A stretch of DNA of 64,000 nt, from NCBI GenBank assembly GCA_025463545.1, contig JAODAR010000009.1, positions 1 through 64,000 on the forward strand, given 5' to 3'. The position numbers and the translations under genes were made by a program. Below the pieces are notes generated by a model. The model was not told the DNA's origin and ran no database searches. It was given only the letters and a program-made list of their open reading frames with translations. Position 1 is the stretch's first letter; every line of letters begins with the position of its first letter. This document shows positions 1-64,000 of the stretch, piece after piece. Source of the DNA: Microbacteriaceae bacterium (GTDB taxonomy: Bacteria; Actinomycetota; Actinomycetes; Actinomycetales; Microbacteriaceae).

Positions 1-33
1 GCCACTTGTATGGCTTGACTGGGCTGCACACCG

Positions 34-53
34 TTGTATACAGTCGTATGCAG
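34..53. promoter_or_regulatory. Putative GntR/FCD operator pair upstream of catabolic operon
   Basis: TTGTATACAG (34-43) is followed, exactly 10 bp on, by the related TCGTATGCAG (44-53). The first copy is the exact reverse complement of CTGTATACAA at 7620-7629, directly upstream of the GntR-family gene that closes this locus. Palindromes with a GTATAC core are typical of FCD-type GntR regulators. I infer that this is the operator of the transporter-led operon starting at 90. Confidence 0.55.
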
Positions 54-89
54 CGACGGAACGAGCCGTCACCCAGCGAGAGGTCTTCA

Positions 90-1439
90 ATGACGAGCAC
101 CGCCCAAACCCAGCGAACTGGATATTCTAAGGCGATGACCCGCAAGGTCATCATGGCCAGCTTCATCGGCACAACTGTCGAGTGGTACGACTTCTTCTTG
201 TACGGCACTGCATCCGCGCTGGTCTTCAACCAATTGTTCTTCCCTCAGTTCTCCCCATTGGCGGGAACTGTCGCCGCGTTTGGTGCCTTCGCTGCCGGGT
301 TTATCGCGCGCCCCATCGGCGGAATTGTGTTCGGGCACTTCGGCGACCGCATCGGCCGCAAGTCGATGCTCGTCTACAGCCTCCTCGGAATGGGACTGGC
401 GACGGTCGCCATCGGCTTCCTGCCCACGTATGCCCAAGTTGGCGCCCTCGCTCCCGTGCTGCTCGTCGTATGCCGGCTCATCCAGGGCTTCGCAGTGGGC
501 GGCGAGTGGGGCGGCGCGGTACTCATGTCGTTCGAGCACTCGCCTGAGAACAAGCGGGGTCTCGCCGGGAGCTGGACTCAAGCCGGCTCCCCCGCGGGGC
601 TTGTCATCGCGACCATCGCCTTCGGCGGTTTCTCGCTCTTGCCTGCAGATGCCTTCCTGGCCTGGGGCTGGCGGATGCCCTTCCTCCTCAGCGCGCTCCT
701 CGTGATCGTTGGACTCTTCATCCGCTTGAAGGTCATCGAGTCGCCGGAATTCCAAGAGGTGAAAGACTCCGGAGCAAAGTCACGGATGCCGTTGATCGAC
801 GCCCTGAAGAAGCACCCGCTGAACATCCTGCTCGCCATCGGCAGCTGCCTGGCACCATTCGTGAACTTCTACCTGTTCGCCACCTTCGTGCTCACCTACG
901 GCACCGTATCGCTCGGCATGGAGCGCTCGACCGTTCTCACAATCGTCGCGATCGCTGCCGGCCTGGAAGTCATCACCATTCCGCTGGCCGCAGCCTTGTC
1001 TGACCGGATCGGGCGACGCAAGGTGTTCCTGACCGGAGCCGCTCTCTTTGCAGCGTTCGCCTACCCCTTCTTCCTCATCAACGAGGCAGCGGCGTCGCCA
1101 TGGGTGCTGGCAATCTCCTCGGTTGTCGGGCTGACCCTCATCCACCCGCTGATGTACGGCCCAATGGCCGCCCTGTTCGCCGAAATGTTCTCGCCTGCCG
1201 TGCGTTATAGCGGCGCATCCCTCGGCTACCAGATCGGCGCCATCCTCGGTGGTGGTTTCGCGCCGCTGATCATGACCGCGCTCCTGGCGACCGGGCTGGG
1301 CGCAGCCGTCGCGCTACCGCCCTATTTGATCATCGTCAGCGTGCTCACCTTCGTTGCCGTTTTCTTCGCTACCGGGCCCCGCCGGAAGTTCACCGCCGAA
1401 GGTCTTGCTACCCCTGTCGGTGTGAAGCACAATGGCTGA
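90..1439 (+). CDS. MFS transporter, metabolite:H+ symporter (MHS) family
   Basis: A 449-residue permease with about 12 hydrophobic segments. The N-terminal signature FIGTTVEWYDFFLYG and the loop GHFGDRIGRKSML are hallmarks of the MHS branch (citrate, shikimate, proline/betaine, alpha-ketoglutarate symporters). The loop repeats as LSDRIGRRKVF in the second half, as expected for MFS proteins. I chose ATG 90 because GCGAGAGG lies 6 nt upstream; an in-frame TTG at 6 would run through the putative operator at 34-53. It is the first gene of a coupled catabolic operon and its stop overlaps the next start by 8 bp. It probably imports the organic acid that the downstream enzymes degrade. The substrate cannot be told from sequence. 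Confidence 0.88.
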   Translation: MTSTAQTQRTGYSKAMTRKVIMASFIGTTVEWYDFFLYGTASALVFNQLFFPQFSPLAGTVAAFGAFAAGFIARPIGGIVFGHFGDRIGRKSMLVYSLLGMGLATVAIGFLPTYAQVGALAPVLLVVCRLIQGFAVGGEWGGAVLMSFEHSPENKRGLAGSWTQAGSPAGLVIATIAFGGFSLLPADAFLAWGWRMPFLLSALLVIVGLFIRLKVIESPEFQEVKDSGAKSRMPLIDALKKHPLNILLAIGSCLAPFVNFYLFATFVLTYGTVSLGMERSTVLTIVAIAAGLEVITIPLAAALSDRIGRRKVFLTGAALFAAFAYPFFLINEAAASPWVLAISSVVGLTLIHPLMYGPMAALFAEMFSPAVRYSGASLGYQIGAILGGGFAPLIMTALLATGLGAAVALPPYLIIVSVLTFVAVFFATGPRRKFTAEGLATPVGVKHNG

Positions 1440-2760
1440 CCCGATGAGCACCGGGGTGCACCCGTGGACCGAGACCACCCTGGCAGCGTGGCGCGCTGCC
1501 TGCAGTGTCGACGCAGAGCTTTCGGCGCTGGCCGTGAACGCGGCTGTCACCTTTGCGATTCGCTCCGGTGATGATCGGGCAGTGTTCTGCTTCCGCGAGG
1601 GCGTGCTGGTCGGCGACCCGGCGGATGACCCGGTCGGCAACTCAGTGAACGACGCGGAGGCCGACTTCACCTTGGCGGCGGCAGCGGAAGACTGGGCGAA
1701 GTTCTTCCAGTCGGTTCCGCCGCCGGCCTACCAGAACTTCTTCGGGATGCGGATGAGAGTTGCCTCAGCGGGCGTGGAGGGCAGCGAGCTGGCCATGGCG
1801 CAGTATGCACATCTATCCCGACGGGTCCTGGAACTGGGTCGGCAGGCGATCTCGGGGAGCTCCGACGGCAACGTAACCGAACACCAGTCGACGGATGTCA
1901 TGGGCAGCAAGGCAGGCCTCCGTAGCGGTTACGTGCAGGTCACCCTCGATGGCCAGCCGCTGGAACTCTTCTACGAATTCGCCGGCGAGGGGCAGGACGT
2001 CGTGCTGTTGCACACCGCAGGGGCGGACAGTCGGCAGTACCACGACCTGATGGCCGACCCCGAGCTCACCGCGCGGTGCCGAATGTTCGCTTTCGACCTG
2101 CCGGGGCATGGCCGTTCCGATCGCCTCCCGAACGTGCCCATCGGCGGCTACTCGCTCACCACCGAGCTGTACGCCCAGGCGATCCAGTCCGTGATCGACG
2201 CCCTTGACCTGCACACTCCGATCGTGAGCGGGTCATCGATGGGCGGCGAGATCTGCCTCGAGATGGCCTACCGCGCCACCATCCACAACGGCCCCCAAGG
2301 CACCAGGCTCGGCGGCGTGATCGCCTGCGAGTCCAGCGACAACGTGCCGGGGCGAAAGGTGAACTGGGCAAAGCATCCGCTGGTCAACGAATCGGTATTC
2401 GTGCCCGAGTGGGTCTATGGTCTGATGGCGCCGCAGAGCCCTGAGTACTACCGCCGGAAAGTGTGGTGGGGATACTCTCAGGGCGGCTTCGGCACCTTCG
2501 CCGGTGACATCGATTTCTACAGTGGCGACTGGGATGCGCGGGACCGCGTGGGCCAGATCGACACCGCCCTTTGCCCGGTCATCATGATGACCGGCGAATA
2601 CGACTACTCGTGTACCCCGGCAATGTCGGAGGCGACGGCGAAGAAGATTCCCGGCGCCGTCTTCTGGCCGATGCCTGAGCTCGGACACTTTCCGATGGCC
2701 GAGAATCCCCCACTATTCGCCCGCCACTTCGCCCGGGCGCTTGACCAGATCGGAATCTGA
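1432..2760 (+). CDS. Alpha/beta hydrolase with N-terminal SCP2-like region
   Basis: A 442-residue protein. The C-terminal part (from about residue 165) is a standard alpha/beta hydrolase: oxyanion-loop region VVLLHTAGADSRQY, strand/turn FDLPGHGRSD, nucleophile elbow GSSMGG (Ser), an acid in TGEYDYS, and the catalytic His in ELGHFPM. The first ~150 residues are not part of this fold. Their pattern of short strands around FAIRSGDDRAVFCF and NFFGMRMRV resembles SCP2-type lipid-binding domains, which is inference only. It starts inside the end of the transporter gene and ends in a TGATG overlap with the aldehyde dehydrogenase, so translation is coupled. It probably hydrolyses an ester, lactone or C-C bond in the pathway substrate. 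Confidence 0.8.
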   Translation: MADPMSTGVHPWTETTLAAWRAACSVDAELSALAVNAAVTFAIRSGDDRAVFCFREGVLVGDPADDPVGNSVNDAEADFTLAAAAEDWAKFFQSVPPPAYQNFFGMRMRVASAGVEGSELAMAQYAHLSRRVLELGRQAISGSSDGNVTEHQSTDVMGSKAGLRSGYVQVTLDGQPLELFYEFAGEGQDVVLLHTAGADSRQYHDLMADPELTARCRMFAFDLPGHGRSDRLPNVPIGGYSLTTELYAQAIQSVIDALDLHTPIVSGSSMGGEICLEMAYRATIHNGPQGTRLGGVIACESSDNVPGRKVNWAKHPLVNESVFVPEWVYGLMAPQSPEYYRRKVWWGYSQGGFGTFAGDIDFYSGDWDARDRVGQIDTALCPVIMMTGEYDYSCTPAMSEATAKKIPGAVFWPMPELGHFPMAENPPLFARHFARALDQIGI

Positions 2761-4241
2761 TGTCTGCACCCTTCTATCCGATGGTAATCGGCGGCCAGCG
2801 GCGCGAAATTAACGTCGAGCGCACAATCGACGTCTTCAGCCCGCTGAACGGATCCGTTATCGGCTCCGTCGCCGACGCCTCCGCCGAGGAGGTCTCGGAC
2901 GCCATCCGCGCTGCCCAGAACGCCTTCGATACGGTGTGGCGGAGAACCCCTGGCGTCGAACGCGCCAGACTGATGCACCGCCTCGCTGACCTGATCGATG
3001 AGAATGCCGACGACCTCGCCCGGCTGGAAACGAGCGACAACGGCAAACTGCTGCGTGAGACGCGTGTGCAGGCGAAGTTCGCGGCCCGCAACTACCGCTT
3101 CTTCGCGGGACTTGCCGACAAGATATTCGGCCACACCATTCCCCTGGACAACTTTGAATCACTCGATTACACGTTGCGCCAGCCAGTCGGCGTTGCCGCG
3201 CTGATTACAGCCTGGAACTCGCCGATGCAGCTGCTTGCCAACAAACTGGCACCGGCGCTGGCCGCCGGGAACTGCGTGGTCATCAAGCCCTCTGAGATGG
3301 CCCCACTAACCACGCTGCGCCTGGCCGACCTCGTGGCCGAGGCGGGCTTCCCAGACGGGGTGGTCAACGTCATCACCGGTGGGGCGGATGCCGGCATCGC
3401 GTTGACGACGGACACGCGGCTTGGCCGCATCAGCTTCACCGGCAGCGTTCCCACCGGTCAGGCGATAGCGGCGGCTGCCGCGAAGACGCTGGTGCCGGTG
3501 ACCCTGGAACTGGGCGGCAAGTCGGCCAACATTATTTTCGACGACGCCAATCTCGAACGAGCGATCGTCGGCGCCGTCGCCGGCATCTTCGCCGCCGGCG
3601 GCCAGACGTGCATCGCTGGCAGCCGCCTCCTCGTGCAGGACGGCGTCTACGACGAGGTCGTGCGCCGGGTGTCGGAGCGTGCCGAGGCGATCGTGCTGGG
3701 CGACCCGATGCTCGACACCACCCAGATGGGCCCGGTGGCGAACCAGCCGCAGCTCGCCCGCATCCGTTCGATGATCGAATCCGGCATCGAAAGCGGCGCC
3801 GAACTGGTGTGCGGCGGCGACCTCGCGGCCGACCCCGAGCTCTCTGCGGGCCTGTTCCTGCGGCCGACAGTTTTCGGCAACGTCGACCCGGACTCCCGCC
3901 TGGCCCAGGAGGAGATTTTCGGACCGGTGCTGTCGGTCATCCGCTTCAGCACCGAAGAAGACGCCGTCCGCATCGCCAACAGCACCGAATTCGCCCTTGC
4001 GTCTGGAATCTGGACCGAGAGCCTCACCCGCGCCCACCGGGTGGCCCGCGACCTGATCGCCGGCACGGTCTGGGTGAACACTTACCGATCCAGCGCCGCC
4101 CAGGCGCCGTTTGGCGGAGTGAAAAAGTCCGGCTACGGCCGAGAGCGCGGCGTCGAAGCCATCGAGGAGTACCTGTGGACCAAGAACGTGATGGTCGACC
4201 TCTCCGATTCCGAACGCGACCCGTTTGCCATTCAGGCGTAA
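2760..4241 (+). CDS. Aldehyde dehydrogenase (NAD(P)+-dependent)
   Basis: At 493 residues this is normal ALDH superfamily length. Visible motifs are the cofactor segment ALITAWNSP, the NAD-fold GRISFTGSVPTG, the general-base Glu in VTLELGGKSA, the nucleophile Cys in GGQTCIAGSR, and EEIFGPVLSV near the C-terminus. All key residues are present. The start ATG shares one base with the stop of the hydrolase. It would oxidise an aldehyde or semialdehyde produced by an upstream step to the acid. The ring-cleavage/hydroxymuconic-semialdehyde branch is possible but cannot be assigned by eye. Confidence 0.88.
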   Translation: MSAPFYPMVIGGQRREINVERTIDVFSPLNGSVIGSVADASAEEVSDAIRAAQNAFDTVWRRTPGVERARLMHRLADLIDENADDLARLETSDNGKLLRETRVQAKFAARNYRFFAGLADKIFGHTIPLDNFESLDYTLRQPVGVAALITAWNSPMQLLANKLAPALAAGNCVVIKPSEMAPLTTLRLADLVAEAGFPDGVVNVITGGADAGIALTTDTRLGRISFTGSVPTGQAIAAAAAKTLVPVTLELGGKSANIIFDDANLERAIVGAVAGIFAAGGQTCIAGSRLLVQDGVYDEVVRRVSERAEAIVLGDPMLDTTQMGPVANQPQLARIRSMIESGIESGAELVCGGDLAADPELSAGLFLRPTVFGNVDPDSRLAQEEIFGPVLSVIRFSTEEDAVRIANSTEFALASGIWTESLTRAHRVARDLIAGTVWVNTYRSSAAQAPFGGVKKSGYGRERGVEAIEEYLWTKNVMVDLSDSERDPFAIQA

Positions 4242-4254
4242 GGAGATCGACATC

Positions 4255-5175
4255 ATGGGTGCAAGAACCACCGTGGGGCTCTGCGGGCTGGGAAACATGG
4301 GCCTGGCTGTAGCCCAGCGACTCGCGACGGCATACGACGTGACCGCTTTCGACCTGAGCGCGGAGCGCAAGGAATTGGCCGGGAAGGTGGAGAACGTGAC
4401 CACCGTCGACGCGCTAAATGCGCTGGCATCCGTCGACGTCGTCGTACTGTCCCTTCCAACGCCGAACATCTCGCTTGATGTGTGCGGGCAGCTGGCCGGC
4501 ATCCTCCCGCAGGGCGCGCTGGTCGTGGAGACGAGTACAACGACACCCCGCCACCTGGCCGAGTGCTCGCGGGTGCTGGCGGGCGCCGGCATGTCGATCA
4601 TCGATGCGGCCATTCTTTCGGGCGTCGGGCAAATGGAGTCCGGGGAGGCGACGCTACTCGTTGGCGGCGCAGGAGCGGACCTGGGCCGGGCAGACGGCCT
4701 TTTGCACGTGCTGGGTGCGAAGGTCGAGCAGTTCGGCGCGCTCGGTACAGGGATGGCCGCCAAGGTGGTCAACAATGCCGTCGCCCACGCGGTGATGGTG
4801 GTGCTGGTCGAGGCGGTGGCTCTGGCCGCCGCCAGCGGCATCGACCTAGAGAAGATCGGCGACATGCTCCGAGCGCCCGACGGCGGGCTCATCCGCCCGC
4901 TCACCCACCGCATCGAGGAGCGCGTCGCCACAGCAAACTACGAGGGCGGGATGCCGCTGGCTGCGGCCCGCAAAGACTCCACGCTCGCGCTCGAGATGGC
5001 CCAGGCCAACGGGATTCCGTTGTTCGCCATCCAGTCGGCGCACTCCGTCTATGAAATAGCCCTGAGCCAGGGGCTCGGGCGCCTCGACTACGCGGCCCTC
5101 GCCACTCTGTGGGAAGGCTGGAGTGGAACGTCGCTCGCCTACCGCAAGCCGTCTGAACCATCGGCCGGGTCATGA
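4255..5175 (+). CDS. NAD(P)-dependent beta-hydroxyacid dehydrogenase (3-hydroxyisobutyrate dehydrogenase family)
   Basis: 306 residues. Rossmann dinucleotide motif GLCGLGNMGLAVA lies at the N-terminus, the family substrate-site stretch VVETSTTTPRHLAE follows, and the catalytic-lysine motif GTGMAAKVVNNAV is near residue 170. ATG 4255 is preceded by AAGGAG at 4241-4247 with good spacing, so it is preferred to an upstream ATG at 4225 inside the ALDH gene. Family members oxidise beta-hydroxyacids such as 3-hydroxyisobutyrate, tartronate and glycerate. In this operon it likely links a hydroxyacid to the semialdehyde used by the adjacent ALDH. Confidence 0.83.
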   Translation: MGARTTVGLCGLGNMGLAVAQRLATAYDVTAFDLSAERKELAGKVENVTTVDALNALASVDVVVLSLPTPNISLDVCGQLAGILPQGALVVETSTTTPRHLAECSRVLAGAGMSIIDAAILSGVGQMESGEATLLVGGAGADLGRADGLLHVLGAKVEQFGALGTGMAAKVVNNAVAHAVMVVLVEAVALAAASGIDLEKIGDMLRAPDGGLIRPLTHRIEERVATANYEGGMPLAAARKDSTLALEMAQANGIPLFAIQSAHSVYEIALSQGLGRLDYAALATLWEGWSGTSLAYRKPSEPSAGS

Positions 5176-5984
5176 CACGCATCACCGAGGGCGTCTACGC
5201 GCTCCGATTCGCCTACCGCACCGACAGCGAGCGTGGGGAGCATTTCTACGGCCACGATGCCGACTGCCACGGCAACTACCCGATCGACTACTTCGTTTGG
5301 GCGATCTGCCGCGACGATGATGTCGTGCTGGTCGACGCCGGCTTCACGGTCGAGACAGCGAAACGGCGTGGAGCACGGGTCTACTTGCACTCCCCCGCCG
5401 AGCTTCTCAATATGCTCGGCCGCGAGCCAGACGAGGTGTCTCATGTCATCCTCTCGCACCTTCACTATGATCACACCGGCACCATCGGGCAGTTTCCGAA
5501 CGCCATGGCCCACCTACAGCGCCGCGAACACGATTTCTGGCAGAGCCCCATGGCCCTACGCGGCAGCTACCCTCACTTGGTCGAGCCCGGCGACCTAGCC
5601 GAGATAGCCGAGCGTGCGGCAGACGGCCGACTTAGCCTTGAGGAAGGCGACTGGTCTCTCGACGAGCAGATCAGCGTCCACCTGGTCGGCGGGCACACGC
5701 CCGGGCTCCAGGTGGTGCGCGTGGCGACGGCGCACCACCCCGTTGTGCTCGCCGCGGATGCCAGCCACTTCTACGAAAACCTCGAAAGCGACCGGCCATA
5801 CGGCATCGTGCACGAACTGCCGCGGATGTACGAGGCATTCGATCGCCTCCACGAGCTGGCCGGTGTCGGCGGAACCATCGTTCCCGGCCATGACCCACGG
5901 GTGCGTGAGCGCCATGACGCCTTACCGGGGCTCGACGGACTCGTCTACTCGCTCGTGGCATCCGTATCGCAGCCTGCCACCTAA
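5172..5984 (+). CDS. MBL-fold metallohydrolase, N-acyl homoserine lactonase-like
   Basis: 270 residues. The zinc motif HxHxDH is seen in LSHLHYDHTGTIG, a further metal His in GGHTPGLQV, an Asp in LAADASHFYEN and a final His in TIVPGHDPRV. This set matches the metallo-beta-lactamase fold and most resembles the AttM/AhlD lactonase group. No signal peptide is seen, so it is cytoplasmic. It overlaps the preceding gene by 4 bp (ATGA). Inside a catabolic operon the simplest role is hydrolysis of a lactone intermediate rather than quorum quenching. That is inference. Confidence 0.8.
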   Translation: MTRITEGVYALRFAYRTDSERGEHFYGHDADCHGNYPIDYFVWAICRDDDVVLVDAGFTVETAKRRGARVYLHSPAELLNMLGREPDEVSHVILSHLHYDHTGTIGQFPNAMAHLQRREHDFWQSPMALRGSYPHLVEPGDLAEIAERAADGRLSLEEGDWSLDEQISVHLVGGHTPGLQVVRVATAHHPVVLAADASHFYENLESDRPYGIVHELPRMYEAFDRLHELAGVGGTIVPGHDPRVRERHDALPGLDGLVYSLVASVSQPAT

Positions 5985-6028
5985 TCGAGTGTTCCCCCGA
6001 TCCCTTAACACAGCAATTGGAGTTCCAG

Positions 6029-7558
6029 ATGACACCGGCAACACCCCAGCTCCCCGCCGATACGACAAGAGCCGCCAGCGTGAAAACCGGCGCGACGATC
6101 AGCAAGCCCGACGTGATCGTCGTTGGCGGCGGCAATGCCGGTTTCACCGCTGCACACGCCGCAGCTACCCGTGGCCGGAAGGTCCTGCTGCTGGAGAAGG
6201 GCACTGCCGAGGAGGCCGGTGGCAACAGCTTCTACACGGCGGGGGCCACACGCATTAACCATGCCGGGCTGCCTGACCTCGCTGACTTCCTCGAACCCGA
6301 CCAACGGCATGCCCGCACCGAAGTACCGCCGTATTCCTCAGAGGAATACGCGGCAGACCTCGCGAAGGTGACCGAGGGCCGCAATGACCCCGAGCTCACC
6401 CATGTTCTCGTCACCGAAAGCCAAGACACCGTGCGATGGCTGCAGTCCCTGGGCGTGAAGTACCGCCTGATGTACGAGCGCCAAGCCTACGAACGCGCAG
6501 ACGGCACGTTCCTGTTCTGGGGTGGACTGCACGTGGGCAACGTCGGTGGCGGGGAGGGACTCATCGAAGACCACACCCGCGTGGCGCAGGAGCTTGGCAC
6601 CGAGATCCGTTACGGCAGCACGGTTACCGGCTTGGTGACGGATGCCGGGCGCGTCGTCGGAGTTGCCGTCGATGGCCCCGACGGCCGCTACGAATTGAGC
6701 GCCGAATCGGTCATTCTCGCGGCGGGCGGTTTCGAGTCGAACGCCGCGCTGCGCAAGAAGTACCTCGGCGAGGGTTGGGAAAACGCAAAGGTGCGTGGCA
6801 CGCCGAACAACCAGGGCGACCTGCTGAAGGCAGCGCTCGAGCTGGGCGCTGCGCGCGGCGGGGACTGGAGCACCGCTCACAGCGTGCAGTGGGATGCCTT
6901 CTGCGAGACGAACGAGAGCAACCGGGAGCTGACCAACCGGCTGACCCGACAGAGCTACCCGCTCGGAATCCTCGTCAACTCCGAAGGGAACCGCTTTCTC
7001 GACGAGGGCGCCGACTTCCGCAACTACACCTACGCCAAATACGGCAAGGTGATTCTGCAGCAACCCGGCTCCATCGCCTACCAGGTCTTCGACTCCGAAC
7101 TGCGCCCGATGCTCCGCACCGAGGAGTACGACATGCCGGGCATCTCCGTAGAGATTGCAGACACTTTGCTCGAGCTCGCCGACAAGATGGGCATCGACCC
7201 TGACCGGTTCCTGACCACCGTGACCGAGTTCAACGACTCGATCGACCGCAGCATCCCGTTCGACCCGACAGTGAAAGATGGGCGCAAGGCTCGCGTCACA
7301 CCCCCAAAGAGCAACTGGGCTGCACCGATCGAAACCGGGCCTTTCTATGCCTACGGGGTAACTTGCGGAATCACCTTCACCTTCGGTGGCCTAAAGTCAG
7401 ACACTGAAGGGCGGGTGCTCAACGAACAGGGCCAGCACATCGAGGGCTTGTACGTGTGCGGCGAGATGCTCGGCGGGCTCTTCAGCACGAACTACCCGGG
7501 CGGTTCCGGGCTGGCGGCAGGCATGGTCTTCGGCCGCCGCGCGGGCGCGATCGCATAG
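6029..7558 (+). CDS. FAD-dependent oxidoreductase, tricarballylate dehydrogenase (TcuA)/fumarate reductase flavoprotein-like
   Basis: 509 residues. FAD dinucleotide motif VIVVGGGNAGFTAAHAA lies near the N-terminus, followed by GGNSFYTAGATR and, near the C-terminus, CGITFTFGGLKSDTEGRVL and NYPGGSGLAAGMVFGRRAG. These are the layout of the succinate dehydrogenase/fumarate reductase flavoprotein superfamily, TcuA-like branch. ATG 6029 is chosen because TTGGAG sits 6 nt upstream. It ends the operon, 44 bp after the MBL gene. It may dehydrogenate the imported polycarboxylate or a steroid-like ring; the family is broad, so the substrate is open. Confidence 0.8.
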   Translation: MTPATPQLPADTTRAASVKTGATISKPDVIVVGGGNAGFTAAHAAATRGRKVLLLEKGTAEEAGGNSFYTAGATRINHAGLPDLADFLEPDQRHARTEVPPYSSEEYAADLAKVTEGRNDPELTHVLVTESQDTVRWLQSLGVKYRLMYERQAYERADGTFLFWGGLHVGNVGGGEGLIEDHTRVAQELGTEIRYGSTVTGLVTDAGRVVGVAVDGPDGRYELSAESVILAAGGFESNAALRKKYLGEGWENAKVRGTPNNQGDLLKAALELGAARGGDWSTAHSVQWDAFCETNESNRELTNRLTRQSYPLGILVNSEGNRFLDEGADFRNYTYAKYGKVILQQPGSIAYQVFDSELRPMLRTEEYDMPGISVEIADTLLELADKMGIDPDRFLTTVTEFNDSIDRSIPFDPTVKDGRKARVTPPKSNWAAPIETGPFYAYGVTCGITFTFGGLKSDTEGRVLNEQGQHIEGLYVCGEMLGGLFSTNYPGGSGLAAGMVFGRRAGAIA

Positions 7559-7619
7559 CGGTCGCGTGACGCCGAGCGCGTTACGGGTCCGTCGCCCCAG
7601 CAGCGCCTAAGATCCAAAT

Positions 7620-7629
7620 CTGTATACAA
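7620..7629. promoter_or_regulatory. Putative autoregulatory GntR operator
   Basis: CTGTATACAA is the exact reverse complement of the 34-43 site and lies about 25 bp before the GntR start. Its location next to the regulator gene supports autoregulation of regulator and operon by one protein. Confidence 0.55.
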
Positions 7630-7653
7630 ACGTTTCAAGAGGGGGTGGTCGGC

Positions 7654-8283
7654 TTGGTCGCAACCGTCTACGACCAGATCCGCTCCGACATCATGTCCGG
7701 GCATTTCGAACCGGGTTCGGCGCTAGGCGAGATCGCCTTGGCGACTCGCTACGGCACCAGCCGTACGCCGGTACGGGAGGCGCTCCAACGCCTCGAGCAG
7801 GAACAACTGGTCGAGCGCGCAGCTCGCGGCATGCAGGTTCGCGTATCGAGCCCAGAAGAGATCCTCGACATCTACGAAGTCAGAATCGTGCTCGAAGCGA
7901 CCACCGCGCGCGCGGCAGCCCTACACCGGTCGGGTCTGGACATGATGCGGATCATCTCCGCGCAGGAAGCGATGAAGCACCTTGCGGTGGAGGCCGACGG
8001 TCGCGCCAGAGCCGAGGCCAACCGCGTCTTCCACGAAGCGATCTGGTCTGCAAGCCACAGTCCGACCTTGCTCGACTTGCTCCAGCGCTTAAACACCCAC
8101 CTCATCCGCTATCCATCCACCACCCTCACCCACGGTGACCGCTGGGAAACAGTGTTGGCCGAGCATGACAAACTCGTGGGGGCAATCGAGGCCCAAGACG
8201 GAGATGCGGCAGCGCAAATCGCCGAACATCACATGGCCGGCGCCCGAGACGTGCGCCTCCGGATGTACTCCGCACAAGGCTGA
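7654..8283 (+). CDS. GntR family transcriptional regulator, FCD (FadR) subfamily
   Basis: 209 residues. The N-terminal winged helix has SALGEIALATRYGTSRTPVR and EALQRLEQEQLVER, classic GntR. The C-terminal all-helical FCD ligand domain follows (LDIYEVRIVLEATTARAAAL, with later His residues in EANRVFHEAIW, EHDKLVGAI and IAEHHMAGA that could bind a metal). TTG 7654 is chosen because AGAGGGGG lies 8 nt upstream; GTG 7645 overlaps that ribosome site. It follows the catabolic operon on the same strand, and its promoter carries the same palindrome. It likely represses the operon until the substrate, probably an organic acid, binds. Confidence 0.85.
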   Translation: MVATVYDQIRSDIMSGHFEPGSALGEIALATRYGTSRTPVREALQRLEQEQLVERAARGMQVRVSSPEEILDIYEVRIVLEATTARAAALHRSGLDMMRIISAQEAMKHLAVEADGRARAEANRVFHEAIWSASHSPTLLDLLQRLNTHLIRYPSTTLTHGDRWETVLAEHDKLVGAIEAQDGDAAAQIAEHHMAGARDVRLRMYSAQG

Positions 8284-8569
8284 AGCGAGGCCGGCCACTA
8301 GGACTTCACACGTACGGGAGGACGGGGCGTGGCAGGTTGAAGAGATGCGTGGTCGCCTCGATCGCCCAGATCAACGCCCAGAGGCACGTCGCGATCGTAT
8401 CTCGTCGGCGCATAACCCTCAGGCAGATTACGAAGTCTTCCAGAACGCGCTGAGTTGAGCTTCTTGAACGATCGCCGCCTGCGCGAAGGAGAAACCTCAG
8501 TTTTTGATCGCCTTCCGCCGGCAATCGCGGAAGACTGGCGGTACGACCCGGCCCACCGAGAGGATTGGC

Positions 8570-8815
8570 ATGCCCACCAACGAAGATCTAACACCCGTCG
8601 AGGACATAGCCGAATTCCTAACGGGCGTCGGGTGGGAGAGTCTCAGTGAGGCCGGTCGCGAGCAGTTCCGCGCGCTTTTCCACCAGGCGCGCGGACGGGC
8701 AGCCGACGGCGGATATGTGTATCGATCCGTCGATCGCCTGTCCGCGGGCATCGAAGTCGGCCAACGCGATCCGGCGTACCACACCGAATATGGGTGCTGG
8801 CGCCGAGCAAGCTGA
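8570..8815 (+). CDS. Small hypothetical protein (doubtful)
   Basis: An 81-residue frame with ATG preceded by GAGAGG at about 5 nt. The sequence is hydrophilic and helix-rich at the start (DIAEFLTGVG, AGREQFRALFHQARG). It is not recognised. The opposite strand over the same bases also reads as a protein-like remnant, so only one of the two, or neither, is real. Confidence 0.25.
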   Translation: MPTNEDLTPVEDIAEFLTGVGWESLSEAGREQFRALFHQARGRAADGGYVYRSVDRLSAGIEVGQRDPAYHTEYGCWRRAS

Positions 8816-9080
8816 TCCGGACACCGTCGACCTCGTCGAGGATAAACCGGTCGCGTTTAGCCCCATTGGCATCGGTGAACCACTCCGCATCACCCTCGAA
8901 CAGGTGTACGTGGGAGCCGACCGGAACTCGCGAGGTACAGCGTGCTGACCAGCTGTCGAGATTGGCGGCGTCCCGAAATCGACCGCGGATTCAGCGATTC
9001 AAGCGGTAGTGCAATTCCCCAGCCAGCCGGCGGTCAAGCTCGTCGAGCTCGACCGCCAGCGGATTGCGTAAGCATTGTCA
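8618..9080 (-). pseudogene. Frameshifted minus-strand remnant, unknown family
   Basis: Reading from right to left, at least three protein-like pieces appear in different frames: NPLAVELDELDRRL (stop), a piece with GSHVHLFEGDAEWFTDANG and DRFILDEVDGVRISLLG, then ALADFDARGQAIDGSIH ending in PPDAR and a stop. Successive frame changes within 450 bp fit a decayed gene. No conserved domain is recognised. The alternative is chance open frames in GC-rich DNA. Confidence 0.3.
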
Positions 9081-9146
9081 CTACCTCACCGCAGAGGGTA
9101 AAACGGCACGCATGCACCGACCACGGCAGGCGAACCTAGGCATGCG

Positions 9147-9308
9147 TTACCCGAGGGGGTCCAGCACGAAGTCGTATGTGACCTCGCGGCCGGCGCCGTC
9201 GGCCGTCGGCTGCGGGTCAAGAGCGTAGGGACGCGCGATCACCCCGCAGGTCCACGCCGGATCTGCGTCGCGGTCCGCAGCACGTTCCCGAGCCCTGGAG
9301 ACGGCCAT
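9147..9308 (-). pseudogene. Short remnant ORF (53 aa), unknown
   Basis: Minus-strand ATG at 9308, stop at 9147. The segment WTCGVIARPYALDP then REVTYDFVLDPLG looks protein-like, but the frame is short and has no clear ribosome site. It is probably another fragment of the decayed region. Confidence 0.25.
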
Positions 9309-9447
9309 ATAGCTGCGCGACTACCGACCGGTCGAGCCTTCATAAACGCATCGTGGTGCCTCAAGATGCTCGCAAAGTCATTCCGCGATTTGCTTGAACG
9401 CGGGTATTTCTGATATCGCTCGCAATCCTCCGTGAAGGGAGCACTCA

Positions 9448-9810
9448 GTGGCCAAGAAAAAGGATGATCCGGGCATGACATGCAAGTTGGTCGCCACTGA
9501 CTTTTGGGAGTGCACGGACGAGAACGGAAGGATTTGGTGGTGCGACAGCGATTCGTGTCAACAAAAGCCTCTTGTCGTTGGACCCCTCGAAACGATTCGC
9601 GTTCATCTGGACTTGAGGGTCATGAAGGATAAGGACACGGGAGCAGTCTTGGTTGTTTTGCCCCTGGTGACGGGGTCCGAAGACGGCAATATCGCTCGTG
9701 ACTGTACGTATGAAGGTAGGAGCTATTCAAAGGGTGCCGTGATCCCAATGGCCGATGGCAAGAATCACACATGCTCAGGTGATGACGACGGCAGCTGGAC
9801 AAATGCCTGA
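9448..9810 (+). CDS. Small Cys-containing hypothetical protein
   Basis: 120 residues from GTG 9448, with AAGGGAG about 9 nt upstream. The N-terminal half has five cysteines in a short span (TCKL, ECTD, WWCDSDSCQQ). The C-terminal segment CTYEGRSYSKGAV then a final TCSGDD resembles the DUF1496-type pattern (Cys-x-Tyr-x-Gly-x-x-Tyr-Ser-x-Gly-Ala), seen in small proteins with a paired cysteine. No signal peptide. It lies on the same strand 445 bp before the glycine-rich gene of the ATP-grasp locus and may be part of it. Local GC is lower than in the core genes, consistent with transfer. Confidence 0.55.
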   Translation: MAKKKDDPGMTCKLVATDFWECTDENGRIWWCDSDSCQQKPLVVGPLETIRVHLDLRVMKDKDTGAVLVVLPLVTGSEDGNIARDCTYEGRSYSKGAVIPMADGKNHTCSGDDDGSWTNA

Positions 9811-10255
9811 ATCCAGCCATCGCAGGCAGTGGTGTAATCGCCAATCCAATTAACAGGCTCTAGAGATCGCCTTCAGCACAATCCGCAGGAGTTCCGCGTC
9901 GCACCGAGCGGCCGAATCTAGCCGTTGCTCATCCTAGGGAACTGAGCCTACCTAAATGTCATTCCTGAGGCGAGTGCACGAATGTCCAAAGTCGCATGCA
10001 CGGCCGTTGCTTGTCTCGCTTCCCCGTGCTGCAAGTCCGTGGTTGGTTGGCAGACTGGAACCACTCCGGCCGGGCGTGACTCAGGAGATCCGGGCATTGA
10101 CGAATACAGGCCACTTAAAAAACAGCCATTACCAATAAGCCACCCCTTTCCCCCCTCCCTTCTTGTCAATTGAGGGTGCGTGTGAGACATTAACCGCATC
10201 TGCAAAAGTATCGCTGCTCAGATTGCTCTCTAGGAAGTTACAGGAGGAACGGGCC
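9811..10255. other. Intergenic stretch before the glycine-rich gene
   Basis: 445 bp without a supported gene. It includes a pyrimidine-rich run near 10140-10165 and AGGAGG at 10242-10247 that serves the next gene. A promoter is expected here, but I could not pick out convincing -35/-10 elements. Confidence 0.4.
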
Positions 10256-10678
10256 ATGACCGAACTCGAAAAGCTGCTGTCGAGACTACCGCCTGCTGCG
10301 GAATCGCCAGCCTTGACCTACGAAGGTAAAGCAGTGAGTCGAGACAAGGATAACCTTCATCTCGCTGTCTCCTCGGGTGTCATTGCCATTCCGTTTGCCG
10401 ACATCGGGGAGGTGAAAGCCCTCTCTGAGCAAGAGAACGATATCGTCAGCGTGAGCGTTAAGAGCGCGGATCGCATCATACAAATCCGTTACGCCAGCCC
10501 AATGTTCCGCGGCGGTGGTTTCGGCGGTGGTTTTGGCGGTGGTTTCGGCGGCGGCCAAAACTCGATGAGCACATATTCCAATGGGCGGTACGTTGATTCG
10601 GCAACGGTCAGCTTCGGCCACGCCGACTCCACGGATGACGCGTTTTGGGTCGAGCAAGCCGACGATGTGTGGGTCTGA
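10256..10678 (+). CDS. Glycine-rich protein of the ATP-grasp locus, candidate graspetide precursor or partner
   Basis: 140 residues from ATG 10256, which has AGGAGG 8 nt upstream (stronger than any upstream start). Residues 1-80 look like a small folded domain of alternating strands (AVSSGVIAIPFADIGEV). Residues 86-100 are four GGGF/GGG units, and the last 40 residues are rich in Ser/Thr/Tyr and Asp, ending in two acidic-aromatic stretches (TDDAFWVEQ, ADDVWV). Such a tail could offer hydroxyl donors and acidic acceptors to an ATP-grasp ester/amide ligase. It is followed by a 137-residue gene, then the ligase, on the same strand. A canonical graspetide core is not evident, so the precursor role is inference; it could instead be a structural partner. 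Confidence 0.6.
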   Translation: MTELEKLLSRLPPAAESPALTYEGKAVSRDKDNLHLAVSSGVIAIPFADIGEVKALSEQENDIVSVSVKSADRIIQIRYASPMFRGGGFGGGFGGGFGGGQNSMSTYSNGRYVDSATVSFGHADSTDDAFWVEQADDVWV

Positions 10679-10704
10679 CACGTAGCGCGTGCCAGGTGAC
10701 CGTG

Positions 10705-11118
10705 ATGGACGAAGCATGGCTGGCATCGTTGCCTTGCAACGAGAAGGTTGTTGCCGCTTCCAAGCAAAGTATTCGATTGAGCGCTCTTCTGGTGAGCGCA
10801 CAGGAGGAACGCGTAAGGCTTCTCGTTTGGCCACTGTTTCTCGAATTCAATGCGGCGGAGGTGATGAATATCGAGGAAGTAATCATGCCGCCGGAGTCAA
10901 GGCTGTCGGCGGCGATCCCGGTAGACGTGGTGCTGCGGGTCGGGGCGCCCCTGTTGGCGGTTTATTCTGCGGAGGCGTTGCCCGCAGCGGCGTTGGGCGG
11001 CCCGATGCCGTTTGCCTTGGCGACACGTCCAACAGCCTTGACGCTGCCACCCTCACCGAAATACACGATCGCACTGTCGGAATATGTGCAGCGGTACGGT
11101 CTTGAGCCTGAATCGTGA
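10705..11118 (+). CDS. Hypothetical protein of the ATP-grasp locus
   Basis: 137 residues from ATG 10705, with AGGTGA about 5 nt upstream. No family is recognised. It is moderately hydrophobic with strand-like stretches (VRLLVWPLFLEF, AIPVDVVLRVGAPLLAVY), followed by a proline/alanine-rich part and a hydrophilic C-terminus. There is no signal peptide. Its stop overlaps the GTG start of the ATP-grasp gene by 4 bp (GTGA), implying coupled translation and a shared process. It could be an accessory or substrate-binding partner of the ligase. Confidence 0.65.
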   Translation: MDEAWLASLPCNEKVVAASKQSIRLSALLVSAQEERVRLLVWPLFLEFNAAEVMNIEEVIMPPESRLSAAIPVDVVLRVGAPLLAVYSAEALPAAALGGPMPFALATRPTALTLPPSPKYTIALSEYVQRYGLEPES

Positions 11119-12071
11119 TTGTCATCTTGGCTCCCCCGGAGGATCTGCATGCAAGGCGCGTCGCACAAGAGATTGATTTTCTAGGTGAAGCAGTCGTTAT
11201 CATCAACTGGCAGCTGGCCGCTCGGGGGCTGCGCGCTTCGCTGAGTTATACCCGGGAACTGGCGGAGGTCTTGATCCAGTCGGAGGAGGATGGTCAGGTT
11301 ATTCCGCTGACTGACATCCGCGCGATCTGGACCCGACGGCCAAGCCCTCCTGCCGTTCCGCCAGGCGTGATCGACGTCGAGCATCGGCGCTTCGCGCGCC
11401 AAGAGTGGCAGGATCTGCTCGACGGACTGACGCTGTCACTTGGGTTGGACGCAGTTATGATCAATCCGCTGTCGGCGCAACGTGCTGCCGTCAAGCCTTA
11501 TCAACTGGCCATTGCACAGCGCGTCGGCTTGCGTGTGCCGGAGACGTTGATCACGAGCGATCCACTCCGAGCGGAGCATTTCGTTGACGCCCATCAAGGC
11601 CGCGTCGTGCACAAGGCGATGACCAGTCCGCGAAACGCCTTCGTTGATACGCGCCGCTGGCAAGAGACAGACCGCAGGGCGCTGCACCAGCTCTTGGTCG
11701 CCCCTGTCATTTTCCAAGAGCTCGTTGAGGGGCCGATCGATATCCGGGCAACGATCGTTGGCAAAGAAATCTATGCAGCGGCCATCAGGACCGCGCAGTC
11801 GCGGGCCGGACTCGATTCGCGGCTTGACGTCGATGTGCCCACGACTGCTTGTGAACTCCCCGGCGAGATCGCTCGACAGCTCCATGCGCTGATGGCCGCG
11901 CTCGGCCTGACATTTGCGACGGTGGATCTGAAGGTCGACCACGTGGGCAATCTGCACTTCCTGGAGCTCAACCCACAGGGCCAATTCCTCTACATCGAAA
12001 TCCTGACCGGCCTGCCAATTGCTGCAAGTGTGGCGAAGCTGCTCGTCGCCGCGGAGAAAGGCGACGCCTAG
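11115..12071 (+). CDS. ATP-grasp ribosomal peptide maturase, MvdC/MvdD-type (graspetide synthetase family)
   Basis: 318 residues. The N-terminal ~90 residues match the pre-ATP-grasp part of this family, including the diagnostic IWTRRP at 71-76. Then come VMINPLSAQRAAVKPYQL (114-131), GLRVPETLITSDP, the nucleotide-binding strand VIFQELVEG (198-206), VDLKVD (270-275) and the metal/ATP motif LELNPQGQFLYIE (283-295), equivalent to ELNPNGQW in known members. These enzymes activate Asp/Glu side chains with ATP to form ester or amide crosslinks with Ser/Thr/Lys in a precursor peptide. It overlaps the previous gene by GTGA and ends the small operon. Family assignment is firm; substrate identity is not. 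Confidence 0.83.
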   Translation: MIVILAPPEDLHARRVAQEIDFLGEAVVIINWQLAARGLRASLSYTRELAEVLIQSEEDGQVIPLTDIRAIWTRRPSPPAVPPGVIDVEHRRFARQEWQDLLDGLTLSLGLDAVMINPLSAQRAAVKPYQLAIAQRVGLRVPETLITSDPLRAEHFVDAHQGRVVHKAMTSPRNAFVDTRRWQETDRRALHQLLVAPVIFQELVEGPIDIRATIVGKEIYAAAIRTAQSRAGLDSRLDVDVPTTACELPGEIARQLHALMAALGLTFATVDLKVDHVGNLHFLELNPQGQFLYIEILTGLPIAASVAKLLVAAEKGDA

Positions 12072-12660
12072 ACACATCGAGGTCGCTTTAAGTCGGCTCC
12101 AACCGGGATCGAGTAGCACAACCGGTATGCCGCCCTGGAGTTCGCCAGCCTGCGCTCCCAGTAGTGCCCCATGAAGTGGTGTAGCCGGTGGGTGTCGATG
12201 TCCCAAGTCATCTGCATCGGTGGGTCCAGCCCCCGACGTCCAACGTCGCGCCAAGCAAGACGCACCATTCGGGATCGAACATATCGCGATTGCAGCAGCC
12301 ATTACCAGCGCTCACGCCCCCATCGACCCGAAAACCAGGTTGGGACGGAAAGGGTCGGCCGGATGCCGCACGCAGAATAGATGAGCAGGTCCATGACACG
12401 GCGTCGGTGAGTGCGGCAGCCGAATCGGAGTCCGCAGAACGCTTCTTGGCCCGTTCCTAGTGTGACAGCGATTCCGGGCTTCCTCTATTCCCTGGTGAGT
12501 AGCTGTTTACCGGGGACTCGAACCAAGAACGTCGCGTTCATGTCACATCGCTCCGGACGACGAATCCTCGCCGACTCGTCGATCCGCGGAAAACCGGGCG
12601 AGGAGGGGGACGAGCGGTCACCGGCTACGTCTCGCGAGCGGGATTCGGACATGTATGCAC
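12072..12660. other. Intergenic/decayed stretch next to tRNA-Gln
   Basis: About 590 bp without a firm gene. A minus-strand segment at about 12068-12268 reads as protein-like (TWDIDTHRLHHFMGHYWERR) but lacks a clear ribosome site and family, so it may be a remnant. The stretch also contains the duplicated tRNA segment at 12514-12530. It is the likely boundary of the left accessory region. Confidence 0.4.
12514..12530. repeat. 17-bp copy of the tRNA-Gln 3' segment (candidate att site)
   Basis: GGACTCGAACCAAGAAC here is identical to 12724-12740 inside tRNA-Gln (T-arm and variable region), in the same orientation and 210 bp apart. The surrounding bases do not fold into a tRNA. Duplication of a tRNA 3' segment is the usual mark of integration by tyrosine recombinases. 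No integrase gene is visible in the window. Confidence 0.5.
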
Positions 12661-12677
12661 CCAAGGCTCACAAATGC

Positions 12678-12705
12678 AAAAACCCCCGCATGACCGGGGG
12701 TTTTT
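12678..12705. terminator. Rho-independent terminator, bidirectional
   Basis: AAAAACCCCCG and CGGGGGTTTTT form an 11-bp hairpin stem around a six-base loop. The flanking A and T runs make it usable in both directions. It lies just downstream of the minus-strand tRNA-Gln and faces the plus-strand ATP-grasp operon. Confidence 0.85.
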
Positions 12706-12712
12706 CTTAAAG

Positions 12713-12784
12713 CTGGGGTACCTGGACTCGAACCAAGAACAACTGAACCAGAATCAGCCGTGTTGCCAATTACACCATACCCCA
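12713..12784 (-). tRNA. tRNA-Gln (anticodon CUG)
   Basis: Read on the minus strand, acceptor arms TGGGGTA and TACCCCA pair, and the D stem GTGT/ACAC closes. The anticodon arm GCTGA-TTCTGGT-TCAGT shows the CTG anticodon, and the T loop has TTCGAGT. The CCA end is not encoded. It lies near gltX, and its 3' part is duplicated at 12514-12530. Confidence 0.92.
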
Positions 12785-12873
12785 ATGCCCGTCGAGAAGA
12801 CCGGGCCGACTAGTTACTCTAACCTACCGGAAGCGCCCCCGACAAACTGAGCGGAGAGTCGCCTGTGATGACG

Positions 12874-13836
12874 CTACAACGGCCCGAGCAGGTCGCGGTT
12901 GATCGCAGCGGCGGTGCGCGCCCCTGAGCCTGCCGCCACCATCAGTTGCTCTGCGCCGGGCGGGGTGGAGTCCCCCGCGGCGTACAGCGCGGGCACGGTC
13001 GTGCGGCCGTGGGAGTCCACGACGACCAGGCCCGCGGCATCCGTTGCCGGACCCACACCCAGCGCCATGACGCCGTCGAGGAAATCGATCGCGGGCGTCC
13101 AGTGCGGGCGCACGAAGCCGCCGGCGCGCGGCACGAAGTCGCCGTCGGCGAGCTGCACGCCGGTCATCGCACCGTGGTCGCCGGCGATGTCGAGGATCGG
13201 TCGGCGGTCAACACGGATGCCCCGCGCGGCCAGCCCGGCTTCGTCGGCCTCGGTCACCGTGCCGACGCCGTTGGTGAACACGATGAGGTCGCCGGTCCAC
13301 TGCGAGAGCAGCACTGCCCGCTCGGCGAGGTCGTCCGTTTCGCCGATGAGCGCGAGCGCCGCGCCTCGCTTCTCGTAGCCGTCGCAGTCGATGCAGCTGT
13401 GCAGGTTGGTGCCGTACCAGGCCCGGATGCTGGGCAGCGCCGGCAACGTCTCCACGAGCCCCGTCGCGATCAGAACTGTTCTGGCATTCAGCTCCCGGCT
13501 CGGCTCGCCCCGGAGGCCTCTGGTGGTCAGGGCGAACCTCGCGCCGGTGCCCTCGAGGTCGTCGATCGGCACCAGGGTGCGCACCAGCCCGGAGTGGAAC
13601 TCGGAGCCCGGGTAGCGCTCGAATTCTTCCCGGCCGAGGCGGCGAAGCTCGAGCGGCGAGATGCCGTCCCGGCTGAGGAAGCCGTGCGAGTGCAGGGTCG
13701 CCGCGTTGCGCGGCCGGTTGCTGTCGATCAGCAGCACCCGCCGGAGCGCACGAACCAGGCTGAGACCGGCGGCGAGCCCGGCCGGGCCGGCGCCGATGAT
13801 CACGGCGTCGTAGGTCCCGCTCCCGCCGGCGCTCAT
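12874..13836 (-). CDS. Thioredoxin-reductase-like NAD(P)/FAD-dependent oxidoreductase
   Basis: 320 residues, typical of TrxB-fold enzymes. It has the FAD motif [16 protein letters not shown], the redox pair CIDC in [12 protein letters not shown], and the C-terminal FAD motif [21 protein letters not shown]. The NAD-domain glycine motif is weaker ([15 protein letters not shown]). It overlaps the gltX stop by 4 bp (ATGA) and so is translated from the gltX transcript. Whether it reduces thioredoxin or another disulfide partner is unknown; no trxA is adjacent. Confidence 0.82.
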
Positions 13837-15353
13837 GCAGGCAGCGTGCCCGACAACCGGCTCAACCGGGCGAGCGACTCCGCTTTACCGAGGATTTCCA
13901 TTGATTCGAACAACGGCGGCGACACCCGGCGGCCGGAGATCGCGACCCGCAGCGGTCCGAACGCGACCCGCGGCTTGAGGGTGAGCCCGTCGATCAGCGT
14001 CTCGGTGAGCGAGGTGTGCACGCGGTCGTGAGTCCAGTCAGCCTCGGCGATATCCTGCAGGGCCGCCGCGGATGCCGCGAGAATCTCGGCTGTATTCTGC
14101 GGAAGTGAGGCGAGGGCATCCGCTTCATGCACCAGCACGTCCCCGGCCACGAAGAGGAAACCGAGCATCGCCGGAGCTTCGCCGAGCAGCGCGATGCGCT
14201 CCTGCACCAGCGGAGCGGCCGCCTTCAGGATGGCTTGTTCGATCTCGGTGAGCGGTTCGCCCACGACGCCGGCCGCGACGAGGTACGGGATGGTGCGCTG
14301 CGCGAAATCGTCGACGTCGAGCAGGCGGATGTGATCGCCGTTGATCGACTCGGCCTTTTTCAGGTCGAACCGGGCCGGGTTGGGGTTGACGTTCACCACG
14401 TCGAACGCTTCGACCATTTCCTCGATGGTGAAGATGTCCCGGTCGTGGGTGAGCGACCAGCCCAGCAGCGCCAGGTAGTTGACCAGGCCCTCGGGGATGA
14501 ACCCGCGGTCACGGTGGTGGAACAGGTTCGACTCCGGATCGCGCTTGGAAAGCTTCTTGTTGCCGTCCCCCATCACGTACGGCAGGTGGCCGAAGCGCGG
14601 CACGAACGTGGTCAGCCCGATGTCGATGAGCGCGTGGTAGAGCGCGATCTGGCGGGGCGTTGACGAGAGCAGGTCCTCGCCGCGGAGCACGTGGGTGACG
14701 CCCATCAGCGCGTCGTCCACCGGGTTCACGAACGGGTACAACGGATGCCCGTTGGGGCGCACCACGACGAAGTCGCTGAAGGAGCCGGCCGGGAAGGTGA
14801 TCTCGCCGCGAACCAGGTCGTCGAAGCTGAGGTCTTCGTCCGGCACCTTCAGGCGGAGCGCCGGCGTGCGGCCTTCCGCACGGTAGGCGGCCTTCTGCTC
14901 GTCGGTGAGGTTGCGTTCGAAGTTGTCGTAGCCCATCTTGGGGTCGCGTCCGAGGGAGACGTTGCGGGCCTCGATCTCTTCGCCGGTGGCGAAGCTCTCG
15001 TAGATGTGGCCGGAGACCTTCAGCTGCTCGACGACGTCGCGGTAGATGTCATACCGCTCGGACTGGCGGTACGGCGCGTGCGGCCCGCCGACGCTGATGC
15101 CCTCGTCCCAGTCCAGGTGCAGCCAGCGGAGAGCCTCGATGATCTGGCCGTAGCTTTCCTCGCTGTCGCGCGCGGCATCCGTGTCTTCGATCCGGAAGAT
15201 GAACTTTCCGCCGGTGTGCCGGGCGTAGGCCCAGTTGAACAGGGCGGTGCGGATCAGGCCGACGTGCGGTGTGCCGGTCGGCGAGGGGCAGAAGCGCACC
15301 CGCACGTCGGTGCCGGTCGCAGTGGTAAATGGGTGTGCAGTGTTCTCAGACAT
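13833..15353 (-). CDS. gltX: Glutamate--tRNA ligase
   Basis: 506 residues from ATG 15353, normal for class I GluRS. The HIGH-type motif is in [19 protein letters not shown] near the N-terminus and the KMSKS equivalent is KKLSKRD. In-frame starts further upstream lie in repeat-rich DNA and are rejected. It charges tRNA-Glu, and in most actinobacteria also tRNA-Gln for later transamidation, which suits the neighbouring tRNA-Gln. The next gene is translationally coupled to it. Confidence 0.95.
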
Positions 15354-15522
15354 CACCCCCGATTCTAGTTGCGCGGGTCCGGTGCCGGTGGTGGCGGTCG
15401 CGCTGCTCGGGTCGCGCGACTTTTGCGGGCCCGTAGGTTCCGCCGCCCGTGCTTCGCGGTCCACAGTCCCGCCGCCCGGGCTTCGCGCTGCGGAATGTTG
15501 CACGCGCGACCGGCAGGCCATC

Positions 15523-15617
15523 AGCGCGAGCACGAATCCACAGCGTGAGCGAGAATCGGCAGCGCGAGCACGAATCCACAGCGAGAGCGAGAATTGGCAG
15601 CGAGAGCGAAAATCGGC
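15523..15617. repeat. Five imperfect 19-bp tandem repeats
   Basis: Five adjoining 19-bp units of the form AGCG-GAGC-GAAT-, in the intergenic stretch between gltX and the divergent aminotransferase gene. Units one and three are identical (AGCGCGAGCACGAATCCAC), while the others vary at several positions. The 367-bp gap (15354-15720) holds no other gene. The repeats could be a minisatellite or a regulatory array. Confidence 0.75.
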
Positions 15618-15720
15618 AGCGTGCGACCCACGTGTGCGATGTGCCACAGGACTGCTGAAGAGGAGTTCGATCCCAAACTGGTGCTTGTTGTACGGGTCGC
15701 CAGAGCGGGATGCTGGACCT

Positions 15721-16785
15721 ATGCTCTCGCCGACGCTCGTTCCGCTCGACCAGGCACGCGCCCTGTTCGCCGGCGGCCGCGGCTACCTCGCCGCCTGCTC
15801 GATGGGTTTGCCGACGCGTGCGACCGTCAGCGCGATGACGACGGATGCCGCGGCGTGGGCCGCCGGAAAGGTCAGCCCAGCCGGCTACGGCGCCACCGCG
15901 GAACGAGTGCGCGCACTCTACGCACGCATCGTCGGCGTCGACGTGGACCGCGTCGCGATCGGCTCCCAGATCTCCGTCATCGCAGCAATGGTGGCCGCCT
16001 CCGTGCCCGACAACGCCGAAGTGATCTGCGTCGACGGCGACTTCAGCTCTATGGTGTTCCCGTTCCTCGCCCAAATGCATCGCGGGGTGCGCGTGCGGCA
16101 CCTTGCCCTTGACCAGCTCCCAGCGGGCATCACGGATGCGACGTGGCTGGTGGCGTTCTCGCTGGTGCAGTCCGCGACCGGCCAGGTCGCCGACAGCGGC
16201 GCCATCGTCACCGCGGCTCGCCGGCATCAGGTGCGCACCTTCTGCGACACCACGCAGGCTGCAGGCTGGCTCCCCATCGACGCCTCGGTCTTCGACGCGA
16301 CAGCGTGCCACAGCTACAAATGGCTCTGCGCGCCGCGGGGCGCAGCCTTCCTGACGGTCTCCGAGCGGTTCCAGGCAGAACTCCGCCCGGTCCAGGCCGG
16401 CTGGTACGCCGGTGACGACGTGTGGGCATCCTGTTACGGCCCCCGAATGCAACTCTCGCCGGACGCCCGCCGATTCGACGTCTCCCCCGCCTGGCCGGCC
16501 TGGCCGGGAGCAGAGGCCGCGCTGACGCTGTTCGCCGCGCTGGATCTCGCGGAGGTACGCGATTACGACGTCGGCCTCGGCGACGCCCTCTGCGAAGGCC
16601 TTGGGATACCAAAGGCCGGCCAGGCGATCGTCACCTGGCCCGACTCCGACGGTGAGGCGGTCTCCCTGCTCACCGCGGCCGGCATCACAGCCTCCCGCCG
16701 CGCCGGCCGGGCACGGGTCGCGTTCCACCTCTGGAACGACAGGGACGATGTGGCCGACGTGCTGCGCGCGCTCGGGCGCCAGTAA
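15721..16785 (+). CDS. Class V aminotransferase-fold PLP enzyme (cysteine desulfurase/kynureninase-like)
   Basis: 354 residues from ATG 15721. The PLP lysine is in [16 protein letters not shown], with the cofactor-binding Asp in [16 protein letters not shown]-terminal [15 protein letters not shown] and a small C-terminal domain follow the class V layout. The catalytic cysteine loop of genuine desulfurases is not obvious, so the reaction is uncertain. An in-frame extension to 15235 would run through gltX and the repeats and is rejected. It is divergent from gltX and followed by convergent genes. Confidence 0.75.
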
Positions 16786-16839
16786 CGTCCGCTTCCACCA
16801 CGGACCACATGGCGTCAGTGTTCCGGCCCGGCGCCGGCT

Positions 16840-17790
16840 CTATGTCCGAGGGTCCGCCGTCTGAGGATCCGCCCGCTGCGGCTGTTTCCTGCGGGACAAC
16901 TGGAACACCCCGAAAACAGCGAGCGCGCCGGCAAGAACGAACACGACGCCAGCCCACCAGGGCGCGGCGGCGGCTTCACCGAGAACGACGATCCCGATGG
17001 TGACTCCGACCATCGGGTCGATCACGGTCAAGCCCGCGACGACCAGGTCCGGCGGGCCGCTCGAGTACGCAGTCTGCACGAGGTACGAGCCGGAGAGTGC
17101 CGCGACGATGATCGCGAGCAGTGCGACGATCGTGAGCCCGTCCCCCGGCACGAGGTTGAACCCGTGCAGAACGATGGTTTGCACGCGGTCGATCACGACC
17201 TTCGCCAGGGACGCGACGAACCCGAAGATCACACCGCCGGCGATGATGTAGAAGACCGTCGGCGACCGCTTCCGGAGGGAAAAAAAGCCGACAGCAAGGA
17301 GTGCCAGCACACATGCCAGGATGATCAGCACGATGACCAGCTGCTGCGTCTGGATCGGCACAGAGGTCGTCGTGACGGCGGCCACGCCGACGAACACCCC
17401 GATCCCGCCGACGCACATCAGGATCGCGCGTATCGCCGCCTTGTCGAGCCGCGTCCTGGTCGACCGCGCGTTGAGGAAGGCGGTGATCACGAGTGCCAGT
17501 GCACCCAGCGGCTGCACGACCGTCAGCGGGGCCAGGAACAGGCTGATGAGCTGGAGCACAATCGCAGCCCCCAGCATCAGGGTGCCGACCAACCAGGATG
17601 GGCGGCGGACCAGGGCCAGCAACTGCCCCATACCGAGTCCGGTCTTGGCGCTGCCGCGGCTGGCAGCGTCGACTTTGTTCACGCCGCGATGTTGAAACTC
17701 TGCGCCGAACGCCAGGAACACAGAGCCGATGAGCGCAACCGGAATACCCAGTGCCTGCAGCGGCGACAACGATACGAATTCACCCACCAT
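16840..17790 (-). CDS. EamA/NIPA-like DMT-superfamily membrane protein
   Basis: 316 residues with about nine to ten hydrophobic segments. Conserved-looking parts are APLTVVQPLGALALVITAF and, in the second half, VVAGLTVIDPMVGVTIGIVVLGE, the duplicated DMT pattern. A positively charged C-terminal tail (QLSRRKQPQR) is cytoplasmic. Members transport metabolites or, in the NIPA branch, magnesium. It is a single gene with no functional hint from its neighbours. Confidence 0.72.
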   Translation of the reverse strand: MVGEFVSLSPLQALGIPVALIGSVFLAFGAEFQHRGVNKVDAASRGSAKTGLGMGQLLALVRRPSWLVGTLMLGAAIVLQLISLFLAPLTVVQPLGALALVITAFLNARSTRTRLDKAAIRAILMCVGGIGVFVGVAAVTTTSVPIQTQQLVIVLIILACVLALLAVGFFSLRKRSPTVFYIIAGGVIFGFVASLAKVVIDRVQTIVLHGFNLVPGDGLTIVALLAIIVAALSGSYLVQTAYSSGPPDLVVAGLTVIDPMVGVTIGIVVLGEAAAAPWWAGVVFVLAGALAVFGVFQLSRRKQPQRADPQTADPRT

Positions 17791-17893
17791 GCGGCCAACC
17801 TACTCGCGAGCGAATGTCTTCGCCCTGCAAAAGTTTGGCAGAAAGGTGAGAACCCCGCCCTCAACCACGACGGGAAGTCACGCAGCGTGGCTG

Positions 17894-18466
17894 TTAGCGC
17901 AGATCGAGCCGCATGAGGATGCGGGGAAACCCATTCAGCACCGAGTCGGTATCCGCCGCCTTCGTGAAGCCGGCTCGTTCGAACAGCGTGCGGGTGCCGA
18001 CATAGGCCATGGTGAGGTCGACCCTCCTGCCATTGTTATCGACCGGATATCCCTCGACGGCGGGAGCGCCATGCTCGCGCGCGAATTCCACGGCGCCTGC
18101 GAGCAGAGGATGCGAGATGCCCTTGCCGCGATGACCCGGCCGTACCCGGACGCACCAGACCGACCAGACATCGAGGTCGTCCACGCGCGGAATCCTTCGG
18201 TTGTGTGCAAACGCCGTGTCGGCTCGGGGGTGCACGGCGGCCCAGCCGACCACCTCATCGCCGTCATAGGCGAGCACGCCAGGCGGCGGGTCCTGCCGGC
18301 ATAAGCGCTGCACCAACTCACCTCGATCCTGCGACCTCAACGCGAGGTTGTCTTTCGACGGAATCCGATAGCTGAGGCACCAGCACACGTTGGCGTCGGG
18401 GCGCTTGGGCCCCAGCATGATCTTCATGTCGTCGAACAGCGTTGCTGCTCGAACCTCGATAGCCAC
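17894..18466 (-). CDS. GNAT family N-acetyltransferase
   Basis: 190 residues. The acetyl-CoA motif A appears as CVRVRPGHRGKGISHPLL, followed by helix AVEFAREHGAPAVEGYPVD and motif B-like GTRTLFERAGFTKAA. An N-terminal CWCLSYR segment is common in actinobacterial stand-alone GNATs. The substrate is unknown. It lies between the DMT gene and the FAH hydrolase on the same strand. Confidence 0.82.
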   Translation of the reverse strand: MAIEVRAATLFDDMKIMLGPKRPDANVCWCLSYRIPSKDNLALRSQDRGELVQRLCRQDPPPGVLAYDGDEVVGWAAVHPRADTAFAHNRRIPRVDDLDVWSVWCVRVRPGHRGKGISHPLLAGAVEFAREHGAPAVEGYPVDNNGRRVDLTMAYVGTRTLFERAGFTKAADTDSVLNGFPRILMRLDLR

Positions 18467-18528
18467 GCACTCACACTGCCACCAGCATCCGGCACCAGCA
18501 ATGCCTTCGCAGCGGGACAGGCTGAGAG

Positions 18529-19293
18529 TCAGGCCCGCCGCACCGGGTTCGACAGCACGCCAATGCCGGGAATCTTGATCGCCACGGTGTCACCGGCTAC
18601 GATGGCGCCGGCCCGGTCCGGAGCGCCGGTGAGGATGAGGTCACCGGGCAGCAGGGTGAACGCGGAGGAGACGAACGACACGATCTCAGCGATGCTGTGC
18701 ACCGCGAGCTCCATGCTCCCGCTCTGGAACGCCTTCCCGTTGGCGCGTCCTTCGATGGTTGCGCCGGCCGCGTCGAAGTCGGTCTCGATCACGGGTCCGA
18801 CCGGGCAGAACGAGTCGAAGCTCTTGGCGCGCGCCCACTGGCCGTCCCGCTCCTTGAGGTCGTTGGCGGTCACGTCGTTGGCGATTGTGTAGCCGAAGAT
18901 CACGCCGGCCGCGTCGTCGACCGGCACGTTCTTGGCGATCCGCCCGATCACAATGGCAAGCTCACCTTCGGCCACGACATCGTTCGACTGCGGCGGCAGC
19001 ACGATCGGATCGTCCGGCCCGACCACCGCAGTGTTGGGCTTCAGGAAGAACATCGGTTCCCGCGGCTCGGCGGCGGCTTTCGCCTCTGCGCTGGAGTGGA
19101 ACGCGTTACCCATGCCGATGACCTTGGAACGCGGGATGACCGGGGCCAGCAGCGTGGCATCCGTCAGCGCCACCCGCTCCCCCGTGGTGTCGTAGCCGGC
19201 GAACATCGGGTCGCCTTTCAGCACCACCAGTTCTTTACCGTCGACGATGCCGAAGGCGATTGCGCCGCCGTGGCTGAACCGTGCGACCTTCAT
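18529..19293 (-). CDS. Fumarylacetoacetate hydrolase (FAH) family protein
   Basis: 254 residues. The metal site is visible in VAEGELAIVIGR (E-x-E) with the Asp in IANDVTANDLKERDGQWARAK. MFFLKPNTAVVGPDDPI and the C-terminal LLPGDLILTGAP are family hallmarks. Members are hydrolases, decarboxylases or oxaloacetate tautomerases. Its start lies immediately after the ilvE stop, so it belongs to the leuB-ilvE transcript, an arrangement I recall from related actinobacteria. Confidence 0.87.
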   Translation of the reverse strand: MKVARFSHGGAIAFGIVDGKELVVLKGDPMFAGYDTTGERVALTDATLLAPVIPRSKVIGMGNAFHSSAEAKAAAEPREPMFFLKPNTAVVGPDDPIVLPPQSNDVVAEGELAIVIGRIAKNVPVDDAAGVIFGYTIANDVTANDLKERDGQWARAKSFDSFCPVGPVIETDFDAAGATIEGRANGKAFQSGSMELAVHSIAEIVSFVSSAFTLLPGDLILTGAPDRAGAIVAGDTVAIKIPGIGVLSNPVRRA

Positions 19294-20439
19294 TCAGGCG
19301 TCCAGCCGGGTCAGCCAGCCGTGCCGGTCGGGCAGGCGACCGTACTGGATGTCGGTGAGCTCCTGGCGGAGTGCCAGCGTGATTTCGCCGGCGGGGGCGT
19401 TCGAGTCGCCGATTGCGACGTTGTGGCCCTTGAGTTGTGAGATGGGGGTGATCACGGCCGCGGTTCCGCAGGCGAACACTTCGGTGATGTCACCGGATGC
19501 GACGCCCTCGCGCCACTCGTCGATGGTCACGTCGCGCTCTTCAACGGTCATTCCCCGGTCGCGGGCCAGCTGGAGGATGCTGTCCCGGGTGACACCTTCA
19601 AGGATGGTGCCGGACAGGCGCGGGGTGACGAGTGTGCCGCCGCCAGCTCCGTCGCCGTGCACGAACATCACGTTCATGCCGCCGAGTTCGTCGATGTGGC
19701 TGCCGGTTTCTCCGTCGAGGAAGAGCACCTGGGCGCAGCCGTTCTCGTAGGCCTCCATCTGCGGCAGCAGGGATGCCGCGTAGTTGCCGCCGCACTTGGC
19801 CGCGCCGGTTCCGCCGCGGCCGGCGCGGGAGTATTCCGTCGACAACCAGATTTTCACCGGCGCGACGCCGTCGGCGAAGTAGGGGCCGGCCGGGCTGGCG
19901 ATGACCAGGAAGCTGACCCTGTTGGCCGCGCGCACCCCGAGGAAGACCTCGTTGGCGATCATGAACGGCCGCAGGTAGAGGCTGGTCTCGCCGCCGGTGG
20001 GAACCCAGTCGCCGTCAACCGCGATGATGTGCTTGATCGATTGGATGAAGTCGTCGACCGACAGCTCGGGCAGGGCCAGGCGGCGAGCCGAACGCTGCAT
20101 CCGCAGCGCGTTCTGCTCGGGGCGGAAGGTCCAGATCGAGCCGTCGTCGTGCCGGTACGCCTTCAGCCCCTCGAAGATCTCCTGGCCATAGTGCAGGACC
20201 GACGAAGCGGGGTCGATCTGCAGCGGTCCGTATGGGGTGACCCGGGCGTCGTGCCAGCCTTCGTCGACGGTCCAGTCGATCATCACCATGTGGTCGGTGA
20301 AGTGCTTGCCGAAGCCGGGGTCAGCGAGGATGGCGTCACGCTCGGCTTCAGCGCGGGCGTTCGGCGATGGGGTGAGCGTGAAGCTCAGCGGGAACTGCTC
20401 CGTGCCGGCTTCTGCTTGTGTGGTGGTTCCGTGGCTCAT
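19294..20439 (-). CDS. ilvE: Branched-chain amino acid aminotransferase
   Basis: 381 residues, the long class IV form. Motifs are VLHYGQEIFEGLKAYRH, TSLYLRPFMIANE, KIWLSTEYSRAGRGGTGAAK with GGNYAASLLPQ (PLP lysine region) and VFACGTAAVITPI. It catalyses the last step of Ile, Leu and Val synthesis. It lies 9 bp from leuB and abuts the FAH gene, forming leuB-ilvE-FAH. Confidence 0.94.
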   Translation of the reverse strand: MSHGTTTQAEAGTEQFPLSFTLTPSPNARAEAERDAILADPGFGKHFTDHMVMIDWTVDEGWHDARVTPYGPLQIDPASSVLHYGQEIFEGLKAYRHDDGSIWTFRPEQNALRMQRSARRLALPELSVDDFIQSIKHIIAVDGDWVPTGGETSLYLRPFMIANEVFLGVRAANRVSFLVIASPAGPYFADGVAPVKIWLSTEYSRAGRGGTGAAKCGGNYAASLLPQMEAYENGCAQVLFLDGETGSHIDELGGMNVMFVHGDGAGGGTLVTPRLSGTILEGVTRDSILQLARDRGMTVEERDVTIDEWREGVASGDITEVFACGTAAVITPISQLKGHNVAIGDSNAPAGEITLALRQELTDIQYGRLPDRHGWLTRLDA

Positions 20440-20448
20440 GGGAGTCCC

Positions 20449-21513
20449 TTATCTCGTGAGGAGGGTCACAATGGCATCGCCGACGCTGGCGGTGCTTCGT
20501 GGCGCCGGGGTGTTGGTTGTGCGGGCCGCGATGTCGGCCGTCACCGCCGCGCTCACCCGAGCCGCGGCATCCGTCAGCCCGAGATGGTCCAACAGGAGCG
20601 CGACGGACAGGATGGCCGCGGTGGGGTCCGCCAGCTGCCTGCCGGCGATGTCCGGCGCCGAGCCGTGCACGGGCTCGAACATGCTGGGGAAGCGGCCGTC
20701 CGGATTGATGTTGCCGGAGGCGGCCAGGCCGATGCCGCCGCTGATTGCCGCGGCGAGGTCGGTGAGGATATCGCCGAAGAGGTTGTCCGTGACGATGACA
20801 TCAAATCTACTCGGGTCTGTGACCAGGAAGATCGTCGCGGCGTCGACGTGCAGGTAGTCGACCGTCACATCGGGGTATTCGGCGGCAACGGATGCGACGG
20901 TGCGCTGCCACAGGCTGCCCGAGAACACAAGGACGTTGGTCTTGTGCACCAGTGTGAGCTTTTTGCGAGGGCGGTTCGTGGCAGCCTCGAAGGCGTAGCG
21001 CACCACTCGCTCCACTCCGTAGGCGGTGTTGACGGACACCTCGTTGGCGACTTCGTGAACCGTTCCCTGCCGGATGGCCCCGCCGTTGCCGACGTACGGG
21101 CCTTCGGTGCCCTCGCGCACGACGACGAAGTCAACGTCGCCGGGAGCGGCAAGCGGGCTGGAGACGCCCGGGTACAGCACGCTGGGGCGCAGGTTCACGT
21201 AGTGGTCGAGCGAGAACCGAAGCTTCAACAGCAGGCCGCGCTCGATGTTCGCGTTCGCGAGCCGCGGGTCGCCCGGCACGCCTCCGACGGCGCCGAGCAG
21301 GATGGCGTCATTGGCCGAGATCGCCGCGAGGTCCGAGTCGGTGAGCACGTCACCGGTTTCCAGGAACCGCCCGGCACCGAGGGAGAAGTGGCTCTTCTCA
21401 AACTTCACGTCATCCGCTGCGGTGACCGCGTCGAGAACCTTGACCGCCTCCGCGATGACTTCCGGGCCGATCCCGTCGCCGGGGATGATCGCGAGCTTGA
21501 TTTGGCGGGACAT
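20449..21513 (-). CDS. leuB: 3-isopropylmalate dehydrogenase
   Basis: 354 residues. N-terminal [20 protein letters not shown], substrate loop [30 protein letters not shown], the metal Asp region [19 protein letters not shown] and the C-terminal [13 protein letters not shown] are all present. NAD-dependent oxidation of 3-isopropylmalate in leucine synthesis. It is first in the leuB-ilvE-FAH operon and divergent from the small membrane protein at 21616. Confidence 0.95.
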
Positions 21514-21615
21514 GCGGCTCCGTGGGGTCTGAAATTTGTGGGTAGATAAACCCTACTGCGACGCAGAGTGTGCCTAAGCTGGATGAAACCTGACAACCGA
21601 ACGAAAGCAGTGGTT

Positions 21616-21867
21616 ATGAGCCTTGGATTAGGGATTTTCCTGGTTGTGGTCGGAGCGATCCTGGTCTGGGCGCTGAACTTCAGCGTGGACTGGATCGACC
21701 TCGACCTCGTCGGCTACATCCTGATGGGCGCGGGCGCTGTCATCATCATCCTCGGCATCGTCCTCTTGACGCGCAAGCGCAACAGCGTGAGCACGACCCA
21801 CAGCGTGGTCGACCCCGTCAACGGTGAGCAGGTCACCCGCCAGGAACGCTCCATCGACGACATATGA
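21616..21867 (+). CDS. Small two-helix membrane protein, DUF6458-like
   Basis: 83 residues from ATG 21616. Two transmembrane helices (GIFLVVVGAILVWALNF and GYILMGAGAVIIILGIVLL) flank a short DWIDLDLV loop, followed by a polar tail. This is a very common small actinobacterial membrane protein of unknown role, matching what I recall as DUF6458. A strong terminator follows directly. Confidence 0.8.
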   Translation: MSLGLGIFLVVVGAILVWALNFSVDWIDLDLVGYILMGAGAVIIILGIVLLTRKRNSVSTTHSVVDPVNGEQVTRQERSIDDI

Positions 21868-21891
21868 GTTGAGACGAGCAGTCCGGACACC

Positions 21892-21927
21892 GGAAAGGCC
21901 CCGACACGCGATTGTCGGGGCCTTTCC
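21892..21927. terminator. Rho-independent terminator between convergent genes
   Basis: GGAAAGGCCCCGACA pairs with TGTCGGGGCCTTTCC around a CGCGAT loop, a 15-bp stem. It lies between the plus-strand small membrane protein and the minus-strand serA, so it probably serves both. Confidence 0.85.
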
Positions 21928-21941
21928 TCGTACGTGGGGGC

Positions 21942-23534
21942 CTACTCGGTGAGGTCGATCTCCACCATGATGTCGGCCGAGATGGCGTCGCGCACCGACT
22001 CGAGCAGTCCCGCCGGAACCGGCGAGTCGACAGTCAGCACGCTGAGCGCCTTTCCGCCGGCCTCGTGGCGGGCGATTTGCATGCCGGCGATGTTGATCTC
22101 TGCTTCGCCGAACTCACGGCCGTAGACCGCGACAATGCCCGGACGGTCGGTGTACAGCATGACGATGAGGTTCTTCGCGAACGGAACCTCAACCTCGTAG
22201 CCGTTGATGCCGACGATCTTCTCGGCCTGCTTGGTGCCGGTGAGGGTTCCTGAAACGGACACCTGTGAGCCGTCGGCCAGAGCACCGGTCAGGGTAATCA
22301 CGTTGCGGTACTCGGGCGACTCCGGGTCGGTGATCAGGCGAACGCTGATGCCGCGCTGTTCGGCCAGCAGGGGCGCGTTGACGTAGGAGACGGTTTCGCT
22401 GACGATATTGGTGAAGATGCCCTTGAGCGCGGCGAGTTTCAGCACGCTGACGTCGTAGTCGACCAGTTCGCCGTGCACCTCGACGTCAACGCTGGTGAGC
22501 GGGCTGTGCTGGGCGAGTCCCGCGAAGACCTGGCCCAGTTTCTCGACCAGTGGGATGCCGGGACGCACGTACTCGTCGATGACACCGCCGGCGACGTTCA
22601 CGGCGTCTGGCACGAGTTCGCCGGACAGCGCGAGCCGCACCGACCTGGCCACCGAGACACCGGCCTTCTCCTGCGCTTCATCGGTGGACGCGCCGAGGTG
22701 CGGGGTGACGATGATGTTGGGCAAGCCGAGGAGCGGCGAGTCGGTTGGCGGTTCGCTGACGAAGACGTCGAGGCCGGCGCCGGCAATGGTGCCATCGGTC
22801 AGGGCCGCGTGCAGGGCGCCCTCGTCGATCAGGCCGCCGCGGGCGACGTTGACGACGAACGCGGTCGGCTTCATCTGCTTCAGCTGTGCCGCACCGATCA
22901 TGCCGGTAGTCTCCGGCGTCTTGGGCATGTGGATGGTGATGAAGTCCGACTGCTCGAGCAGTTCGTCCAGCGTGACCGGCTGCACGCCGAGTTGCTGCGC
23001 CCTGGCCGAGGTGATGTAGGGGTCGTAGGCGATGACGTTGGTGCCGAAGGCCTGCATCCGTGCGGCGATCAGGGCGCCGATTCGGCCGAGGCCGATGATT
23101 CCGATGGTCTTCTCGTATAGTTCGACGCCCGTGTACTTCGAGCGCTTCCACTGGTTCTGGGCGAGTGCGCCGTGGGCGGCCGGGATGTGCCGGGCAAGGC
23201 TCAGGATGTGACCGACCGTGAGCTCGGCTGCGGAGATGATGTTCGAGGTAGGTGCGTTGACCACCATGACGCCGGCCGCGGTGGCCGCCTTGATGTCGAC
23301 ATTGTCGAGGCCGACGCCGGCGCGGGCAATCACCTTGAGCTGCGGCGCAGCCGCGATCGCTTCGGCGTCGACCTTGGTGGCGGAGCGCACCAGAATGGCG
23401 TCTGCAGTTGCCAGTTCGGCGAGCAACGCGGCCCGGTCGGTGCCGTCGACGGTGCGGATCTCGAAGTCGGGGCCGAGTGCGTCGACGGTTGCGGGCGAAA
23501 GTTCTTCAGCGATCAGTACGACGGGTTTCGACAC
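21942..23534 (-). CDS. serA: D-3-phosphoglycerate dehydrogenase
   Basis: 530 residues from GTG 23534, the usual length of the long SerA form. The NAD motif is GIIGLGRIGALIAARM; the catalytic Arg, Glu and His lie in VARGGLIDEGAL, DVFVSEPP and TPHLGASTDEAQEKAG. After these come the intervening ASB domain and a C-terminal ACT domain (LYTDRPGIVAVYGREFGEAEIN) that senses serine. AAGGA lies 11 nt upstream. It catalyses the first step of serine synthesis. Confidence 0.93.
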   Translation of the reverse strand: MSKPVVLIAEELSPATVDALGPDFEIRTVDGTDRAALLAELATADAILVRSATKVDAEAIAAAPQLKVIARAGVGLDNVDIKAATAAGVMVVNAPTSNIISAAELTVGHILSLARHIPAAHGALAQNQWKRSKYTGVELYEKTIGIIGLGRIGALIAARMQAFGTNVIAYDPYITSARAQQLGVQPVTLDELLEQSDFITIHMPKTPETTGMIGAAQLKQMKPTAFVVNVARGGLIDEGALHAALTDGTIAGAGLDVFVSEPPTDSPLLGLPNIIVTPHLGASTDEAQEKAGVSVARSVRLALSGELVPDAVNVAGGVIDEYVRPGIPLVEKLGQVFAGLAQHSPLTSVDVEVHGELVDYDVSVLKLAALKGIFTNIVSETVSYVNAPLLAEQRGISVRLITDPESPEYRNVITLTGALADGSQVSVSGTLTGTKQAEKIVGINGYEVEVPFAKNLIVMLYTDRPGIVAVYGREFGEAEINIAGMQIARHEAGGKALSVLTVDSPVPAGLLESVRDAISADIMVEIDLTE

Positions 23535-23694
23535 GACAGTAGTGGTCCTTCGGTTGCAGGCGGGAACTCCGGATGCGCCGCAGCCGTGGGGCGCCAGAGA
23601 TGAAATCACTCTAGTTGGTGCAGACATGACCGAGGCGCAGCATGACGCTGGGAGTCGCGGACCGCTGGAATGGGCGACCTGGCGAGCTCGCCGG

Positions 23695-23753
23695 TTGAGG
23701 CGCGTATATGACACCTTCCCGGGCGGAACGAAGGTGTTATATACGCGCCTCAA
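23695..23753. repeat. Long near-perfect palindrome upstream of serA
   Basis: Arms of 24 bp (TTGAGGCGCGTATA... at 23695-23718 and its complement at 23730-23753) match at all but one position, around an 11-base centre. It lies between the minus-strand membrane gene ending at 23796 and serA. It could terminate the upstream transcript, though it lacks a T run, or be a dispersed hairpin repeat. Confidence 0.8.
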
Positions 23754-23795
23754 CGCGCGATCGGCCGGAATCCCGGTTCGCGCGGAACGGGTGAC

Positions 23796-24185
23796 TTAGA
23801 CGATGAGGCTGCCGAGCCCGAACATCGCGTAGAAATCAAGGGTGACGACGGCTACGAGTGCCAGGCCGACCAGCAACAGCAGCGCCAGCGCGCCGGGCCC
23901 CCGCTTGCGGCCGAGCCAGAATGCGATCGCGGAGACGACCGCCGGGAACAGGATCGCGCCGATCAGCACGGCCCAGCCGAAGCCGCTCAGCTGGGTGCCG
24001 AGGGCGCCGACCGCGATGTTGAGGCCGACCATGTTGCCGACGGCTTCCCAGATGTCCCATGCGTAGAGCAATCCGAAGACGACGCATATCGCGGCGACCA
24101 GCCACACCGGCCCAGGGGGACGGGGCGCCCCCACAGCGGAGCCGGCGTCGGTGCCGGGCTCCGCGCCCGATTCGGCGGCGGTCAT
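23796..24185 (-). CDS. Hypothetical membrane protein
   Basis: 129 residues with a hydrophilic Pro/Ala/Gly-rich N-terminus (about 28 residues) and about three transmembrane segments (VWLVAAICVVFGLLYAW, WAVLIGAILFPAVVSAIAF, ALALLLLVGLALVAVV). No family recognised. It overlaps the stop of the preceding membrane gene by 4 bp, so the two are probably partners. Confidence 0.75.
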   Translation of the reverse strand: MTAAESGAEPGTDAGSAVGAPRPPGPVWLVAAICVVFGLLYAWDIWEAVGNMVGLNIAVGALGTQLSGFGWAVLIGAILFPAVVSAIAFWLGRKRGPGALALLLLVGLALVAVVTLDFYAMFGLGSLIV

Positions 24186-24685
24186 GAGGCTCCCCCGGCT
24201 CCGATGATGAACGGCAGAGGCGCGAGCAGAACCACGCCCAGCAGGAGGAAGACCACGCGGGTGCGCGGGCGGTCCCGAGTGAGCTGGAAGGTCGCGCCGA
24301 ACCAGACCAGCGGTGACGCGACGGCGGTCCAGGCGCCGAGTGAGAACATGAACTGGCCGACCGGGTCGGTGAGCGGGTTGCTTGTCCGTGAGACACCGAT
24401 GAACCAGCCGATGGCGTAGAGCAGGTAGATTCCGGCGAGAATCCCCATCCCGACCAGGGCAGCGGATGCCGCGGCCTGGCTCGCCGGGCGCAACTCGGTC
24501 CGAGGTTCTGCCGCGGCGGTCCTGCCGGGAACCGACCAGCCGTCGGGCAGCTCCGCGTCAGCGGCGGCGTGCACCGGCCCAGGCCTGCCTGCGCCACCCG
24601 GGTCGGCCGGGCGCGGCTGCGGGTGCAGGGTGGGATCGGAATCGCCGGCCCAGGTCAGGGCGTCGTCATCCGGTTCGGAGTTCAT
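24182..24685 (-). CDS. Hypothetical membrane protein, coupled to the next
   Basis: 167 residues from ATG 24685. A long hydrophilic N-terminal half (acidic start, then Pro/Ala-rich) is followed by about three transmembrane segments (AALVGMGILAGIYLLYAIG, FSLGAWTAVASPLVWFGA, VVFLLLGVVLLAPLPFIIG). The ATGA overlap with the gene at 23796-24185 suggests a two-subunit membrane unit. Function unknown. Confidence 0.75.
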   Translation of the reverse strand: MNSEPDDDALTWAGDSDPTLHPQPRPADPGGAGRPGPVHAAADAELPDGWSVPGRTAAAEPRTELRPASQAAASAALVGMGILAGIYLLYAIGWFIGVSRTSNPLTDPVGQFMFSLGAWTAVASPLVWFGATFQLTRDRPRTRVVFLLLGVVLLAPLPFIIGAGGAS

Positions 24686-24822
24686 CTGTCTAGGGTACCG
24701 AGCCGGTGGCATCCATTCGTCGAATGCCGCCCGGTACCCGAAGCGGCGGGGGCAATCGAAACCGATTGACCCCGCCGCAGCTGGTGTTGTACGACTGGTG
24801 TTGTACGTCTGCTGAGCGGTGC

Positions 24823-25893
<1,071 letters not shown>

Positions 25894-26403
25894 TTAGTTT
25901 TTGAAAACGCGTTCGGTGATCGACTTGGAGCCGCGTCCGATGGCGAGCAGGCCCGACTGTGCGATTTCCTTGATGCCATAGGGTTCAAGCACGCGCAGCA
26001 GCGCCTGCGTCTTCCCGGAATCGCCGGTGACCTCGATCACCAGCGCGTCGCTCGCCACATCGACGACGCGGGCGCGGAACAGGGTGACCGCCTCGAGCAC
26101 CTGCGACCGGGTGGCGTTGTCGACGCGCACCTTGATCAGCAGGTGTTCCCGGTGCACGGACTGCGACGGGTCGAGTTCGACAATTTTGATCACGTTGATC
26201 AGCTTGTTCAGCTGCTTGGTGACCTGCTCAAGCGGGAGGTCTTCGACGTCGACCACCACGGTGATGCGGGACAGGCCGTCGATCTCGCTGTGGCCGACGG
26301 CGAGGCTCTCGATGTTGAAACCGCGGCGGGCAAAGAGCCCGGCGACGCGGGTGAGAAGGCCCGGCTTGTCCTCGACGAGGAGGCTCAGAACGTGGGTGCT
26401 CAC
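25894..26403 (-). CDS. ilvN: Acetolactate synthase small (regulatory) subunit
   Basis: 169 residues. The N-terminal ACT domain begins VLSLLVEDKPGLLTRVAGLF, and the C-terminal ALS_ss-C domain includes VTGDSGKTQALLRVLEPYGI. It gives valine feedback control and stabilises the IlvB catalytic subunit. It starts 3 bp after the ilvB stop. Confidence 0.94.
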   Translation of the reverse strand: MSTHVLSLLVEDKPGLLTRVAGLFARRGFNIESLAVGHSEIDGLSRITVVVDVEDLPLEQVTKQLNKLINVIKIVELDPSQSVHREHLLIKVRVDNATRSQVLEAVTLFRARVVDVASDALVIEVTGDSGKTQALLRVLEPYGIKEIAQSGLLAIGRGSKSITERVFKN

Positions 26404-26406
26404 GGG

Positions 26407-28221
26407 CTACTCCTCTCCCCAGGTCGGTGCGTGGTCTTTGGCGTATTGCACGTAGCTGTTGCTGACACCCTGCGGAACCATCGGCCACACCATGGCGTCG
26501 CGGCTGACGATGAAGTCGATCACGACCGGGCGGTCGTTGGTCTCCAGGGCCAGCTTGATGGCGGCATCCACCTGGTCGGCGCTGGTGACACGGATGCCCA
26601 GGGCGCCGTACGCGTCCGCCATCTTCACGAAGTCGGGCACCATCTGGGTGTCGTGCCCGGTGTTGAGGTCGGTGAAGGAGTGGCGGCCGTCGTAGAACAG
26701 CGTCTGCCACTGCCGCACCATTCCAAGCGACGAGTTGTTGATGATGGCGACCTTGATCGGGATGTTGTTGATCGTGCAGGTGGCCAGTTCCTGGTTGGTC
26801 ATCTGGAAGCATCCGTCGCCGTCGATCGACCAGACCACCCGGTCCGGCTCAGCGACCTTGGCGCCCATCGCGGCGGGCACCGAGTAACCCATGGTGCCGG
26901 CGCCACCGGAGTTCAGCCAGGAGTTGGGGCGCTCGTACTTGATGAACTGGGCGGCCCACATCTGGTGCTGGCCGACACCGGCGGCATAGACGGCTTCCGG
27001 CCCGGTGAGTTCGCCGATGCGCTTGATCACGTACTGCGGGGAGAGCAGGCCGTCGGCGGGTTCGGTGAAGCCGAGCGGGAACTCCTCGAGCAGCCCGCGC
27101 AGGTACGTCCACCAGTCCGCCGTGTCCGGCTCTGCGCCGGCGACGGTCTCGGTGTACGCGACGGTGAGGTCAGCGATGACGTCCTTGGCATCGCCGACGA
27201 TGGGCACGTCGGCCGTGCGGATCTTGGAGATCTCCGCCGGGTCGACGTCGACATGGACGACCTTCGCATGGGGTGCGAACTCGGAGACCTTGCCGGTCAC
27301 GCGGTCGTCAAATCGGGCGCCGAGCGACACGATCAGGTCGCTCTCCTGCAGTGCGAGCACCGCCGGCACGGTGCCGTGCATGCCGGGCATGCCGAGGTGC
27401 TGCGGGTGCGAGTCGGGGAAAGCGCCGCGAGCCATGAGCGTCGTGACCACGGGCGCCCCGGTAGCTTCGGCCAGCTTCAGCAGTTCCTTCGACGCCCGGG
27501 CGCGGATGACGCCGCCGCCCACGTAGAGCACCGGCTTCTTCGCGGCGGCGAGGAGCGCCGCTGCGGCCTGCACCTGCTTGCCGTGCGCTTTGGTGATGGG
27601 CCGGTAGCCGGGAAGGTCGAGCTTCGGCGGCCAGATGAACGGGGCCGAATTCTGCTGGGCGTCCTTGGTGATGTCAACGAGCACCGGGCCAGGGCGGCCG
27701 CTGGACGCGATGTGGTATGCCGACGCGATTGCCGCGGGAATGTCCTCCGGACGCTTGACCAGGAACGAGTGCTTCGTGATCGGCATGGTGATGCCGACGA
27801 TGTCGGCTTCCTGGAATGCGTCGGTTCCCATCAGCGTCGAGAACACCTGGCCCGTGATCGCGAGCAGCGGCACCGAGTCCATGTAGGCATCCGCGATCGC
27901 CGTGACCAGGTTGGTCGCGCCGGGGCCGGACGTCGCAATTGCGACGCCGACGCGGCCGCTGGCCGAGGCGTAACCCTCGGCCGCGTGGCCCGCACCCTGC
28001 TCGTGGCGCACCAGAATGTGCCGGACGTCGGTCTGCGCCATGAGCTCGTCGTACAGCGGGATCACCGCACCACCGGGGAGTCCGAAGACGTCGGTGACCC
28101 CGAGGTTCTTGAGCGTGCGGATGATCGCACCCGAGCCGGTGAGGATTTCTGGTGCTGACGAAGACGGCTCGGTCGAGGCGGGCGCGGACGGGGATGGCAC
28201 GGGCGAATGTTCCGTGGTCAT
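26407..28221 (-). CDS. ilvB: Acetolactate synthase large (catalytic) subunit
   Basis: 604 residues from ATG 28221. The TPP glutamate is in [18 protein letters not shown]/quinone-related middle-domain motifs (MLGMHGT-like [11 protein letters not shown]) and the TPP/Mg motif [14 protein letters not shown] with [12 protein letters not shown] follow. A Ser/Pro-rich stretch of about 27 residues precedes the conserved start of the domain. First common enzyme of branched-chain amino acid synthesis. Confidence 0.95.
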
Positions 28222-28264
28222 GGAAGGAGATTCCCTAGGTCGGATGCGGATGGTGGACGCAGAG

Positions 28265-29959
28265 TTAGCCGGTGATTGCGCCTTCGGCGGCAGAATGCAC
28301 AAGCTTCGCGTACTTTGCGAGGACGCCACGGGTATAGCGCGGAGGAAGCGGAGCCCAGCCTTCACGGCGGGCGGCCAGCTCATCAGGGTCGACCAGTAGG
28401 TCAAGCGTGCGAGCTGCGATATCGACCCGTATCAGATCACCATCGCGCACGAAGGCGATGGGACCTGCGTCCACCGCTTCGGGTGCTATGTGGCCGATAC
28501 ACAGTCCGGTTGTGCCGCCTGAGAATCGACCGTCCGTCAATAGTAGTACATCCTTGCCGAGCCCAGCGCCCTTGATAGCGCCGGTGATCGCGAGCATCTC
28601 GCGCATGCCCGGGCCGCCCTTCGGGCCCTCATAGCGGATGACGACGACGTCGCCGGCGCCGATCTTCCCTTCGGTGAGGGCATCCATCGCCGCCCGCTCG
28701 CGTTCGAACACGCGCGCGGGTCCTTCGCCCACGCCGGCGTCGAAGCCGGCCGTCTTGACCACGGCGCCCTCCGGCGCGAAGGAGCCTTTGAGCACGGTGA
28801 GGCCGCCGGTGGCGTGGATCGGGTTGTCCAGGGTGCGAAGAACCGTCCCGTCGAGAGCAGGCGGGTTGATCTCAGCCAGGTTCTCAGCCACGGTCTTCCC
28901 GGTGACGGTCAGCGCGTCGCCGTGCAGCAGGCCCGCGTCGAGGAGCGCCTTCATCACGGCGGGCACGCCGCCGTGACGGTCGACGTCGTTCATGACGTAG
29001 TTGCCGAAGGGCTTCAGGTCACCGATGTGCGGAATGGTGTCACCGATGCGGTTGAAGTCGTCGAGGGTGAGCTCCACCTCGGCCTCGTTCGCGATGGCCA
29101 GCAGGTGCAGGATCACGTTGGTGGAACCGCCGAAGGCCATGGCGACGGCGATCGCGTTCTCGAACGCCTTCTTGGTGAGGATGTCCCTGGCCGTGATGCC
29201 GAGGCGCAGCATGTTGACGACGGCCTCGCCGGAGCGGTGCGCGTAGTAGTCGCGGCGACGGTCGGCGGATGCCGGGGAGGCGGATCCGGGCAGGCTCATG
29301 CCGAGTGCCTCGGCGACGCTGGCCATCGTGTTCGCGGTGTACATGCCGCCGCAGGCGCCCTCGCCGGGGGCGAAAGCGCACTCGATGCGCTTGGCGTCTT
29401 CGACGCTCATCTTGCCGGCCTTGACCGCGCCCACGGCCTCGAACGAGTCGATGATCGTGATGTCCTTCTCGGTGCCGTCGGAGAGCTTCACCCAGCCGGG
29501 CGCGATCGACCCGGCGTAGAGGAACACACTGGCCAGATTGAGGCGCGCGGCGGCCATCAGCATGCCGGGCAGCGACTTGTCACAGCCGGCCAGGAGCACC
29601 GACCCGTCGAGGCGCTCGGCCTGCATGACGACCTCGACCGAGTCGGCGATGACCTCACGCGAGACCAAGGAGAAGTGCATCCCTTCGTGGCCCATCGAGA
29701 TGCCGTCTGAGACCGAAATGGTGCCGAACTGGAGCGGGTACCCACCGCCGGAGTGCACGCCTTCCTTCGATGCCTGCGCGAGGCGGTCCAGTGACAGGTT
29801 GCAGGGGGTGATCTCGTTCCACGAGCTCGCGATGCCGATCTGCGGCTTGTCCCAGTCGGCGTCCCCCATTCCGACGGCCCGGAGCATTCCCCGTGAGGTG
29901 GTGGCTTCGATGCCGTCCGTGACGACGCGGCTTCTCGGTTTCAGATCGATCTCAGGCAT
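28265..29959 (-). CDS. ilvD: Dihydroxy-acid dehydratase
   Basis: 564 residues. Iron-sulfur ligands are in [13 protein letters not shown] and [12 protein letters not shown], and [41 protein letters not shown] and HIAPEA are family signatures. Third step of Val/Ile synthesis. It lies just upstream of ilvB on the same strand (43 bp), giving ilvD-ilvB-ilvN-ilvC. Little room is left for a leader before its ATG. Confidence 0.95.
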
Positions 29960-29987
29960 GCAAAGAGTCTAGAACGTTGGGAACGGC

Positions 29988-32168
29988 TCACTCTTCGCGT
30001 GCAGCGGCCGCCGTCCGGAAGTCGGCGAGCAGCGCCAGCACCTGGGCCACCTCCTCCGGTCCGCGTACCCGGTAACCGGCCAGGCTGGCGCCTGGGCCGA
30101 TCTTCAATCCCAGGTCCTGGTCGCCGAGCGCGGCGAACGCGTCCTCATCCGTCACGTCGTCGCCGGCGTAGAACACGGCCGTTGCGCCGGTGTGTGCGCG
30201 CAACTGAGCGAGCGCGTCACCCTTGGTGCTGGAGCGCACCGAGAACTCGAGCACGTTCTTGCCCTCGCGCACGGTGAGACCGGGGAGCAGTTCGCTCACC
30301 TGTTCGCGGGCCTCGCGTTGCGCTTCCCGGCCCTCCTGCGGGCTGGCCAGGCGGGTGTGCAGCGCCATGCCGGCCGGTTTCCGTTCGATGAAGGTGCCCT
30401 CGACCGACCCGCTGATGCGCTCGAGGACCCGAGCCAGCGTGTCGAGCTCCTCGAGCTCCTTCGACACCAGGCCGAGTTCGATGCCGGGGGTGTCGAGCTG
30501 CACCTCGATGCCGTGCGACCCGGTCAGCAGCACCTTCTCCGACGGCTGGGCGACCTGTTGCAGGCTGACCAGCGCGCGGCCGGAGACCAGGGCGACCCGG
30601 ATGCCGGGCAACTCCAGCAGTCGCTGCACCGCCTCACGGGCGCCGTCGACGGCGCGGGCATTCTCCGGGACATCGACGTGCGGGGCCAGCGTGCCGTCGA
30701 AGTCGAGCGCCACCAGCAGGTTGTCGACCTTGGCCAAGTCACGGAGCGCTGAGACGAGATTTTCGGGAACTCCTGCTTGCACGGCAGCACCTCCGGTGAG
30801 GGTTTCCAGGAAACTCGCCGACCAGGCGGCGACATCGTTGTCGAAGACCTTGCGGCGGAGTGCGCGCATCCGTCTGGCACGGTCGCGTGGTTGCATCTCG
30901 AGCGCATACATGATCGCGTCCTTGACGCCCTCGATGTCGTGCGGGTTGATGCGCACCGACTGGCGGAGTTCGTCGGAGGCGCCGGCGAACTCGCTCAGCA
31001 CCAGCACGCCGTCGTTGTCGAACCGCACCGCCACGTACTCCTTGGCAACCAGGTTCATGCCGTCGCGAAGGGCCGTGACCAGCATCACATCGGCAGCGAG
31101 GTACAGGGCGACCATCTCCTCGCGTGGGTAGCCATGGTGGTGGTAGCTGATGGCGGTGTTGCTGATGGTGGAGAAGTCGCCGTTCAAGCGGCCGACGGCC
31201 AGTTCGATTTCGTCGCGGAGCGCCATGTAGGCGCCTACGCGCTCCCGGGAAGGACTGGCGACCTGCACCAGGGTGACGTCCTCCACGGTGATGCGGCCGT
31301 CGGCGAGCAGCTCGCCGTAGGCCTTGATCCGGTGCCCGATGCCCTTGGTGTAGTCGAGGCGGTCGACGCCGAGCATGATCTTCTTCGGATTGCCCAGTTC
31401 TTCCCGGATCTGCCGGGCCCTGGCCTGGATCTCCGGGCGCCTGGCCAGTTCTTCGTAGCTCTTGGCGTCGATCGAGATCGGGAAGTGACGGGCGACGACC
31501 CGGCGGGAACGGCCCTCACCATCCGGCACGTCGATGGTCGTGCCACGGGTCGTGTACCCGAACAGTCGCCGGGTGGCTCGGGCGAAATTGCCGGCGTCGG
31601 CGATGCGCTGGAAGCCGATCAGGTCGGCGCCGAGGAGGCCGTCGATGATCTGGCGACGCCACGGCAGCTGCGAGTAGATGCCATAGGGCGGAAACGGGAT
31701 GTGATTGAAGAACCCGATGACGAGGTCTGGCCGCATGTCGCGGAGCATCCGTGGCACCAATTGGAGCTGGTAGTCGTGAACCCACACCGTTGCACCGGTC
31801 GCCGCCACCGCGGCGGCGGCGGCGGCGAACCTCCGATTGACGGCGACGTAGGACTCCCACCACTCCCGGTGGTAGCTGGGCGGTGCGATGACGTCGTGAT
31901 AGAGCGGCCACAGCGTGTCGTTGGAGAAGCCTTCGTAATAACGCTCGAGGTCGTCGGCGCTCAACCGCACCGGCACGATCGAGATGCCGTCGTTCTCGAA
32001 CGGTTCGAAGTCCCGATCCACGACGCCGGGCCAGCCGACCCAGGCGCCGTCAGAGGCACGCATCAGGGGTTCGAGCGCGGTGACCAGGCCGCCGGGTGAA
32101 GTGCGCCAGGTGCCGTCTGTGCCCTCGGGGCCTGCTTCGTAGTCCACCGGCAGGCGGTTGGACACCAC
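29988..32168 (-). CDS. otsA-otsB: Bifunctional trehalose-6-phosphate synthase/phosphatase (OtsA-OtsB fusion)
   Basis: 726 residues. Residues 1 to about 465 are a GT20 synthase ([44 protein letters not shown]); the rest is an OtsB HAD phosphatase ([37 protein letters not shown]). It makes trehalose from UDP-glucose and glucose-6-phosphate. The start is uncertain. GTG 32168 cuts into the first beta strand, because [11 protein letters not shown] continues in frame upstream to about 32228 without ATG, GTG or TTG. A rare ATC start, or a sequencing or mutational change, is possible. Confidence 0.88.
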
Positions 32169-32391
32169 GACGAGTGAGAACGTGCCGTTCGGTGCGTGTG
32201 ATCGACGGGATTCGGTTGGATTCGTGATGGTTCGTCCGTTTCCGGTGGGCCGACTGGCTGCCCCACCTCGCTGTTTTCTCAGGTTACCAAAGAGCGTTTC
32301 GTGTCATAAGCGCCACGACTGCGGGTTCGCGGAGGTGATGAGTGCGGGCTAGCGAAAGCAGCGAGTGGTGCGAGTAGGAGGGCGAGGACTA

Positions 32392-34335
32392 CTAGGAGTG
32401 CGAGAGCGCGAAGCTGAAGGAGCGGGCACCGCGACGACGCGCGACCACTCCGAGCGACACCAACAGGCTCACCACGGCGAACGCCCCCAGCACCGCAGCG
32501 GACCCCAGCACCTCGGCTCCGCCCACTCCAGACACGATCGCCTGCATGCCGTCCACTGCCCAGGTCAGCGGCAGGAACGGGCTCACCACCTGGAACGGTT
32601 TCGCTACGATCTCAATCGGATAGAGGCCGCCTGCCGAGGTGAGCTGCAGCGCGAGCAGTACCAGCGACACCACGGTCCCCGCCCTGCCGAACAGTGCAAC
32701 GAGCGCATGATGCACCGTCACGAACACCAGCGCGAGCAGAAGCGCGAACGACAGGGTCGCCGGCAGCACGGCCCACGAGACCCCGAGCGCGCCGTGCAGC
32801 AAACCGACGATCGCCACGGCCTGTGCGGCCGCGATCGCGAAGGCATGTGCGAGCCCGCGGAGCACGATCCTTCCAGTCGAAGCCGTCGAGGCCAGCGCCA
32901 TCGAACTCAACGGGCGCAGGATGAGGAAGATGACCAGCGCGCCGATCCACAGGCCCAGCGGAACCACGATCATCCCGATCACCGGGCCGATCGAGTCGAT
33001 CTTGTTGGCCCGGGTGGTGCTGACCGTGACGGGGTCTGAAACGACCTTCGCTGTGGATGCCGCGTCCTGGTTTCCGAGGGCAGAGGCCTGCTTTGCGCCG
33101 CTGCCGAGCCCTGTCGCGAGGGTTCCCGCTCCCCCGGCGAGTTGGTGGGCGCCGGCGGCCGAGGACGCGGTCCCCTCCGCCAGCTGGCTGACGCCGACCG
33201 CGATCCCCGAGACGCCGGACGCGAGATCGTCCGCGCCGGATCGCAGCTCCCCCGAGGCGGCAGCCAGCCGCGCGGCGCCGTTGGCACTCTGGCTGATGCC
33301 GTCGACAACACTGCCGATGCCGCTGCCGGCCTGGCTGATCGCAGGGCTCTGCGCAGCGAGCGCGTCGAGGCCAGCCTGGTACTGGTTGAGAGCCTGGGCG
33401 AGGGGCGCAAGCGTGTCCGCCTGAGCAGGGTCGGCACCAAGCAGCTGCTGCAATTGCGCGTTCAGGGGCTGGAAACCGCTCGCGGCCTGCTGCACCCCGC
33501 CGGCAAAGGCGGGCAGCCCAGTGCGGAGGGCACCGAGCCCGGCAGCGCCGGAGTTCAGCTGCCCCAGTCCCGCACTCAGCGAGTCCACGCCGCCGGTGTA
33601 GCTCATGACACCCGAGGCGAACGAGTCAGCGCCACTGGCCGCCGAGCTGGCTCCGGAAGCAGCCGACGCTGCCCCGCTCGCGAGCGAGTCGAGCCCCGTG
33701 GCGAGCCCGTCGACACCGGTCGAAACCTGCGCCGCGCCATCCGCTGCACTGGTGAGCGAGCCGCCCATGGTGCCGAGTTGCTTGTAGAAGCCAGCGAGGT
33801 ATTGCTGGGTGATTGCCCGACCGAAGGCGCTTGTCATGGCGGTGCCCACCGATTGCGCGGCTGAGCCAGCCAGATATGAGTGTGCATCATTGGTGCGGAT
33901 CACGAGCTTCGCTTGCTTCGGCGCGCTGCCCGAAAGCGAGGTGACCGACGCCGAGAAGTCTGGCGGGATGGTGAGCACGGCGTACGCGTCTCCAGTGGTG
34001 AGCGCCGTGGCCGCATCAGCGGAGTTCGAGATCGTCCAGTCGAAACCCGCGGTCTTCTCTCCGTTCTTGCCTGGTGCGGTGAGCTCGGTGACCAGCTGAC
34101 GACCGGCGAGAACCGGGGTGGTGGTGCCGTCAGACTGGGTCAGGTTCACCATCTTGTCGTTGTTCACAACGATCGCCGGGACCGTGTCAACGCGCTTGTC
34201 TGCGGTCGCCAGCGCGCCGGCGAACAGCCCCGCGATGGCCAGCGGCACGATGACGAGTCCGGCCAGGAGCGACGTGCCCAGCGCGCGACGCTGGCGCGGG
34301 GTACGGCTGAACAATTTCTCGAGCCTCGTGCTCAT
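32392..34335 (-). CDS. YhgE/Pip-family membrane protein (ABC-2-like)
   Basis: 647 residues. One N-terminal transmembrane helix (LLAGLVIVPLAIAGLFAGAL) precedes an extracytoplasmic region with VVNNDKMV and a long Ala/Ser/Gly-rich part with repeated small-residue heptads (about residues 200-420), probably coiled or extended. The C-terminal part has about five transmembrane helices, as in the YhgE/Pip and ABC-2 type families. Its start shares one base with the MMPL stop (TGATG). It probably forms an export or cell-envelope unit with the MMPL protein under TetR control. Confidence 0.83.
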   Translation of the reverse strand: MSTRLEKLFSRTPRQRRALGTSLLAGLVIVPLAIAGLFAGALATADKRVDTVPAIVVNNDKMVNLTQSDGTTTPVLAGRQLVTELTAPGKNGEKTAGFDWTISNSADAATALTTGDAYAVLTIPPDFSASVTSLSGSAPKQAKLVIRTNDAHSYLAGSAAQSVGTAMTSAFGRAITQQYLAGFYKQLGTMGGSLTSAADGAAQVSTGVDGLATGLDSLASGAASAASGASSAASGADSFASGVMSYTGGVDSLSAGLGQLNSGAAGLGALRTGLPAFAGGVQQAASGFQPLNAQLQQLLGADPAQADTLAPLAQALNQYQAGLDALAAQSPAISQAGSGIGSVVDGISQSANGAARLAAASGELRSGADDLASGVSGIAVGVSQLAEGTASSAAGAHQLAGGAGTLATGLGSGAKQASALGNQDAASTAKVVSDPVTVSTTRANKIDSIGPVIGMIVVPLGLWIGALVIFLILRPLSSMALASTASTGRIVLRGLAHAFAIAAAQAVAIVGLLHGALGVSWAVLPATLSFALLLALVFVTVHHALVALFGRAGTVVSLVLLALQLTSAGGLYPIEIVAKPFQVVSPFLPLTWAVDGMQAIVSGVGGAEVLGSAAVLGAFAVVSLLVSLGVVARRRGARSFSFALSHS

Positions 34336-37286
34336 CACAACACGGCCTTTCTGTCGTCGCGATCGGGCACGGCCTCCACCGTGTTTCCGAAATCAAGCCT
34401 CGTGAGATCGAGACGACGGATGCCGCGGGCCCCAATTGGGAGCGGGTCACCGTCGTCGACGGCGGGGTAGCCCACACCGCAGCCGAGCACGATGGTGGTG
34501 GAAGCCGGGGCCATCGCAGCAAGCACCGGGGCGAGAAGTCCGGCATCCGTGCTGTCGGCCAGGTCGATGAAGACCACGCCGGGGTCTTCGGCGAGCGCCG
34601 CCGCAACCAGGACCGTTGCGCGCGCGAGGGCGGAGAGCGACGACACCGTGGTGTGGGCGGTGATCCGGTGGCCCACCCCCTCGTACGGAGAACTGTCGAG
34701 CGCGCGATTGATGCGGTCGAGCCACTGGTCCAGCTGGGCGCGGCGGGGCCTGGTGCGGAACCAGGGCAGGGCGAGCTCCAGCCGTTCGATGATGAGGTCA
34801 CCCGCGGTGCGTCCATTCGAGCGGCTGTCCCAGCCGCCGATGTCGCAGAGGGCGACGGTGCGGAGCGCGCGAGCCCGTTCAGAGGGCAGCGGGGCACCCA
34901 GCACCTGGAGGCGGCCGCCAACGGGGTCAAGGCGGCCGGAGAGGGTCGCGGCAACCACCCGGCGCTCGGCGGCGCCACCGGTCAGGAGCAGCAGCGCGCC
35001 GGTGGGAACGGCCAGGTCGAACGGTCCGAGCGGACTCTCCGGGAGCCCCATCCGCACCGCATCGGCCGTAATGGCGTCGCCCTGCGCCTTCCGGGACGTC
35101 GCCCAGTCGAGGTCGGCGAGATGGTGCCGCAACCCCTCGCCCTCGATGTCGACGTCCGGGAGTACGCGTGAGAGCCAGGCCGGCAGCCACCAGGCGGCGT
35201 GACCGGCCAGGGCCATGGCGGCCGGAACGAGGGTCATCCGCACCAGGAACGCGTCGAGGAACACTCCGATGGCCAGGGCGAATGCGATGCCCTTGATCGC
35301 CCCGGAGCCCTCCGGCACGAAGGCGAAGAAGACGAAGAACATGATCAGCGCCGCAGCCGTCACCACTCGCGCAGCGTGCGAGAACCCGGCGATGACAGAT
35401 TCGCGGGCGTTGCCGGTCTTCACGTACTCCTCGCGCATGCCGGAGACCAGGAATACCTCGTAGTCCATGGCGAGGCCGAACAGCACGGCCATCAGCAGGA
35501 TGGGCAGGAAGCTGAGGATCGGGCCCGGGTTTTCGACGCCGATCAGGTCGGCGAACCACCCCCACTGGAAGATGGCGACGCTGGCACCGATGGAGGCGAA
35601 CACCGAGAGCAGGAAGCCGACGGCGGCTTTGACCGGCACGAGCACGGAGCGGAACACCATCATCAGCAGCACGATCGACAGGCCGACAACGATCAGGGCG
35701 AACGGTATCAGCGCATTGGTCAGCCGGTTCGAGATGTCGATGGACACGGCCGTCGCGCCCGTTACGGTGATCGGGGTTCCGAGGTCATCCTTGATGGACG
35801 GGCCGAGGTCGCGAATGGCCTGCACCAGGTCCTTCGTCTCGGGGGCGTTCGGCGCGCTCTCGGGCATGACCTGGATGATCGCCGTATCGACGGTGGGGTT
35901 GGGCACGCCGCCGCTCACAAACGCCACGTCGGGCAGGTGGCGGATTTTCGAGCCGATGGTGTGGAGGGCCGGCATGATGTCAGTGGTCTGGGTGATGTCG
36001 ACGACCACGATCAGCGGTCCGTTGTAGCCCGGGCCGAAGCCCTGTTCGATCAGCTCGAATGCCTCATGCTGGGTGGACCCGGCCGGTTCGGACGCGCCAT
36101 CGGGCAGGTTGAGGTCGAGGCTGAGGGCCGGAATGGCCATGACCCCAAGCAGGACGATCACGGCAAGCCCGGCGGCGACCGGGGCCTTCAACACCAGCTT
36201 CACCCAGCGTCGGCCGAGGGTGGGGCGGCCAGAATCCGGAGTGGTCGCACGGCGATACGCTCGGCTGCCGGGCTTCGGCGCAAGCCGCTTCCCGGCCACC
36301 CCGAGGACGGCCGGCAACAGTGTGATCGCCACGCAGATGGCGACCAGCACGGCGAACGCTGCCGCAACACCCATCACCGACAGGAAGGGGATGCCCACAA
36401 CGAGCAGTCCCAGGAGCGCGATGATGACGGTCAGCCCGGCGAAGACCACAGCGCCACCGGCGGTCGCAACAGCGGTGGCTGCCGACTCCTCCGGGTCATC
36501 GCCCCGGGCGAGCTGCGTGCGGTGCCGCGACAGGATGAACAGTGAGTAGTCGATGCCCACCGCAAGGCCGAGCATCAGCGCGAGCATCGGGGCCGTGCTC
36601 GAGACCGACGCGAACGCGGAGACTGCGGTGATGCCGCCCATGGCCACGCCCACTCCGATCAACGCCATCAGCAGCGGCATGCCGGCGGCCAGCAGCGAGC
36701 CGAATGTGATGATCAGCACCACACCGGCGAACAGCACGCCGAACGCTTCAGTGACGGTGATCCCGAAGGTGTTGTCCTGGAAGACCTGGCCGCCGAACGC
36801 GACAGTGAGTCCCGCGTCGGTGCCGATGGATTTCGTCGCCGTGAGGTCATCCAGGGTCTGCTGCGTGACATCCGTCGACTGGCCCCTGAGCTGCACCTGG
36901 GTGAACGCCGTGCTGGAATCGTGTGAGATGGCGTCGGACGCGTATTCCGAGAACGGCGTGATCGCCGTATCGACGCCGTCGACCTTCTCGATGGCGCTGG
37001 CCATGGCTTCGATGGCCGCCTTGTACCGGGGTTCAGTGACGGATGCCCCGTCCGGCGCCTTGTAGACCGCCTGCACCTGGGTGCCTGCCGCCGACGGGAA
37101 GACCGCGGCCAGCTTGTCGATGCTGTCCTGAGATTCGGTGCCCGGAATCGCGTAAGACTCCTGGGTCTGGCCGCCGAGAGCGAAGCCGCCGCCGAGGATG
37201 CCACCGAGCAGGAGCACCCAGATACCGATCACGAGCCAGGCGCGACGGAAGGCAAACCGCCCGATGCGCTGAAGGAGGATGGCCAT
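34335..37286 (-). CDS. MMPL-family transporter fused to a degenerate ABC-ATPase-like domain
   Basis: 983 residues. Residues 1 to about 710 are an RND/MMPL transporter with two sets of six helices (LGLAVGIDYSLFILSRHR and FGLAMDYEVFLVSGMREEYV are the repeated signatures). The last ~240 residues resemble an ABC nucleotide-binding domain: PTGALLLLTGGAAERRVVAA stands where Walker A should be, and GVVFIDLADS resembles Walker B. The GK[ST] of Walker A is missing, so ATP hydrolysis is unlikely. It probably exports lipids or drugs together with the Pip protein. The fusion is unusual. Confidence 0.85.
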   Translation of the reverse strand: MAILLQRIGRFAFRRAWLVIGIWVLLLGGILGGGFALGGQTQESYAIPGTESQDSIDKLAAVFPSAAGTQVQAVYKAPDGASVTEPRYKAAIEAMASAIEKVDGVDTAITPFSEYASDAISHDSSTAFTQVQLRGQSTDVTQQTLDDLTATKSIGTDAGLTVAFGGQVFQDNTFGITVTEAFGVLFAGVVLIITFGSLLAAGMPLLMALIGVGVAMGGITAVSAFASVSSTAPMLALMLGLAVGIDYSLFILSRHRTQLARGDDPEESAATAVATAGGAVVFAGLTVIIALLGLLVVGIPFLSVMGVAAAFAVLVAICVAITLLPAVLGVAGKRLAPKPGSRAYRRATTPDSGRPTLGRRWVKLVLKAPVAAGLAVIVLLGVMAIPALSLDLNLPDGASEPAGSTQHEAFELIEQGFGPGYNGPLIVVVDITQTTDIMPALHTIGSKIRHLPDVAFVSGGVPNPTVDTAIIQVMPESAPNAPETKDLVQAIRDLGPSIKDDLGTPITVTGATAVSIDISNRLTNALIPFALIVVGLSIVLLMMVFRSVLVPVKAAVGFLLSVFASIGASVAIFQWGWFADLIGVENPGPILSFLPILLMAVLFGLAMDYEVFLVSGMREEYVKTGNARESVIAGFSHAARVVTAAALIMFFVFFAFVPEGSGAIKGIAFALAIGVFLDAFLVRMTLVPAAMALAGHAAWWLPAWLSRVLPDVDIEGEGLRHHLADLDWATSRKAQGDAITADAVRMGLPESPLGPFDLAVPTGALLLLTGGAAERRVVAATLSGRLDPVGGRLQVLGAPLPSERARALRTVALCDIGGWDSRSNGRTAGDLIIERLELALPWFRTRPRRAQLDQWLDRINRALDSSPYEGVGHRITAHTTVSSLSALARATVLVAAALAEDPGVVFIDLADSTDAGLLAPVLAAMAPASTTIVLGCGVGYPAVDDGDPLPIGARGIRRLDLTRLDFGNTVEAVPDRDDRKAVL

Positions 37287-37290
37287 GGTG

Positions 37291-37938
37291 CTACGCCTTC
37301 GGGTTGGTATCGGTGTCGCTGTCGGTGGCCGTGGTTGCCCTGCTCAGCGCGACCGGTGCGAGCAGTTCGGTCACCACTTTGAGCAGTGCAGCTCGAATCT
37401 CAACCGCAGGGGCGATTTCGTCTTCGAAGAACGTTGCGCCCGCGACCAGTGAATACGCGGCCCCGCCAAGGGCGATCCCCAGCCGGAGGCGATCTTCTGT
37501 GCTCGCGTTCTCGTCGCACAGGGTTTCCGAGAGCCGCACGATCAGGCGTCCGGCACGGTCAATCACCGGGATGCCGCGGAGAGACTGGCCCTGGTTGATG
37601 AAGGTGTGCACTTCGAGGCGGTAGCGCAGCAAGAAGTCGATGAAGTCGTCGACGAACCGGGCACGGCCCCTCGCGGTGCTGGCGGACTGGGCGAAGGTTT
37701 CGAGGATCTCGTCGAACCGGTCGATTGCCGGGGTGAGCACGTCCTGCAGCAGCGCGTCCTTCGACGCGAAGTGGTAGAGCACACTCGATTTCGAGAAGCC
37801 TGCGGCATCCGCTATCTGTTGCAGCGAAGTGCCGGCAAAGCCGACGGAGGCGAACTGCTCGAGGGCGATCGCCCTGAGCTCATCACTGGTGTTCTGGCGG
37901 GTCGGAAAAGGATGCTGAACGGAGGTCTCAACGGTCAC
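37291..37938 (-). CDS. TetR family transcriptional regulator
   Basis: 215 residues from GTG 37938. HTH: AIALEQFASVGFAGTSLQQI then ADAAGFSKSSVLYHFASKDA, a textbook TetR N-terminus, followed by a helical ligand domain. An upstream start at 37977 would put the palindromic operator inside the gene, so 37938 is preferred. It lies 4 bp from the MMPL start, forming TetR-MMPL-Pip. It most likely represses its own operon. Confidence 0.87.
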   Translation of the reverse strand: MTVETSVQHPFPTRQNTSDELRAIALEQFASVGFAGTSLQQIADAAGFSKSSVLYHFASKDALLQDVLTPAIDRFDEILETFAQSASTARGRARFVDDFIDFLLRYRLEVHTFINQGQSLRGIPVIDRAGRLIVRLSETLCDENASTEDRLRLGIALGGAAYSLVAGATFFEDEIAPAVEIRAALLKVVTELLAPVALSRATTATDSDTDTNPKA

Positions 37939-37950
37939 GCCTCGACAGTA

Positions 37951-37989
37951 CTCTGACCGATCGGTCAGAGCCTGCACGATCGGTCAGAG
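37951..37989. promoter_or_regulatory. TetR operator: perfect palindrome plus extra half-site
   Basis: CTCTGACCGATCGGTCAGAG (37951-37970) is a perfect 20-bp palindrome ending 12 bp before the tetR start. A second half-site GATCGGTCAGAG follows at 37978-37989, placing repeated half-sites 27 bp apart. Position and symmetry make this the likely autoregulatory operator. Confidence 0.82.
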
Positions 37990-38017
37990 TTTCAGGAAGC
38001 TCGCAGGGAGCCTGGCA

Positions 38018-38299
38018 TCAGTAACCGACAACGACAGAGAGGAAGAGAGTCGCCAGGACAACAGTGACCGGTGCTACCACCAGGCCGAGCAGAAAATAGC
38101 GTGACCACCGGATCTGCACGCCCAGGCTCGTCAGCCGCTGGTGCCAGGGCAGGGTCGCGAGCGAGGCCCACGGGGTGATCAGCGGCCCCGCGTTCACTCC
38201 AATCAGCAGGGCTACCAGTCGACTGGCAAGTTCGGTGACGTCCGGCCACGGCAGCAGCCCTGTCGCGATCGACACCGCCAACGATGACGAGGGCGACAC
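38018..38299 (-). pseudogene. C-terminal remnant of an ArsB/SLC13-type permease
   Basis: A 93-residue frame containing GVNAGPLITPWASLATLPWH and WSRYFLLGLVVAPVTVVL, the C-terminal end of ArsB-like anion permeases, which are normally over 400 residues. No upstream part of such a gene is present; the plus strand to the right holds another gene. It is therefore a truncated relic. Confidence 0.7.
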
Positions 38300-38449
38300 C
38301 AGTCATGGCTGTACGCACGTCATCCCTTCGGCCAGATTGGTGAAGCCACTGTAGACGGTCATCGATGGTGGACCGACACCGACAGTAGACCGATACCGAC
38401 GTGTGCGGGATTGGCAAACACCCGGGTACGTTAGGAGCAGGAGGCCACA

Positions 38450-38638
38450 ATGCGAAAGTTCATCTTCAGCAGTGCAATGATCGGCGTCGTATCCGGCGGC
38501 TGGAATGCCGTGCAGGCCACCCGGAACGGTCCACGCGACTGGCGGTTGCTGCTGCTGTGGATCGGCTGGGCCCTGAGCGCCGCCGTTGCGATCGGCACGG
38601 TCATCGAGGACGCGAATGCGCGAAGGCTGGAGAAATAA
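38450..38638 (+). CDS. Short hypothetical membrane protein
   Basis: 62 residues. ATG 38450 has AGGAGG-like AGCAGGAGG about 6 nt upstream. One or two hydrophobic stretches (KFIFSSAMIGVVSGGW, LLLLWIGWALSAAVAIGTVI), then a charged end. No family recognised. Confidence 0.6.
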   Translation: MRKFIFSSAMIGVVSGGWNAVQATRNGPRDWRLLLLWIGWALSAAVAIGTVIEDANARRLEK

Positions 38639-38741
38639 AAGTCTCATTCACCGGTTGAATCTCGGCGTGTCAGCCCGCCCCGAGCGGTGCCATCCCCGAC
38701 ACTTGGACCAGTGCCATAGTTCAGTTTGAGAGGGGCCTCCA

Positions 38742-39128
38742 ATGTTCGGTCGTCGACGTCGTGTCGCACCTGTCGTTCAGGCGCCAGCTCCCGAGCTGAG
38801 CGATGAGCAGATTTTCGAGTTGCTCAGTAGCAAACTGGCCGAGATCGTCGGGGCCCGCGGTTCGTGGACCCTCGTGCCGCGTAGCGTCGAAGACACGGAT
38901 GTGATCTTCCACGACCTGAAGTCCACGCAGATCGCCACGACGCTTGCCACCCTTCTCCGCACCGAGAAGGCGACCCTGCGTGGCGAAAGCACCGGGGAGC
39001 CGACGGCGCTCCCCTGGACTCCGGCCCCCATCACCGTCTGGGCCGAGCCGGAACACACCACCGTCAACGAGCCGGTGCGGATTCCCGCCTACGAAGCGGC
39101 AACCGAGAGCGCCCGCCTCGTCGCCTAG
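38742..39128 (+). CDS. Hypothetical cytoplasmic protein
   Basis: 128 residues. ATG 38742 follows GAGAGGGG at about 6 nt. A basic start (FGRRRRV) and a helix (DEQIFELLSSKLAEIVGA) are followed by a mixed segment with TVWAEPEHTTVNEPVRIPAYE. No domain recognised. It lies alone between the small membrane gene and the convergent G6PDH-like gene. Confidence 0.65.
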   Translation: MFGRRRRVAPVVQAPAPELSDEQIFELLSSKLAEIVGARGSWTLVPRSVEDTDVIFHDLKSTQIATTLATLLRTEKATLRGESTGEPTALPWTPAPITVWAEPEHTTVNEPVRIPAYEAATESARLVA

Positions 39129-39183
39129 CCCGCACCGCGGCATCCGCTTTTTCCGCTTGTCTGCAAGCCTTCCACTGCGACGT

Positions 39184-40560
39184 TCAGCCGATGGCGGGCC
39201 AGTCGGTGGGTCCTGAGCTTCCGGCCGGGTAGGACTCCAGCGGCACGTCGTTGGATCGCCAGGCCGCGAGCACGGGCGCCACGATCCGCCAGCACTGCTC
39301 GGCCGTGTCGCCCCGCACCGACAGCGACGGGTCGCCCTCGAAGATTCCCTCCAGGACCTCGCCGTAAGCCAGCAGCTGCCCCGGCCCGAACGTCGCGCCG
39401 AGGTTGACCCGCTCCAGCTGGTGCGGATCCCCCGGCCCGTTGATATTGAGTTCGAGCGACATCTCATCCGGGGCGAGGAAGAGGCGAAGTACTGTGGGTT
39501 CCACGTGGCCGAGCAGACCGGTCGGAACCTGCGGCACAGGCCTGAACGTGATCACCATCTCGCGGCGGCGCGTCGCGAGGGCCTTCCCTGAGCGGAGCGT
39601 GAACGGCACTCCAGACCAGCGCCAGTTGTCGATCTCGAAAGTGACCTCGGCCAGCGTCTCGGTGTTGTTCGCCGGGTCGACGCCGGGAGCGTCCTCGTAG
39701 GCGACCAGCTTCTTTCCACCGACCGTGCCCGCCGTGTACCGGGCGCGCCGGCTCGAGCGCTTGGGAGAGCCGCCCCGCACACGCGTGGCGCGCAGCACCA
39801 GGCCCTTGGCGTCTCGCAGGTCGGCAGCGTCCAGAGTGGCGGGAGGCTCCATCGCGAGGATTGCCATCACCTGGAGCAAGTGGCTCTGGATCATGTCCAC
39901 GAGCGCACCCGCTTGGTCGTAGTACCCGGCACGGCCCTCCAGCCCCAGCTCTTCGTCGTAGATGATGTCGACGCGCTCGATGTGGTCCCGGTTCCAGATC
40001 GGCTCGAAGACCCGGTTCGCGAACCGCAGGCCGAGCAGGTTGAAGACGGTCGACCGGCCGAGGAAGTGGTCGACCCGGTGGATCTGGCTTTCGGGCACCA
40101 GCTTCGCCAGCTGCCGGTTGAGCTCGGCAGCGCTTGCCTCGTCGACGCCGAACGGCTTCTCGAGCGCGAGCTGGGTGCCCGGCGGGAGCTTGACGGATTC
40201 GAGGGCGACGCAGACCGTCGCGGAGACGGCCGGCGGCAGCGCGAAATAGATGGACGGCGTTCCCTGGCACGCGGCCAGCAGCTTCTCCAGGTCCGCAGGC
40301 TGGGTGACGTCTGCCTGCTGGTAGGTCGTCGACTCGAGCAGTGCATCGACCGCCGGACCCTGGGCATCCGTTGTGGCGAATGACTTTTTCACATAGCTTC
40401 GCCAGGACGCCTGGGTGTGGCTTTCGCGTCCGGTCCCGACCAGGGTGACGGCGAGTTCCGGTCGCTGTGTGAGCAGTTGGCCGAGGGCCGGCAGGAGGAG
40501 GCGGGACGACAGGTCACCGCTTGCTCCGAGGATCAGGAGAGTTGAACCAGGCTGGGTCAT
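39184..40560 (-). CDS. zwf: Glucose-6-phosphate dehydrogenase paralogue
   Basis: 458 residues from ATG 40560 (ATG 40566 also possible). The NADP motif is LLILGASGDLSSRLLLPAL and the substrate motif is HRVDHFLGRSTVFNLL; in classic enzymes this reads RIDHYLGKE, so the active-site lysine position carries Arg. TLRSGKALATRR near the C-terminus is conserved. It probably oxidises glucose-6-phosphate or a related sugar phosphate. It is divergent from the GH15 gene with fewer than 30 bp between start codons. Confidence 0.83.
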   Translation of the reverse strand: MTQPGSTLLILGASGDLSSRLLLPALGQLLTQRPELAVTLVGTGRESHTQASWRSYVKKSFATTDAQGPAVDALLESTTYQQADVTQPADLEKLLAACQGTPSIYFALPPAVSATVCVALESVKLPPGTQLALEKPFGVDEASAAELNRQLAKLVPESQIHRVDHFLGRSTVFNLLGLRFANRVFEPIWNRDHIERVDIIYDEELGLEGRAGYYDQAGALVDMIQSHLLQVMAILAMEPPATLDAADLRDAKGLVLRATRVRGGSPKRSSRRARYTAGTVGGKKLVAYEDAPGVDPANNTETLAEVTFEIDNWRWSGVPFTLRSGKALATRRREMVITFRPVPQVPTGLLGHVEPTVLRLFLAPDEMSLELNINGPGDPHQLERVNLGATFGPGQLLAYGEVLEGIFEGDPSLSVRGDTAEQCWRIVAPVLAAWRSNDVPLESYPAGSSGPTDWPAIG

Positions 40561-40589
40561 ATCCATACCGTAGCTGGCAAGATGTGCAG
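40561..40589. promoter_or_regulatory. Very short divergent start region
   Basis: The starts of the G6PDH-like gene (40560 or 40566, minus) and the GH15 gene (40590, plus) are separated by 23-29 bp. Neither start has a clear ribosome site. Each promoter must therefore overlap the other gene's coding part, or the transcripts are leaderless. Confidence 0.5.
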
Positions 40590-42383
40590 ATGGCACTGAA
40601 CATCGAGGAATATGCCCTGATCAGCGACTGCCATTCGGCCGCGCTCGTCGGCCGGGACGGCAGCATCGACTGGCTGTGCCTTCCGCGTTATGATTCAGCG
40701 TCGCTGTTCGGCGCACTTCTCGGCAATGAGGAACACGGTCGTTGGCAGCTCCGTCCGGGGGACCTTGACGCCACCAGCACGCGGTCGTACCGGGGTGACA
40801 CCTTCATCCTTTCCACCGTGTGGACCACGGACACGGGCTCGGTGGAGGTCATCGACCTCATGCCGCACGGAGACCGTCGCGCCGATGTGGTGCGCCGGGT
40901 GAGGGGGCTCTCCGGGACCGTCGACATGGTGCAGGATTTGCGCATCCGTTTCGGCTACGCCTCAACAGTCCCCTGGGTGCGGCAGATGAAGGCGGAGAAC
41001 GGCCTGATCGCCGTTGCGGGACCGGATGCGATCGTGGTGCGCGGGCCACGCCTGCGTGCGTCGGACCACCGGCACGCGTCGGAGTTCGCGGTCGCCGCCG
41101 GGGAGATCGTCGACGTCCAGATAACCTGGTACCCCTCGCACCGGCCAACGCCAGATCCGATCGACGTTCAGGCGGCGATTGACAAGACCGAGAAATGGTG
41201 GACCGACTGGGCCAGCGCGAGCCCGAGCGAGGGTCCGTTCAGAGCGGAAGTCACCCGGTCGATGCTGGTGCTCCGTGCGCTGACCCACGAAGCCACGGGC
41301 GGCATCGTTGCCGCGGCGACCACGTCACTTCCGGAAAATTTCGGCGGCAACCGCAACTGGGACTACCGCTACGTCTGGTTGCGGGATGCGGCACTGACGC
41401 TGGAAGTGCTGCTGTCACACGGCTACGAGAACGAGGCCGAGGGTTGGATGTTGTGGCTCCTGCGCGCCATCGCCGGCGACCCCAACGACGTGCAGATCAT
41501 GTACGGCCTGGCCGGGGAACGATACCTGCCCGAACGTGAGCTCACCAGCCTGCCCGGGTACCGGGAGTCGACGCCGGTGCGGGTCGGCAACGCCGCCGTC
41601 AGCCAGTTCCAGTCGGACGTGATCGGCGAGGTGATGGTGGCCCTCCACGCTGCCCGGGTCGCGGGGATCGAGGAAAGCGAATTCTCGTGGCCCCTCCAAC
41701 GCGCGCTGATGGCGTTCCTGGAACTCAATTGGCGCCGCCCAGACCAGGGACTGTGGGAGATGCGCGGGCCCGCCCGGGAGTTCACCCACTCGCGGGTCAT
41801 GGTCTGGGCTGCGTTCGACCGCGCGGTGCGCGGCATCACCGAGTTCGGCCTGGAAGGACCGCTCAAGCGCTGGACCACCATCCGCGACCAGGTGCGACGC
41901 GACATCGAGGAACGCGGCTTCAGCCGGACGCGGAACAGCTACACCCAGTTCTTCGGCAGCGAACACGTGGATGCGTCGTTGCTGGTGCTGCCCCAGGTCG
42001 GGTTCTGCACGGCGACAGATCCACGGATGATGGGCACGGTTGCCGCGATTGAGACCGATCTGCTCCGCGACGGACTGGTGATGCGGTACCTCACCCACAG
42101 TTCCGTGGACGGATTGCCGCCCGGGGAGCATCCGTTCCTGGCCTGCTCGTTCTGGCTGGTCGAGCAGTACGCCACCTGCGGACGTATGGACGACGCCGAG
42201 GCGCTGATGTACCGGCTGCTGGGCCTCGCCAACGACGTCGGCCTGTTGTCGGAGGAGTACGACGTGGAGAACGGCCACCAGGCCGGTAACACACCGCAGG
42301 CCTTCTCTCACCTGGCGCTGGTGCGGGCCGCCGATGCGATCATGGCCGGGACCGCCTCGCCGACCAGGCAGGTCGCGCAGTAG
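40590..42383 (+). CDS. Glycoside hydrolase family 15 protein (glucoamylase/trehalase type)
   Basis: 597 residues. N-terminal beta-sandwich region (ALISDCHSAALVGRDGSIDWLCLPRYDSAS) and the catalytic (alpha/alpha)6 barrel with NRNWDYRYVWLRDAALTLE and, near the C-terminus, GNTPQAFSHLALVRAAD. All are hallmarks of bacterial GH15. Actinobacterial members include trehalases, which would fit the otsA-otsB fusion 8 kb away, but glucoamylase activity is also possible. No signal peptide, so it acts in the cytoplasm. Confidence 0.87.
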   Translation: MALNIEEYALISDCHSAALVGRDGSIDWLCLPRYDSASLFGALLGNEEHGRWQLRPGDLDATSTRSYRGDTFILSTVWTTDTGSVEVIDLMPHGDRRADVVRRVRGLSGTVDMVQDLRIRFGYASTVPWVRQMKAENGLIAVAGPDAIVVRGPRLRASDHRHASEFAVAAGEIVDVQITWYPSHRPTPDPIDVQAAIDKTEKWWTDWASASPSEGPFRAEVTRSMLVLRALTHEATGGIVAAATTSLPENFGGNRNWDYRYVWLRDAALTLEVLLSHGYENEAEGWMLWLLRAIAGDPNDVQIMYGLAGERYLPERELTSLPGYRESTPVRVGNAAVSQFQSDVIGEVMVALHAARVAGIEESEFSWPLQRALMAFLELNWRRPDQGLWEMRGPAREFTHSRVMVWAAFDRAVRGITEFGLEGPLKRWTTIRDQVRRDIEERGFSRTRNSYTQFFGSEHVDASLLVLPQVGFCTATDPRMMGTVAAIETDLLRDGLVMRYLTHSSVDGLPPGEHPFLACSFWLVEQYATCGRMDDAEALMYRLLGLANDVGLLSEEYDVENGHQAGNTPQAFSHLALVRAADAIMAGTASPTRQVAQ

Positions 42384-42408
42384 CCCGGCCACGGTCGACC
42401 GCCCGAGT

Positions 42409-42678
42409 TCAGGTGGTGGTGCGACGATTGCGGGTGACGGCGCCGTAAATCAGGAGCACGACGATCGAGCCCACAATCGCGATCACCCAAGAGCGGATGT
42501 CGAAGAACCCACCCAGGTCGATGTGGAACAGCAGACCGGACAGCCAGCCGCCAAGGAGTGCGCCCACGACGCCGAGCAGCAATGTGATGAACCACCCACC
42601 GCCCTGCTTGCCGGGCAGGATCGCCTTCGCGATGGCACCGGCGATCAGGCCGAGGATAAGGAAAGCTATGAAACTCAC
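42409..42678 (-). CDS. GlsB/YeaQ/YmgE family (transglycosylase-associated) membrane protein
   Basis: 89 residues from GTG 42678, which has GAAGGGA 7 nt upstream. Three transmembrane helices with ILGLIAGAIAKAILPGKQGGG, LLLGVVGALLGGWL and IVGSIVVLLIYGAV, the family pattern. A small stress-linked membrane protein of unknown mechanism. It is convergent with the GH15 gene. Confidence 0.87.
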   Translation of the reverse strand: MSFIAFLILGLIAGAIAKAILPGKQGGGWFITLLLGVVGALLGGWLSGLLFHIDLGGFFDIRSWVIAIVGSIVVLLIYGAVTRNRRTTT

Positions 42679-42826
42679 GGTCAATTCCCTTCGTTGGGCA
42701 CCTGCTGGAACGCCGGTGCGACTGCCGCAAACCGTCAACGGTCCGCTTAGCCCGTCATGTTATAGAGTTTCGCCACATTCTTTGTAGCTATTCCTCGGCG
42801 TGGTGGCGGTGTCGAATCCTAGATTG

Positions 42827-43450
42827 ATGAGCATGACCGCTCGTAGATTCAGCTCCCGCGACCTCGCCCAGATCGCGATCTTCGCCGCCCTTATCGCCGC
42901 CCTCGGGCTCCCCGGCGCCCTCAGCCTGGGCGCCGTCGCCGTGCCGATCACCTTCCAAACGCTCGGAGTCATGCTCGCCGGCGCCATCCTCGGCCCGCGT
43001 AAGGGCTTCTTCGCCGTGCTCCTTTTCCTCGCACTAGCCGCAGCCGGTCTTCCCCTGCTGTCGGGCGGGCGCGGCGGCCTGGTGTGGTTCACGAGTTCGC
43101 CGGCTGCCGGTTACCCCTACGGCTGGCTATTGGGCGCGGCAGTCATCGGGTACCTCACCGCCCGGCTCCTGCCGAAGTACAGGTTGCTGCCCGCCCTTGG
43201 CGCCACAGCCCTCGGCGGTATCATCGCCGTCTACCTGATCGGGATTCCGGTCACCGCGATCAACCTGGGCATACCGCTCTGGGTCGCCGGAGCGGACAGT
43301 CTCAAGTTCCTGCCGTTCGACGTCGTCAAGGTCATCGTGACGGTGCTCGTGGCGAAGGGCGTGCACAAGGCATACCCGGGCCTCATCCCGCTGCCGGCCC
43401 GCCGCACCTCCCCCGTACGTGAGCCCGCGGTCGCCGCGCCGGTCGAGTGA
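42827..43450 (+). CDS. bioY: Biotin transporter substrate-binding (S) component BioY
   Basis: 207 residues from ATG 42827 (or 42833) with about six hydrophobic helices. QIAIFAALIAALGLPGAL, PITFQTLGVMLAGAILGPRKG and LFLALAAAGLPLLSGGRGG are the BioY signatures. It binds biotin in the ECF-type transporter formed with the next two genes. The C-terminus has a short polar extension. Confidence 0.93.
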   Translation: MSMTARRFSSRDLAQIAIFAALIAALGLPGALSLGAVAVPITFQTLGVMLAGAILGPRKGFFAVLLFLALAAAGLPLLSGGRGGLVWFTSSPAAGYPYGWLLGAAVIGYLTARLLPKYRLLPALGATALGGIIAVYLIGIPVTAINLGIPLWVAGADSLKFLPFDVVKVIVTVLVAKGVHKAYPGLIPLPARRTSPVREPAVAAPVE

Positions 43451-43487
43451 GCAACACGCTGACGCATCTGGAGCCCGGGGTACGACA

Positions 43488-44168
43488 ATGAGCACGATCG
43501 ACTTCGATGACGTGTCACACTCGTTCGGCGACCGGACCGTGCTGCGCGGCATCCGTTTGCAACTGACCGAGCATCGGATCGGGATCGTGGGCGCCAACGG
43601 CTCAGGCAAGTCGACACTCGCCCGGATGATCAACGGCCTGGTGGCCCCGACAAGCGGAACTGTGACGGTCGACGGTGTGGACGTCGCCCGTCATGCGCGT
43701 GACGTGCGCCGCAAGGTGGGCTTCATCTTCACGAATCCCGACAATCAGATCGTGATGCCGACCGTGCAGGAGGACGTGGCGTTCACGCTCCGCCGGCGGG
43801 GCCTCGGCACCGAGGAGATCGCCCGGCGCACCGCCGCCGCGCTCGACCGATTCGACCTGGCTGACCACGCCGATCATCCGGCTCACCGGCTCTCCGGCGG
43901 GCAGAAGCAACTGCTCGCCCTGGCCGCGGTGCTCGTGGCCGAACCCGAGATCGTGGTGGCTGACGAACCTACGACGTTGCTCGATGCCCGCAACTCACGC
44001 CGCTTCGCCGATCTGCTGCGTGACATGACGCAGCAGGTGATCGTGGTCACGCATCAGCTGGACCTCCTCGACGACTTCGACCGGGTGATCGTGATCGATG
44101 AGGGCGAAGTCGTGGCAGACGGCACAGCGGATGCCGCGCTCGGCAGCTACCGGGCGCTGCTTTCATGA
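43488..44168 (+). CDS. bioM: ECF transporter ATPase component BioM
   Basis: 226 residues from ATG 43488. Walker A GANGSGKST, Q-loop region NPDNQIVMPTVQEDVAF, signature LSGGQKQLLALA, Walker B EIVVADEPT and switch VIVVTHQLD are all complete. It powers biotin uptake with BioY and BioN. The 37-bp gap from bioY and the 4-bp overlap with bioN mark the bioYMN operon. Confidence 0.93.
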   Translation: MSTIDFDDVSHSFGDRTVLRGIRLQLTEHRIGIVGANGSGKSTLARMINGLVAPTSGTVTVDGVDVARHARDVRRKVGFIFTNPDNQIVMPTVQEDVAFTLRRRGLGTEEIARRTAAALDRFDLADHADHPAHRLSGGQKQLLALAAVLVAEPEIVVADEPTTLLDARNSRRFADLLRDMTQQVIVVTHQLDLLDDFDRVIVIDEGEVVADGTADAALGSYRALLS

Positions 44169-44758
44169 TCGGCCTCTACCTTCCGGGACGGTCCCCGGCG
44201 CATCGGGCGCCGGCGGTGTTCAAGCTGCTGGTGCTGGCGGTCGCCATGGTGCTCGTGGGCCTGGTGCAGGAGCCCTGGCTCCTTGGCGCGGCCGCGCTGG
44301 CCACGATCGGGCTCTATGCGTTGGCGCGGGTGCCGTTCGGAGCGGCGTGGCGACAGGTCAGCCCGGTGCTCTGGCTGCTGGTGGTCGCCGTTCCTCTGCA
44401 GGCCGTCTTCGCCGGATGGACCGTCGCGGCGCTGATGGCGGGGCGGCTGCTGGTGGCCGTGGCCCTGGCTGCACTGTTCACCCTGACCACCACGGTCACC
44501 GCGGTCCTCGGGGCCTTCGCTACCCTGCTCCGGCCGTTCCGCCGCTGGGTGGACGCTGACCGGGTCGGGCTGCTGGTGGCGCTGATGATCCGCTGCATCC
44601 CGCTGGTGGCGGAAATCGTGGCCGAGGTGGTCGAGGCCCGGCGTGCCCGAGGCGTCCAGGGCTCCCTGCGCGCGCTGGCCGTGCCGGTGGTGGTGCGGTC
44701 GCTGTATGCGGCGGATGCCATTGGTGAGGCCCTCGCGGCCCGCGGCACGGACGACTGA
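44165..44758 (+). CDS. bioN: ECF transporter transmembrane (T) component BioN
   Basis: 197 residues. The C-terminal coupling helices carry the two short motifs VVEARRARGVQGS and AIGEALAARGTDD (Ala-Arg-Gly), diagnostic of T components. It overlaps bioM by ATGA. Confidence 0.92.
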   Translation: MIGLYLPGRSPAHRAPAVFKLLVLAVAMVLVGLVQEPWLLGAAALATIGLYALARVPFGAAWRQVSPVLWLLVVAVPLQAVFAGWTVAALMAGRLLVAVALAALFTLTTTVTAVLGAFATLLRPFRRWVDADRVGLLVALMIRCIPLVAEIVAEVVEARRARGVQGSLRALAVPVVVRSLYAADAIGEALAARGTDD

Positions 44759-44870
44759 GCATCCGTCCGCGTCATCGCGGAAGACACGGCGGCGGACGCC
44801 CAGCGGGACCGTACGAATGTCAGTGGCCGTCGGTAGCGTGAACCCAGGATGATTCGAAAGGGACACGACC

Positions 44871-45257
44871 ATGAATTCACAGACGATGGACTGGAAGATT
44901 GAACTTGTCGCCATACCGGTGACCGACGTCGACCGGGCGAAGTCGTTCTATGTCGACCAGGTTGGATTCACTGCCGACCACGATCACCAGGTGAACGAGA
45001 ACCTTCGCTTCGTGCAGCTCACCCCGCCCGGCTCCGCGTGCTCCATCGTGCTGGGCACCGGCATCACCCAGATGCCTCCTGGCTCGCAGAAGGGGGTGCA
45101 GATCGTTGTGGCCGATGCCGACGCGGCCCGGGCCCACCTGGTGGCGAACGGTGTCGACGCCAGCGATGTCGATGACCAGCCGTGGGGCCGGTTCGTCTAC
45201 TTCGCTGACCCCGACGGCAACACCTGGTCACTGCAACAGATCCAACGGCCCTCATAG
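44871..45257 (+). CDS. VOC (glyoxalase/bleomycin resistance) family protein
   Basis: 128 residues. Paired beta-alpha-beta-beta-beta units with VAIPVTDVDRAKSFYVDQVG-type start and FVYFADPDGNTWSLQQ end. Members include dioxygenases, glyoxalases and resistance proteins; the metal residues are not clear enough to choose. It is a monocistronic gene before the LLM oxidoreductase. Confidence 0.84.
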   Translation: MNSQTMDWKIELVAIPVTDVDRAKSFYVDQVGFTADHDHQVNENLRFVQLTPPGSACSIVLGTGITQMPPGSQKGVQIVVADADAARAHLVANGVDASDVDDQPWGRFVYFADPDGNTWSLQQIQRPS

Positions 45258-45326
45258 GCTCGCGCCCTTCACGCTGAGCGCGATGCGAGCCTTGACGCGC
45301 GCGCCAACCGGTGACACGTTGGCAGC

Positions 45327-46340
45327 ATGACCCGGTTCGGTTACACCCTTATGACGGAACAGAGCGGCCCCAAGGACCTCGTGCGATATGCGGTCGCGGC
45401 CGAAAAGGCCGGCTTCGACTTCGAGGTGTCGAGCGACCACTACTCACCGTGGCTCGCGGCTCAGGGCCACTCCCCCTACGCCTGGTCGGTGCTGGGTGCC
45501 GTCGCGCAGGCGACGGAGCGGGTGGAACTTGCCACCTACGTGACCTGCCCGACTATGCGCTACCACCCGGCTGTCGTTGCTCAAAAGGCGGCGACCATGC
45601 AGCTTCTCTCCGACGGCCGGTTCATCCTCGGCCTCGGCGCCGGGGAGAATCTCAACGAACACGTCATCGGTGAGGGCTGGCCGGCGGTCGGTGTACGGCA
45701 GGACATGCTCGAGGAGGCTGTGCACATCATCCGCTCGCTCTTCGACGGCCACCCGGTGACCTGGGCAGGCGACTACTTCCGCGTCGATTCGGCCAAGCTC
45801 TGGGAGGTGCCCGCCAATGGCGTGCCAATCGGCATCGCCGTCTCCGGCCCGAAGTCGATCGAGCGGTTCGCCTCCCTGTCTGACCACTTCATCTCCACGG
45901 TTCCCGACAAAAGCTTGCTCGAGGGATGGCGCGCCGCCCGAGCAGGCGGAGCCGCGGGCAGCGTGCCGGGCGGAGCCGCGACGGACAGCCCTGAGCCCCG
46001 CTTCATCGGCCAGATCCCGATCTGCTGGGGCACCGACACCGAGGCGGCGATCGCCAAGGCGCACGAGCAATTCCGGTGGTTCGGCGGCGGCTGGTCCGTC
46101 AACGCCGACCTCCCCACGCCGGATGGCTTCGACGGCGCCTCGCAGTTTGTGCGGCCGGAGGACGTGGCCGGCTCCATCGCCTGCGGCCCCGACCTCGACG
46201 CACTGGCGGAGAGCGCCCGGGCGTTCATCGACGCCGGTTACACCGACGTGGCCCTGGTGCAGGTCGGCGACGAGGGACAGGACGAGTTCCTCGCCGAAGC
46301 GGCCGGGCCGCTGCTGGAGAAACTGCGCGCCCTGGCGTAG
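45327..46340 (+). CDS. LLM-class F420-dependent oxidoreductase
   Basis: 337 residues. [52 protein letters not shown] and [17 protein letters not shown] are typical of the F420-dependent glucose-6-phosphate-dehydrogenase-like LLM group. A Gly/Ala-rich insert (about residues 210-228, [15 protein letters not shown]) interrupts the barrel and looks like a linker. The substrate is unknown. It is followed 13 bp later by the desaturase-like gene. Confidence 0.84.
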
Positions 46341-46353
46341 CGGTCGGCATCTT

Positions 46354-47862
46354 GTGGGCACCACTGAAACCGACGCCATCGTCGTGGGGTCCGGGCCGAA
46401 CGGCCTCGCCGCCGCCGTGACGCTCGCCCGAGCCGGGCTGTCCGTCCGGGTATACGAACGGGAAGCCCAGATCGGCGGCGGCGCGAGCACGCAGGAGCTC
46501 ACCCTGCCCGGCTTCCTCCATGACGTCTGCTCTGCGGTGCACCCGATGGCACTCGCGTCGGAGTTCTTCCGGCGCTTCAAGCTCGACGAGCGAATCGACC
46601 TGGTGGTCCCGGAGATCTCCTACGGGCATCCGCTACCGGGAGGCGCGGCCGGCGTCGCCTGGCGCGACCTGGAACGTACAGTGGCCGGCCTCGGCCGGGA
46701 CGGTGGCGCCTGGCGGCGGTTGTTCGCGCCGCTGGTGTCACAAGCGGATGCGGTGGCCGACATCACCGGTGACCAGCTGCTGCGCGTGCCGCGGCATCCG
46801 TTCACCCTCACCGAGCTCGGGTTGCGTGTGCTCGAGCAGGGCAGCGGGCTCTGGAACCTGCGCTTCAGCCACGAGGTGGCGCCGGCGCTCCTGACCGGCG
46901 TGTTCGCGCACTCCATTGGCACGCTGCCGAGCCTGGCTACCGCCGGTGCCGGCCTCACGCTGGCGGCCCACGCCCACGCGTCGGGGTGGCCCATCCCAGT
47001 GGGCGGCAGCGGCGCCATCGTGCGCGCCCTCGCGGACGACCTCGTGGCGCACGGCGGGGAGATTGTCACGAGCCACGAGGTCACCGCGCTGTCCGATCTG
47101 CCGCCGGCACGCGTGGTGCTGCTGGACGTGACCCCGCGAGCGCTGCTGCGGCTGGCCGGCGACGGCGTGCCGGCTCGCTACGCCACCGCGCTTCGCCGCT
47201 TCCGTTACGGGAATGCGGTGGCCAAGGTCGACTTCGCTCTCGACGGGCCGGTCCCATGGTCCAATGCGGAGTTGCGCCGGGCCGGAACCCTCCATGTGGG
47301 CGGCACCCGCGCCGACGTGGCCCGCGCGGAGAACACCGTGTCGCGCGGTCGCCACGCCGAGCATCCGTATGTGGTGGTTTCGCAGCCGAGCGGGTTCGAT
47401 CCGTCCCGCGCGCCGGCGGGCAAGCACGTGCTGTGGGCGTACACCCACGTGCCGCGGAATTCGACGGTCGACCAGCGGGAGCAGATCACCCGCCAGATCG
47501 AGCGTTTCGCCCCCGGGTTCCGGGACCGCATACTCGCCACCGAGAGTCGCACCGCGCGTGACCTGGAGAACCACAATCCCAACTACGTCGGGGGTGACAT
47601 CGCCTCCGGGGAGATCAGCATGGCGCAGCTGATCCGGCGCCCGGTGCTCTCGACCGACCCGTGGCGCACCCCCATGCCTGGGGTGTACTTGTGCTCGGCG
47701 TCCACTCCGCCCGGCCCCGGCGTGACCGGGCTGTGCGGGTGGCGGGCTGCGCTGTCGGCGCTCCGCGCTGAGTTCGGCATCGAGGTCGCACCCGACCTTG
47801 CACCAGATCTCCCGTCTGGCGCCTCAGGGGGATTGCCCGGCACCACCGGATCGAAGGGATGA
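46354..47862 (+). CDS. Phytoene desaturase-like NAD(P)/FAD-dependent oxidoreductase
   Basis: 502 residues from GTG 46354. FAD motif [21 protein letters not shown] and the following [14 protein letters not shown] mark the CrtI/FixC-like amine-oxidase group. The C-terminal [20 protein letters not shown] closes the FAD site. It may act on isoprenoid or other lipophilic substrates; no crt genes are adjacent. It is translated with the SRPBCC gene that starts 4 bp downstream. Confidence 0.83.
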
Positions 47863-47866
47863 ACGC

Positions 47867-48313
47867 ATGGCCGTGAACTATCGCCGCATGAGTTGCGCGC
47901 CGGAGCAGGTGTTCGCCGTGCTCGCCGACGGCTGGCTGTACCCGAGCTGGGTGGTCGGCGCCTCGCGCATGCGCGCGGTCGACGACGAGTGGCCCAGCGT
48001 CCGCAGCGCCATCCACCACTCGGTCGGAGTCTGGCCCGCGCTCTTGAACGACACCACCGTGATGCTGGAGTGGGACCCGCCCCGGCATGCGTTGCTGAAG
48101 GCGCGCGGCTGGCCGGCCGGTGAGGCGCACGTTGCAATCGACGTGCAACCGCGCGGCGACGGATGCCTGGTGCGGATCACGGAGGACATGGTCGCCGGCC
48201 CTGCCCGGCTGGTTCCCCGGTTCCTCAGCGACGCCGCCATCCACACCCGCAACAGGGAGACGCTGCAACGGCTGGCCTACCTGGCCGAGGGCGGTGCCGG
48301 CGGCGCCAGATAG
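47867..48313 (+). CDS. SRPBCC-superfamily protein
   Basis: 148 residues. A beta-alpha-beta fold of the START/Bet v1 type: SCAPEQVFAVLADGWLYPSW start, central strands with VMLEWDPPRHALLKARGWP, and a long C-terminal helix (NRETLQRLAYLAEG). Such proteins bind hydrophobic ligands. Coupling to the desaturase-like gene suggests a shared lipophilic substrate. Confidence 0.8.
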   Translation: MAVNYRRMSCAPEQVFAVLADGWLYPSWVVGASRMRAVDDEWPSVRSAIHHSVGVWPALLNDTTVMLEWDPPRHALLKARGWPAGEAHVAIDVQPRGDGCLVRITEDMVAGPARLVPRFLSDAAIHTRNRETLQRLAYLAEGGAGGAR

Positions 48314-48386
48314 GCCTTGGGTTTCGCCGTTGGCGCGTAGCCTGTAAGCCGAGCCGTTCGCAGAACGGCCGTACGAAAGGTTTCCC

Positions 48387-48734
48387 GTGGACAACGCCCA
48401 ACTCCGGCACTTCGTCGCCGTCGCAGAGGAACTCAACGTCGGTCGCGCCGCGAAAAAGCTCACCCTCACTCCCGCAACGCTCAACGCATCCGTCACCCGG
48501 CTCGAACAAGAGTTGGGCGTGCAACTGATCGACCGCAGCAGCCATGACCTGGTGGTGACCGAAGCCGGCTCGGCGTTCCTGGCCGAAGCTCGGGCCACGC
48601 TGGCCGAGACCGCATCGCCCGGGCGCGCCTTCGCCCCTCGAGCCGGTGGCAAGGCCAAGGCGTCGAAGGGCAAAGGGCGCGCGCCCGCGGTCAAGGGCCA
48701 GCCGAAGATCGGGAAGCGCCGCCAGTCCCGCTAA
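48387..48734 (+). CDS. Stand-alone LysR-type HTH protein with lysine-rich tail
   Basis: 115 residues. Residues 1-65 are a LysR winged HTH (LRHFVAVAEELNVGRAAKKL, TLTPATLNASVTRLEQELGV). The effector domain of normal LysR proteins (another ~220 residues) is absent. Instead there is a basic tail rich in Lys/Gly/Ala (KAKASKGKGRAPAVKG). Such short forms recur in actinobacteria and may act as nucleoid-like or constitutive DNA binders. It has no regulatory partner nearby. Confidence 0.75.
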   Translation: MDNAQLRHFVAVAEELNVGRAAKKLTLTPATLNASVTRLEQELGVQLIDRSSHDLVVTEAGSAFLAEARATLAETASPGRAFAPRAGGKAKASKGKGRAPAVKGQPKIGKRRQSR

Positions 48735-48779
48735 TAACCATCCCCTGAGGGCCGCCCACGTGGGGTGGCGGGCACGGGT

Positions 48780-50150
48780 TCACGCGTCCCGAGGAGCCGG
48801 CCTGCTGGCCGCGTCCGTGTGGGCGACGGCATCGAAGCTGTTGTGCGTCAGCATGGTCTGCTCGTCGAAGGGTTCGAGGCGGTCGAGCACGCGATCCACA
48901 CGAGGCCTGTCGATCTCCTTGGTCCAGGTGCCGAGCAGTACCGTGGCCACCGCATTACCGGTGAAGTTCGTGAGTGCGCGTGCCTCGGACATGAAACGGT
49001 CGATCCCCACGATGAAGCCGACGCCGCTCAGCAGGTGCGGGGCGTGCGCCTGAAGGCCCCCGGCCAGGGTAGCCAGCCCGGCGCCGGTCACGCCGGCCGC
49101 ACCCTTCGAGGCGATGATCATGAAAACCAGCAGGCTGATCTGTTCTCCCAGTTGGAGCGGCGTTCCGAGCGCGGTTGCAATGAAGAGGGACGCCATCGTG
49201 AGGTAGATCGCCGTGCCGTCCAGGTTGAAGGAGTACCCGGTGGGCACGGTGACGCCCACAACAGGCTTTGAAACACCAAGGTGCTCCATTTTCGCGATCA
49301 ACCGCGGGAGCGCCGCTTCTGAGGATGACGTGGAGAAGATCAGCAGGTATTCGCGACCCAGGTAACGCATCAGCTTGAAGATATTCACTCCGGTAACGAG
49401 CTTCAGCAGGCCGCCGAGTATGACGACGATGAAGATGGCGCAGGTGAGATAGAAGGAGGCCATGAGCGTGAAGAGACTGACAACCGCCTGGAACCCGGTC
49501 TGCCCGACTACCGCTGCGATGGCACCGAAGGCGCCGATGGGGGCGAGCCACATGATCATGACGAGGATGCGGAAGACCAACGCCTGGATGTGGGCAATGC
49601 CGCGAAGGATCGGAAGCCCGGCCGGTCCCATTTTCTGCAGTGCGAAACCGGCGATCAGGGCCACCAGGAGCGTCTGCAGGATGTTCCCTGACGTCAGCGA
49701 GGAGAACAGGGTCGCCGGGATGATGCCGAGGAGGAAGGACTGCGTGTCGGCGGATTCGGTCACCTTGTACTCGGCGCCGGTGAGATGCAACCCGGATCCG
49801 GGCTGGATGAGGTTGCCGACGACCAGGCCGATCGCCAACGCGACGGTGGACATGACAAGGAAGTAGCCGAGCGCCAGCCCGCCGACCTTCCCGACCGTAG
49901 CGGCCTTCGCGATGGACCCGATGCCGAGGACGATGGTGCAGAAGATCACCGGCGCGATCATCATCTTGATGAGCGCGACGAACGCGTCCCCGAGTGGTTT
50001 GAGGGATGCCGCGAAACCGTCCGGCCCTCCGAATACGAGGCCGACGATGATGCCGAGGACAACGGCGATGATCACGGCCAGGTAGAGATAGTGCGACTTG
50101 TCCAGCCGTTTCGCTGTTTTCGCAGCGCGCGCAGGGGGCAGGGATGCCAT
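48780..50150 (-). CDS. dctA: C4-dicarboxylate:cation symporter (DctA-type)
   Basis: 456 residues. Helical transporter with GDAFVALIKMMIAPVIFCTI, TSSSEAALPRL, TGYSFNLDGTAIYLT and GAAGVTGAGLATLAGGL, all DAACS family signatures. AAGGAG lies 7 nt before ATG. It imports succinate, fumarate or malate. It is divergent from a CitA/DcuS-like two-component system, which likely controls it. Confidence 0.9.
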   Translation of the reverse strand: MASLPPARAAKTAKRLDKSHYLYLAVIIAVVLGIIVGLVFGGPDGFAASLKPLGDAFVALIKMMIAPVIFCTIVLGIGSIAKAATVGKVGGLALGYFLVMSTVALAIGLVVGNLIQPGSGLHLTGAEYKVTESADTQSFLLGIIPATLFSSLTSGNILQTLLVALIAGFALQKMGPAGLPILRGIAHIQALVFRILVMIMWLAPIGAFGAIAAVVGQTGFQAVVSLFTLMASFYLTCAIFIVVILGGLLKLVTGVNIFKLMRYLGREYLLIFSTSSSEAALPRLIAKMEHLGVSKPVVGVTVPTGYSFNLDGTAIYLTMASLFIATALGTPLQLGEQISLLVFMIIASKGAAGVTGAGLATLAGGLQAHAPHLLSGVGFIVGIDRFMSEARALTNFTGNAVATVLLGTWTKEIDRPRVDRVLDRLEPFDEQTMLTHNSFDAVAHTDAASRPAPRDA

Positions 50151-50306
50151 GTGAGACTCCTTCGTCCAATGTGTTTAGGCTTTACCGGGCGCCGCATTCG
50201 GGATTTGCGGCGAATCACAGGTTGGCCCAATTCGTACCCGGGGTCACGCTTGCGTTCATAATGGTCGCGTCCACGACGCTCACGCGCAGGATTAGGAAGG
50301 CATCGG

Positions 50307-51956
50307 GTGAAACGCAGGTGGAGCATCGCGCGCCAACTCTTTGTCGCGCACGCCCTCTTTATCGTTGTCCTCACCGCGTTCGTGGGAACGGCGCTCTTCG
50401 TCGACGCGCAGGGCCGCAGCTACACGGAAACCGAGGACCGGGTGATCGCGGTGGCCACGACAATCGCGGACAATCCGTTGGTGCTCCAAGCCAGCACGTC
50501 AGCCGACCCGAGCAGCATCCTGCAACCGTACGCGCAACGGGTCACCGCGGATGCGCATCTCGACTTCATCACAATCATGAACACCGACCGAACCCGGTGG
50601 ACGCATCCGACACCCTCCGAAATAGGAAAGCCTTACATCGGGGCCATCCAGCGGGCGCTGAACGGTGAACGGTTCACGGAGACGAGCACCGGCACGCTCG
50701 GTCCGTCGGTGCGTGCCGTTGTTCCGGTAACAGACGGCGACGGTACGGTGCGCGCGCTGGTCGCCGCCGGCGTGACCACCAGCAACATCGCCATCGCGCT
50801 CCAGGCCCGCCTGCCGGCGGTGCTGGCCCTTGCCCTGGTACTTCTGGTCGCGGGATCCCTGGTTTCCTGGCTGCTTGGTCGGTACCTCCGCCGGGTGACT
50901 CTGGGCTGGGGACCTGAGCAACTGGCCCAGCTCTTCGTCTACTACGACTCGATGCTGCACTCGGTGCGCGAAGGGCTCCTCCTCGTCGATCTACGGGGAA
51001 ACCTCGTGCTCTACAACGACTATGCCGCGCAACTGCTCGGCATCCCGGTCCAGCCCAGCGGACCGGTGCGGGAACGACGCCCACGGCGCCTGGACGAACT
51101 CCACCTGTCCACGGGACTCGATGAACTCCTGCGAAGCGGCCGGGTTGCACACGACGAGGTTCATGTTACCGAGACAAGGGTGCTCGTCATGAGCCAGCAG
51201 CCCGCGCTCACCCCGCCGGCGTACGGCAGGAAGCGCGCAGCGATGGGCTCCGTCGTGACGGTGCGCGACCACACGGATCTCCAGGTGCTCGGGGATGAAC
51301 TGCAAACGATGCACACCCTTTCCGACGCGCTTCGTGCCCAAACCCACGAACATTCCAACCGTCTGCACACCCTGGTGTCGTTGATGGAACTCGGCCGAAC
51401 ACCGGAGGCGCTCGAGTTCGCGACCAAGGACCTTGAGCTGAGCCAGCGACTCACCGACGAATTCATCGGCGCCGTCGATGAGCCGGTGATCAGCGCCCTG
51501 CTGATGGGAAAGGCTGCGCAGGCCAACGAACTCGGTGTCGCTCTCACCGTCGAAGCCTCGGGCAGCCTCTCGGAGTCCGGGCTCTCGGTGCACGACCTGG
51601 TCACCGTGCTCGGCAACCTCGTGGACAACGCGCTGGATGCCGCAGCCGCCGGTGCCGTGCCACGGCACGTCGACGTCTCGGTCAGCAGAACGAGCGACGC
51701 TGTCGTGATCGAGGTGGCGGACAGCGGAGCGGGTGTGCCGCCGGGGTCATCAGGGGACATCCTTCGACACGGCTACAGCACCAAGGAGCCGGGAAGCCAG
51801 GGTCGCGGGATTGGTCTCGCCCTCGTCCGCCAGTCGGTCGCGAGGCTCGGCGGCACCCTGGACGTGGGGCGCCGCCACGGAGCGGTTTTCACCGTCACCA
51901 TCCCCGTCCGCCCCGTCATGGCCCCTGACGGTGCCCCGGAAACGACCCATGCCTGA
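50307..51956 (+). CDS. Sensor histidine kinase, CitA/DcuS (DpiB) family
   Basis: 549 residues from GTG 50307, with AGGAAGG 6 nt upstream. TM1 (about residues 12-32), an extracytoplasmic PAS-like sensor domain with TRWTHPTPSEIGKPYIG typical of carboxylate sensors, TM2 (about 175-195), a cytosolic PAS, the H-box in RAQTHEHSNRLHTLVSL, and an ATPase domain with LGNLVDNALDAA and GRGIGLALVRQ. It probably senses C4-dicarboxylates or citrate and phosphorylates the coupled regulator. Confidence 0.9.
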   Translation: MKRRWSIARQLFVAHALFIVVLTAFVGTALFVDAQGRSYTETEDRVIAVATTIADNPLVLQASTSADPSSILQPYAQRVTADAHLDFITIMNTDRTRWTHPTPSEIGKPYIGAIQRALNGERFTETSTGTLGPSVRAVVPVTDGDGTVRALVAAGVTTSNIAIALQARLPAVLALALVLLVAGSLVSWLLGRYLRRVTLGWGPEQLAQLFVYYDSMLHSVREGLLLVDLRGNLVLYNDYAAQLLGIPVQPSGPVRERRPRRLDELHLSTGLDELLRSGRVAHDEVHVTETRVLVMSQQPALTPPAYGRKRAAMGSVVTVRDHTDLQVLGDELQTMHTLSDALRAQTHEHSNRLHTLVSLMELGRTPEALEFATKDLELSQRLTDEFIGAVDEPVISALLMGKAAQANELGVALTVEASGSLSESGLSVHDLVTVLGNLVDNALDAAAAGAVPRHVDVSVSRTSDAVVIEVADSGAGVPPGSSGDILRHGYSTKEPGSQGRGIGLALVRQSVARLGGTLDVGRRHGAVFTVTIPVRPVMAPDGAPETTHA

Positions 51957-52683
51957 CCGTGAGACGAACGCCGACCGGGGCGGGAACATCCGAGTCCTCG
52001 TTGTAGAAGACGAGCCGATCGCGGCTGAAGCACACACGCTGTACCTGACCCGGCTTGATGGCTTCGTGCACGCCGGCACGGTCGGAACGGGACACGCTGC
52101 GCTTCAGCGCATCTCTGACTCCGCGGCCTCCGGAGACCCCATCGACCTCGTCCTGATGGACATGAACCTGCCGGATCTGCACGGGCTCGACGTCAGCCGG
52201 CGGATGCGAGCGGCCGGCTTCACCACGGACATCATCGCGATCACGGCCGTGCGCGAGCTCCAGGTGGTGCGGAGTGCGGTTGCCGCCGGTGTGGTGCAGT
52301 ACCTGATCAAGCCGTTCACCTACGCGACATTCGCGGAGAAGCTGCAGAACTACCGGGACTTCCACCGACGTTTGGGCGTGCAGTCGGATATCACCTCCCA
52401 GTCTGATGTGGACCTGGCATTCGCGAGCCTGCGCATGCCCACCGACATCCCCTTGCCCAAGGGGCTGGCCGAGCAGACCCTGGCCGCGGTGGTCGGCCTT
52501 CTCAAGTCGAGCAGCCAGCCGGTCTCCGCCGCCGAAGTCACCGAGCACCTCGGCATCGCCCGCGTCACCGCACGCCGCTACCTGGAATACCTGGCCGAGA
52601 GCGGTTCGGCATTGCGGTCGCCGCGGTACGGGGCACCGGGGCGCCCGGAGAACGAATACTCCTGGAAGCGCCGTAAGAAATGA
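51949..52683 (+). CDS. Response regulator, CitB/DcuR (DpiA) family
   Basis: 244 residues from ATG 51949, overlapping the kinase stop by 8 bp. The receiver domain has VLVVEDEPIAAE, phospho-Asp in LVLMDMNLPDLHGLDV and the Lys in YLIKPFTYATF. The C-terminal HTH includes VSAAEVTEHLGIARVTARRYLEYL. It probably activates the divergent dctA-type gene. Confidence 0.9.
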   Translation: MPDRETNADRGGNIRVLVVEDEPIAAEAHTLYLTRLDGFVHAGTVGTGHAALQRISDSAASGDPIDLVLMDMNLPDLHGLDVSRRMRAAGFTTDIIAITAVRELQVVRSAVAAGVVQYLIKPFTYATFAEKLQNYRDFHRRLGVQSDITSQSDVDLAFASLRMPTDIPLPKGLAEQTLAAVVGLLKSSSQPVSAAEVTEHLGIARVTARRYLEYLAESGSALRSPRYGAPGRPENEYSWKRRKK

Positions 52684-53277
52684 CCGAGATCTGGTGGCGG
52701 ATACGGAAAAGCCCCGGTCGCAGCGTGCGGTAAAAACGGAGTCATCGAGGAGACGATCTTGCGTGTCTCGTTGTTTAGCAACCTCCTTCCACCGCGCCAG
52801 CACGGTGGACTCTCGCCCACGATCACCGCAAGCCCTACGAGGACTTGGCTCGGACCCTTCCATTGGGACAGGACGACCCCCGCCACGACCAGGGCCACCG
52901 CCACAACAAAAAGCACTACCGATTGCTCTCGCGGCCTCCTCCAGCGAAAAGTCCACTGCGCCATGGCGTCAGCCCAGACGTCGCTGATTCTGGATCCCAT
53001 CATCCGCCCATAGCCCGGTGAAAGGGAAGGCGGAGGGTGATCATCTCGCAGTCAGCCGGTCACCCATCGAGGCCGCGGTTGAGTCTTCGAGTAGTCGCAA
53101 CTCCCCGAGCCGATCGAGGGGCGCCCGATGATCGTCCGCCTTTCGGCGTATGGACGCGTCTCGCAACTGTCACTCGCTTTGGGAGATTCGGTGTGCGGCT
53201 GAAAGGAATACTCGCGAGACCGCAGCGCCACGATCGGGCGAAGATACGCATAGATACTGAACGCTATCCTCGACACC
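52684..53277. other. Intergenic stretch with a possible membrane-protein fragment
   Basis: About 590 bp without a firm gene. A minus-strand frame from 53003 reads one transmembrane helix (VVLFVVAVALVVAGVVL) and runs on into the antisense of the response regulator gene. It has no ribosome site, so it is at best a truncated small membrane protein. Nothing else stands out. Confidence 0.4.
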
Positions 53278-53649
53278 ATGACTCAAGATGGCCCGGACAA
53301 ATATGCGACTGCCATCGTGCAGGTCTTCCCGGACTACGCGGGATCGGTCATCTGGTTCAGTGACCCAATGCCCTAGTCGGAGACTCAATTCTCAGGCGAT
53401 CTCCTGCAGCGCCTGACCTCCTGGGAAGCCGATTGTTATGCTGCGCTCACCGAATGCTTCGAATGGCGGTCGCTGGACGCGCTGCATGGGCTCAGCGCAG
53501 ACGGTCTAAAACTTCTGGAAGGAATTGCTGGCGGTAACCGAGTGCGTGCTCGCGTGTGGGTGGTTGTTCTCGAAGGGGGCACAAACCCAGTCGCCGACGC
53601 CGCCTGCATCCTTTCTGCCGGTCACATAGGCGAGGATGACGACGATTGA
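53278..53649 (+). pseudogene. Small ORF broken by an in-frame TAG
   Basis: From ATG 53278 the frame reads MTQDGPDKYATAIVQVFPDY then GSVIWFSDPMP, meets TAG at 53374-53376, and continues in the same frame for 90 more sense codons (LLQRLTSWEADCYAALTE, ARVWVVVLEGG) to TGA 53647-53649. The continuous coding character on both sides, without frame change, points to a ~123-residue protein interrupted by one nonsense codon. No family named. Its AU-rich start has no clear ribosome site. Confidence 0.5.
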
Positions 53650-53866
53650 TGGCGCGCGAGTTCGGGGATGGATGCTCTGGCGCCGGCATTGACACAAGGC
53701 GTGCTCGTCAGGAGGGCTTGTGGCCTTCGCGGATGTTGGGGTTCGTTGAGCATTTTGTAGAGAGCTGAATTTTCCCGCCGCCAAATGCGCCAACCTGTTG
53801 TGAGCCTCCCCATTCCCTGACAGCTTGCTCATTCGTCGCGTTCTGGAACTTCCCACATACGGGTGC

Positions 53867-56374
53867 TCACTCGAACGGGAGCGGTGACGCGGCGCGTTGG
53901 GCGGAGATCGGAAGAGTCAGTCCCGCCACCTCGATGTTTCCGGTCAGCGCGTCGCCGTCAATCGTCGCCGTTAGCCCAAGGTGGGGTTTTGTCGGCCGCA
54001 CCATTCCGGTTTCCGAGTCGAACGTGACGCTTGGGCCGGGCTGCCACATTGGGTCGCCTGGTGTCAGCACCCGCATGTTCCAAGGCTCGTCCCACCCAAC
54101 CCGGCTGAACCCGAGGAAGCCCAGACCGGATGCCCAGACGCCGTGAAGCCCCAGGCGAGGCAGGTCGACGGGTGTTGCGGTCCCCGTCCCCTCATCGACG
54201 CAGCTGCCCTTCAGCCGACCCGGGGCCGCGGTTAGCTCATAGCGACGTGCGGGAACCTCGCCCTGCCCGTCATGTCGAAACCGGAGCACTTTGTGGGCTG
54301 CGGTCCAGGTAAGGTCCTGCACGCGGACCCAGCGGTCCCGCGCGGGGTACTGGAGCAGCCCCACCATGCCGGCACCGGAGCCGAGTGGAGCTAGGTGCAG
54401 AACGAGGCCTCCTAGCGGCGTGGGGGCAATGCCGGCGTATACCAACCCACCTCCTCGGCTCGGCGGCCGCACCGCAGTGCCTCCGGGGTTGACGGCCCCC
54501 ACCGACTCCTCGAGCCCCTCTATGCCGTTCTGCGCGATCACGCGGGAGTACACGAGCCCGCCTTCGGTGAGATGCCGGGGCTTGCCTGGAATGGCGCGAT
54601 CGACTGCGAACAGTCCGAAGTGTGCCTCGGGCCGGTATCCTTCCTGCCATTCGTAGTTGTCCAGCAAGGACCAGTGCAGGTAGCCATCCACCGTAGCCCC
54701 GGCCCCAATAGCGTCAAGCACGCCGCGCAGGTGGCCGATTAGGGCAGGGCCCCGGTTGCGGTCGACCGTTTCGGGCAGCCCGTTCTCCGTGATGAGTACC
54801 CGGGCGCCGTACCGCATGCGGATCTCGTCGATGAAGAACCGAATCCCGTCGGGGTTCATTTCCCATCCGAGGTCGTTCACGAGTCCGTGCGGGGCGTCAC
54901 TGTCGTGCAACTCGTTGTCGAATGCGCCGCCGCTGAAGTTCGCGCGTAGCTCCACCAGCGCTTCCCACCACACGGCAACGGATCGGTAATAGTTGAGGCC
55001 AACGAAGTCCGCGCGCGGTCGCCAAGGTCCTCGCTCGATCCCGAGCCAGTCGGCAGCATCGTCGCCGGTCACCAGGTCTCGATCGGCGCTGCTCCACGCT
55101 ATTGCCGTGTCGATCTCGCCGGTGATCACCGCATTGAGTAGGTGCCAGTTATAGAAGTAGTCGAACTGCCGCCAAGCGTTCCGCGCGAGGCTGCCCGGCG
55201 CCCCTCGTGCCCGCATCATGGCGTGCGCGAACCCCACGCGAGCGGCCTGTCCATCGCCGTCCGCGTCGATGTCGTCGAGCCTCTTGATTACATCGTAGGC
55301 GCGACAGTGCGCGCGGATGAGGTTGAAGTAGGCGGCCTTTGCGCGGCTTCCATCGAGGGTGAAACCCGGCGGCCATACCCCGCCGAGGTACCCGACGCCA
55401 ATCATCGATCCGACTGGCTCATTGACGGTGATCCACCAGTCGACGCGGTCCTTAAGTCTGGGTACGACGTATTCCACGAGCCGCACGAAGCGGTCCACTA
55501 CATCGGGGTTCTCCCACCCGCGCAACGACATGTCGAAACCGTCGTCGGTCAAGGTTTCACCGAGGATCGAGGTCTTCTCCGGTGGTTTGAGCACCCAAAG
55601 CGGGAGCGTCAGGTGGTTCAGGGTGAGCACGGGACGCATCCCGCGTGATCGGATGGCGTCCACGACGCTCGAATAGTAGCCGAAGGCTGCCTGATCGACG
55701 TCACCGTCGGTTAACGGGGCCGTCCCGGTGTCTTGGGGCTCTAGTCGGGCCCATTCGACGGAGAAGCGGTAGGCGTTGATGCCCAGGGCGGCCGCCCGGT
55801 CCAGGTCCCGACTCAGCACTGTGAGGTTGAAGTGGTCGACGGCGCTGCCCGGCGGGTTGAGACGCACGTCGAGGCCGACCCGCTGGGTGTTCTTCCGAAC
55901 CCGCTCGGCGATCTTGATCGATGAGGTGAAGAAGTCCCAGTCATTGCCGGACGTGCTGCCCTCGACTTGATAGCCCGCGGTCGCGGCGCCCCAGAGGAAA
56001 CCTGCGGGGAATCGCATCGGTCGCGGCCCCCGCCCCGACCATGTGAATCTGTCGAGCTCGCGGCCGTCCCGGTCGGTAAGGACGGCGGTGTCGCCGCTGT
56101 TGTTCCACACCGCCCACCGCCGGCCCCAGTACAGGTCGTCGGCGTCGTTCACTCCGATTCCGGTGTGCACCCGGACTTGGGAGCCGGCGGCGAGCACGAA
56201 GCGGGGAAACACGTAGGTGTGCGGAGCGCGCGGCGCCGCCACAGCGTCCCGCAGCCGCCAGCCGGTGAGCTCTGCGTCGTTGTTGCCGACATTTTGCAGC
56301 AGCACGTACTCGCCGACGATGTCCGGTCCCGGAGGGTCGTAGACAACGGTGCGGATCTGTACCGTGGCGGGCAT
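53867..56374 (-). CDS. Lamin-tail domain/glycoside hydrolase family 1 fusion
   Basis: 835 residues from ATG 56374, which has AAGGAA 5 nt upstream. Residues ~5-115 resemble a lamin-tail domain (EYVLLQNVGNNDAELTGWRL, GDTAVLTDRDGRELDRF). Residues ~121-610 are a complete GH1 beta-glucosidase (RFPAGFLWGAATAGYQVEG, acid/base Glu319 in TVNEPVG, nucleophile Glu530 in ITENGLPE). A further ~190 residues form a C-terminal domain I do not recognise. No signal peptide is visible although lamin-tail domains are usually on exported proteins. It is the last gene of the PatG-type operon, 34 bp after the PLD gene. Confidence 0.85.
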   Translation of the reverse strand: MPATVQIRTVVYDPPGPDIVGEYVLLQNVGNNDAELTGWRLRDAVAAPRAPHTYVFPRFVLAAGSQVRVHTGIGVNDADDLYWGRRWAVWNNSGDTAVLTDRDGRELDRFTWSGRGPRPMRFPAGFLWGAATAGYQVEGSTSGNDWDFFTSSIKIAERVRKNTQRVGLDVRLNPPGSAVDHFNLTVLSRDLDRAAALGINAYRFSVEWARLEPQDTGTAPLTDGDVDQAAFGYYSSVVDAIRSRGMRPVLTLNHLTLPLWVLKPPEKTSILGETLTDDGFDMSLRGWENPDVVDRFVRLVEYVVPRLKDRVDWWITVNEPVGSMIGVGYLGGVWPPGFTLDGSRAKAAYFNLIRAHCRAYDVIKRLDDIDADGDGQAARVGFAHAMMRARGAPGSLARNAWRQFDYFYNWHLLNAVITGEIDTAIAWSSADRDLVTGDDAADWLGIERGPWRPRADFVGLNYYRSVAVWWEALVELRANFSGGAFDNELHDSDAPHGLVNDLGWEMNPDGIRFFIDEIRMRYGARVLITENGLPETVDRNRGPALIGHLRGVLDAIGAGATVDGYLHWSLLDNYEWQEGYRPEAHFGLFAVDRAIPGKPRHLTEGGLVYSRVIAQNGIEGLEESVGAVNPGGTAVRPPSRGGGLVYAGIAPTPLGGLVLHLAPLGSGAGMVGLLQYPARDRWVRVQDLTWTAAHKVLRFRHDGQGEVPARRYELTAAPGRLKGSCVDEGTGTATPVDLPRLGLHGVWASGLGFLGFSRVGWDEPWNMRVLTPGDPMWQPGPSVTFDSETGMVRPTKPHLGLTATIDGDALTGNIEVAGLTLPISAQRAASPLPFE

Positions 56375-56408
56375 GGCGTTCCTTCTCCGTGGCCTCTCCC
56401 GGCACCGG

Positions 56409-58502
56409 CTAGCTGAGGACGGCGAGCTTGTCCGTGTCGATGCCGAGTGCTTCCAATTGACTGCGTGCCGAGGACTCCGGACGGTAGGGCAAGACACTTC
56501 CACGGCTCAGGCTCGGCGGATCGGCGTTGAGCGAGGCGACATTGGCCGCCGCGTACTGCTGCCACAGCGATAGCCATCCCTGCGCGGGCCGCGCCATGGG
56601 TAGTTGTCCGAGGTGCTCGGACCACAGCGACGTGCGCAGCGCCCTAACCGCGTCGGTTGCGGGTTGGTCCGCGATCCCGTCGAGGAGCACACCGTTCACC
56701 TCGACGCTCCGCTTGCGAGAGCCGAACGGAAGTTCGGCTGCGGCCTCCATCGAGATCCCGTCGAGGTTCGCGGTGCCGACGGTCGCCCACCTGGTGTCGA
56801 CGATACCGACCTTGGCGTGCACATAGGCCTGCTGGATGCTGATTTTACCCGCTGACAGGCCCGTCCGCCAAAGCGTGAATGCCCCGAGTTGCGGGTGCGG
56901 CACGCCGATATCGCGAAACAGCCTCCGGTTCTGCCAACCTCTATAGGTCGGGATATCCGGGTGCTCGTTGATAAGCAGAACGACTTGCAACGCCGGGTTA
57001 TCCGCCATCGCCCGACGCAACGCACGTACGATCGCAGCGCTGCTGAAGTACTGGTTCTCCAAGTAGATCAAGTCAGTGGCAGCGCCGATCGCTCGCTGGT
57101 ACGCCTCGAGCACTCCTACCTCTCCACCAGGAAGTGCAGCAAGGATCTTGCGGGGCAACGTCCGGACCACCTGGATGCTCTGGCCCCCGGCCGCCGCCGG
57201 TCGTGGACCTGGGTCCGGCAGACTGTCAAGGCCGTTGATGGCGACGTTGGAGCGGTGATTCCACAGTGCCGCGAACGTATCAGCAACGTCTGCGGTGCCC
57301 GGTCCGGCAATGCGCATCGACACATCGTGCACCGGCCGCGCCCCGATCCCCTCCAAAGGTCGGCTTCCGCGTCGCGGCTCGATCACGAGGTGCCCTCGCG
57401 TGTCCCAGTAACCCTGCTCGAACGGTGATCCTATGATCATTGCCTTCGCGCGCGGCAGCCCGGGGTCGACCACCAGGATCTTGGCGTGCATCGTCTCGTA
57501 TGCCAGCGGAAACGCGCGCACGCTGACGTTGTGTGGCTTGCGCTGCGCGAACCAGTCGCTGACCTCGTCGACAGTGTCTGGTGTGACTGCGTTCTCATTC
57601 AGCAGCACCCGTACCGTGACCCCGGGCCGCCGGCCCGCCTCGAGCAGGCTCTCGAGGATAAGGTGTTCTGGCTTGGTCGCGTTCGTTGCCACCGGGCCGT
57701 CGTCGGTATAGGTCGCGACGAAGTCGTCGTCGATCCACAGTTGCGCCAGGTGCACCTCGGTGGTGGCGGTCTCGATCATTCGAATCATTTCGCGGCACGC
57801 TGCCAGGTTGTCGACGAGGATGTCGACACGATTGCCGGTGGACAACCGGGAGGGGGAATCACTGCCCAGCGTGGCGGCCCAGCCGTCCGCGACCGCCCGC
57901 GGCACCACTATGTCGTCCACGACGAGCACCGAGGACGTCACATCGGGCGCTTCGGCAGTCTCGGCCAACTGCCTGATTCCGACGCGATCGAAGACTGACA
58001 CGACGATGTCCGGCCGGTCCCCGAGAACCTCCTCGTACACAGTAGGGGGATAGCTGAGTGACCAGGTGCCGTCGGCCGCGGTTATGGCCCGGCCGAGAAC
58101 GTCATCCTTGCTGACTGTGTCGATGTCCGTCGCGATGACGACGAGACCCGTGATGGGCTGACCCATCTCGTCGACGACACGACCTTGGACGCCGATGTTC
58201 TTTCCGCTCAACTCCAAGTCGCCAAGCTCAAGGACGTCTTGGACGACGTCCCGGGACTCCTTCGTCGCGAAGACCACCGCGCCGCCCTGCCGGAGCTCCA
58301 CCACGATGTCCGGAAGTCGCTCGCCTGGACCATAGGCGGCTGCCGCGTAGGTGACGGTGAACTCGCCGTTCCCACCAGTGGTCCCTTCCCCGAGCAAGTC
58401 GCGGAATGGCCACACGTCATTGTCGTAGACCCGGACCGTAAGGCCGGGCCGGGCCGCTCCAGTACTGTCGACGACTCTCCCTGTGACTGTTGTGTTAGCC
58501 AT
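56409..58502 (-). CDS. Phospholipase D-like protein with N-terminal carboxypeptidase-regulatory-like domains
   Basis: 697 residues. Two transthyretin/CarboxypepD_reg-like beta domains (VTGRVVDSTGAARPGLTVRV at 6-25 and VQGRVVDEMGQPITGLVVIA at 105-124) precede a PLD region with two HKD motifs: H339-K341-D346 (MHAKILVVD) and H562-K564-D569 (VHAKVGIVDT). Both motifs are intact, so phosphodiesterase or transferase activity is likely. No signal peptide. GAGGAA lies 5 nt before ATG. It is 30 bp downstream of the CX3C peptide gene, in the same operon. Confidence 0.85.
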   Translation of the reverse strand: MANTTVTGRVVDSTGAARPGLTVRVYDNDVWPFRDLLGEGTTGGNGEFTVTYAAAAYGPGERLPDIVVELRQGGAVVFATKESRDVVQDVLELGDLELSGKNIGVQGRVVDEMGQPITGLVVIATDIDTVSKDDVLGRAITAADGTWSLSYPPTVYEEVLGDRPDIVVSVFDRVGIRQLAETAEAPDVTSSVLVVDDIVVPRAVADGWAATLGSDSPSRLSTGNRVDILVDNLAACREMIRMIETATTEVHLAQLWIDDDFVATYTDDGPVATNATKPEHLILESLLEAGRRPGVTVRVLLNENAVTPDTVDEVSDWFAQRKPHNVSVRAFPLAYETMHAKILVVDPGLPRAKAMIIGSPFEQGYWDTRGHLVIEPRRGSRPLEGIGARPVHDVSMRIAGPGTADVADTFAALWNHRSNVAINGLDSLPDPGPRPAAAGGQSIQVVRTLPRKILAALPGGEVGVLEAYQRAIGAATDLIYLENQYFSSAAIVRALRRAMADNPALQVVLLINEHPDIPTYRGWQNRRLFRDIGVPHPQLGAFTLWRTGLSAGKISIQQAYVHAKVGIVDTRWATVGTANLDGISMEAAAELPFGSRKRSVEVNGVLLDGIADQPATDAVRALRTSLWSEHLGQLPMARPAQGWLSLWQQYAAANVASLNADPPSLSRGSVLPYRPESSARSQLEALGIDTDKLAVLS

Positions 58503-58532
58503 GCCGTTCCTCGGGTACCCAATCTAGGCGCG

Positions 58533-58790
58533 TCAACAGTGACCGACGCATGCAGCCCATTGCCCCCTGCACTTCGGAGGGCAGGAGCCGACAACCCACT
58601 CCCACCACTGACACCCGGATAGGCATGAGGACCAAGCGTCCTGGCAGGCCGTGACGCAATTCCAATTCAGTTGGGGAACAACCATCTGGTCGGCGCCCAG
58701 GGGTGTTCTGCCGCGCGCGTACGAGGACAACCCGTACGAGGACAAACTGTCCAGTGAAGCAGACTCGCCGACAAAACCGGGGACTGCCAT
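58533..58790 (-). CDS. Cys-rich peptide with four symmetric CX3C pairs (candidate RiPP precursor)
   Basis: 85 residues from ATG 58790, preceded by AGGAGGG at 6 nt. The N-terminus is MAVPGFVGESASLDSLSSYG. A motif VVPQL (37-41) sits just before the first Cys. The last 41 residues hold eight Cys as four CX3C pairs: 45/49, 56/60, 70/74, 81/85, giving spacings X6, X9, X6, and five Trp. The arrangement suits two disulfide-linked helical hairpins or a modified core. No signal peptide. The PGFV start and the VV-PQL motif recur in the next peptide (59185-58892), which supports a common leader read by shared processing enzymes. Confidence 0.72.
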   Translation of the reverse strand: MAVPGFVGESASLDSLSSYGLSSYARGRTPLGADQMVVPQLNWNCVTACQDAWSSCLSGCQWWEWVVGSCPPKCRGQWAACVGHC

Positions 58791-58891
58791 CGCGAACCCT
58801 CCTGCTCTCAGATAACAAAGGGACCAAAGTCTCTCTCGGGCTCTCCCCACGGGAGTGTTGCGAGACGACGGGTGTCATGCCAGGATCGCTG

Positions 58892-59185
58892 CTAAACGAT
58901 TGTGACCCGGCACCCGGAACACCACGGGGCGTGCGCGCTCATGATGCCGTAAACGCAGTTCTCAGCCAGGTCTCGGCGCCCGATCCAACTAAAGAAACCG
59001 CAGCCCGCGTACTCTGCAGGACCGGCAAACGGCCAACACGTCGTGTCGAGGAACGTGTTGCCGCAGGATAGCCGGACAAGCTGCGGCTCAACCACATAGT
59101 CATCGTGGGCCGGCGGTCCCGCCCGCACACCGCTTCCCATGGTGCCGGTTGGCACCTGGGCAACAAATCCTGGTATCGCTTTCAT
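58892..59185 (-). CDS. Cys-containing peptide with PGFV leader (candidate RiPP precursor)
   Basis: 97 residues from ATG 59185; AAAGGAAA lies about 12 nt upstream. It begins MKAIPGFVAQVPTG, and VVEPQL at 31-36 precedes the first Cys at 41, as in the neighbouring 85-residue peptide. Six Cys follow (41, 50, 62, 77, 89, 92), with aromatic residues (CGFFSWIG, APWCSGC). No family recognised. It lies 23 bp after the PatG-like gene and 101 bp before the CX3C peptide gene on the same strand. Confidence 0.7.
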   Translation of the reverse strand: MKAIPGFVAQVPTGTMGSGVRAGPPAHDDYVVEPQLVRLSCGNTFLDTTCWPFAGPAEYAGCGFFSWIGRRDLAENCVYGIMSAHAPWCSGCRVTIV

Positions 59186-59208
59186 GTCTGACCACGTTTC
59201 CTTTCGGG

Positions 59209-60138
59209 CTATCGTTCGATGAACGACTGGAGCTTGGAGACGAGGAACGGGAACTCACCGCTGACGTCTACGCGGACGAAGTACGCTTCCGTGACGTCTG
59301 TGCGTCGATGCGTGTAGTACATGATGACATCGAGCACCCGCTGGGGCCCGCTCAGTCGCGACGGTCGCACCTCGATGCCGGTCAGCGACTTCTCTGCCCG
59401 GTGAGCCTCAATGGCATTGGCATAAATATGGGAATAGCGCAGCGCAAGGTAGTTCAGCGCTCTGTGCTCGTCGATTGCGCCCGCGTTATCTGCGACTTGG
59501 AGGAACCGATCGAAAAGCTCCGCGGCGGACTGACGGAACTGCTCCTCATCCGCCTCACCTTCCGGCAGAGGGATGGCGTCGATGAGCTCATCCCGGGAGA
59601 ACGAGTAGATCTGGTCGAATGCGACAACGGGAAGGACGAGCCCGCCGCACGCCTCCGGCGGTGCAAGCGGCCCTAACAATCCGATGACAACGTCCAGGTC
59701 GCCATTGCCGGCGGAGGTACGCACCGCGTCCGTAAGCAATTCCAAGTCCGCGGGGTCGCGCGGCACGAGGACATAAGTCGGCAACCGCTCAACGTTGAAG
59801 ACCCAGCACATCTGTCGGGCCAGATACCGGTTCTCCCGCTTGGACAGGACAGTCTGCAACGCCTCCAACTCATTCTTGCCCTCGGTGTTGTACCGCCCCA
59901 GCGCCTGCGCGTATTCCCGCTCGACGCCCAAGCTCGGGAAACGCGGTTCCACGCTCCCAAGAGCGTAGACATACGCCGCATCCGAGAGTGACGAACGAAC
60001 TGGCGATGGTGGCGCAGCAGCGGCAGATAAGTAGTCTGACACCGACGCCGGGGGTGCAGGTTCCGACACCGTCGTCGGTTCCATTGGGCGGCCTGCGTGG
60101 TCCGAACCCATGGCAGGGACAGGCCCGATATCGGTCAT
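59209..60138 (-). CDS. PatG C-terminal-domain protein (cyanobactin maturation protease-associated)
   Basis: 309 residues. After a variable Pro/Ser/Thr-rich N-terminus, residues ~53-305 match the region that follows the protease domain in PatG/TruG: YVYALGSVEPRFPSLGVERE (56-75), ENRYLARQMCWVFNVERL (102-119), YVLVPRDPADLELL, VIGLLGPLAPPEACGGLVLP, FDQIYSFSRDELI, DEHRALNYLALRY and VRPSRLSGPQ. In cyanobacteria this domain is fused to the macrocyclising subtilase; here it stands alone beside a separate subtilase. Its precise role is unknown even in PatG. The ATGA overlap with the preceding small peptide gene couples translation. Assignment is from remembered family sequence. Confidence 0.8.
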   Translation of the reverse strand: MTDIGPVPAMGSDHAGRPMEPTTVSEPAPPASVSDYLSAAAAPPSPVRSSLSDAAYVYALGSVEPRFPSLGVEREYAQALGRYNTEGKNELEALQTVLSKRENRYLARQMCWVFNVERLPTYVLVPRDPADLELLTDAVRTSAGNGDLDVVIGLLGPLAPPEACGGLVLPVVAFDQIYSFSRDELIDAIPLPEGEADEEQFRQSAAELFDRFLQVADNAGAIDEHRALNYLALRYSHIYANAIEAHRAEKSLTGIEVRPSRLSGPQRVLDVIMYYTHRRTDVTEAYFVRVDVSGEFPFLVSKLQSFIER

Positions 60139-60368
60139 CGGATCCCCCGCTCCACACCGGGGCTACTGGAATCACTTGATCGGCCCCATCCCCTCCCGTA
60201 CAGCACGACCCGGCGGTTGAGTGACTCGGCGCGACGCCCGCAGCCCCCGCACGGGGCAACCCCTAAGGTCGTCGTTATCCGCTTCACCGCGTCCCCAAGA
60301 CCGACCTCATCTGAGACGATAAAGCCGGGAAGCCGCACGCGACGAGGCTCTGAACTCCGTTCAGACAT
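60135..60368 (-). CDS. Small PGF/CGGC peptide
   Basis: 77 residues from ATG 60368 with GGAGAAGG just upstream. It reads RRVRLPGFIVSDEVGLGDAV at 9-28, then ITTTLGVAPCGGCGRRAESLNRR, and a polar tail. The GLGDAVKR...PCGGC..RA..LN pattern is one I recall as a short C-terminal motif in small bacterial proteins. The PGFI segment echoes the start of the Cys-rich peptides of this operon. It overlaps the protease stop by 8 bp and the PatG-like start by 4 bp, so it is bound tightly to both. It may be a substrate or a carrier/adaptor. Confidence 0.7.
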   Translation of the reverse strand: MSERSSEPRRVRLPGFIVSDEVGLGDAVKRITTTLGVAPCGGCGRRAESLNRRVVLYGRGWGRSSDSSSPGVERGIR

Positions 60369-61239
60369 GAACCTTCTCCCTTCGATCCACTTTCGACGGC
60401 AGCAGCGCCGCCAGGCTGTTGTAAGCCGCCGCCGCATCGAGCAGCGGTGGAATCACTGAGTACGGTCGAGTGCGCGCCGCCTGCAAAACGGTCCACCGCA
60501 GCGCCGCCGCGGAGACGGATGGAAACAGGCAGCGTAGCAACGCCAACGCACCGGTCACGAACGGTACCCCCGCGCTTGTGCCGCCCCCGTCCTGGTAACC
60601 GCCGTCGTAACCCAGGCTCGTAATTGCATCGCCGGGCGCGCCAAGCCCCCGGCGGCCGATCGAGGCGCCGAGGTTGGTGCGCGCGACCGGCCGACCGTCG
60701 CCGGCGAGGGCCGCGACGGGGATTACCCAGGGATGCCGCGTCAGGGCGGAACTGCCCAGCACGCCCTGATTGCCTGCAGCAGCCACGACAAGGCAACCGC
60801 GACTCGCCGCGTAGTCGAGGGCCCGATCCAATTCAGGTTCCGGTCGCGTGGACGGTCGCGAGAGGGCGACGCTGAGATTCACCACGACGGCCCCGCGCTC
60901 GGTGCAGCTGACGATCGCTGCGGTGAGGGCGGCCACGTCGGCGCGCAGATCGGTGTTGCCATCGACTTCGCCGGAGGAAAGGACGGGAGCAATCAACAAT
61001 GTGCAGTCTGGGCAAATACCGGGGGCCCCAGACGCTCGTGCTGCTCCGAGTACGCCAGCAACGAATGTGCCGTGCGCCGCCGCGCGGTCGCCGAGAGCCA
61101 GCAAAGGGGCACCGGCCATATGTGCTGCGAATTTGTCGTGACGGGCCACTGGACCGTCGACGACGGCCACGAGAACCGACGGATCTCCCCCAGTCGCGGC
61201 CATCACCGGACGGAGGCGGACCAAGTCCAAAGCGTCCAC
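60361..61239 (-). CDS. Subtilisin-like (S8) protease of the cyanobactin PatA/PatG type
   Basis: 292 residues from GTG 61239, which has GGGAGGGG about 6 nt upstream. The triad is complete: Asp28 in AVVDGPVARHDKF, His56 in AAHGTFVAGVLG, Ser222 in GGGTSAGVPFVTG; oxyanion Asn157 in AAAGNQG. The VDGPV start and GICPDCTLLIAPVL are close to PatA/PatG proteases (LDGPV, HGTHVAS) rather than to secreted subtilases, and there is no signal peptide or propeptide. It could remove leaders from the neighbouring PGF peptides and possibly ligate ends. A longer frame to 61431 overlaps the upstream peptide gene and is not preferred. Confidence 0.83.
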   Translation of the reverse strand: MDALDLVRLRPVMAATGGDPSVLVAVVDGPVARHDKFAAHMAGAPLLALGDRAAAHGTFVAGVLGAARASGAPGICPDCTLLIAPVLSSGEVDGNTDLRADVAALTAAIVSCTERGAVVVNLSVALSRPSTRPEPELDRALDYAASRGCLVVAAAGNQGVLGSSALTRHPWVIPVAALAGDGRPVARTNLGASIGRRGLGAPGDAITSLGYDGGYQDGGGTSAGVPFVTGALALLRCLFPSVSAAALRWTVLQAARTRPYSVIPPLLDAAAAYNSLAALLPSKVDRREKVHV

Positions 61240-61280
61240 TGGGAGCCCCTCCCAACTCAGATTGCTAGCTTTGCAGAGGT

Positions 61281-61712
61281 TTAGACGCAGATGACCGCCG
61301 GAGGACACTGCGCCTTCGACTCCTCTGCGACCCGATTGACTCCGGCGACGCACGCACCGACTAACGCCGGGCCGATACCTGGAACCCCACCCAATGTGGC
61401 CGTACACACCGCTGACGCCGCGGCTTTCCAAGCGTCCTGGGCCCCGACGCAGAGGGAGTGGTTGACGGAGTTATCCGTGGGCTTGCACACATAGGGGGGG
61501 TTGTCCGGCGGTTTCCCGCCGCACTCCTGAGTGCATAGCACGCTGCACCCGGAACTCGACATCCCGCCGTCAGCGCGACACTCCGAGAAGCAGTCCCCGA
61601 AGCATGATGCAGCGCGTACCTCGTACATTGTCGCTGCCCGCCAGGAAGGCGGTGTAACCGCAAAACCGGTGGGCCGCGTGAGCGAGTCCCCCGCCGAGAA
61701 ACCGAGAATCAT
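61281..61712 (-). CDS. Cys-rich peptide with CX3CX3C pairs, first gene of the PatG-type operon
   Basis: 143 residues from ATG 61712 with GGAGG 5 nt upstream. N-terminus MILGFSAGDSLTRPTGF. Twelve Cys: two CX3CX3C triplets at 37/41/45 and 56/60/64, then single Cys at 76, 88, 103, 120, 136 and 142. A Gly/Ala/Val-rich hydrophobic stretch (ATLGGVPGIGPALVGACVAG) lies near the C-terminus. It shares the CX3C theme with the 85-residue peptide, and its GF start resembles the PGF leaders. Its stop is 41 bp from the protease start. Three 11-bp repeats upstream are the likely SARP site driving the whole operon. Confidence 0.7.
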   Translation of the reverse strand: MILGFSAGDSLTRPTGFAVTPPSWRAATMYEVRAASCFGDCFSECRADGGMSSSGCSVLCTQECGGKPPDNPPYVCKPTDNSVNHSLCVGAQDAWKAAASAVCTATLGGVPGIGPALVGACVAGVNRVAEESKAQCPPAVICV

Positions 61713-61771
61713 GCCGGCCTCCGTCTACCGTTGTCCGCTTAGCTGGTCCAATGCCATGGAATCAAAAGGGC

Positions 61772-61777
61772 TGTATA
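61772..61777 (-). promoter_or_regulatory. Putative -10 element of the PatG-type operon
   Basis: TATACA on the minus strand, about 60 nt before the ATG at 61712. The expected -35 position falls inside the nearest of the three 11-bp repeats and has no good -35 hexamer. Activator-dependent SARP promoters look like this. Confidence 0.45.
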
Positions 61778-61791
61778 AGTACGTTCTCAAC

Positions 61792-61824
61792 TGAGGCGTT
61801 ACTGAGGCGTTACTGAGGCGTTAC
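61792..61824. promoter_or_regulatory. Triple 11-bp direct repeat, candidate SARP operator
   Basis: Three perfect copies of TGAGGCGTTAC (61792-61802, 61803-61813, 61814-61824). SARP activators bind 7-bp direct repeats spaced so that the period is 11 bp, one helical turn, overlapping the -35 region; this array matches that rule. It lies 80 nt before the first gene of the operon and a SARP-like gene is at the window end. Confidence 0.7.
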
Positions 61825-62185
61825 TGGCTAGATTGCTCGGTGACTGAAACCCTGACGACTGTCTTGAGTTTTGAATCGGAGTATCGTATTTCATGTCCGC
61901 TCCACAATTGCCGGGAACCTGTCCTGACCAGCCTCTTGGGCTGGAAACATCTGGTTTTTCCGCGAACCGGAACTTCGGCGTAGTGGGCGGTGGTGGTCGG
62001 CCGTACAGATCGCAAGTCATTAGTCGGAGTGTGCTCACAACTGTCTGACCGCGCGGGAACGTTCGCGAGGAACACGCGACCCGGAAACAAGGACCGTACC
62101 CCATCCGCTCATTGTCAACGCCCTGCTAACTCTCGACTTGTGGAACGTCGGTCGGGCGTTTAGCCCGATGCCGTGTCCCAAACGG

Positions 62186-63301
62186 TCACCTGGCCGATTC
62201 TTCGCGGGCCGCGTTCTCGGCGAGCCGGAGGACAAGCGCGGTGAGCAGTGCATCTCGCGGAATCAGCGTGTTAAGCCTTCCTTCCGACGTGAGGGCGAAG
62301 AAGCCACGATGACTGCGACGCAGCGTGTTAACCCACTCTTCGTCCGAGGCTCCCTTTTCAACATGATCGGTCACCAGCGCTGACTCGTACAGCTCGAGAA
62401 GGCGCTGGATGGTTACAAGACGTCTGAACGAATCGCCGCCCTGCGGCTGCTGCTGACCCCGTCGCCGCTCGATCTCATCGTTCATGTATAGCTCAAGCGC
62501 GAACTCCGGGTCAGGAGTGTCCCCCTCATTCGGAGGAAGATACCGAGCCCCACCACCCCAGGGCGGCGTCACCGTAGGAGGCATGCTCGATCCGGGAGTG
62601 CCGAGTTCCCACTGTCTCGTGTTCGCTAGGGCGAGCGCGTAGACGGTTGCCAATTCCGGATTCGCCTCTAAGTGGAGCTGAAGCAGCTTGGCTGGCGCTG
62701 CCCAGCCGAGAAAGGCGCCGTCGTAGTCATTCCTCTTCGCGACGAAGGCTACCGCCTTTGGTTGCTTGCGGCGTGTGGCTCCTGCGAGGAGTATGAACAA
62801 TCGGCTTTCCCACCACGTGGCACCCTCTTTCAGGTCGATCACAATGACGTCTGAATCGTGCGCGCGACGGAGCGTGCGGATCACAACCGGCAACGACGAG
62901 CGCCCAACAGCTTCTGATATGGCGGTACCGAGGTTTTCATCCAAGGTTGTGGAGCTTACGCCGGCGGCAGCTTCTCTTGAAGCGGCCGCGAACGAAAGCG
63001 ATACCCCGAGGACACGAAGCTCCCCGCGGTTTCGAGCGATGGACTCGACCATCAGGAGAATGACGGGAGCGAGTGAAAGGAGCACGACGGCGAGCAGCGC
63101 CCAGCCTTGGTTCGCGTCGGAAGGCAATCCTGTCGTGGTCTTCAGCGCCGTCAGCAGTATGACGAACAGGACTAGCGCGATTGGGACCGCAACCACTGCC
63201 GATCGCGAGCTCCACGGCCATAACCGTGAGTCTTTCTCTCTCGCCCGCGGGGGCGACGGCCGTAGCGTCCCAGATGAAGGCATTACTCCCCCAATCGGCA
63301 T
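62186..63301 (-). CDS. Membrane-anchored protein of unknown function
   Basis: 371 residues. A basic N-terminus (about 30 residues) and two transmembrane helices (AVVAVPIALVLFVILLTAL, WALLAVVLLSLAPVILLMV) are followed by ~280 cytosolic residues with a strand-like core (SDVIVIDLKEGATWWESRL, AVAFVAKRND) and a C-terminal helical part rich in Arg/Glu. No domain is recognised. It lies between the SARP gene and the PatG-type operon on the same strand, separated by 473 bp that carry the SARP-like repeats. It may be a sensor or anchor for the system, or unrelated. Confidence 0.7.
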   Translation of the reverse strand: MPIGGVMPSSGTLRPSPPRAREKDSRLWPWSSRSAVVAVPIALVLFVILLTALKTTTGLPSDANQGWALLAVVLLSLAPVILLMVESIARNRGELRVLGVSLSFAAASREAAAGVSSTTLDENLGTAISEAVGRSSLPVVIRTLRRAHDSDVIVIDLKEGATWWESRLFILLAGATRRKQPKAVAFVAKRNDYDGAFLGWAAPAKLLQLHLEANPELATVYALALANTRQWELGTPGSSMPPTVTPPWGGGARYLPPNEGDTPDPEFALELYMNDEIERRRGQQQPQGGDSFRRLVTIQRLLELYESALVTDHVEKGASDEEWVNTLRRSHRGFFALTSEGRLNTLIPRDALLTALVLRLAENAAREESAR

Positions 63302-63389
63302 AACACATTCAGACTATTCCTAATCTTCTGGGCGTGACAGAGTGGACGTCTTACAGATCTGGTCCGGGATCTGACCCTGCGGGGCTTGA

Positions 63390-63543
63390 GGGCGGCATCG
63401 ACCACACGGATGACCAGGCCGCGCTGCTGGTGCGGATGAGCGCGGCGACCATCGACCGCAAACTCGCCGGCGAACGGGCCACGATGATGTCCCGCGGGCG
63501 TTCTCATACCAAGCCGGGCACGTTGCTGAAGTCACAGCAGTAG
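63390..63543 (+). pseudogene. Integrase-type transposase fragment
   Basis: The frame contains MSAATIDRKLAGERATMM and RGRSHTKPGTLLKSQ, a stretch I recognise from the region before the DDE catalytic domain of integrase-type transposases. It stops after about 50 residues, and neither the upstream HTH nor the DDE domain is present. It is a relic of an insertion sequence at the edge of the PatG-type region. Confidence 0.65.
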
Positions 63544-63634
63544 CGCGTCTTGTGGCGAACACTCGACTGCCTCTGAGCTACCAATACGAGTGGTAACCAA
63601 TACCAGCGCCTTCGCCCGGCGACCAACATCATGG

Positions 63635-64000
63635 CTAAGTTTTCTTAGGGTTGGGAGGCCGACCGAGCTGTTCCCTGTGGACCGCTGCGTTGGGCAGGAG
63701 ACCAAGCACAAGATTAGTCGTCTGGATAGACGGTTCCACGAGCCATTCAGACCGAAGCCTCACGCTGAGGGATTGATAGGCATCGAGCGCTGCTGCCTGA
63801 TTGCCGCTTTCCAAGTACGCCTGAATGAGGAGCTGGTAAGCGCTCTCTCGCAGCGGCTGCAGCATACGGGCAGCCAGTGCCGCGCGGGCAGCCATCTCCA
63901 GTTGGTCGTGAGCGAGAAGCGACCGAGCTAAGGACTCGAGCGAATCAAGACGGAGTTCTAGGAGCCGCTCTTGCTCCTCAACTACCCAGTCGTCGTACCA
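63635..64000 (-). CDS. SARP-type regulator, C-terminal BTAD part (runs off the window)
   Basis: The last 121 residues of a protein whose start lies beyond 64000. It reads WYDDWVVEEQERLLELRLDS at the edge, then SLLAHDQLEMAARAALAARM, LQPLRESAYQLLIQAYLESG and NQAAALDAYQSLSVRLRSEW. This is the bacterial transcriptional activator (BTAD) repeat domain of AfsR/SARP proteins. The gene ends soon after the domain, so it is the short SARP form with DNA-binding plus BTAD only. SARPs activate antibiotic and peptide clusters; the triple 11-bp repeat at 61792-61824 is its probable target. Confidence 0.85.
   Translation of the reverse strand, partial: WYDDWVVEEQERLLELRLDSLESLARSLLAHDQLEMAARAALAARMLQPLRESAYQLLIQAYLESGNQAAALDAYQSLSVRLRSEWLVEPSIQTTNLVLGLLPNAAVHREQLGRPPNPKKT

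Follow-up and report, generated by a model that had tools for sequence, protein, structure and literature searches.

Eight tightly packed reading frames on the minus strand of the 64,000-nucleotide stretch analyzed here (the window) include a PatA-type S8 subtilase, a small CxxC protein (CGGC protein), a free-standing PatG-domain protein, and three cysteine-rich precursor peptides. This gene set is probably a leader-protease system that releases mini-proteins, likely disulfide-rich, with the PatG-domain and CGGC proteins as likely helpers. The system was not found described in the literature searched, and neither the CGGC protein nor the precursor class as a whole is represented by a family in Pfam or NCBIfam.

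Gene Layout

The operon extends from position 53867 to 61712 (Table 1). All eight minus-strand frames of the preliminary description were found, with gaps that are short or replaced by overlaps. The S8 frame shares 8 nucleotides with the CGGC frame, which in turn shares 4 nucleotides with the PatG frame. The LTD-GH1 gene starts at the ATG at 56374, and its listed frame begins further upstream. Neither Pfam nor NCBIfam gives a significant match for the three cysteine peptides or for the CGGC peptide.

Table 1. Features of the operon and its upstream region.
Feature	Position	Strand	Description
Precursor W1	61281..61712	-	143 aa; degenerate leader (ILGF...VRAA); core 12 Cys; tblastn relative in L017
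S8 subtilase, PatA-type	60361..61239	-	GTG start; Peptidase_S8 (Pfam PF00082) 1.1e-19; D28/H56/S222
Small conserved CxxC (CGGC) partner	60135..60368	-	RLPGF...GLGD...PCGGC..RA..LN; 33-row alignment
Free-standing PatG_D + PatG_C protein	59209..60138	-	PatG_C (PF18065) 2.3e-34; PatG_D (PF18047) 1.5e-29
Precursor W2	58892..59185	-	97 aa; IPGF leader, VEPQ; core 6 Cys; aligns with leader family
Precursor W3	58533..58790	-	85 aa; ATG at 58790; VPGF leader, VVPQ; core 8 Cys; aligns with leader family
CarboxypepD_reg + phospholipase-D-like (PLD) protein	56409..58502	-	PLDc_2 (PF13091) 7.5e-17; CarboxypepD_reg 2.2e-09
Lamin-tail domain (LTD) + GH1 protein	53867..56374	-	GH1 (PF00232) 1e-61; LTD (PF00932) 2e-20
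Direct repeat	61790..61826	.	3.4 perfect copies, 11 bp; ~80 bp upstream of first gene

Recurrence of the Gene Set

Two conserved words of close relatives located 117 loci, and the best 80 of these were compared, so the counts below hold for that set. Several loci come from related species and are therefore not all independent. By title, the 80 loci belong to about a dozen phyla of bacteria and archaea and carry the set whole or in part; the split form, proposed for an actinobacterium, is thus not particular to one. Within 4 kb of the PatG gene, 74 loci carry an S8 gene, 62 a CGGC gene, 68 a leader peptide, and 54 all three, which bears out the proposed pairing of an S8 protease and a split-off PatG domain with cysteine-rich leader peptides. 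The order S8-CGGC-PatG is kept in 55 of the 60 loci that have both partners. Distances between S8 proteins correlate with those between PatG proteins (r 0.81 over 74 loci, against at most 0.22 in 300 label shuffles), as do distances between CGGC proteins (r 0.53 over 56 loci, against at most 0.22 in label shuffles).

No S8 gene was found in six of the 80 loci and no CGGC gene in 18, some of them on short contigs; 10 kb is present on both sides at L066, which has no S8, and at L035 and L042, which have no CGGC. The archaeal locus L022 has an S8 gene and leaders without CGGC; at two Methanothrix-type loci, PatG is the only member present.

In 60 of the 80 loci, the PatG gene has PGF-leader peptides close by on its own strand, so the small peptides are conserved with the protease and PatG genes. 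Same-strand neighbors number 117, against 4 peptides on the opposite strand and 6 further away, and the association thus exceeds chance.

The PLD and GH1 genes, proposed as members of the system, did not hold up as such. Relatives of the PLD protein occur at only two of the 80 loci, L076 (E 2.5e-12, opposite strand) and L018 (E 6.5e-5, CarboxypepD part alone), and relatives of the GH1 protein at none. Both genes are local passengers that share the direction of the operon and lie outside the conserved set.

A neighbor scan covered 60 and 81 of 342 picked frames, plus three window proteins. Each Pfam family is confined to at most 2 of the 63 or 3 of the 81 frames scanned, and no tailoring, secretion, lanthipeptide, radical SAM, or type VII secretion (T7SS) family recurs among them. 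Clusters of same-strand frames that cover the PatG gene are in part off-frame artefacts and were set aside. A frame cluster resembling an ABC exporter by eye (9 of 80 loci) was judged to be background, and no transporter recurs. A possible connection with contractile injection systems was also considered, and the literature search found nothing for it.

Subtilase

The catalytic triad reported for the S8 protease is intact in the window protein. Across 75 aligned S8 proteins, the catalytic D, H, and S are kept in 71, 74, and 73, respectively, the remainder being gaps. No signal peptide or propeptide is visible in the window S8, and no signal peptide was seen in the alignment rows looked at.

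The closest solved structure to the window S8 is 4h6w (7.5e-22), named as an N-terminal cyanobactin protease. The family profile reaches E ≤ 1e-30 with no solved chains other than 4h6w, 4h6v, 3zxx, and 3zxy (9e-48 to 9e-43), the last three of which are PatA/PagA proteases. The oxidase/subtilisin-like chain 4h6x, presumably the PatG macrocyclase, reaches only 4.6e-7 against the window S8. By these matches, the window subtilase is closest to the cyanobactin leader-protease type (PatA) and not to the macrocyclase. It is the single S8 gene of the operon. The earlier label of a PatA/PatG-like protease therefore stands for its PatA half and fails for its macrocyclase half.

The NCBIfam mycosin model is the top match of the window S8, at 119 bits against 81 bits for the PatA model, both far below cut-off (the mycosin equivalog cut-off is 278.75 bits), and each of the two also matches every one of the 25 S8 proteins examined. 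Likeness to the mycosins of type VII secretion ends there, as solved mycosins (~4e-9) are far weaker matches than 4h6w and no T7SS family recurs among the scanned neighbors. The cyanobactin model TIGR03895 also matches below cut-off, with 7.6e-23 for the S8 and 1.4e-10 for the PatG protein, so that the suggested search against cyanobactin proteases gave matches below cut-off and a PatA-type top structure.

Two S8 leader proteases offer a comparison. QhpE removes a leader, and its model matches 24 of the 25 S8 proteins, the window S8 at 9.2e-7, below cut-off. ElxP, of the epilancin pathway, recognizes (D/E)(L/V)-x-x-Q ahead of its cut (PMC10885120); leader removal by a subtilase is likewise predicted for the present system, and the L/V-x-x-Q spacing equals that of V-x-P-Q. 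The present system differs from both in its leader and in the lack of a recurrent lanthipeptide or radical SAM family among the scanned neighbors.

It is barely credible that the subtilase is the effector of an anti-phage or regulated-proteolysis module. In its favor, the window S8 hits two PADLOC models, one for a subtilase (3.4e-10) and IetS (1.3e-4), the PLD protein hits DrmC (1.2e-8), and an anti-phage S8 model matches 1 of 25 S8 proteins. These matches cover shared catalytic domains, however; no partner gene of those systems is present among the six window proteins scanned, and such a module would leave the leader peptides unexplained.

PatG-Domain Protein

The search of 59209-60138 against the PatG domain models gave significant matches to both domains (Table 1), as the preliminary description had expected. 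The predicted model (pLDDT 81) has one Foldseek match at E ≤ 0.001, the crystal structure 4uvq. PatG-type relatives make up 6824 of 8000 scored proteins. Five plasmid records carry PatG-type matches; none was found in viral contigs or in phages.

This protein would likely act as a leader-recognition helper. In PMC4259220, the fold of the patellamide PatG C-terminal domain is solved and its role is left open, and the isolated domain bound none of the linear substrates tested, which counts against PatG as a leader binder.

CGGC Protein

The small PGF/CGGC peptide had been grouped with the precursors. It is conserved along its whole length, with PGF and CxxC invariant in the 33-row alignment, and therefore looks like a partner protein and not a variable-core precursor. 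Relatives account for 7970 of 7999 scored proteins. The predicted model is modest (pLDDT 76, pTM 0.52), gave no fold match, and places the first cysteine immediately before a helix. Together with the LPGF element that the protein shares with the leaders, this placement suggests a role in thiol handling, likely as an oxidative-folding helper.

Precursor Peptides

The leader follows the pattern PGF-TAE-x-SLY-x5-Y and carries [V/I]-x-P-[Q/A] some 29 residues past PGF. Five of 132 PGF frames were dropped because they overlap S8 or PatG matches. Six of the 117 same-strand peptides were removed by eye (two are CGGC peptides), leaving 111, and removal of 11 near-duplicates left 100. Some dropped peptides reappear in the leader-HMM set used for cysteine parity. 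Among the 100 peptides, which have PGF by definition, T, A, E, S, and L are kept in 75, 97, 76, 75, and 73, and Y at +15 in 75.

The second motif, [VIL]-x-P-[QASM] at 18-45 residues past PGF, is present in 74 of the 100 (median 29, quartiles 28-30), against a mean of 6.1 and a maximum of 13 in 500 shuffles. It is absent in its strict form from the other 26; a looser form, without shuffle control, covers 82. In the 74 motif-bearing peptides, cysteine makes up 14 of 2504 residues before the motif (0.6%) and 584 of 4693 after it (12.4%), or 462 of 4206 without one 530-residue protein that contributes 122.

W1, W2, and W3 likewise have all of their cysteines past the second motif and none ahead of it. 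W1 lacks both PGF and the proline of the second motif; in tblastn it matches the PGF-leader peptide L017:4956-5138 (39% identity, E 1.4e-7), and their cores cluster together. A profile search of a public protein set with the precursor alignment gave 48 matches among 689 candidates, which says little on peptide number since the peptides are too variable for such a search.

The number of core cysteines is even in 106 of 110 cysteine-containing cores, in 56 of 58 when one is taken per core family, and in 39 of 42 leader-HMM peptides outside the strict set. Control ORFs also exceed one half (786 of 1298 with at least two cysteines, 366 of 565 with at least four). All 14 peptides with an odd leader count have even cores, one of which (L054), cut at a doubtful site, is counted as 0. 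This parity suggests that the cores carry disulfides.

Metallothionein-like peptides, freed by the protease and served by the CxxC protein as a metal carrier, are a quite improbable alternative. The peptides are rich in cysteine, 26 of 100 precursors contain CC pairs, and one weak NCBIfam match is to a putative metal-binding family (0.0078), all of which agrees with it, but metal clusters need no even cysteine number, and the core families are diverse, with some resembling disulfide domains. Some cores show CC..CC repeats that, judged by eye, we take to be granulin/knottin-like, and one matches CBM_14, the sole precursor among 111 with a hit to a Pfam family of this sort at E ≤ 0.01.

Comparison with Cyanobactin Pathways

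The system resembles the patellamide-type pathway (PatA/PatG) in its PatA-type subtilase, 4uvq-fold PatG domain, and adjacent leader peptides. It differs in that the domains are separate genes, the one S8 is not macrocyclase-like, a CxxC protein is added, and the cores are cysteine-rich with even counts. Cyanobactin-type products, cyclized head to tail or bearing YcaO-made azoles, are very unlikely. The protease, the PatG domain, and the TIGR03895 matches below cut-off would suit them, as would some YcaO in 14 of 26 cassette genomes searched, but YcaO is absent from the other 12. Contigs were compared for ten of the 14: three have it on the PatG contig, at least 45 kb from the split PatG (G012, G004, G017), and seven on a different contig; YcaO is never within 45 kb where both share one compared contig. 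These counts concern relatives' genomes; within the window, the scan took in nine proteins and a BTAD fragment. The PatA motif G(L/V)E(A/P)S occurs in none of 100 precursors and [AS]YD anywhere in one, no AYDG-type or other C-terminal consensus is evident in the 100, and the even counts fit disulfides.

The system is not called a cyanobactin because of the 12 genomes without YcaO and the lack of a recurrent tailoring family. The name RiPP, used in the preliminary description, is only partly earned: leader-core precursor genes adjoin a processing-enzyme gene and leader removal is predicted, but the scanned neighbors show no recurrent tailoring family.

Proposed Maturation

In the favored reading, the leader of about 30 residues closes with the [V/I]-x-P-[Q/A]-like motif, and the subtilase would cut the precursors just past it. 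The released cores would likely be disulfide-bonded mini-proteins and would leave the cell. Variable cores, often several per locus, would fit microbial competition or signalling.

The PGF leader could instead serve chiefly to mark small disulfide proteins for sorting or export, with the S8 only trimming and PatG and CGGC delivering to an export route encoded elsewhere. This is unlikely, although disulfides form mostly outside the cytosol and the leader-bearing proteins include large, domain-like ones (the 530-residue protein at L050 with its 122 Cys, and the CBM_14 match). No secretion family recurs among the scanned neighbors, and the S8 rows looked at lack a signal peptide.

A broader form of the leader-protease reading is possible but doubtful. 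The cassette may represent its own peptide-maturation class in bacteria and archaea, in which a machine of PatA-type subtilase, free PatG, and leader-mimicking CxxC oxidoreductase cuts the PGF...VxPQ leader and carries out the oxidative folding of disulfide-rich mini-proteins within the cell. It may also be the original setting of the cyanobactin PatG domain. If true, the fused cyanobactin proteases took their unexplained PatG domain from such cassettes. The PatG domain stands here alone beside one protease, a small CxxC protein, and likely substrates, and with so few small genes its role is testable. As the PatG and CGGC families are large and mostly unnamed, a defined leader grammar would give access to a large reservoir of disulfide-rich peptides spanning soil, nitrifying, methane-cycling, and cyanobacterial microbes.

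Upstream Repeat

Upstream 11-base repeats are present at only 2 of the 80 loci and were rejected as a general cassette feature. The copies in the window match each other at 100% (Tandem Repeats Finder). A scripted test gave no other such site in the window, and the repeat is possibly an activator site.

Operon in the window

The eight-gene minus-strand operon of the preliminary description is real, and its frames are listed in the table with features of related loci (L handles, loci carrying a PatG-type gene). The window is rich in G+C (65.6%). Both PatG domain models matched gene 4, as had been anticipated, and the closest named relatives of this protein in the protein relatives search are actinobacterial.

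Features of the window operon and of related loci
Feature	Location	Strand	Description
Operon	61712 to 53867	minus	eight reading frames, short gaps or overlaps
Gene 1, W1		minus	Cys-rich peptide, 143 aa
Gene 2	60361-61239	minus	subtilase (S8)
Gene 3		minus	77-aa peptide with CGGC
Gene 4	59209-60138	minus	309-aa protein; PatG_D 1.5e-29, PatG_C 2.3e-34
Genes 5 and 6, W2 and W3		minus	Cys-rich peptides
Gene 7		minus	phospholipase-D-like (PLD) protein, two CarboxypepD_reg stretches
Gene 8		minus	lamin-tail and GH1 protein
Upstream repeats	61790-61826		three perfect 11-bp direct repeats, upstream of operon
Activator fragment	63638-64000 (window end)		BTAD (SARP-type)
L001	5703-7313		Caspase-domain (Peptidase_C14) protein near cassette
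L050	5627-7219		530-aa PGF-leader protein, 122 Cys in CC-rich repeats; Nitrososphaerales contig
L057	13048-13203	opposite strand of locus	second CGGC gene, PGF frame beside
L079	10880-11200		PGF-leader peptide, core resembling chitin-binding domain

SARPs bind direct repeats of the kind found upstream of the operon. Such repeats are not general, being detected by the script's test in 2 of 80 related loci.

Distribution and conserved gene set

The free PatG protein had 6824 relatives among 8000 scored candidates. The 80 related loci, the best 80 of 117, come from one scan of GTDB contigs. Their bacterial titles comprise Actinomycetes, Proteobacteria, Nitrospira, Acidobacteria, cyanobacteria, Planctomycetes with Brocadia, Verrucomicrobiota, Chloroflexi (Anaerolineae, Caldilineaceae), Deltaproteobacteria with Electrothrix, and Hydrogenedentota; the archaeal titles are Methanosaeta/Methanothrix, Methanoperedens, and a Nitrososphaerales contig. 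The system noted in the preliminary description is real and unusual, and its reach was understated there.

Within 4 kb of the PatG gene, an S8 gene is present in 74 of the 80 loci, a leader peptide in 68, and a CGGC gene in 62; 54 loci have all three. Of the 60 loci with both partner genes, 55 have them arranged as S8-CGGC-PatG. In archaea, locus L022 combines S8 with three leader peptides, and no CGGC gene was found there. The 7.4-kb Nitrososphaerales contig has a leader protein and lacks S8; neither S8 nor leaders were found within the available stretch of two Methanothrix-type loci. Distances among S8 proteins correlate with those among PatG proteins (r 0.81, 74 loci), as expected of partners travelling as one, and shared descent of the hosts also contributes to this value. 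A Streptomyces plasmid (L105) carries the S8, small peptide, and PatG genes flanked by a recombinase gene on one side and a Tn3 transposase on the other.

S8 protease

The intact triad claimed for the window S8 protein is present (D28, H56, S222), and no signal peptide is visible. Across 75 aligned S8 proteins, D, H, and S are never replaced by another residue; the misses are gaps, some of which stem from truncated frames. Among solved structures, the window protein is closest to the N-terminal cyanobactin protease 4h6w (7.5e-22); 4h6x, an oxidase/subtilisin-like chain that we take to be the macrocyclase, scored 4.6e-7. A profile built from 25 S8 proteins placed only four solved chains, 4h6w, 4h6v, 3zxx, and 3zxy, at E ≤ 1e-30 (9e-48 to 9e-43). 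Counting against a leader-protease assignment, the NCBIfam mycosin score of the window protein exceeded its PatA score, both being below cut-off. On sequence, the window protein is a subtilase predicted to be of the leader-cutting type.

Leader peptides

Near the PatG gene, 60 of the 80 loci encode PGF-type peptides on the same strand (117 in all); 4 were found on the opposite strand and 6 further away. Scanning the same 80 loci with a leader HMM derived from the PGF peptides detected 156 same-strand peptides close to PatG and 4 outside that zone. The profile of 100 dereplicated peptides is M-x-[MIL]-PGF-T-A-E-A-S-L-Y, with a second Y 15 residues after the P. Of the 100, 74 contain a second motif, [VI]-x-P-[QA] (scored as [VIL]-x-P-[QASM]), a median of 29 residues after PGF; shuffled controls gave a mean of 6.1 and a maximum of 13 peptides. 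This motif reads VEPQ in W2 and VVPQ in W3. The W1 leader is degenerate (ILGF, VRAA), and W1 shares 39% identity with a PGF peptide encoded on a Gemmataceae contig. According to PMC10885120, the S8 leader protease ElxP follows an L/V-x-x-Q rule, whose spacing equals that of V-x-P-Q here.

PGF-less actinobacterial leaders of the TAESSLY/TAEASLY type occur in frames of 265-344 aa at L046, L049, L060, L065, and L078, with 39-53 Cys after the leader; similar frames are present at L051 and L061.

Core cysteines

Before the second motif, cysteine makes up only 14 of 2504 residues; after it, cysteine is frequent, at 584 of 4693 residues (462 of 4206 when one protein of 530 aa is left out). The Cys number is even in 106 of 110 cores, in 56 of 58 when one peptide is taken per core family, and in 39 of the 42 Cys-bearing members of 45 further leader-HMM peptides. 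Among control frames of 60-150 aa taken from other parts of the loci, it is even in 786 of 1298 with at least two Cys and 366 of 565 with at least four. Whole-peptide counts are even in just 93 of 111. Each of the 14 peptides whose leader has an odd Cys number has an even core, including that of L054, cut at a doubtful site. These counts fit pairing of the core cysteines once the leader has been removed.

The cores vary widely: with the window peptides included, 67 of 114 are singletons. Some families are common to distant hosts, such as Nitrospira, Methanoperedens, and a Pyrinomonadaceae contig. In 46 same-locus paralog pairs, 40% of the leader is shared versus 26% of the core. One of 111 precursors matched CBM_14 (9.7e-8); by eye, it is the L079 peptide.

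CGGC protein

PGF, C-x-x-C, RA, and LN are invariant in a 33-row alignment of the CGGC protein. Neither Pfam nor NCBIfam gave a significant match; the lowest values across the 33 members were 0.022 and 0.068, respectively. Relatives number 7970 among 7999 scored, and every name shown among the 120 matches listed is hypothetical protein. In a modest model (pLDDT 76), the first Cys immediately precedes a helix; the redox CxxC of thioredoxin-like proteins occupies a position just ahead of a helix. Because LPGF occurs in it as well as in the leaders, the CGGC protein may dock where leaders dock.

Relation to published systems

The protease and PatG domain are already known; the arrangement and leader grammar are new, and the product type is likely new. 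PGFTAE, PF18065, and PF18047 appear in no paper of the open literature searched, which leaves out most subscription papers, so the system may be described elsewhere; 'PatG C-terminal' was found in one paper searched, a protease review. According to PMC4259220, the linear substrates tried did not bind the PatG domain, which argues against a simple leader-binding role.

YcaO and neighbouring genes

YcaO is absent from 12 of 26 cassette-bearing genomes. Among the 14 that do have YcaO, three carry it on the PatG contig, at least 45 kb from the split PatG, and seven on another contig; the comparison covered these ten. PLD relatives occur in 2 of the 80 loci and GH1 relatives in none; neither gene belongs to the conserved set. 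Two sets of neighbour frames (60 and 81) and three window proteins were scanned against Pfam, and no family recurred in more than three frames. With YcaO often absent, no recurrent family among the neighbours scanned, and PLD and GH1 local, proteolysis is the sole step with a recognisable enzyme.

A Saccharopolyspora genome (L076, L090, L099, L104) holds two systems side by side. Two fused S8-PatG proteins (L099, L104) have YcaO genes approximately 4-14 kb away, an arrangement like that of a cyanobactin cluster, and the split cassette is about 40 kb off. One linker of the fused proteins contains a CGCGG...CACG stretch.
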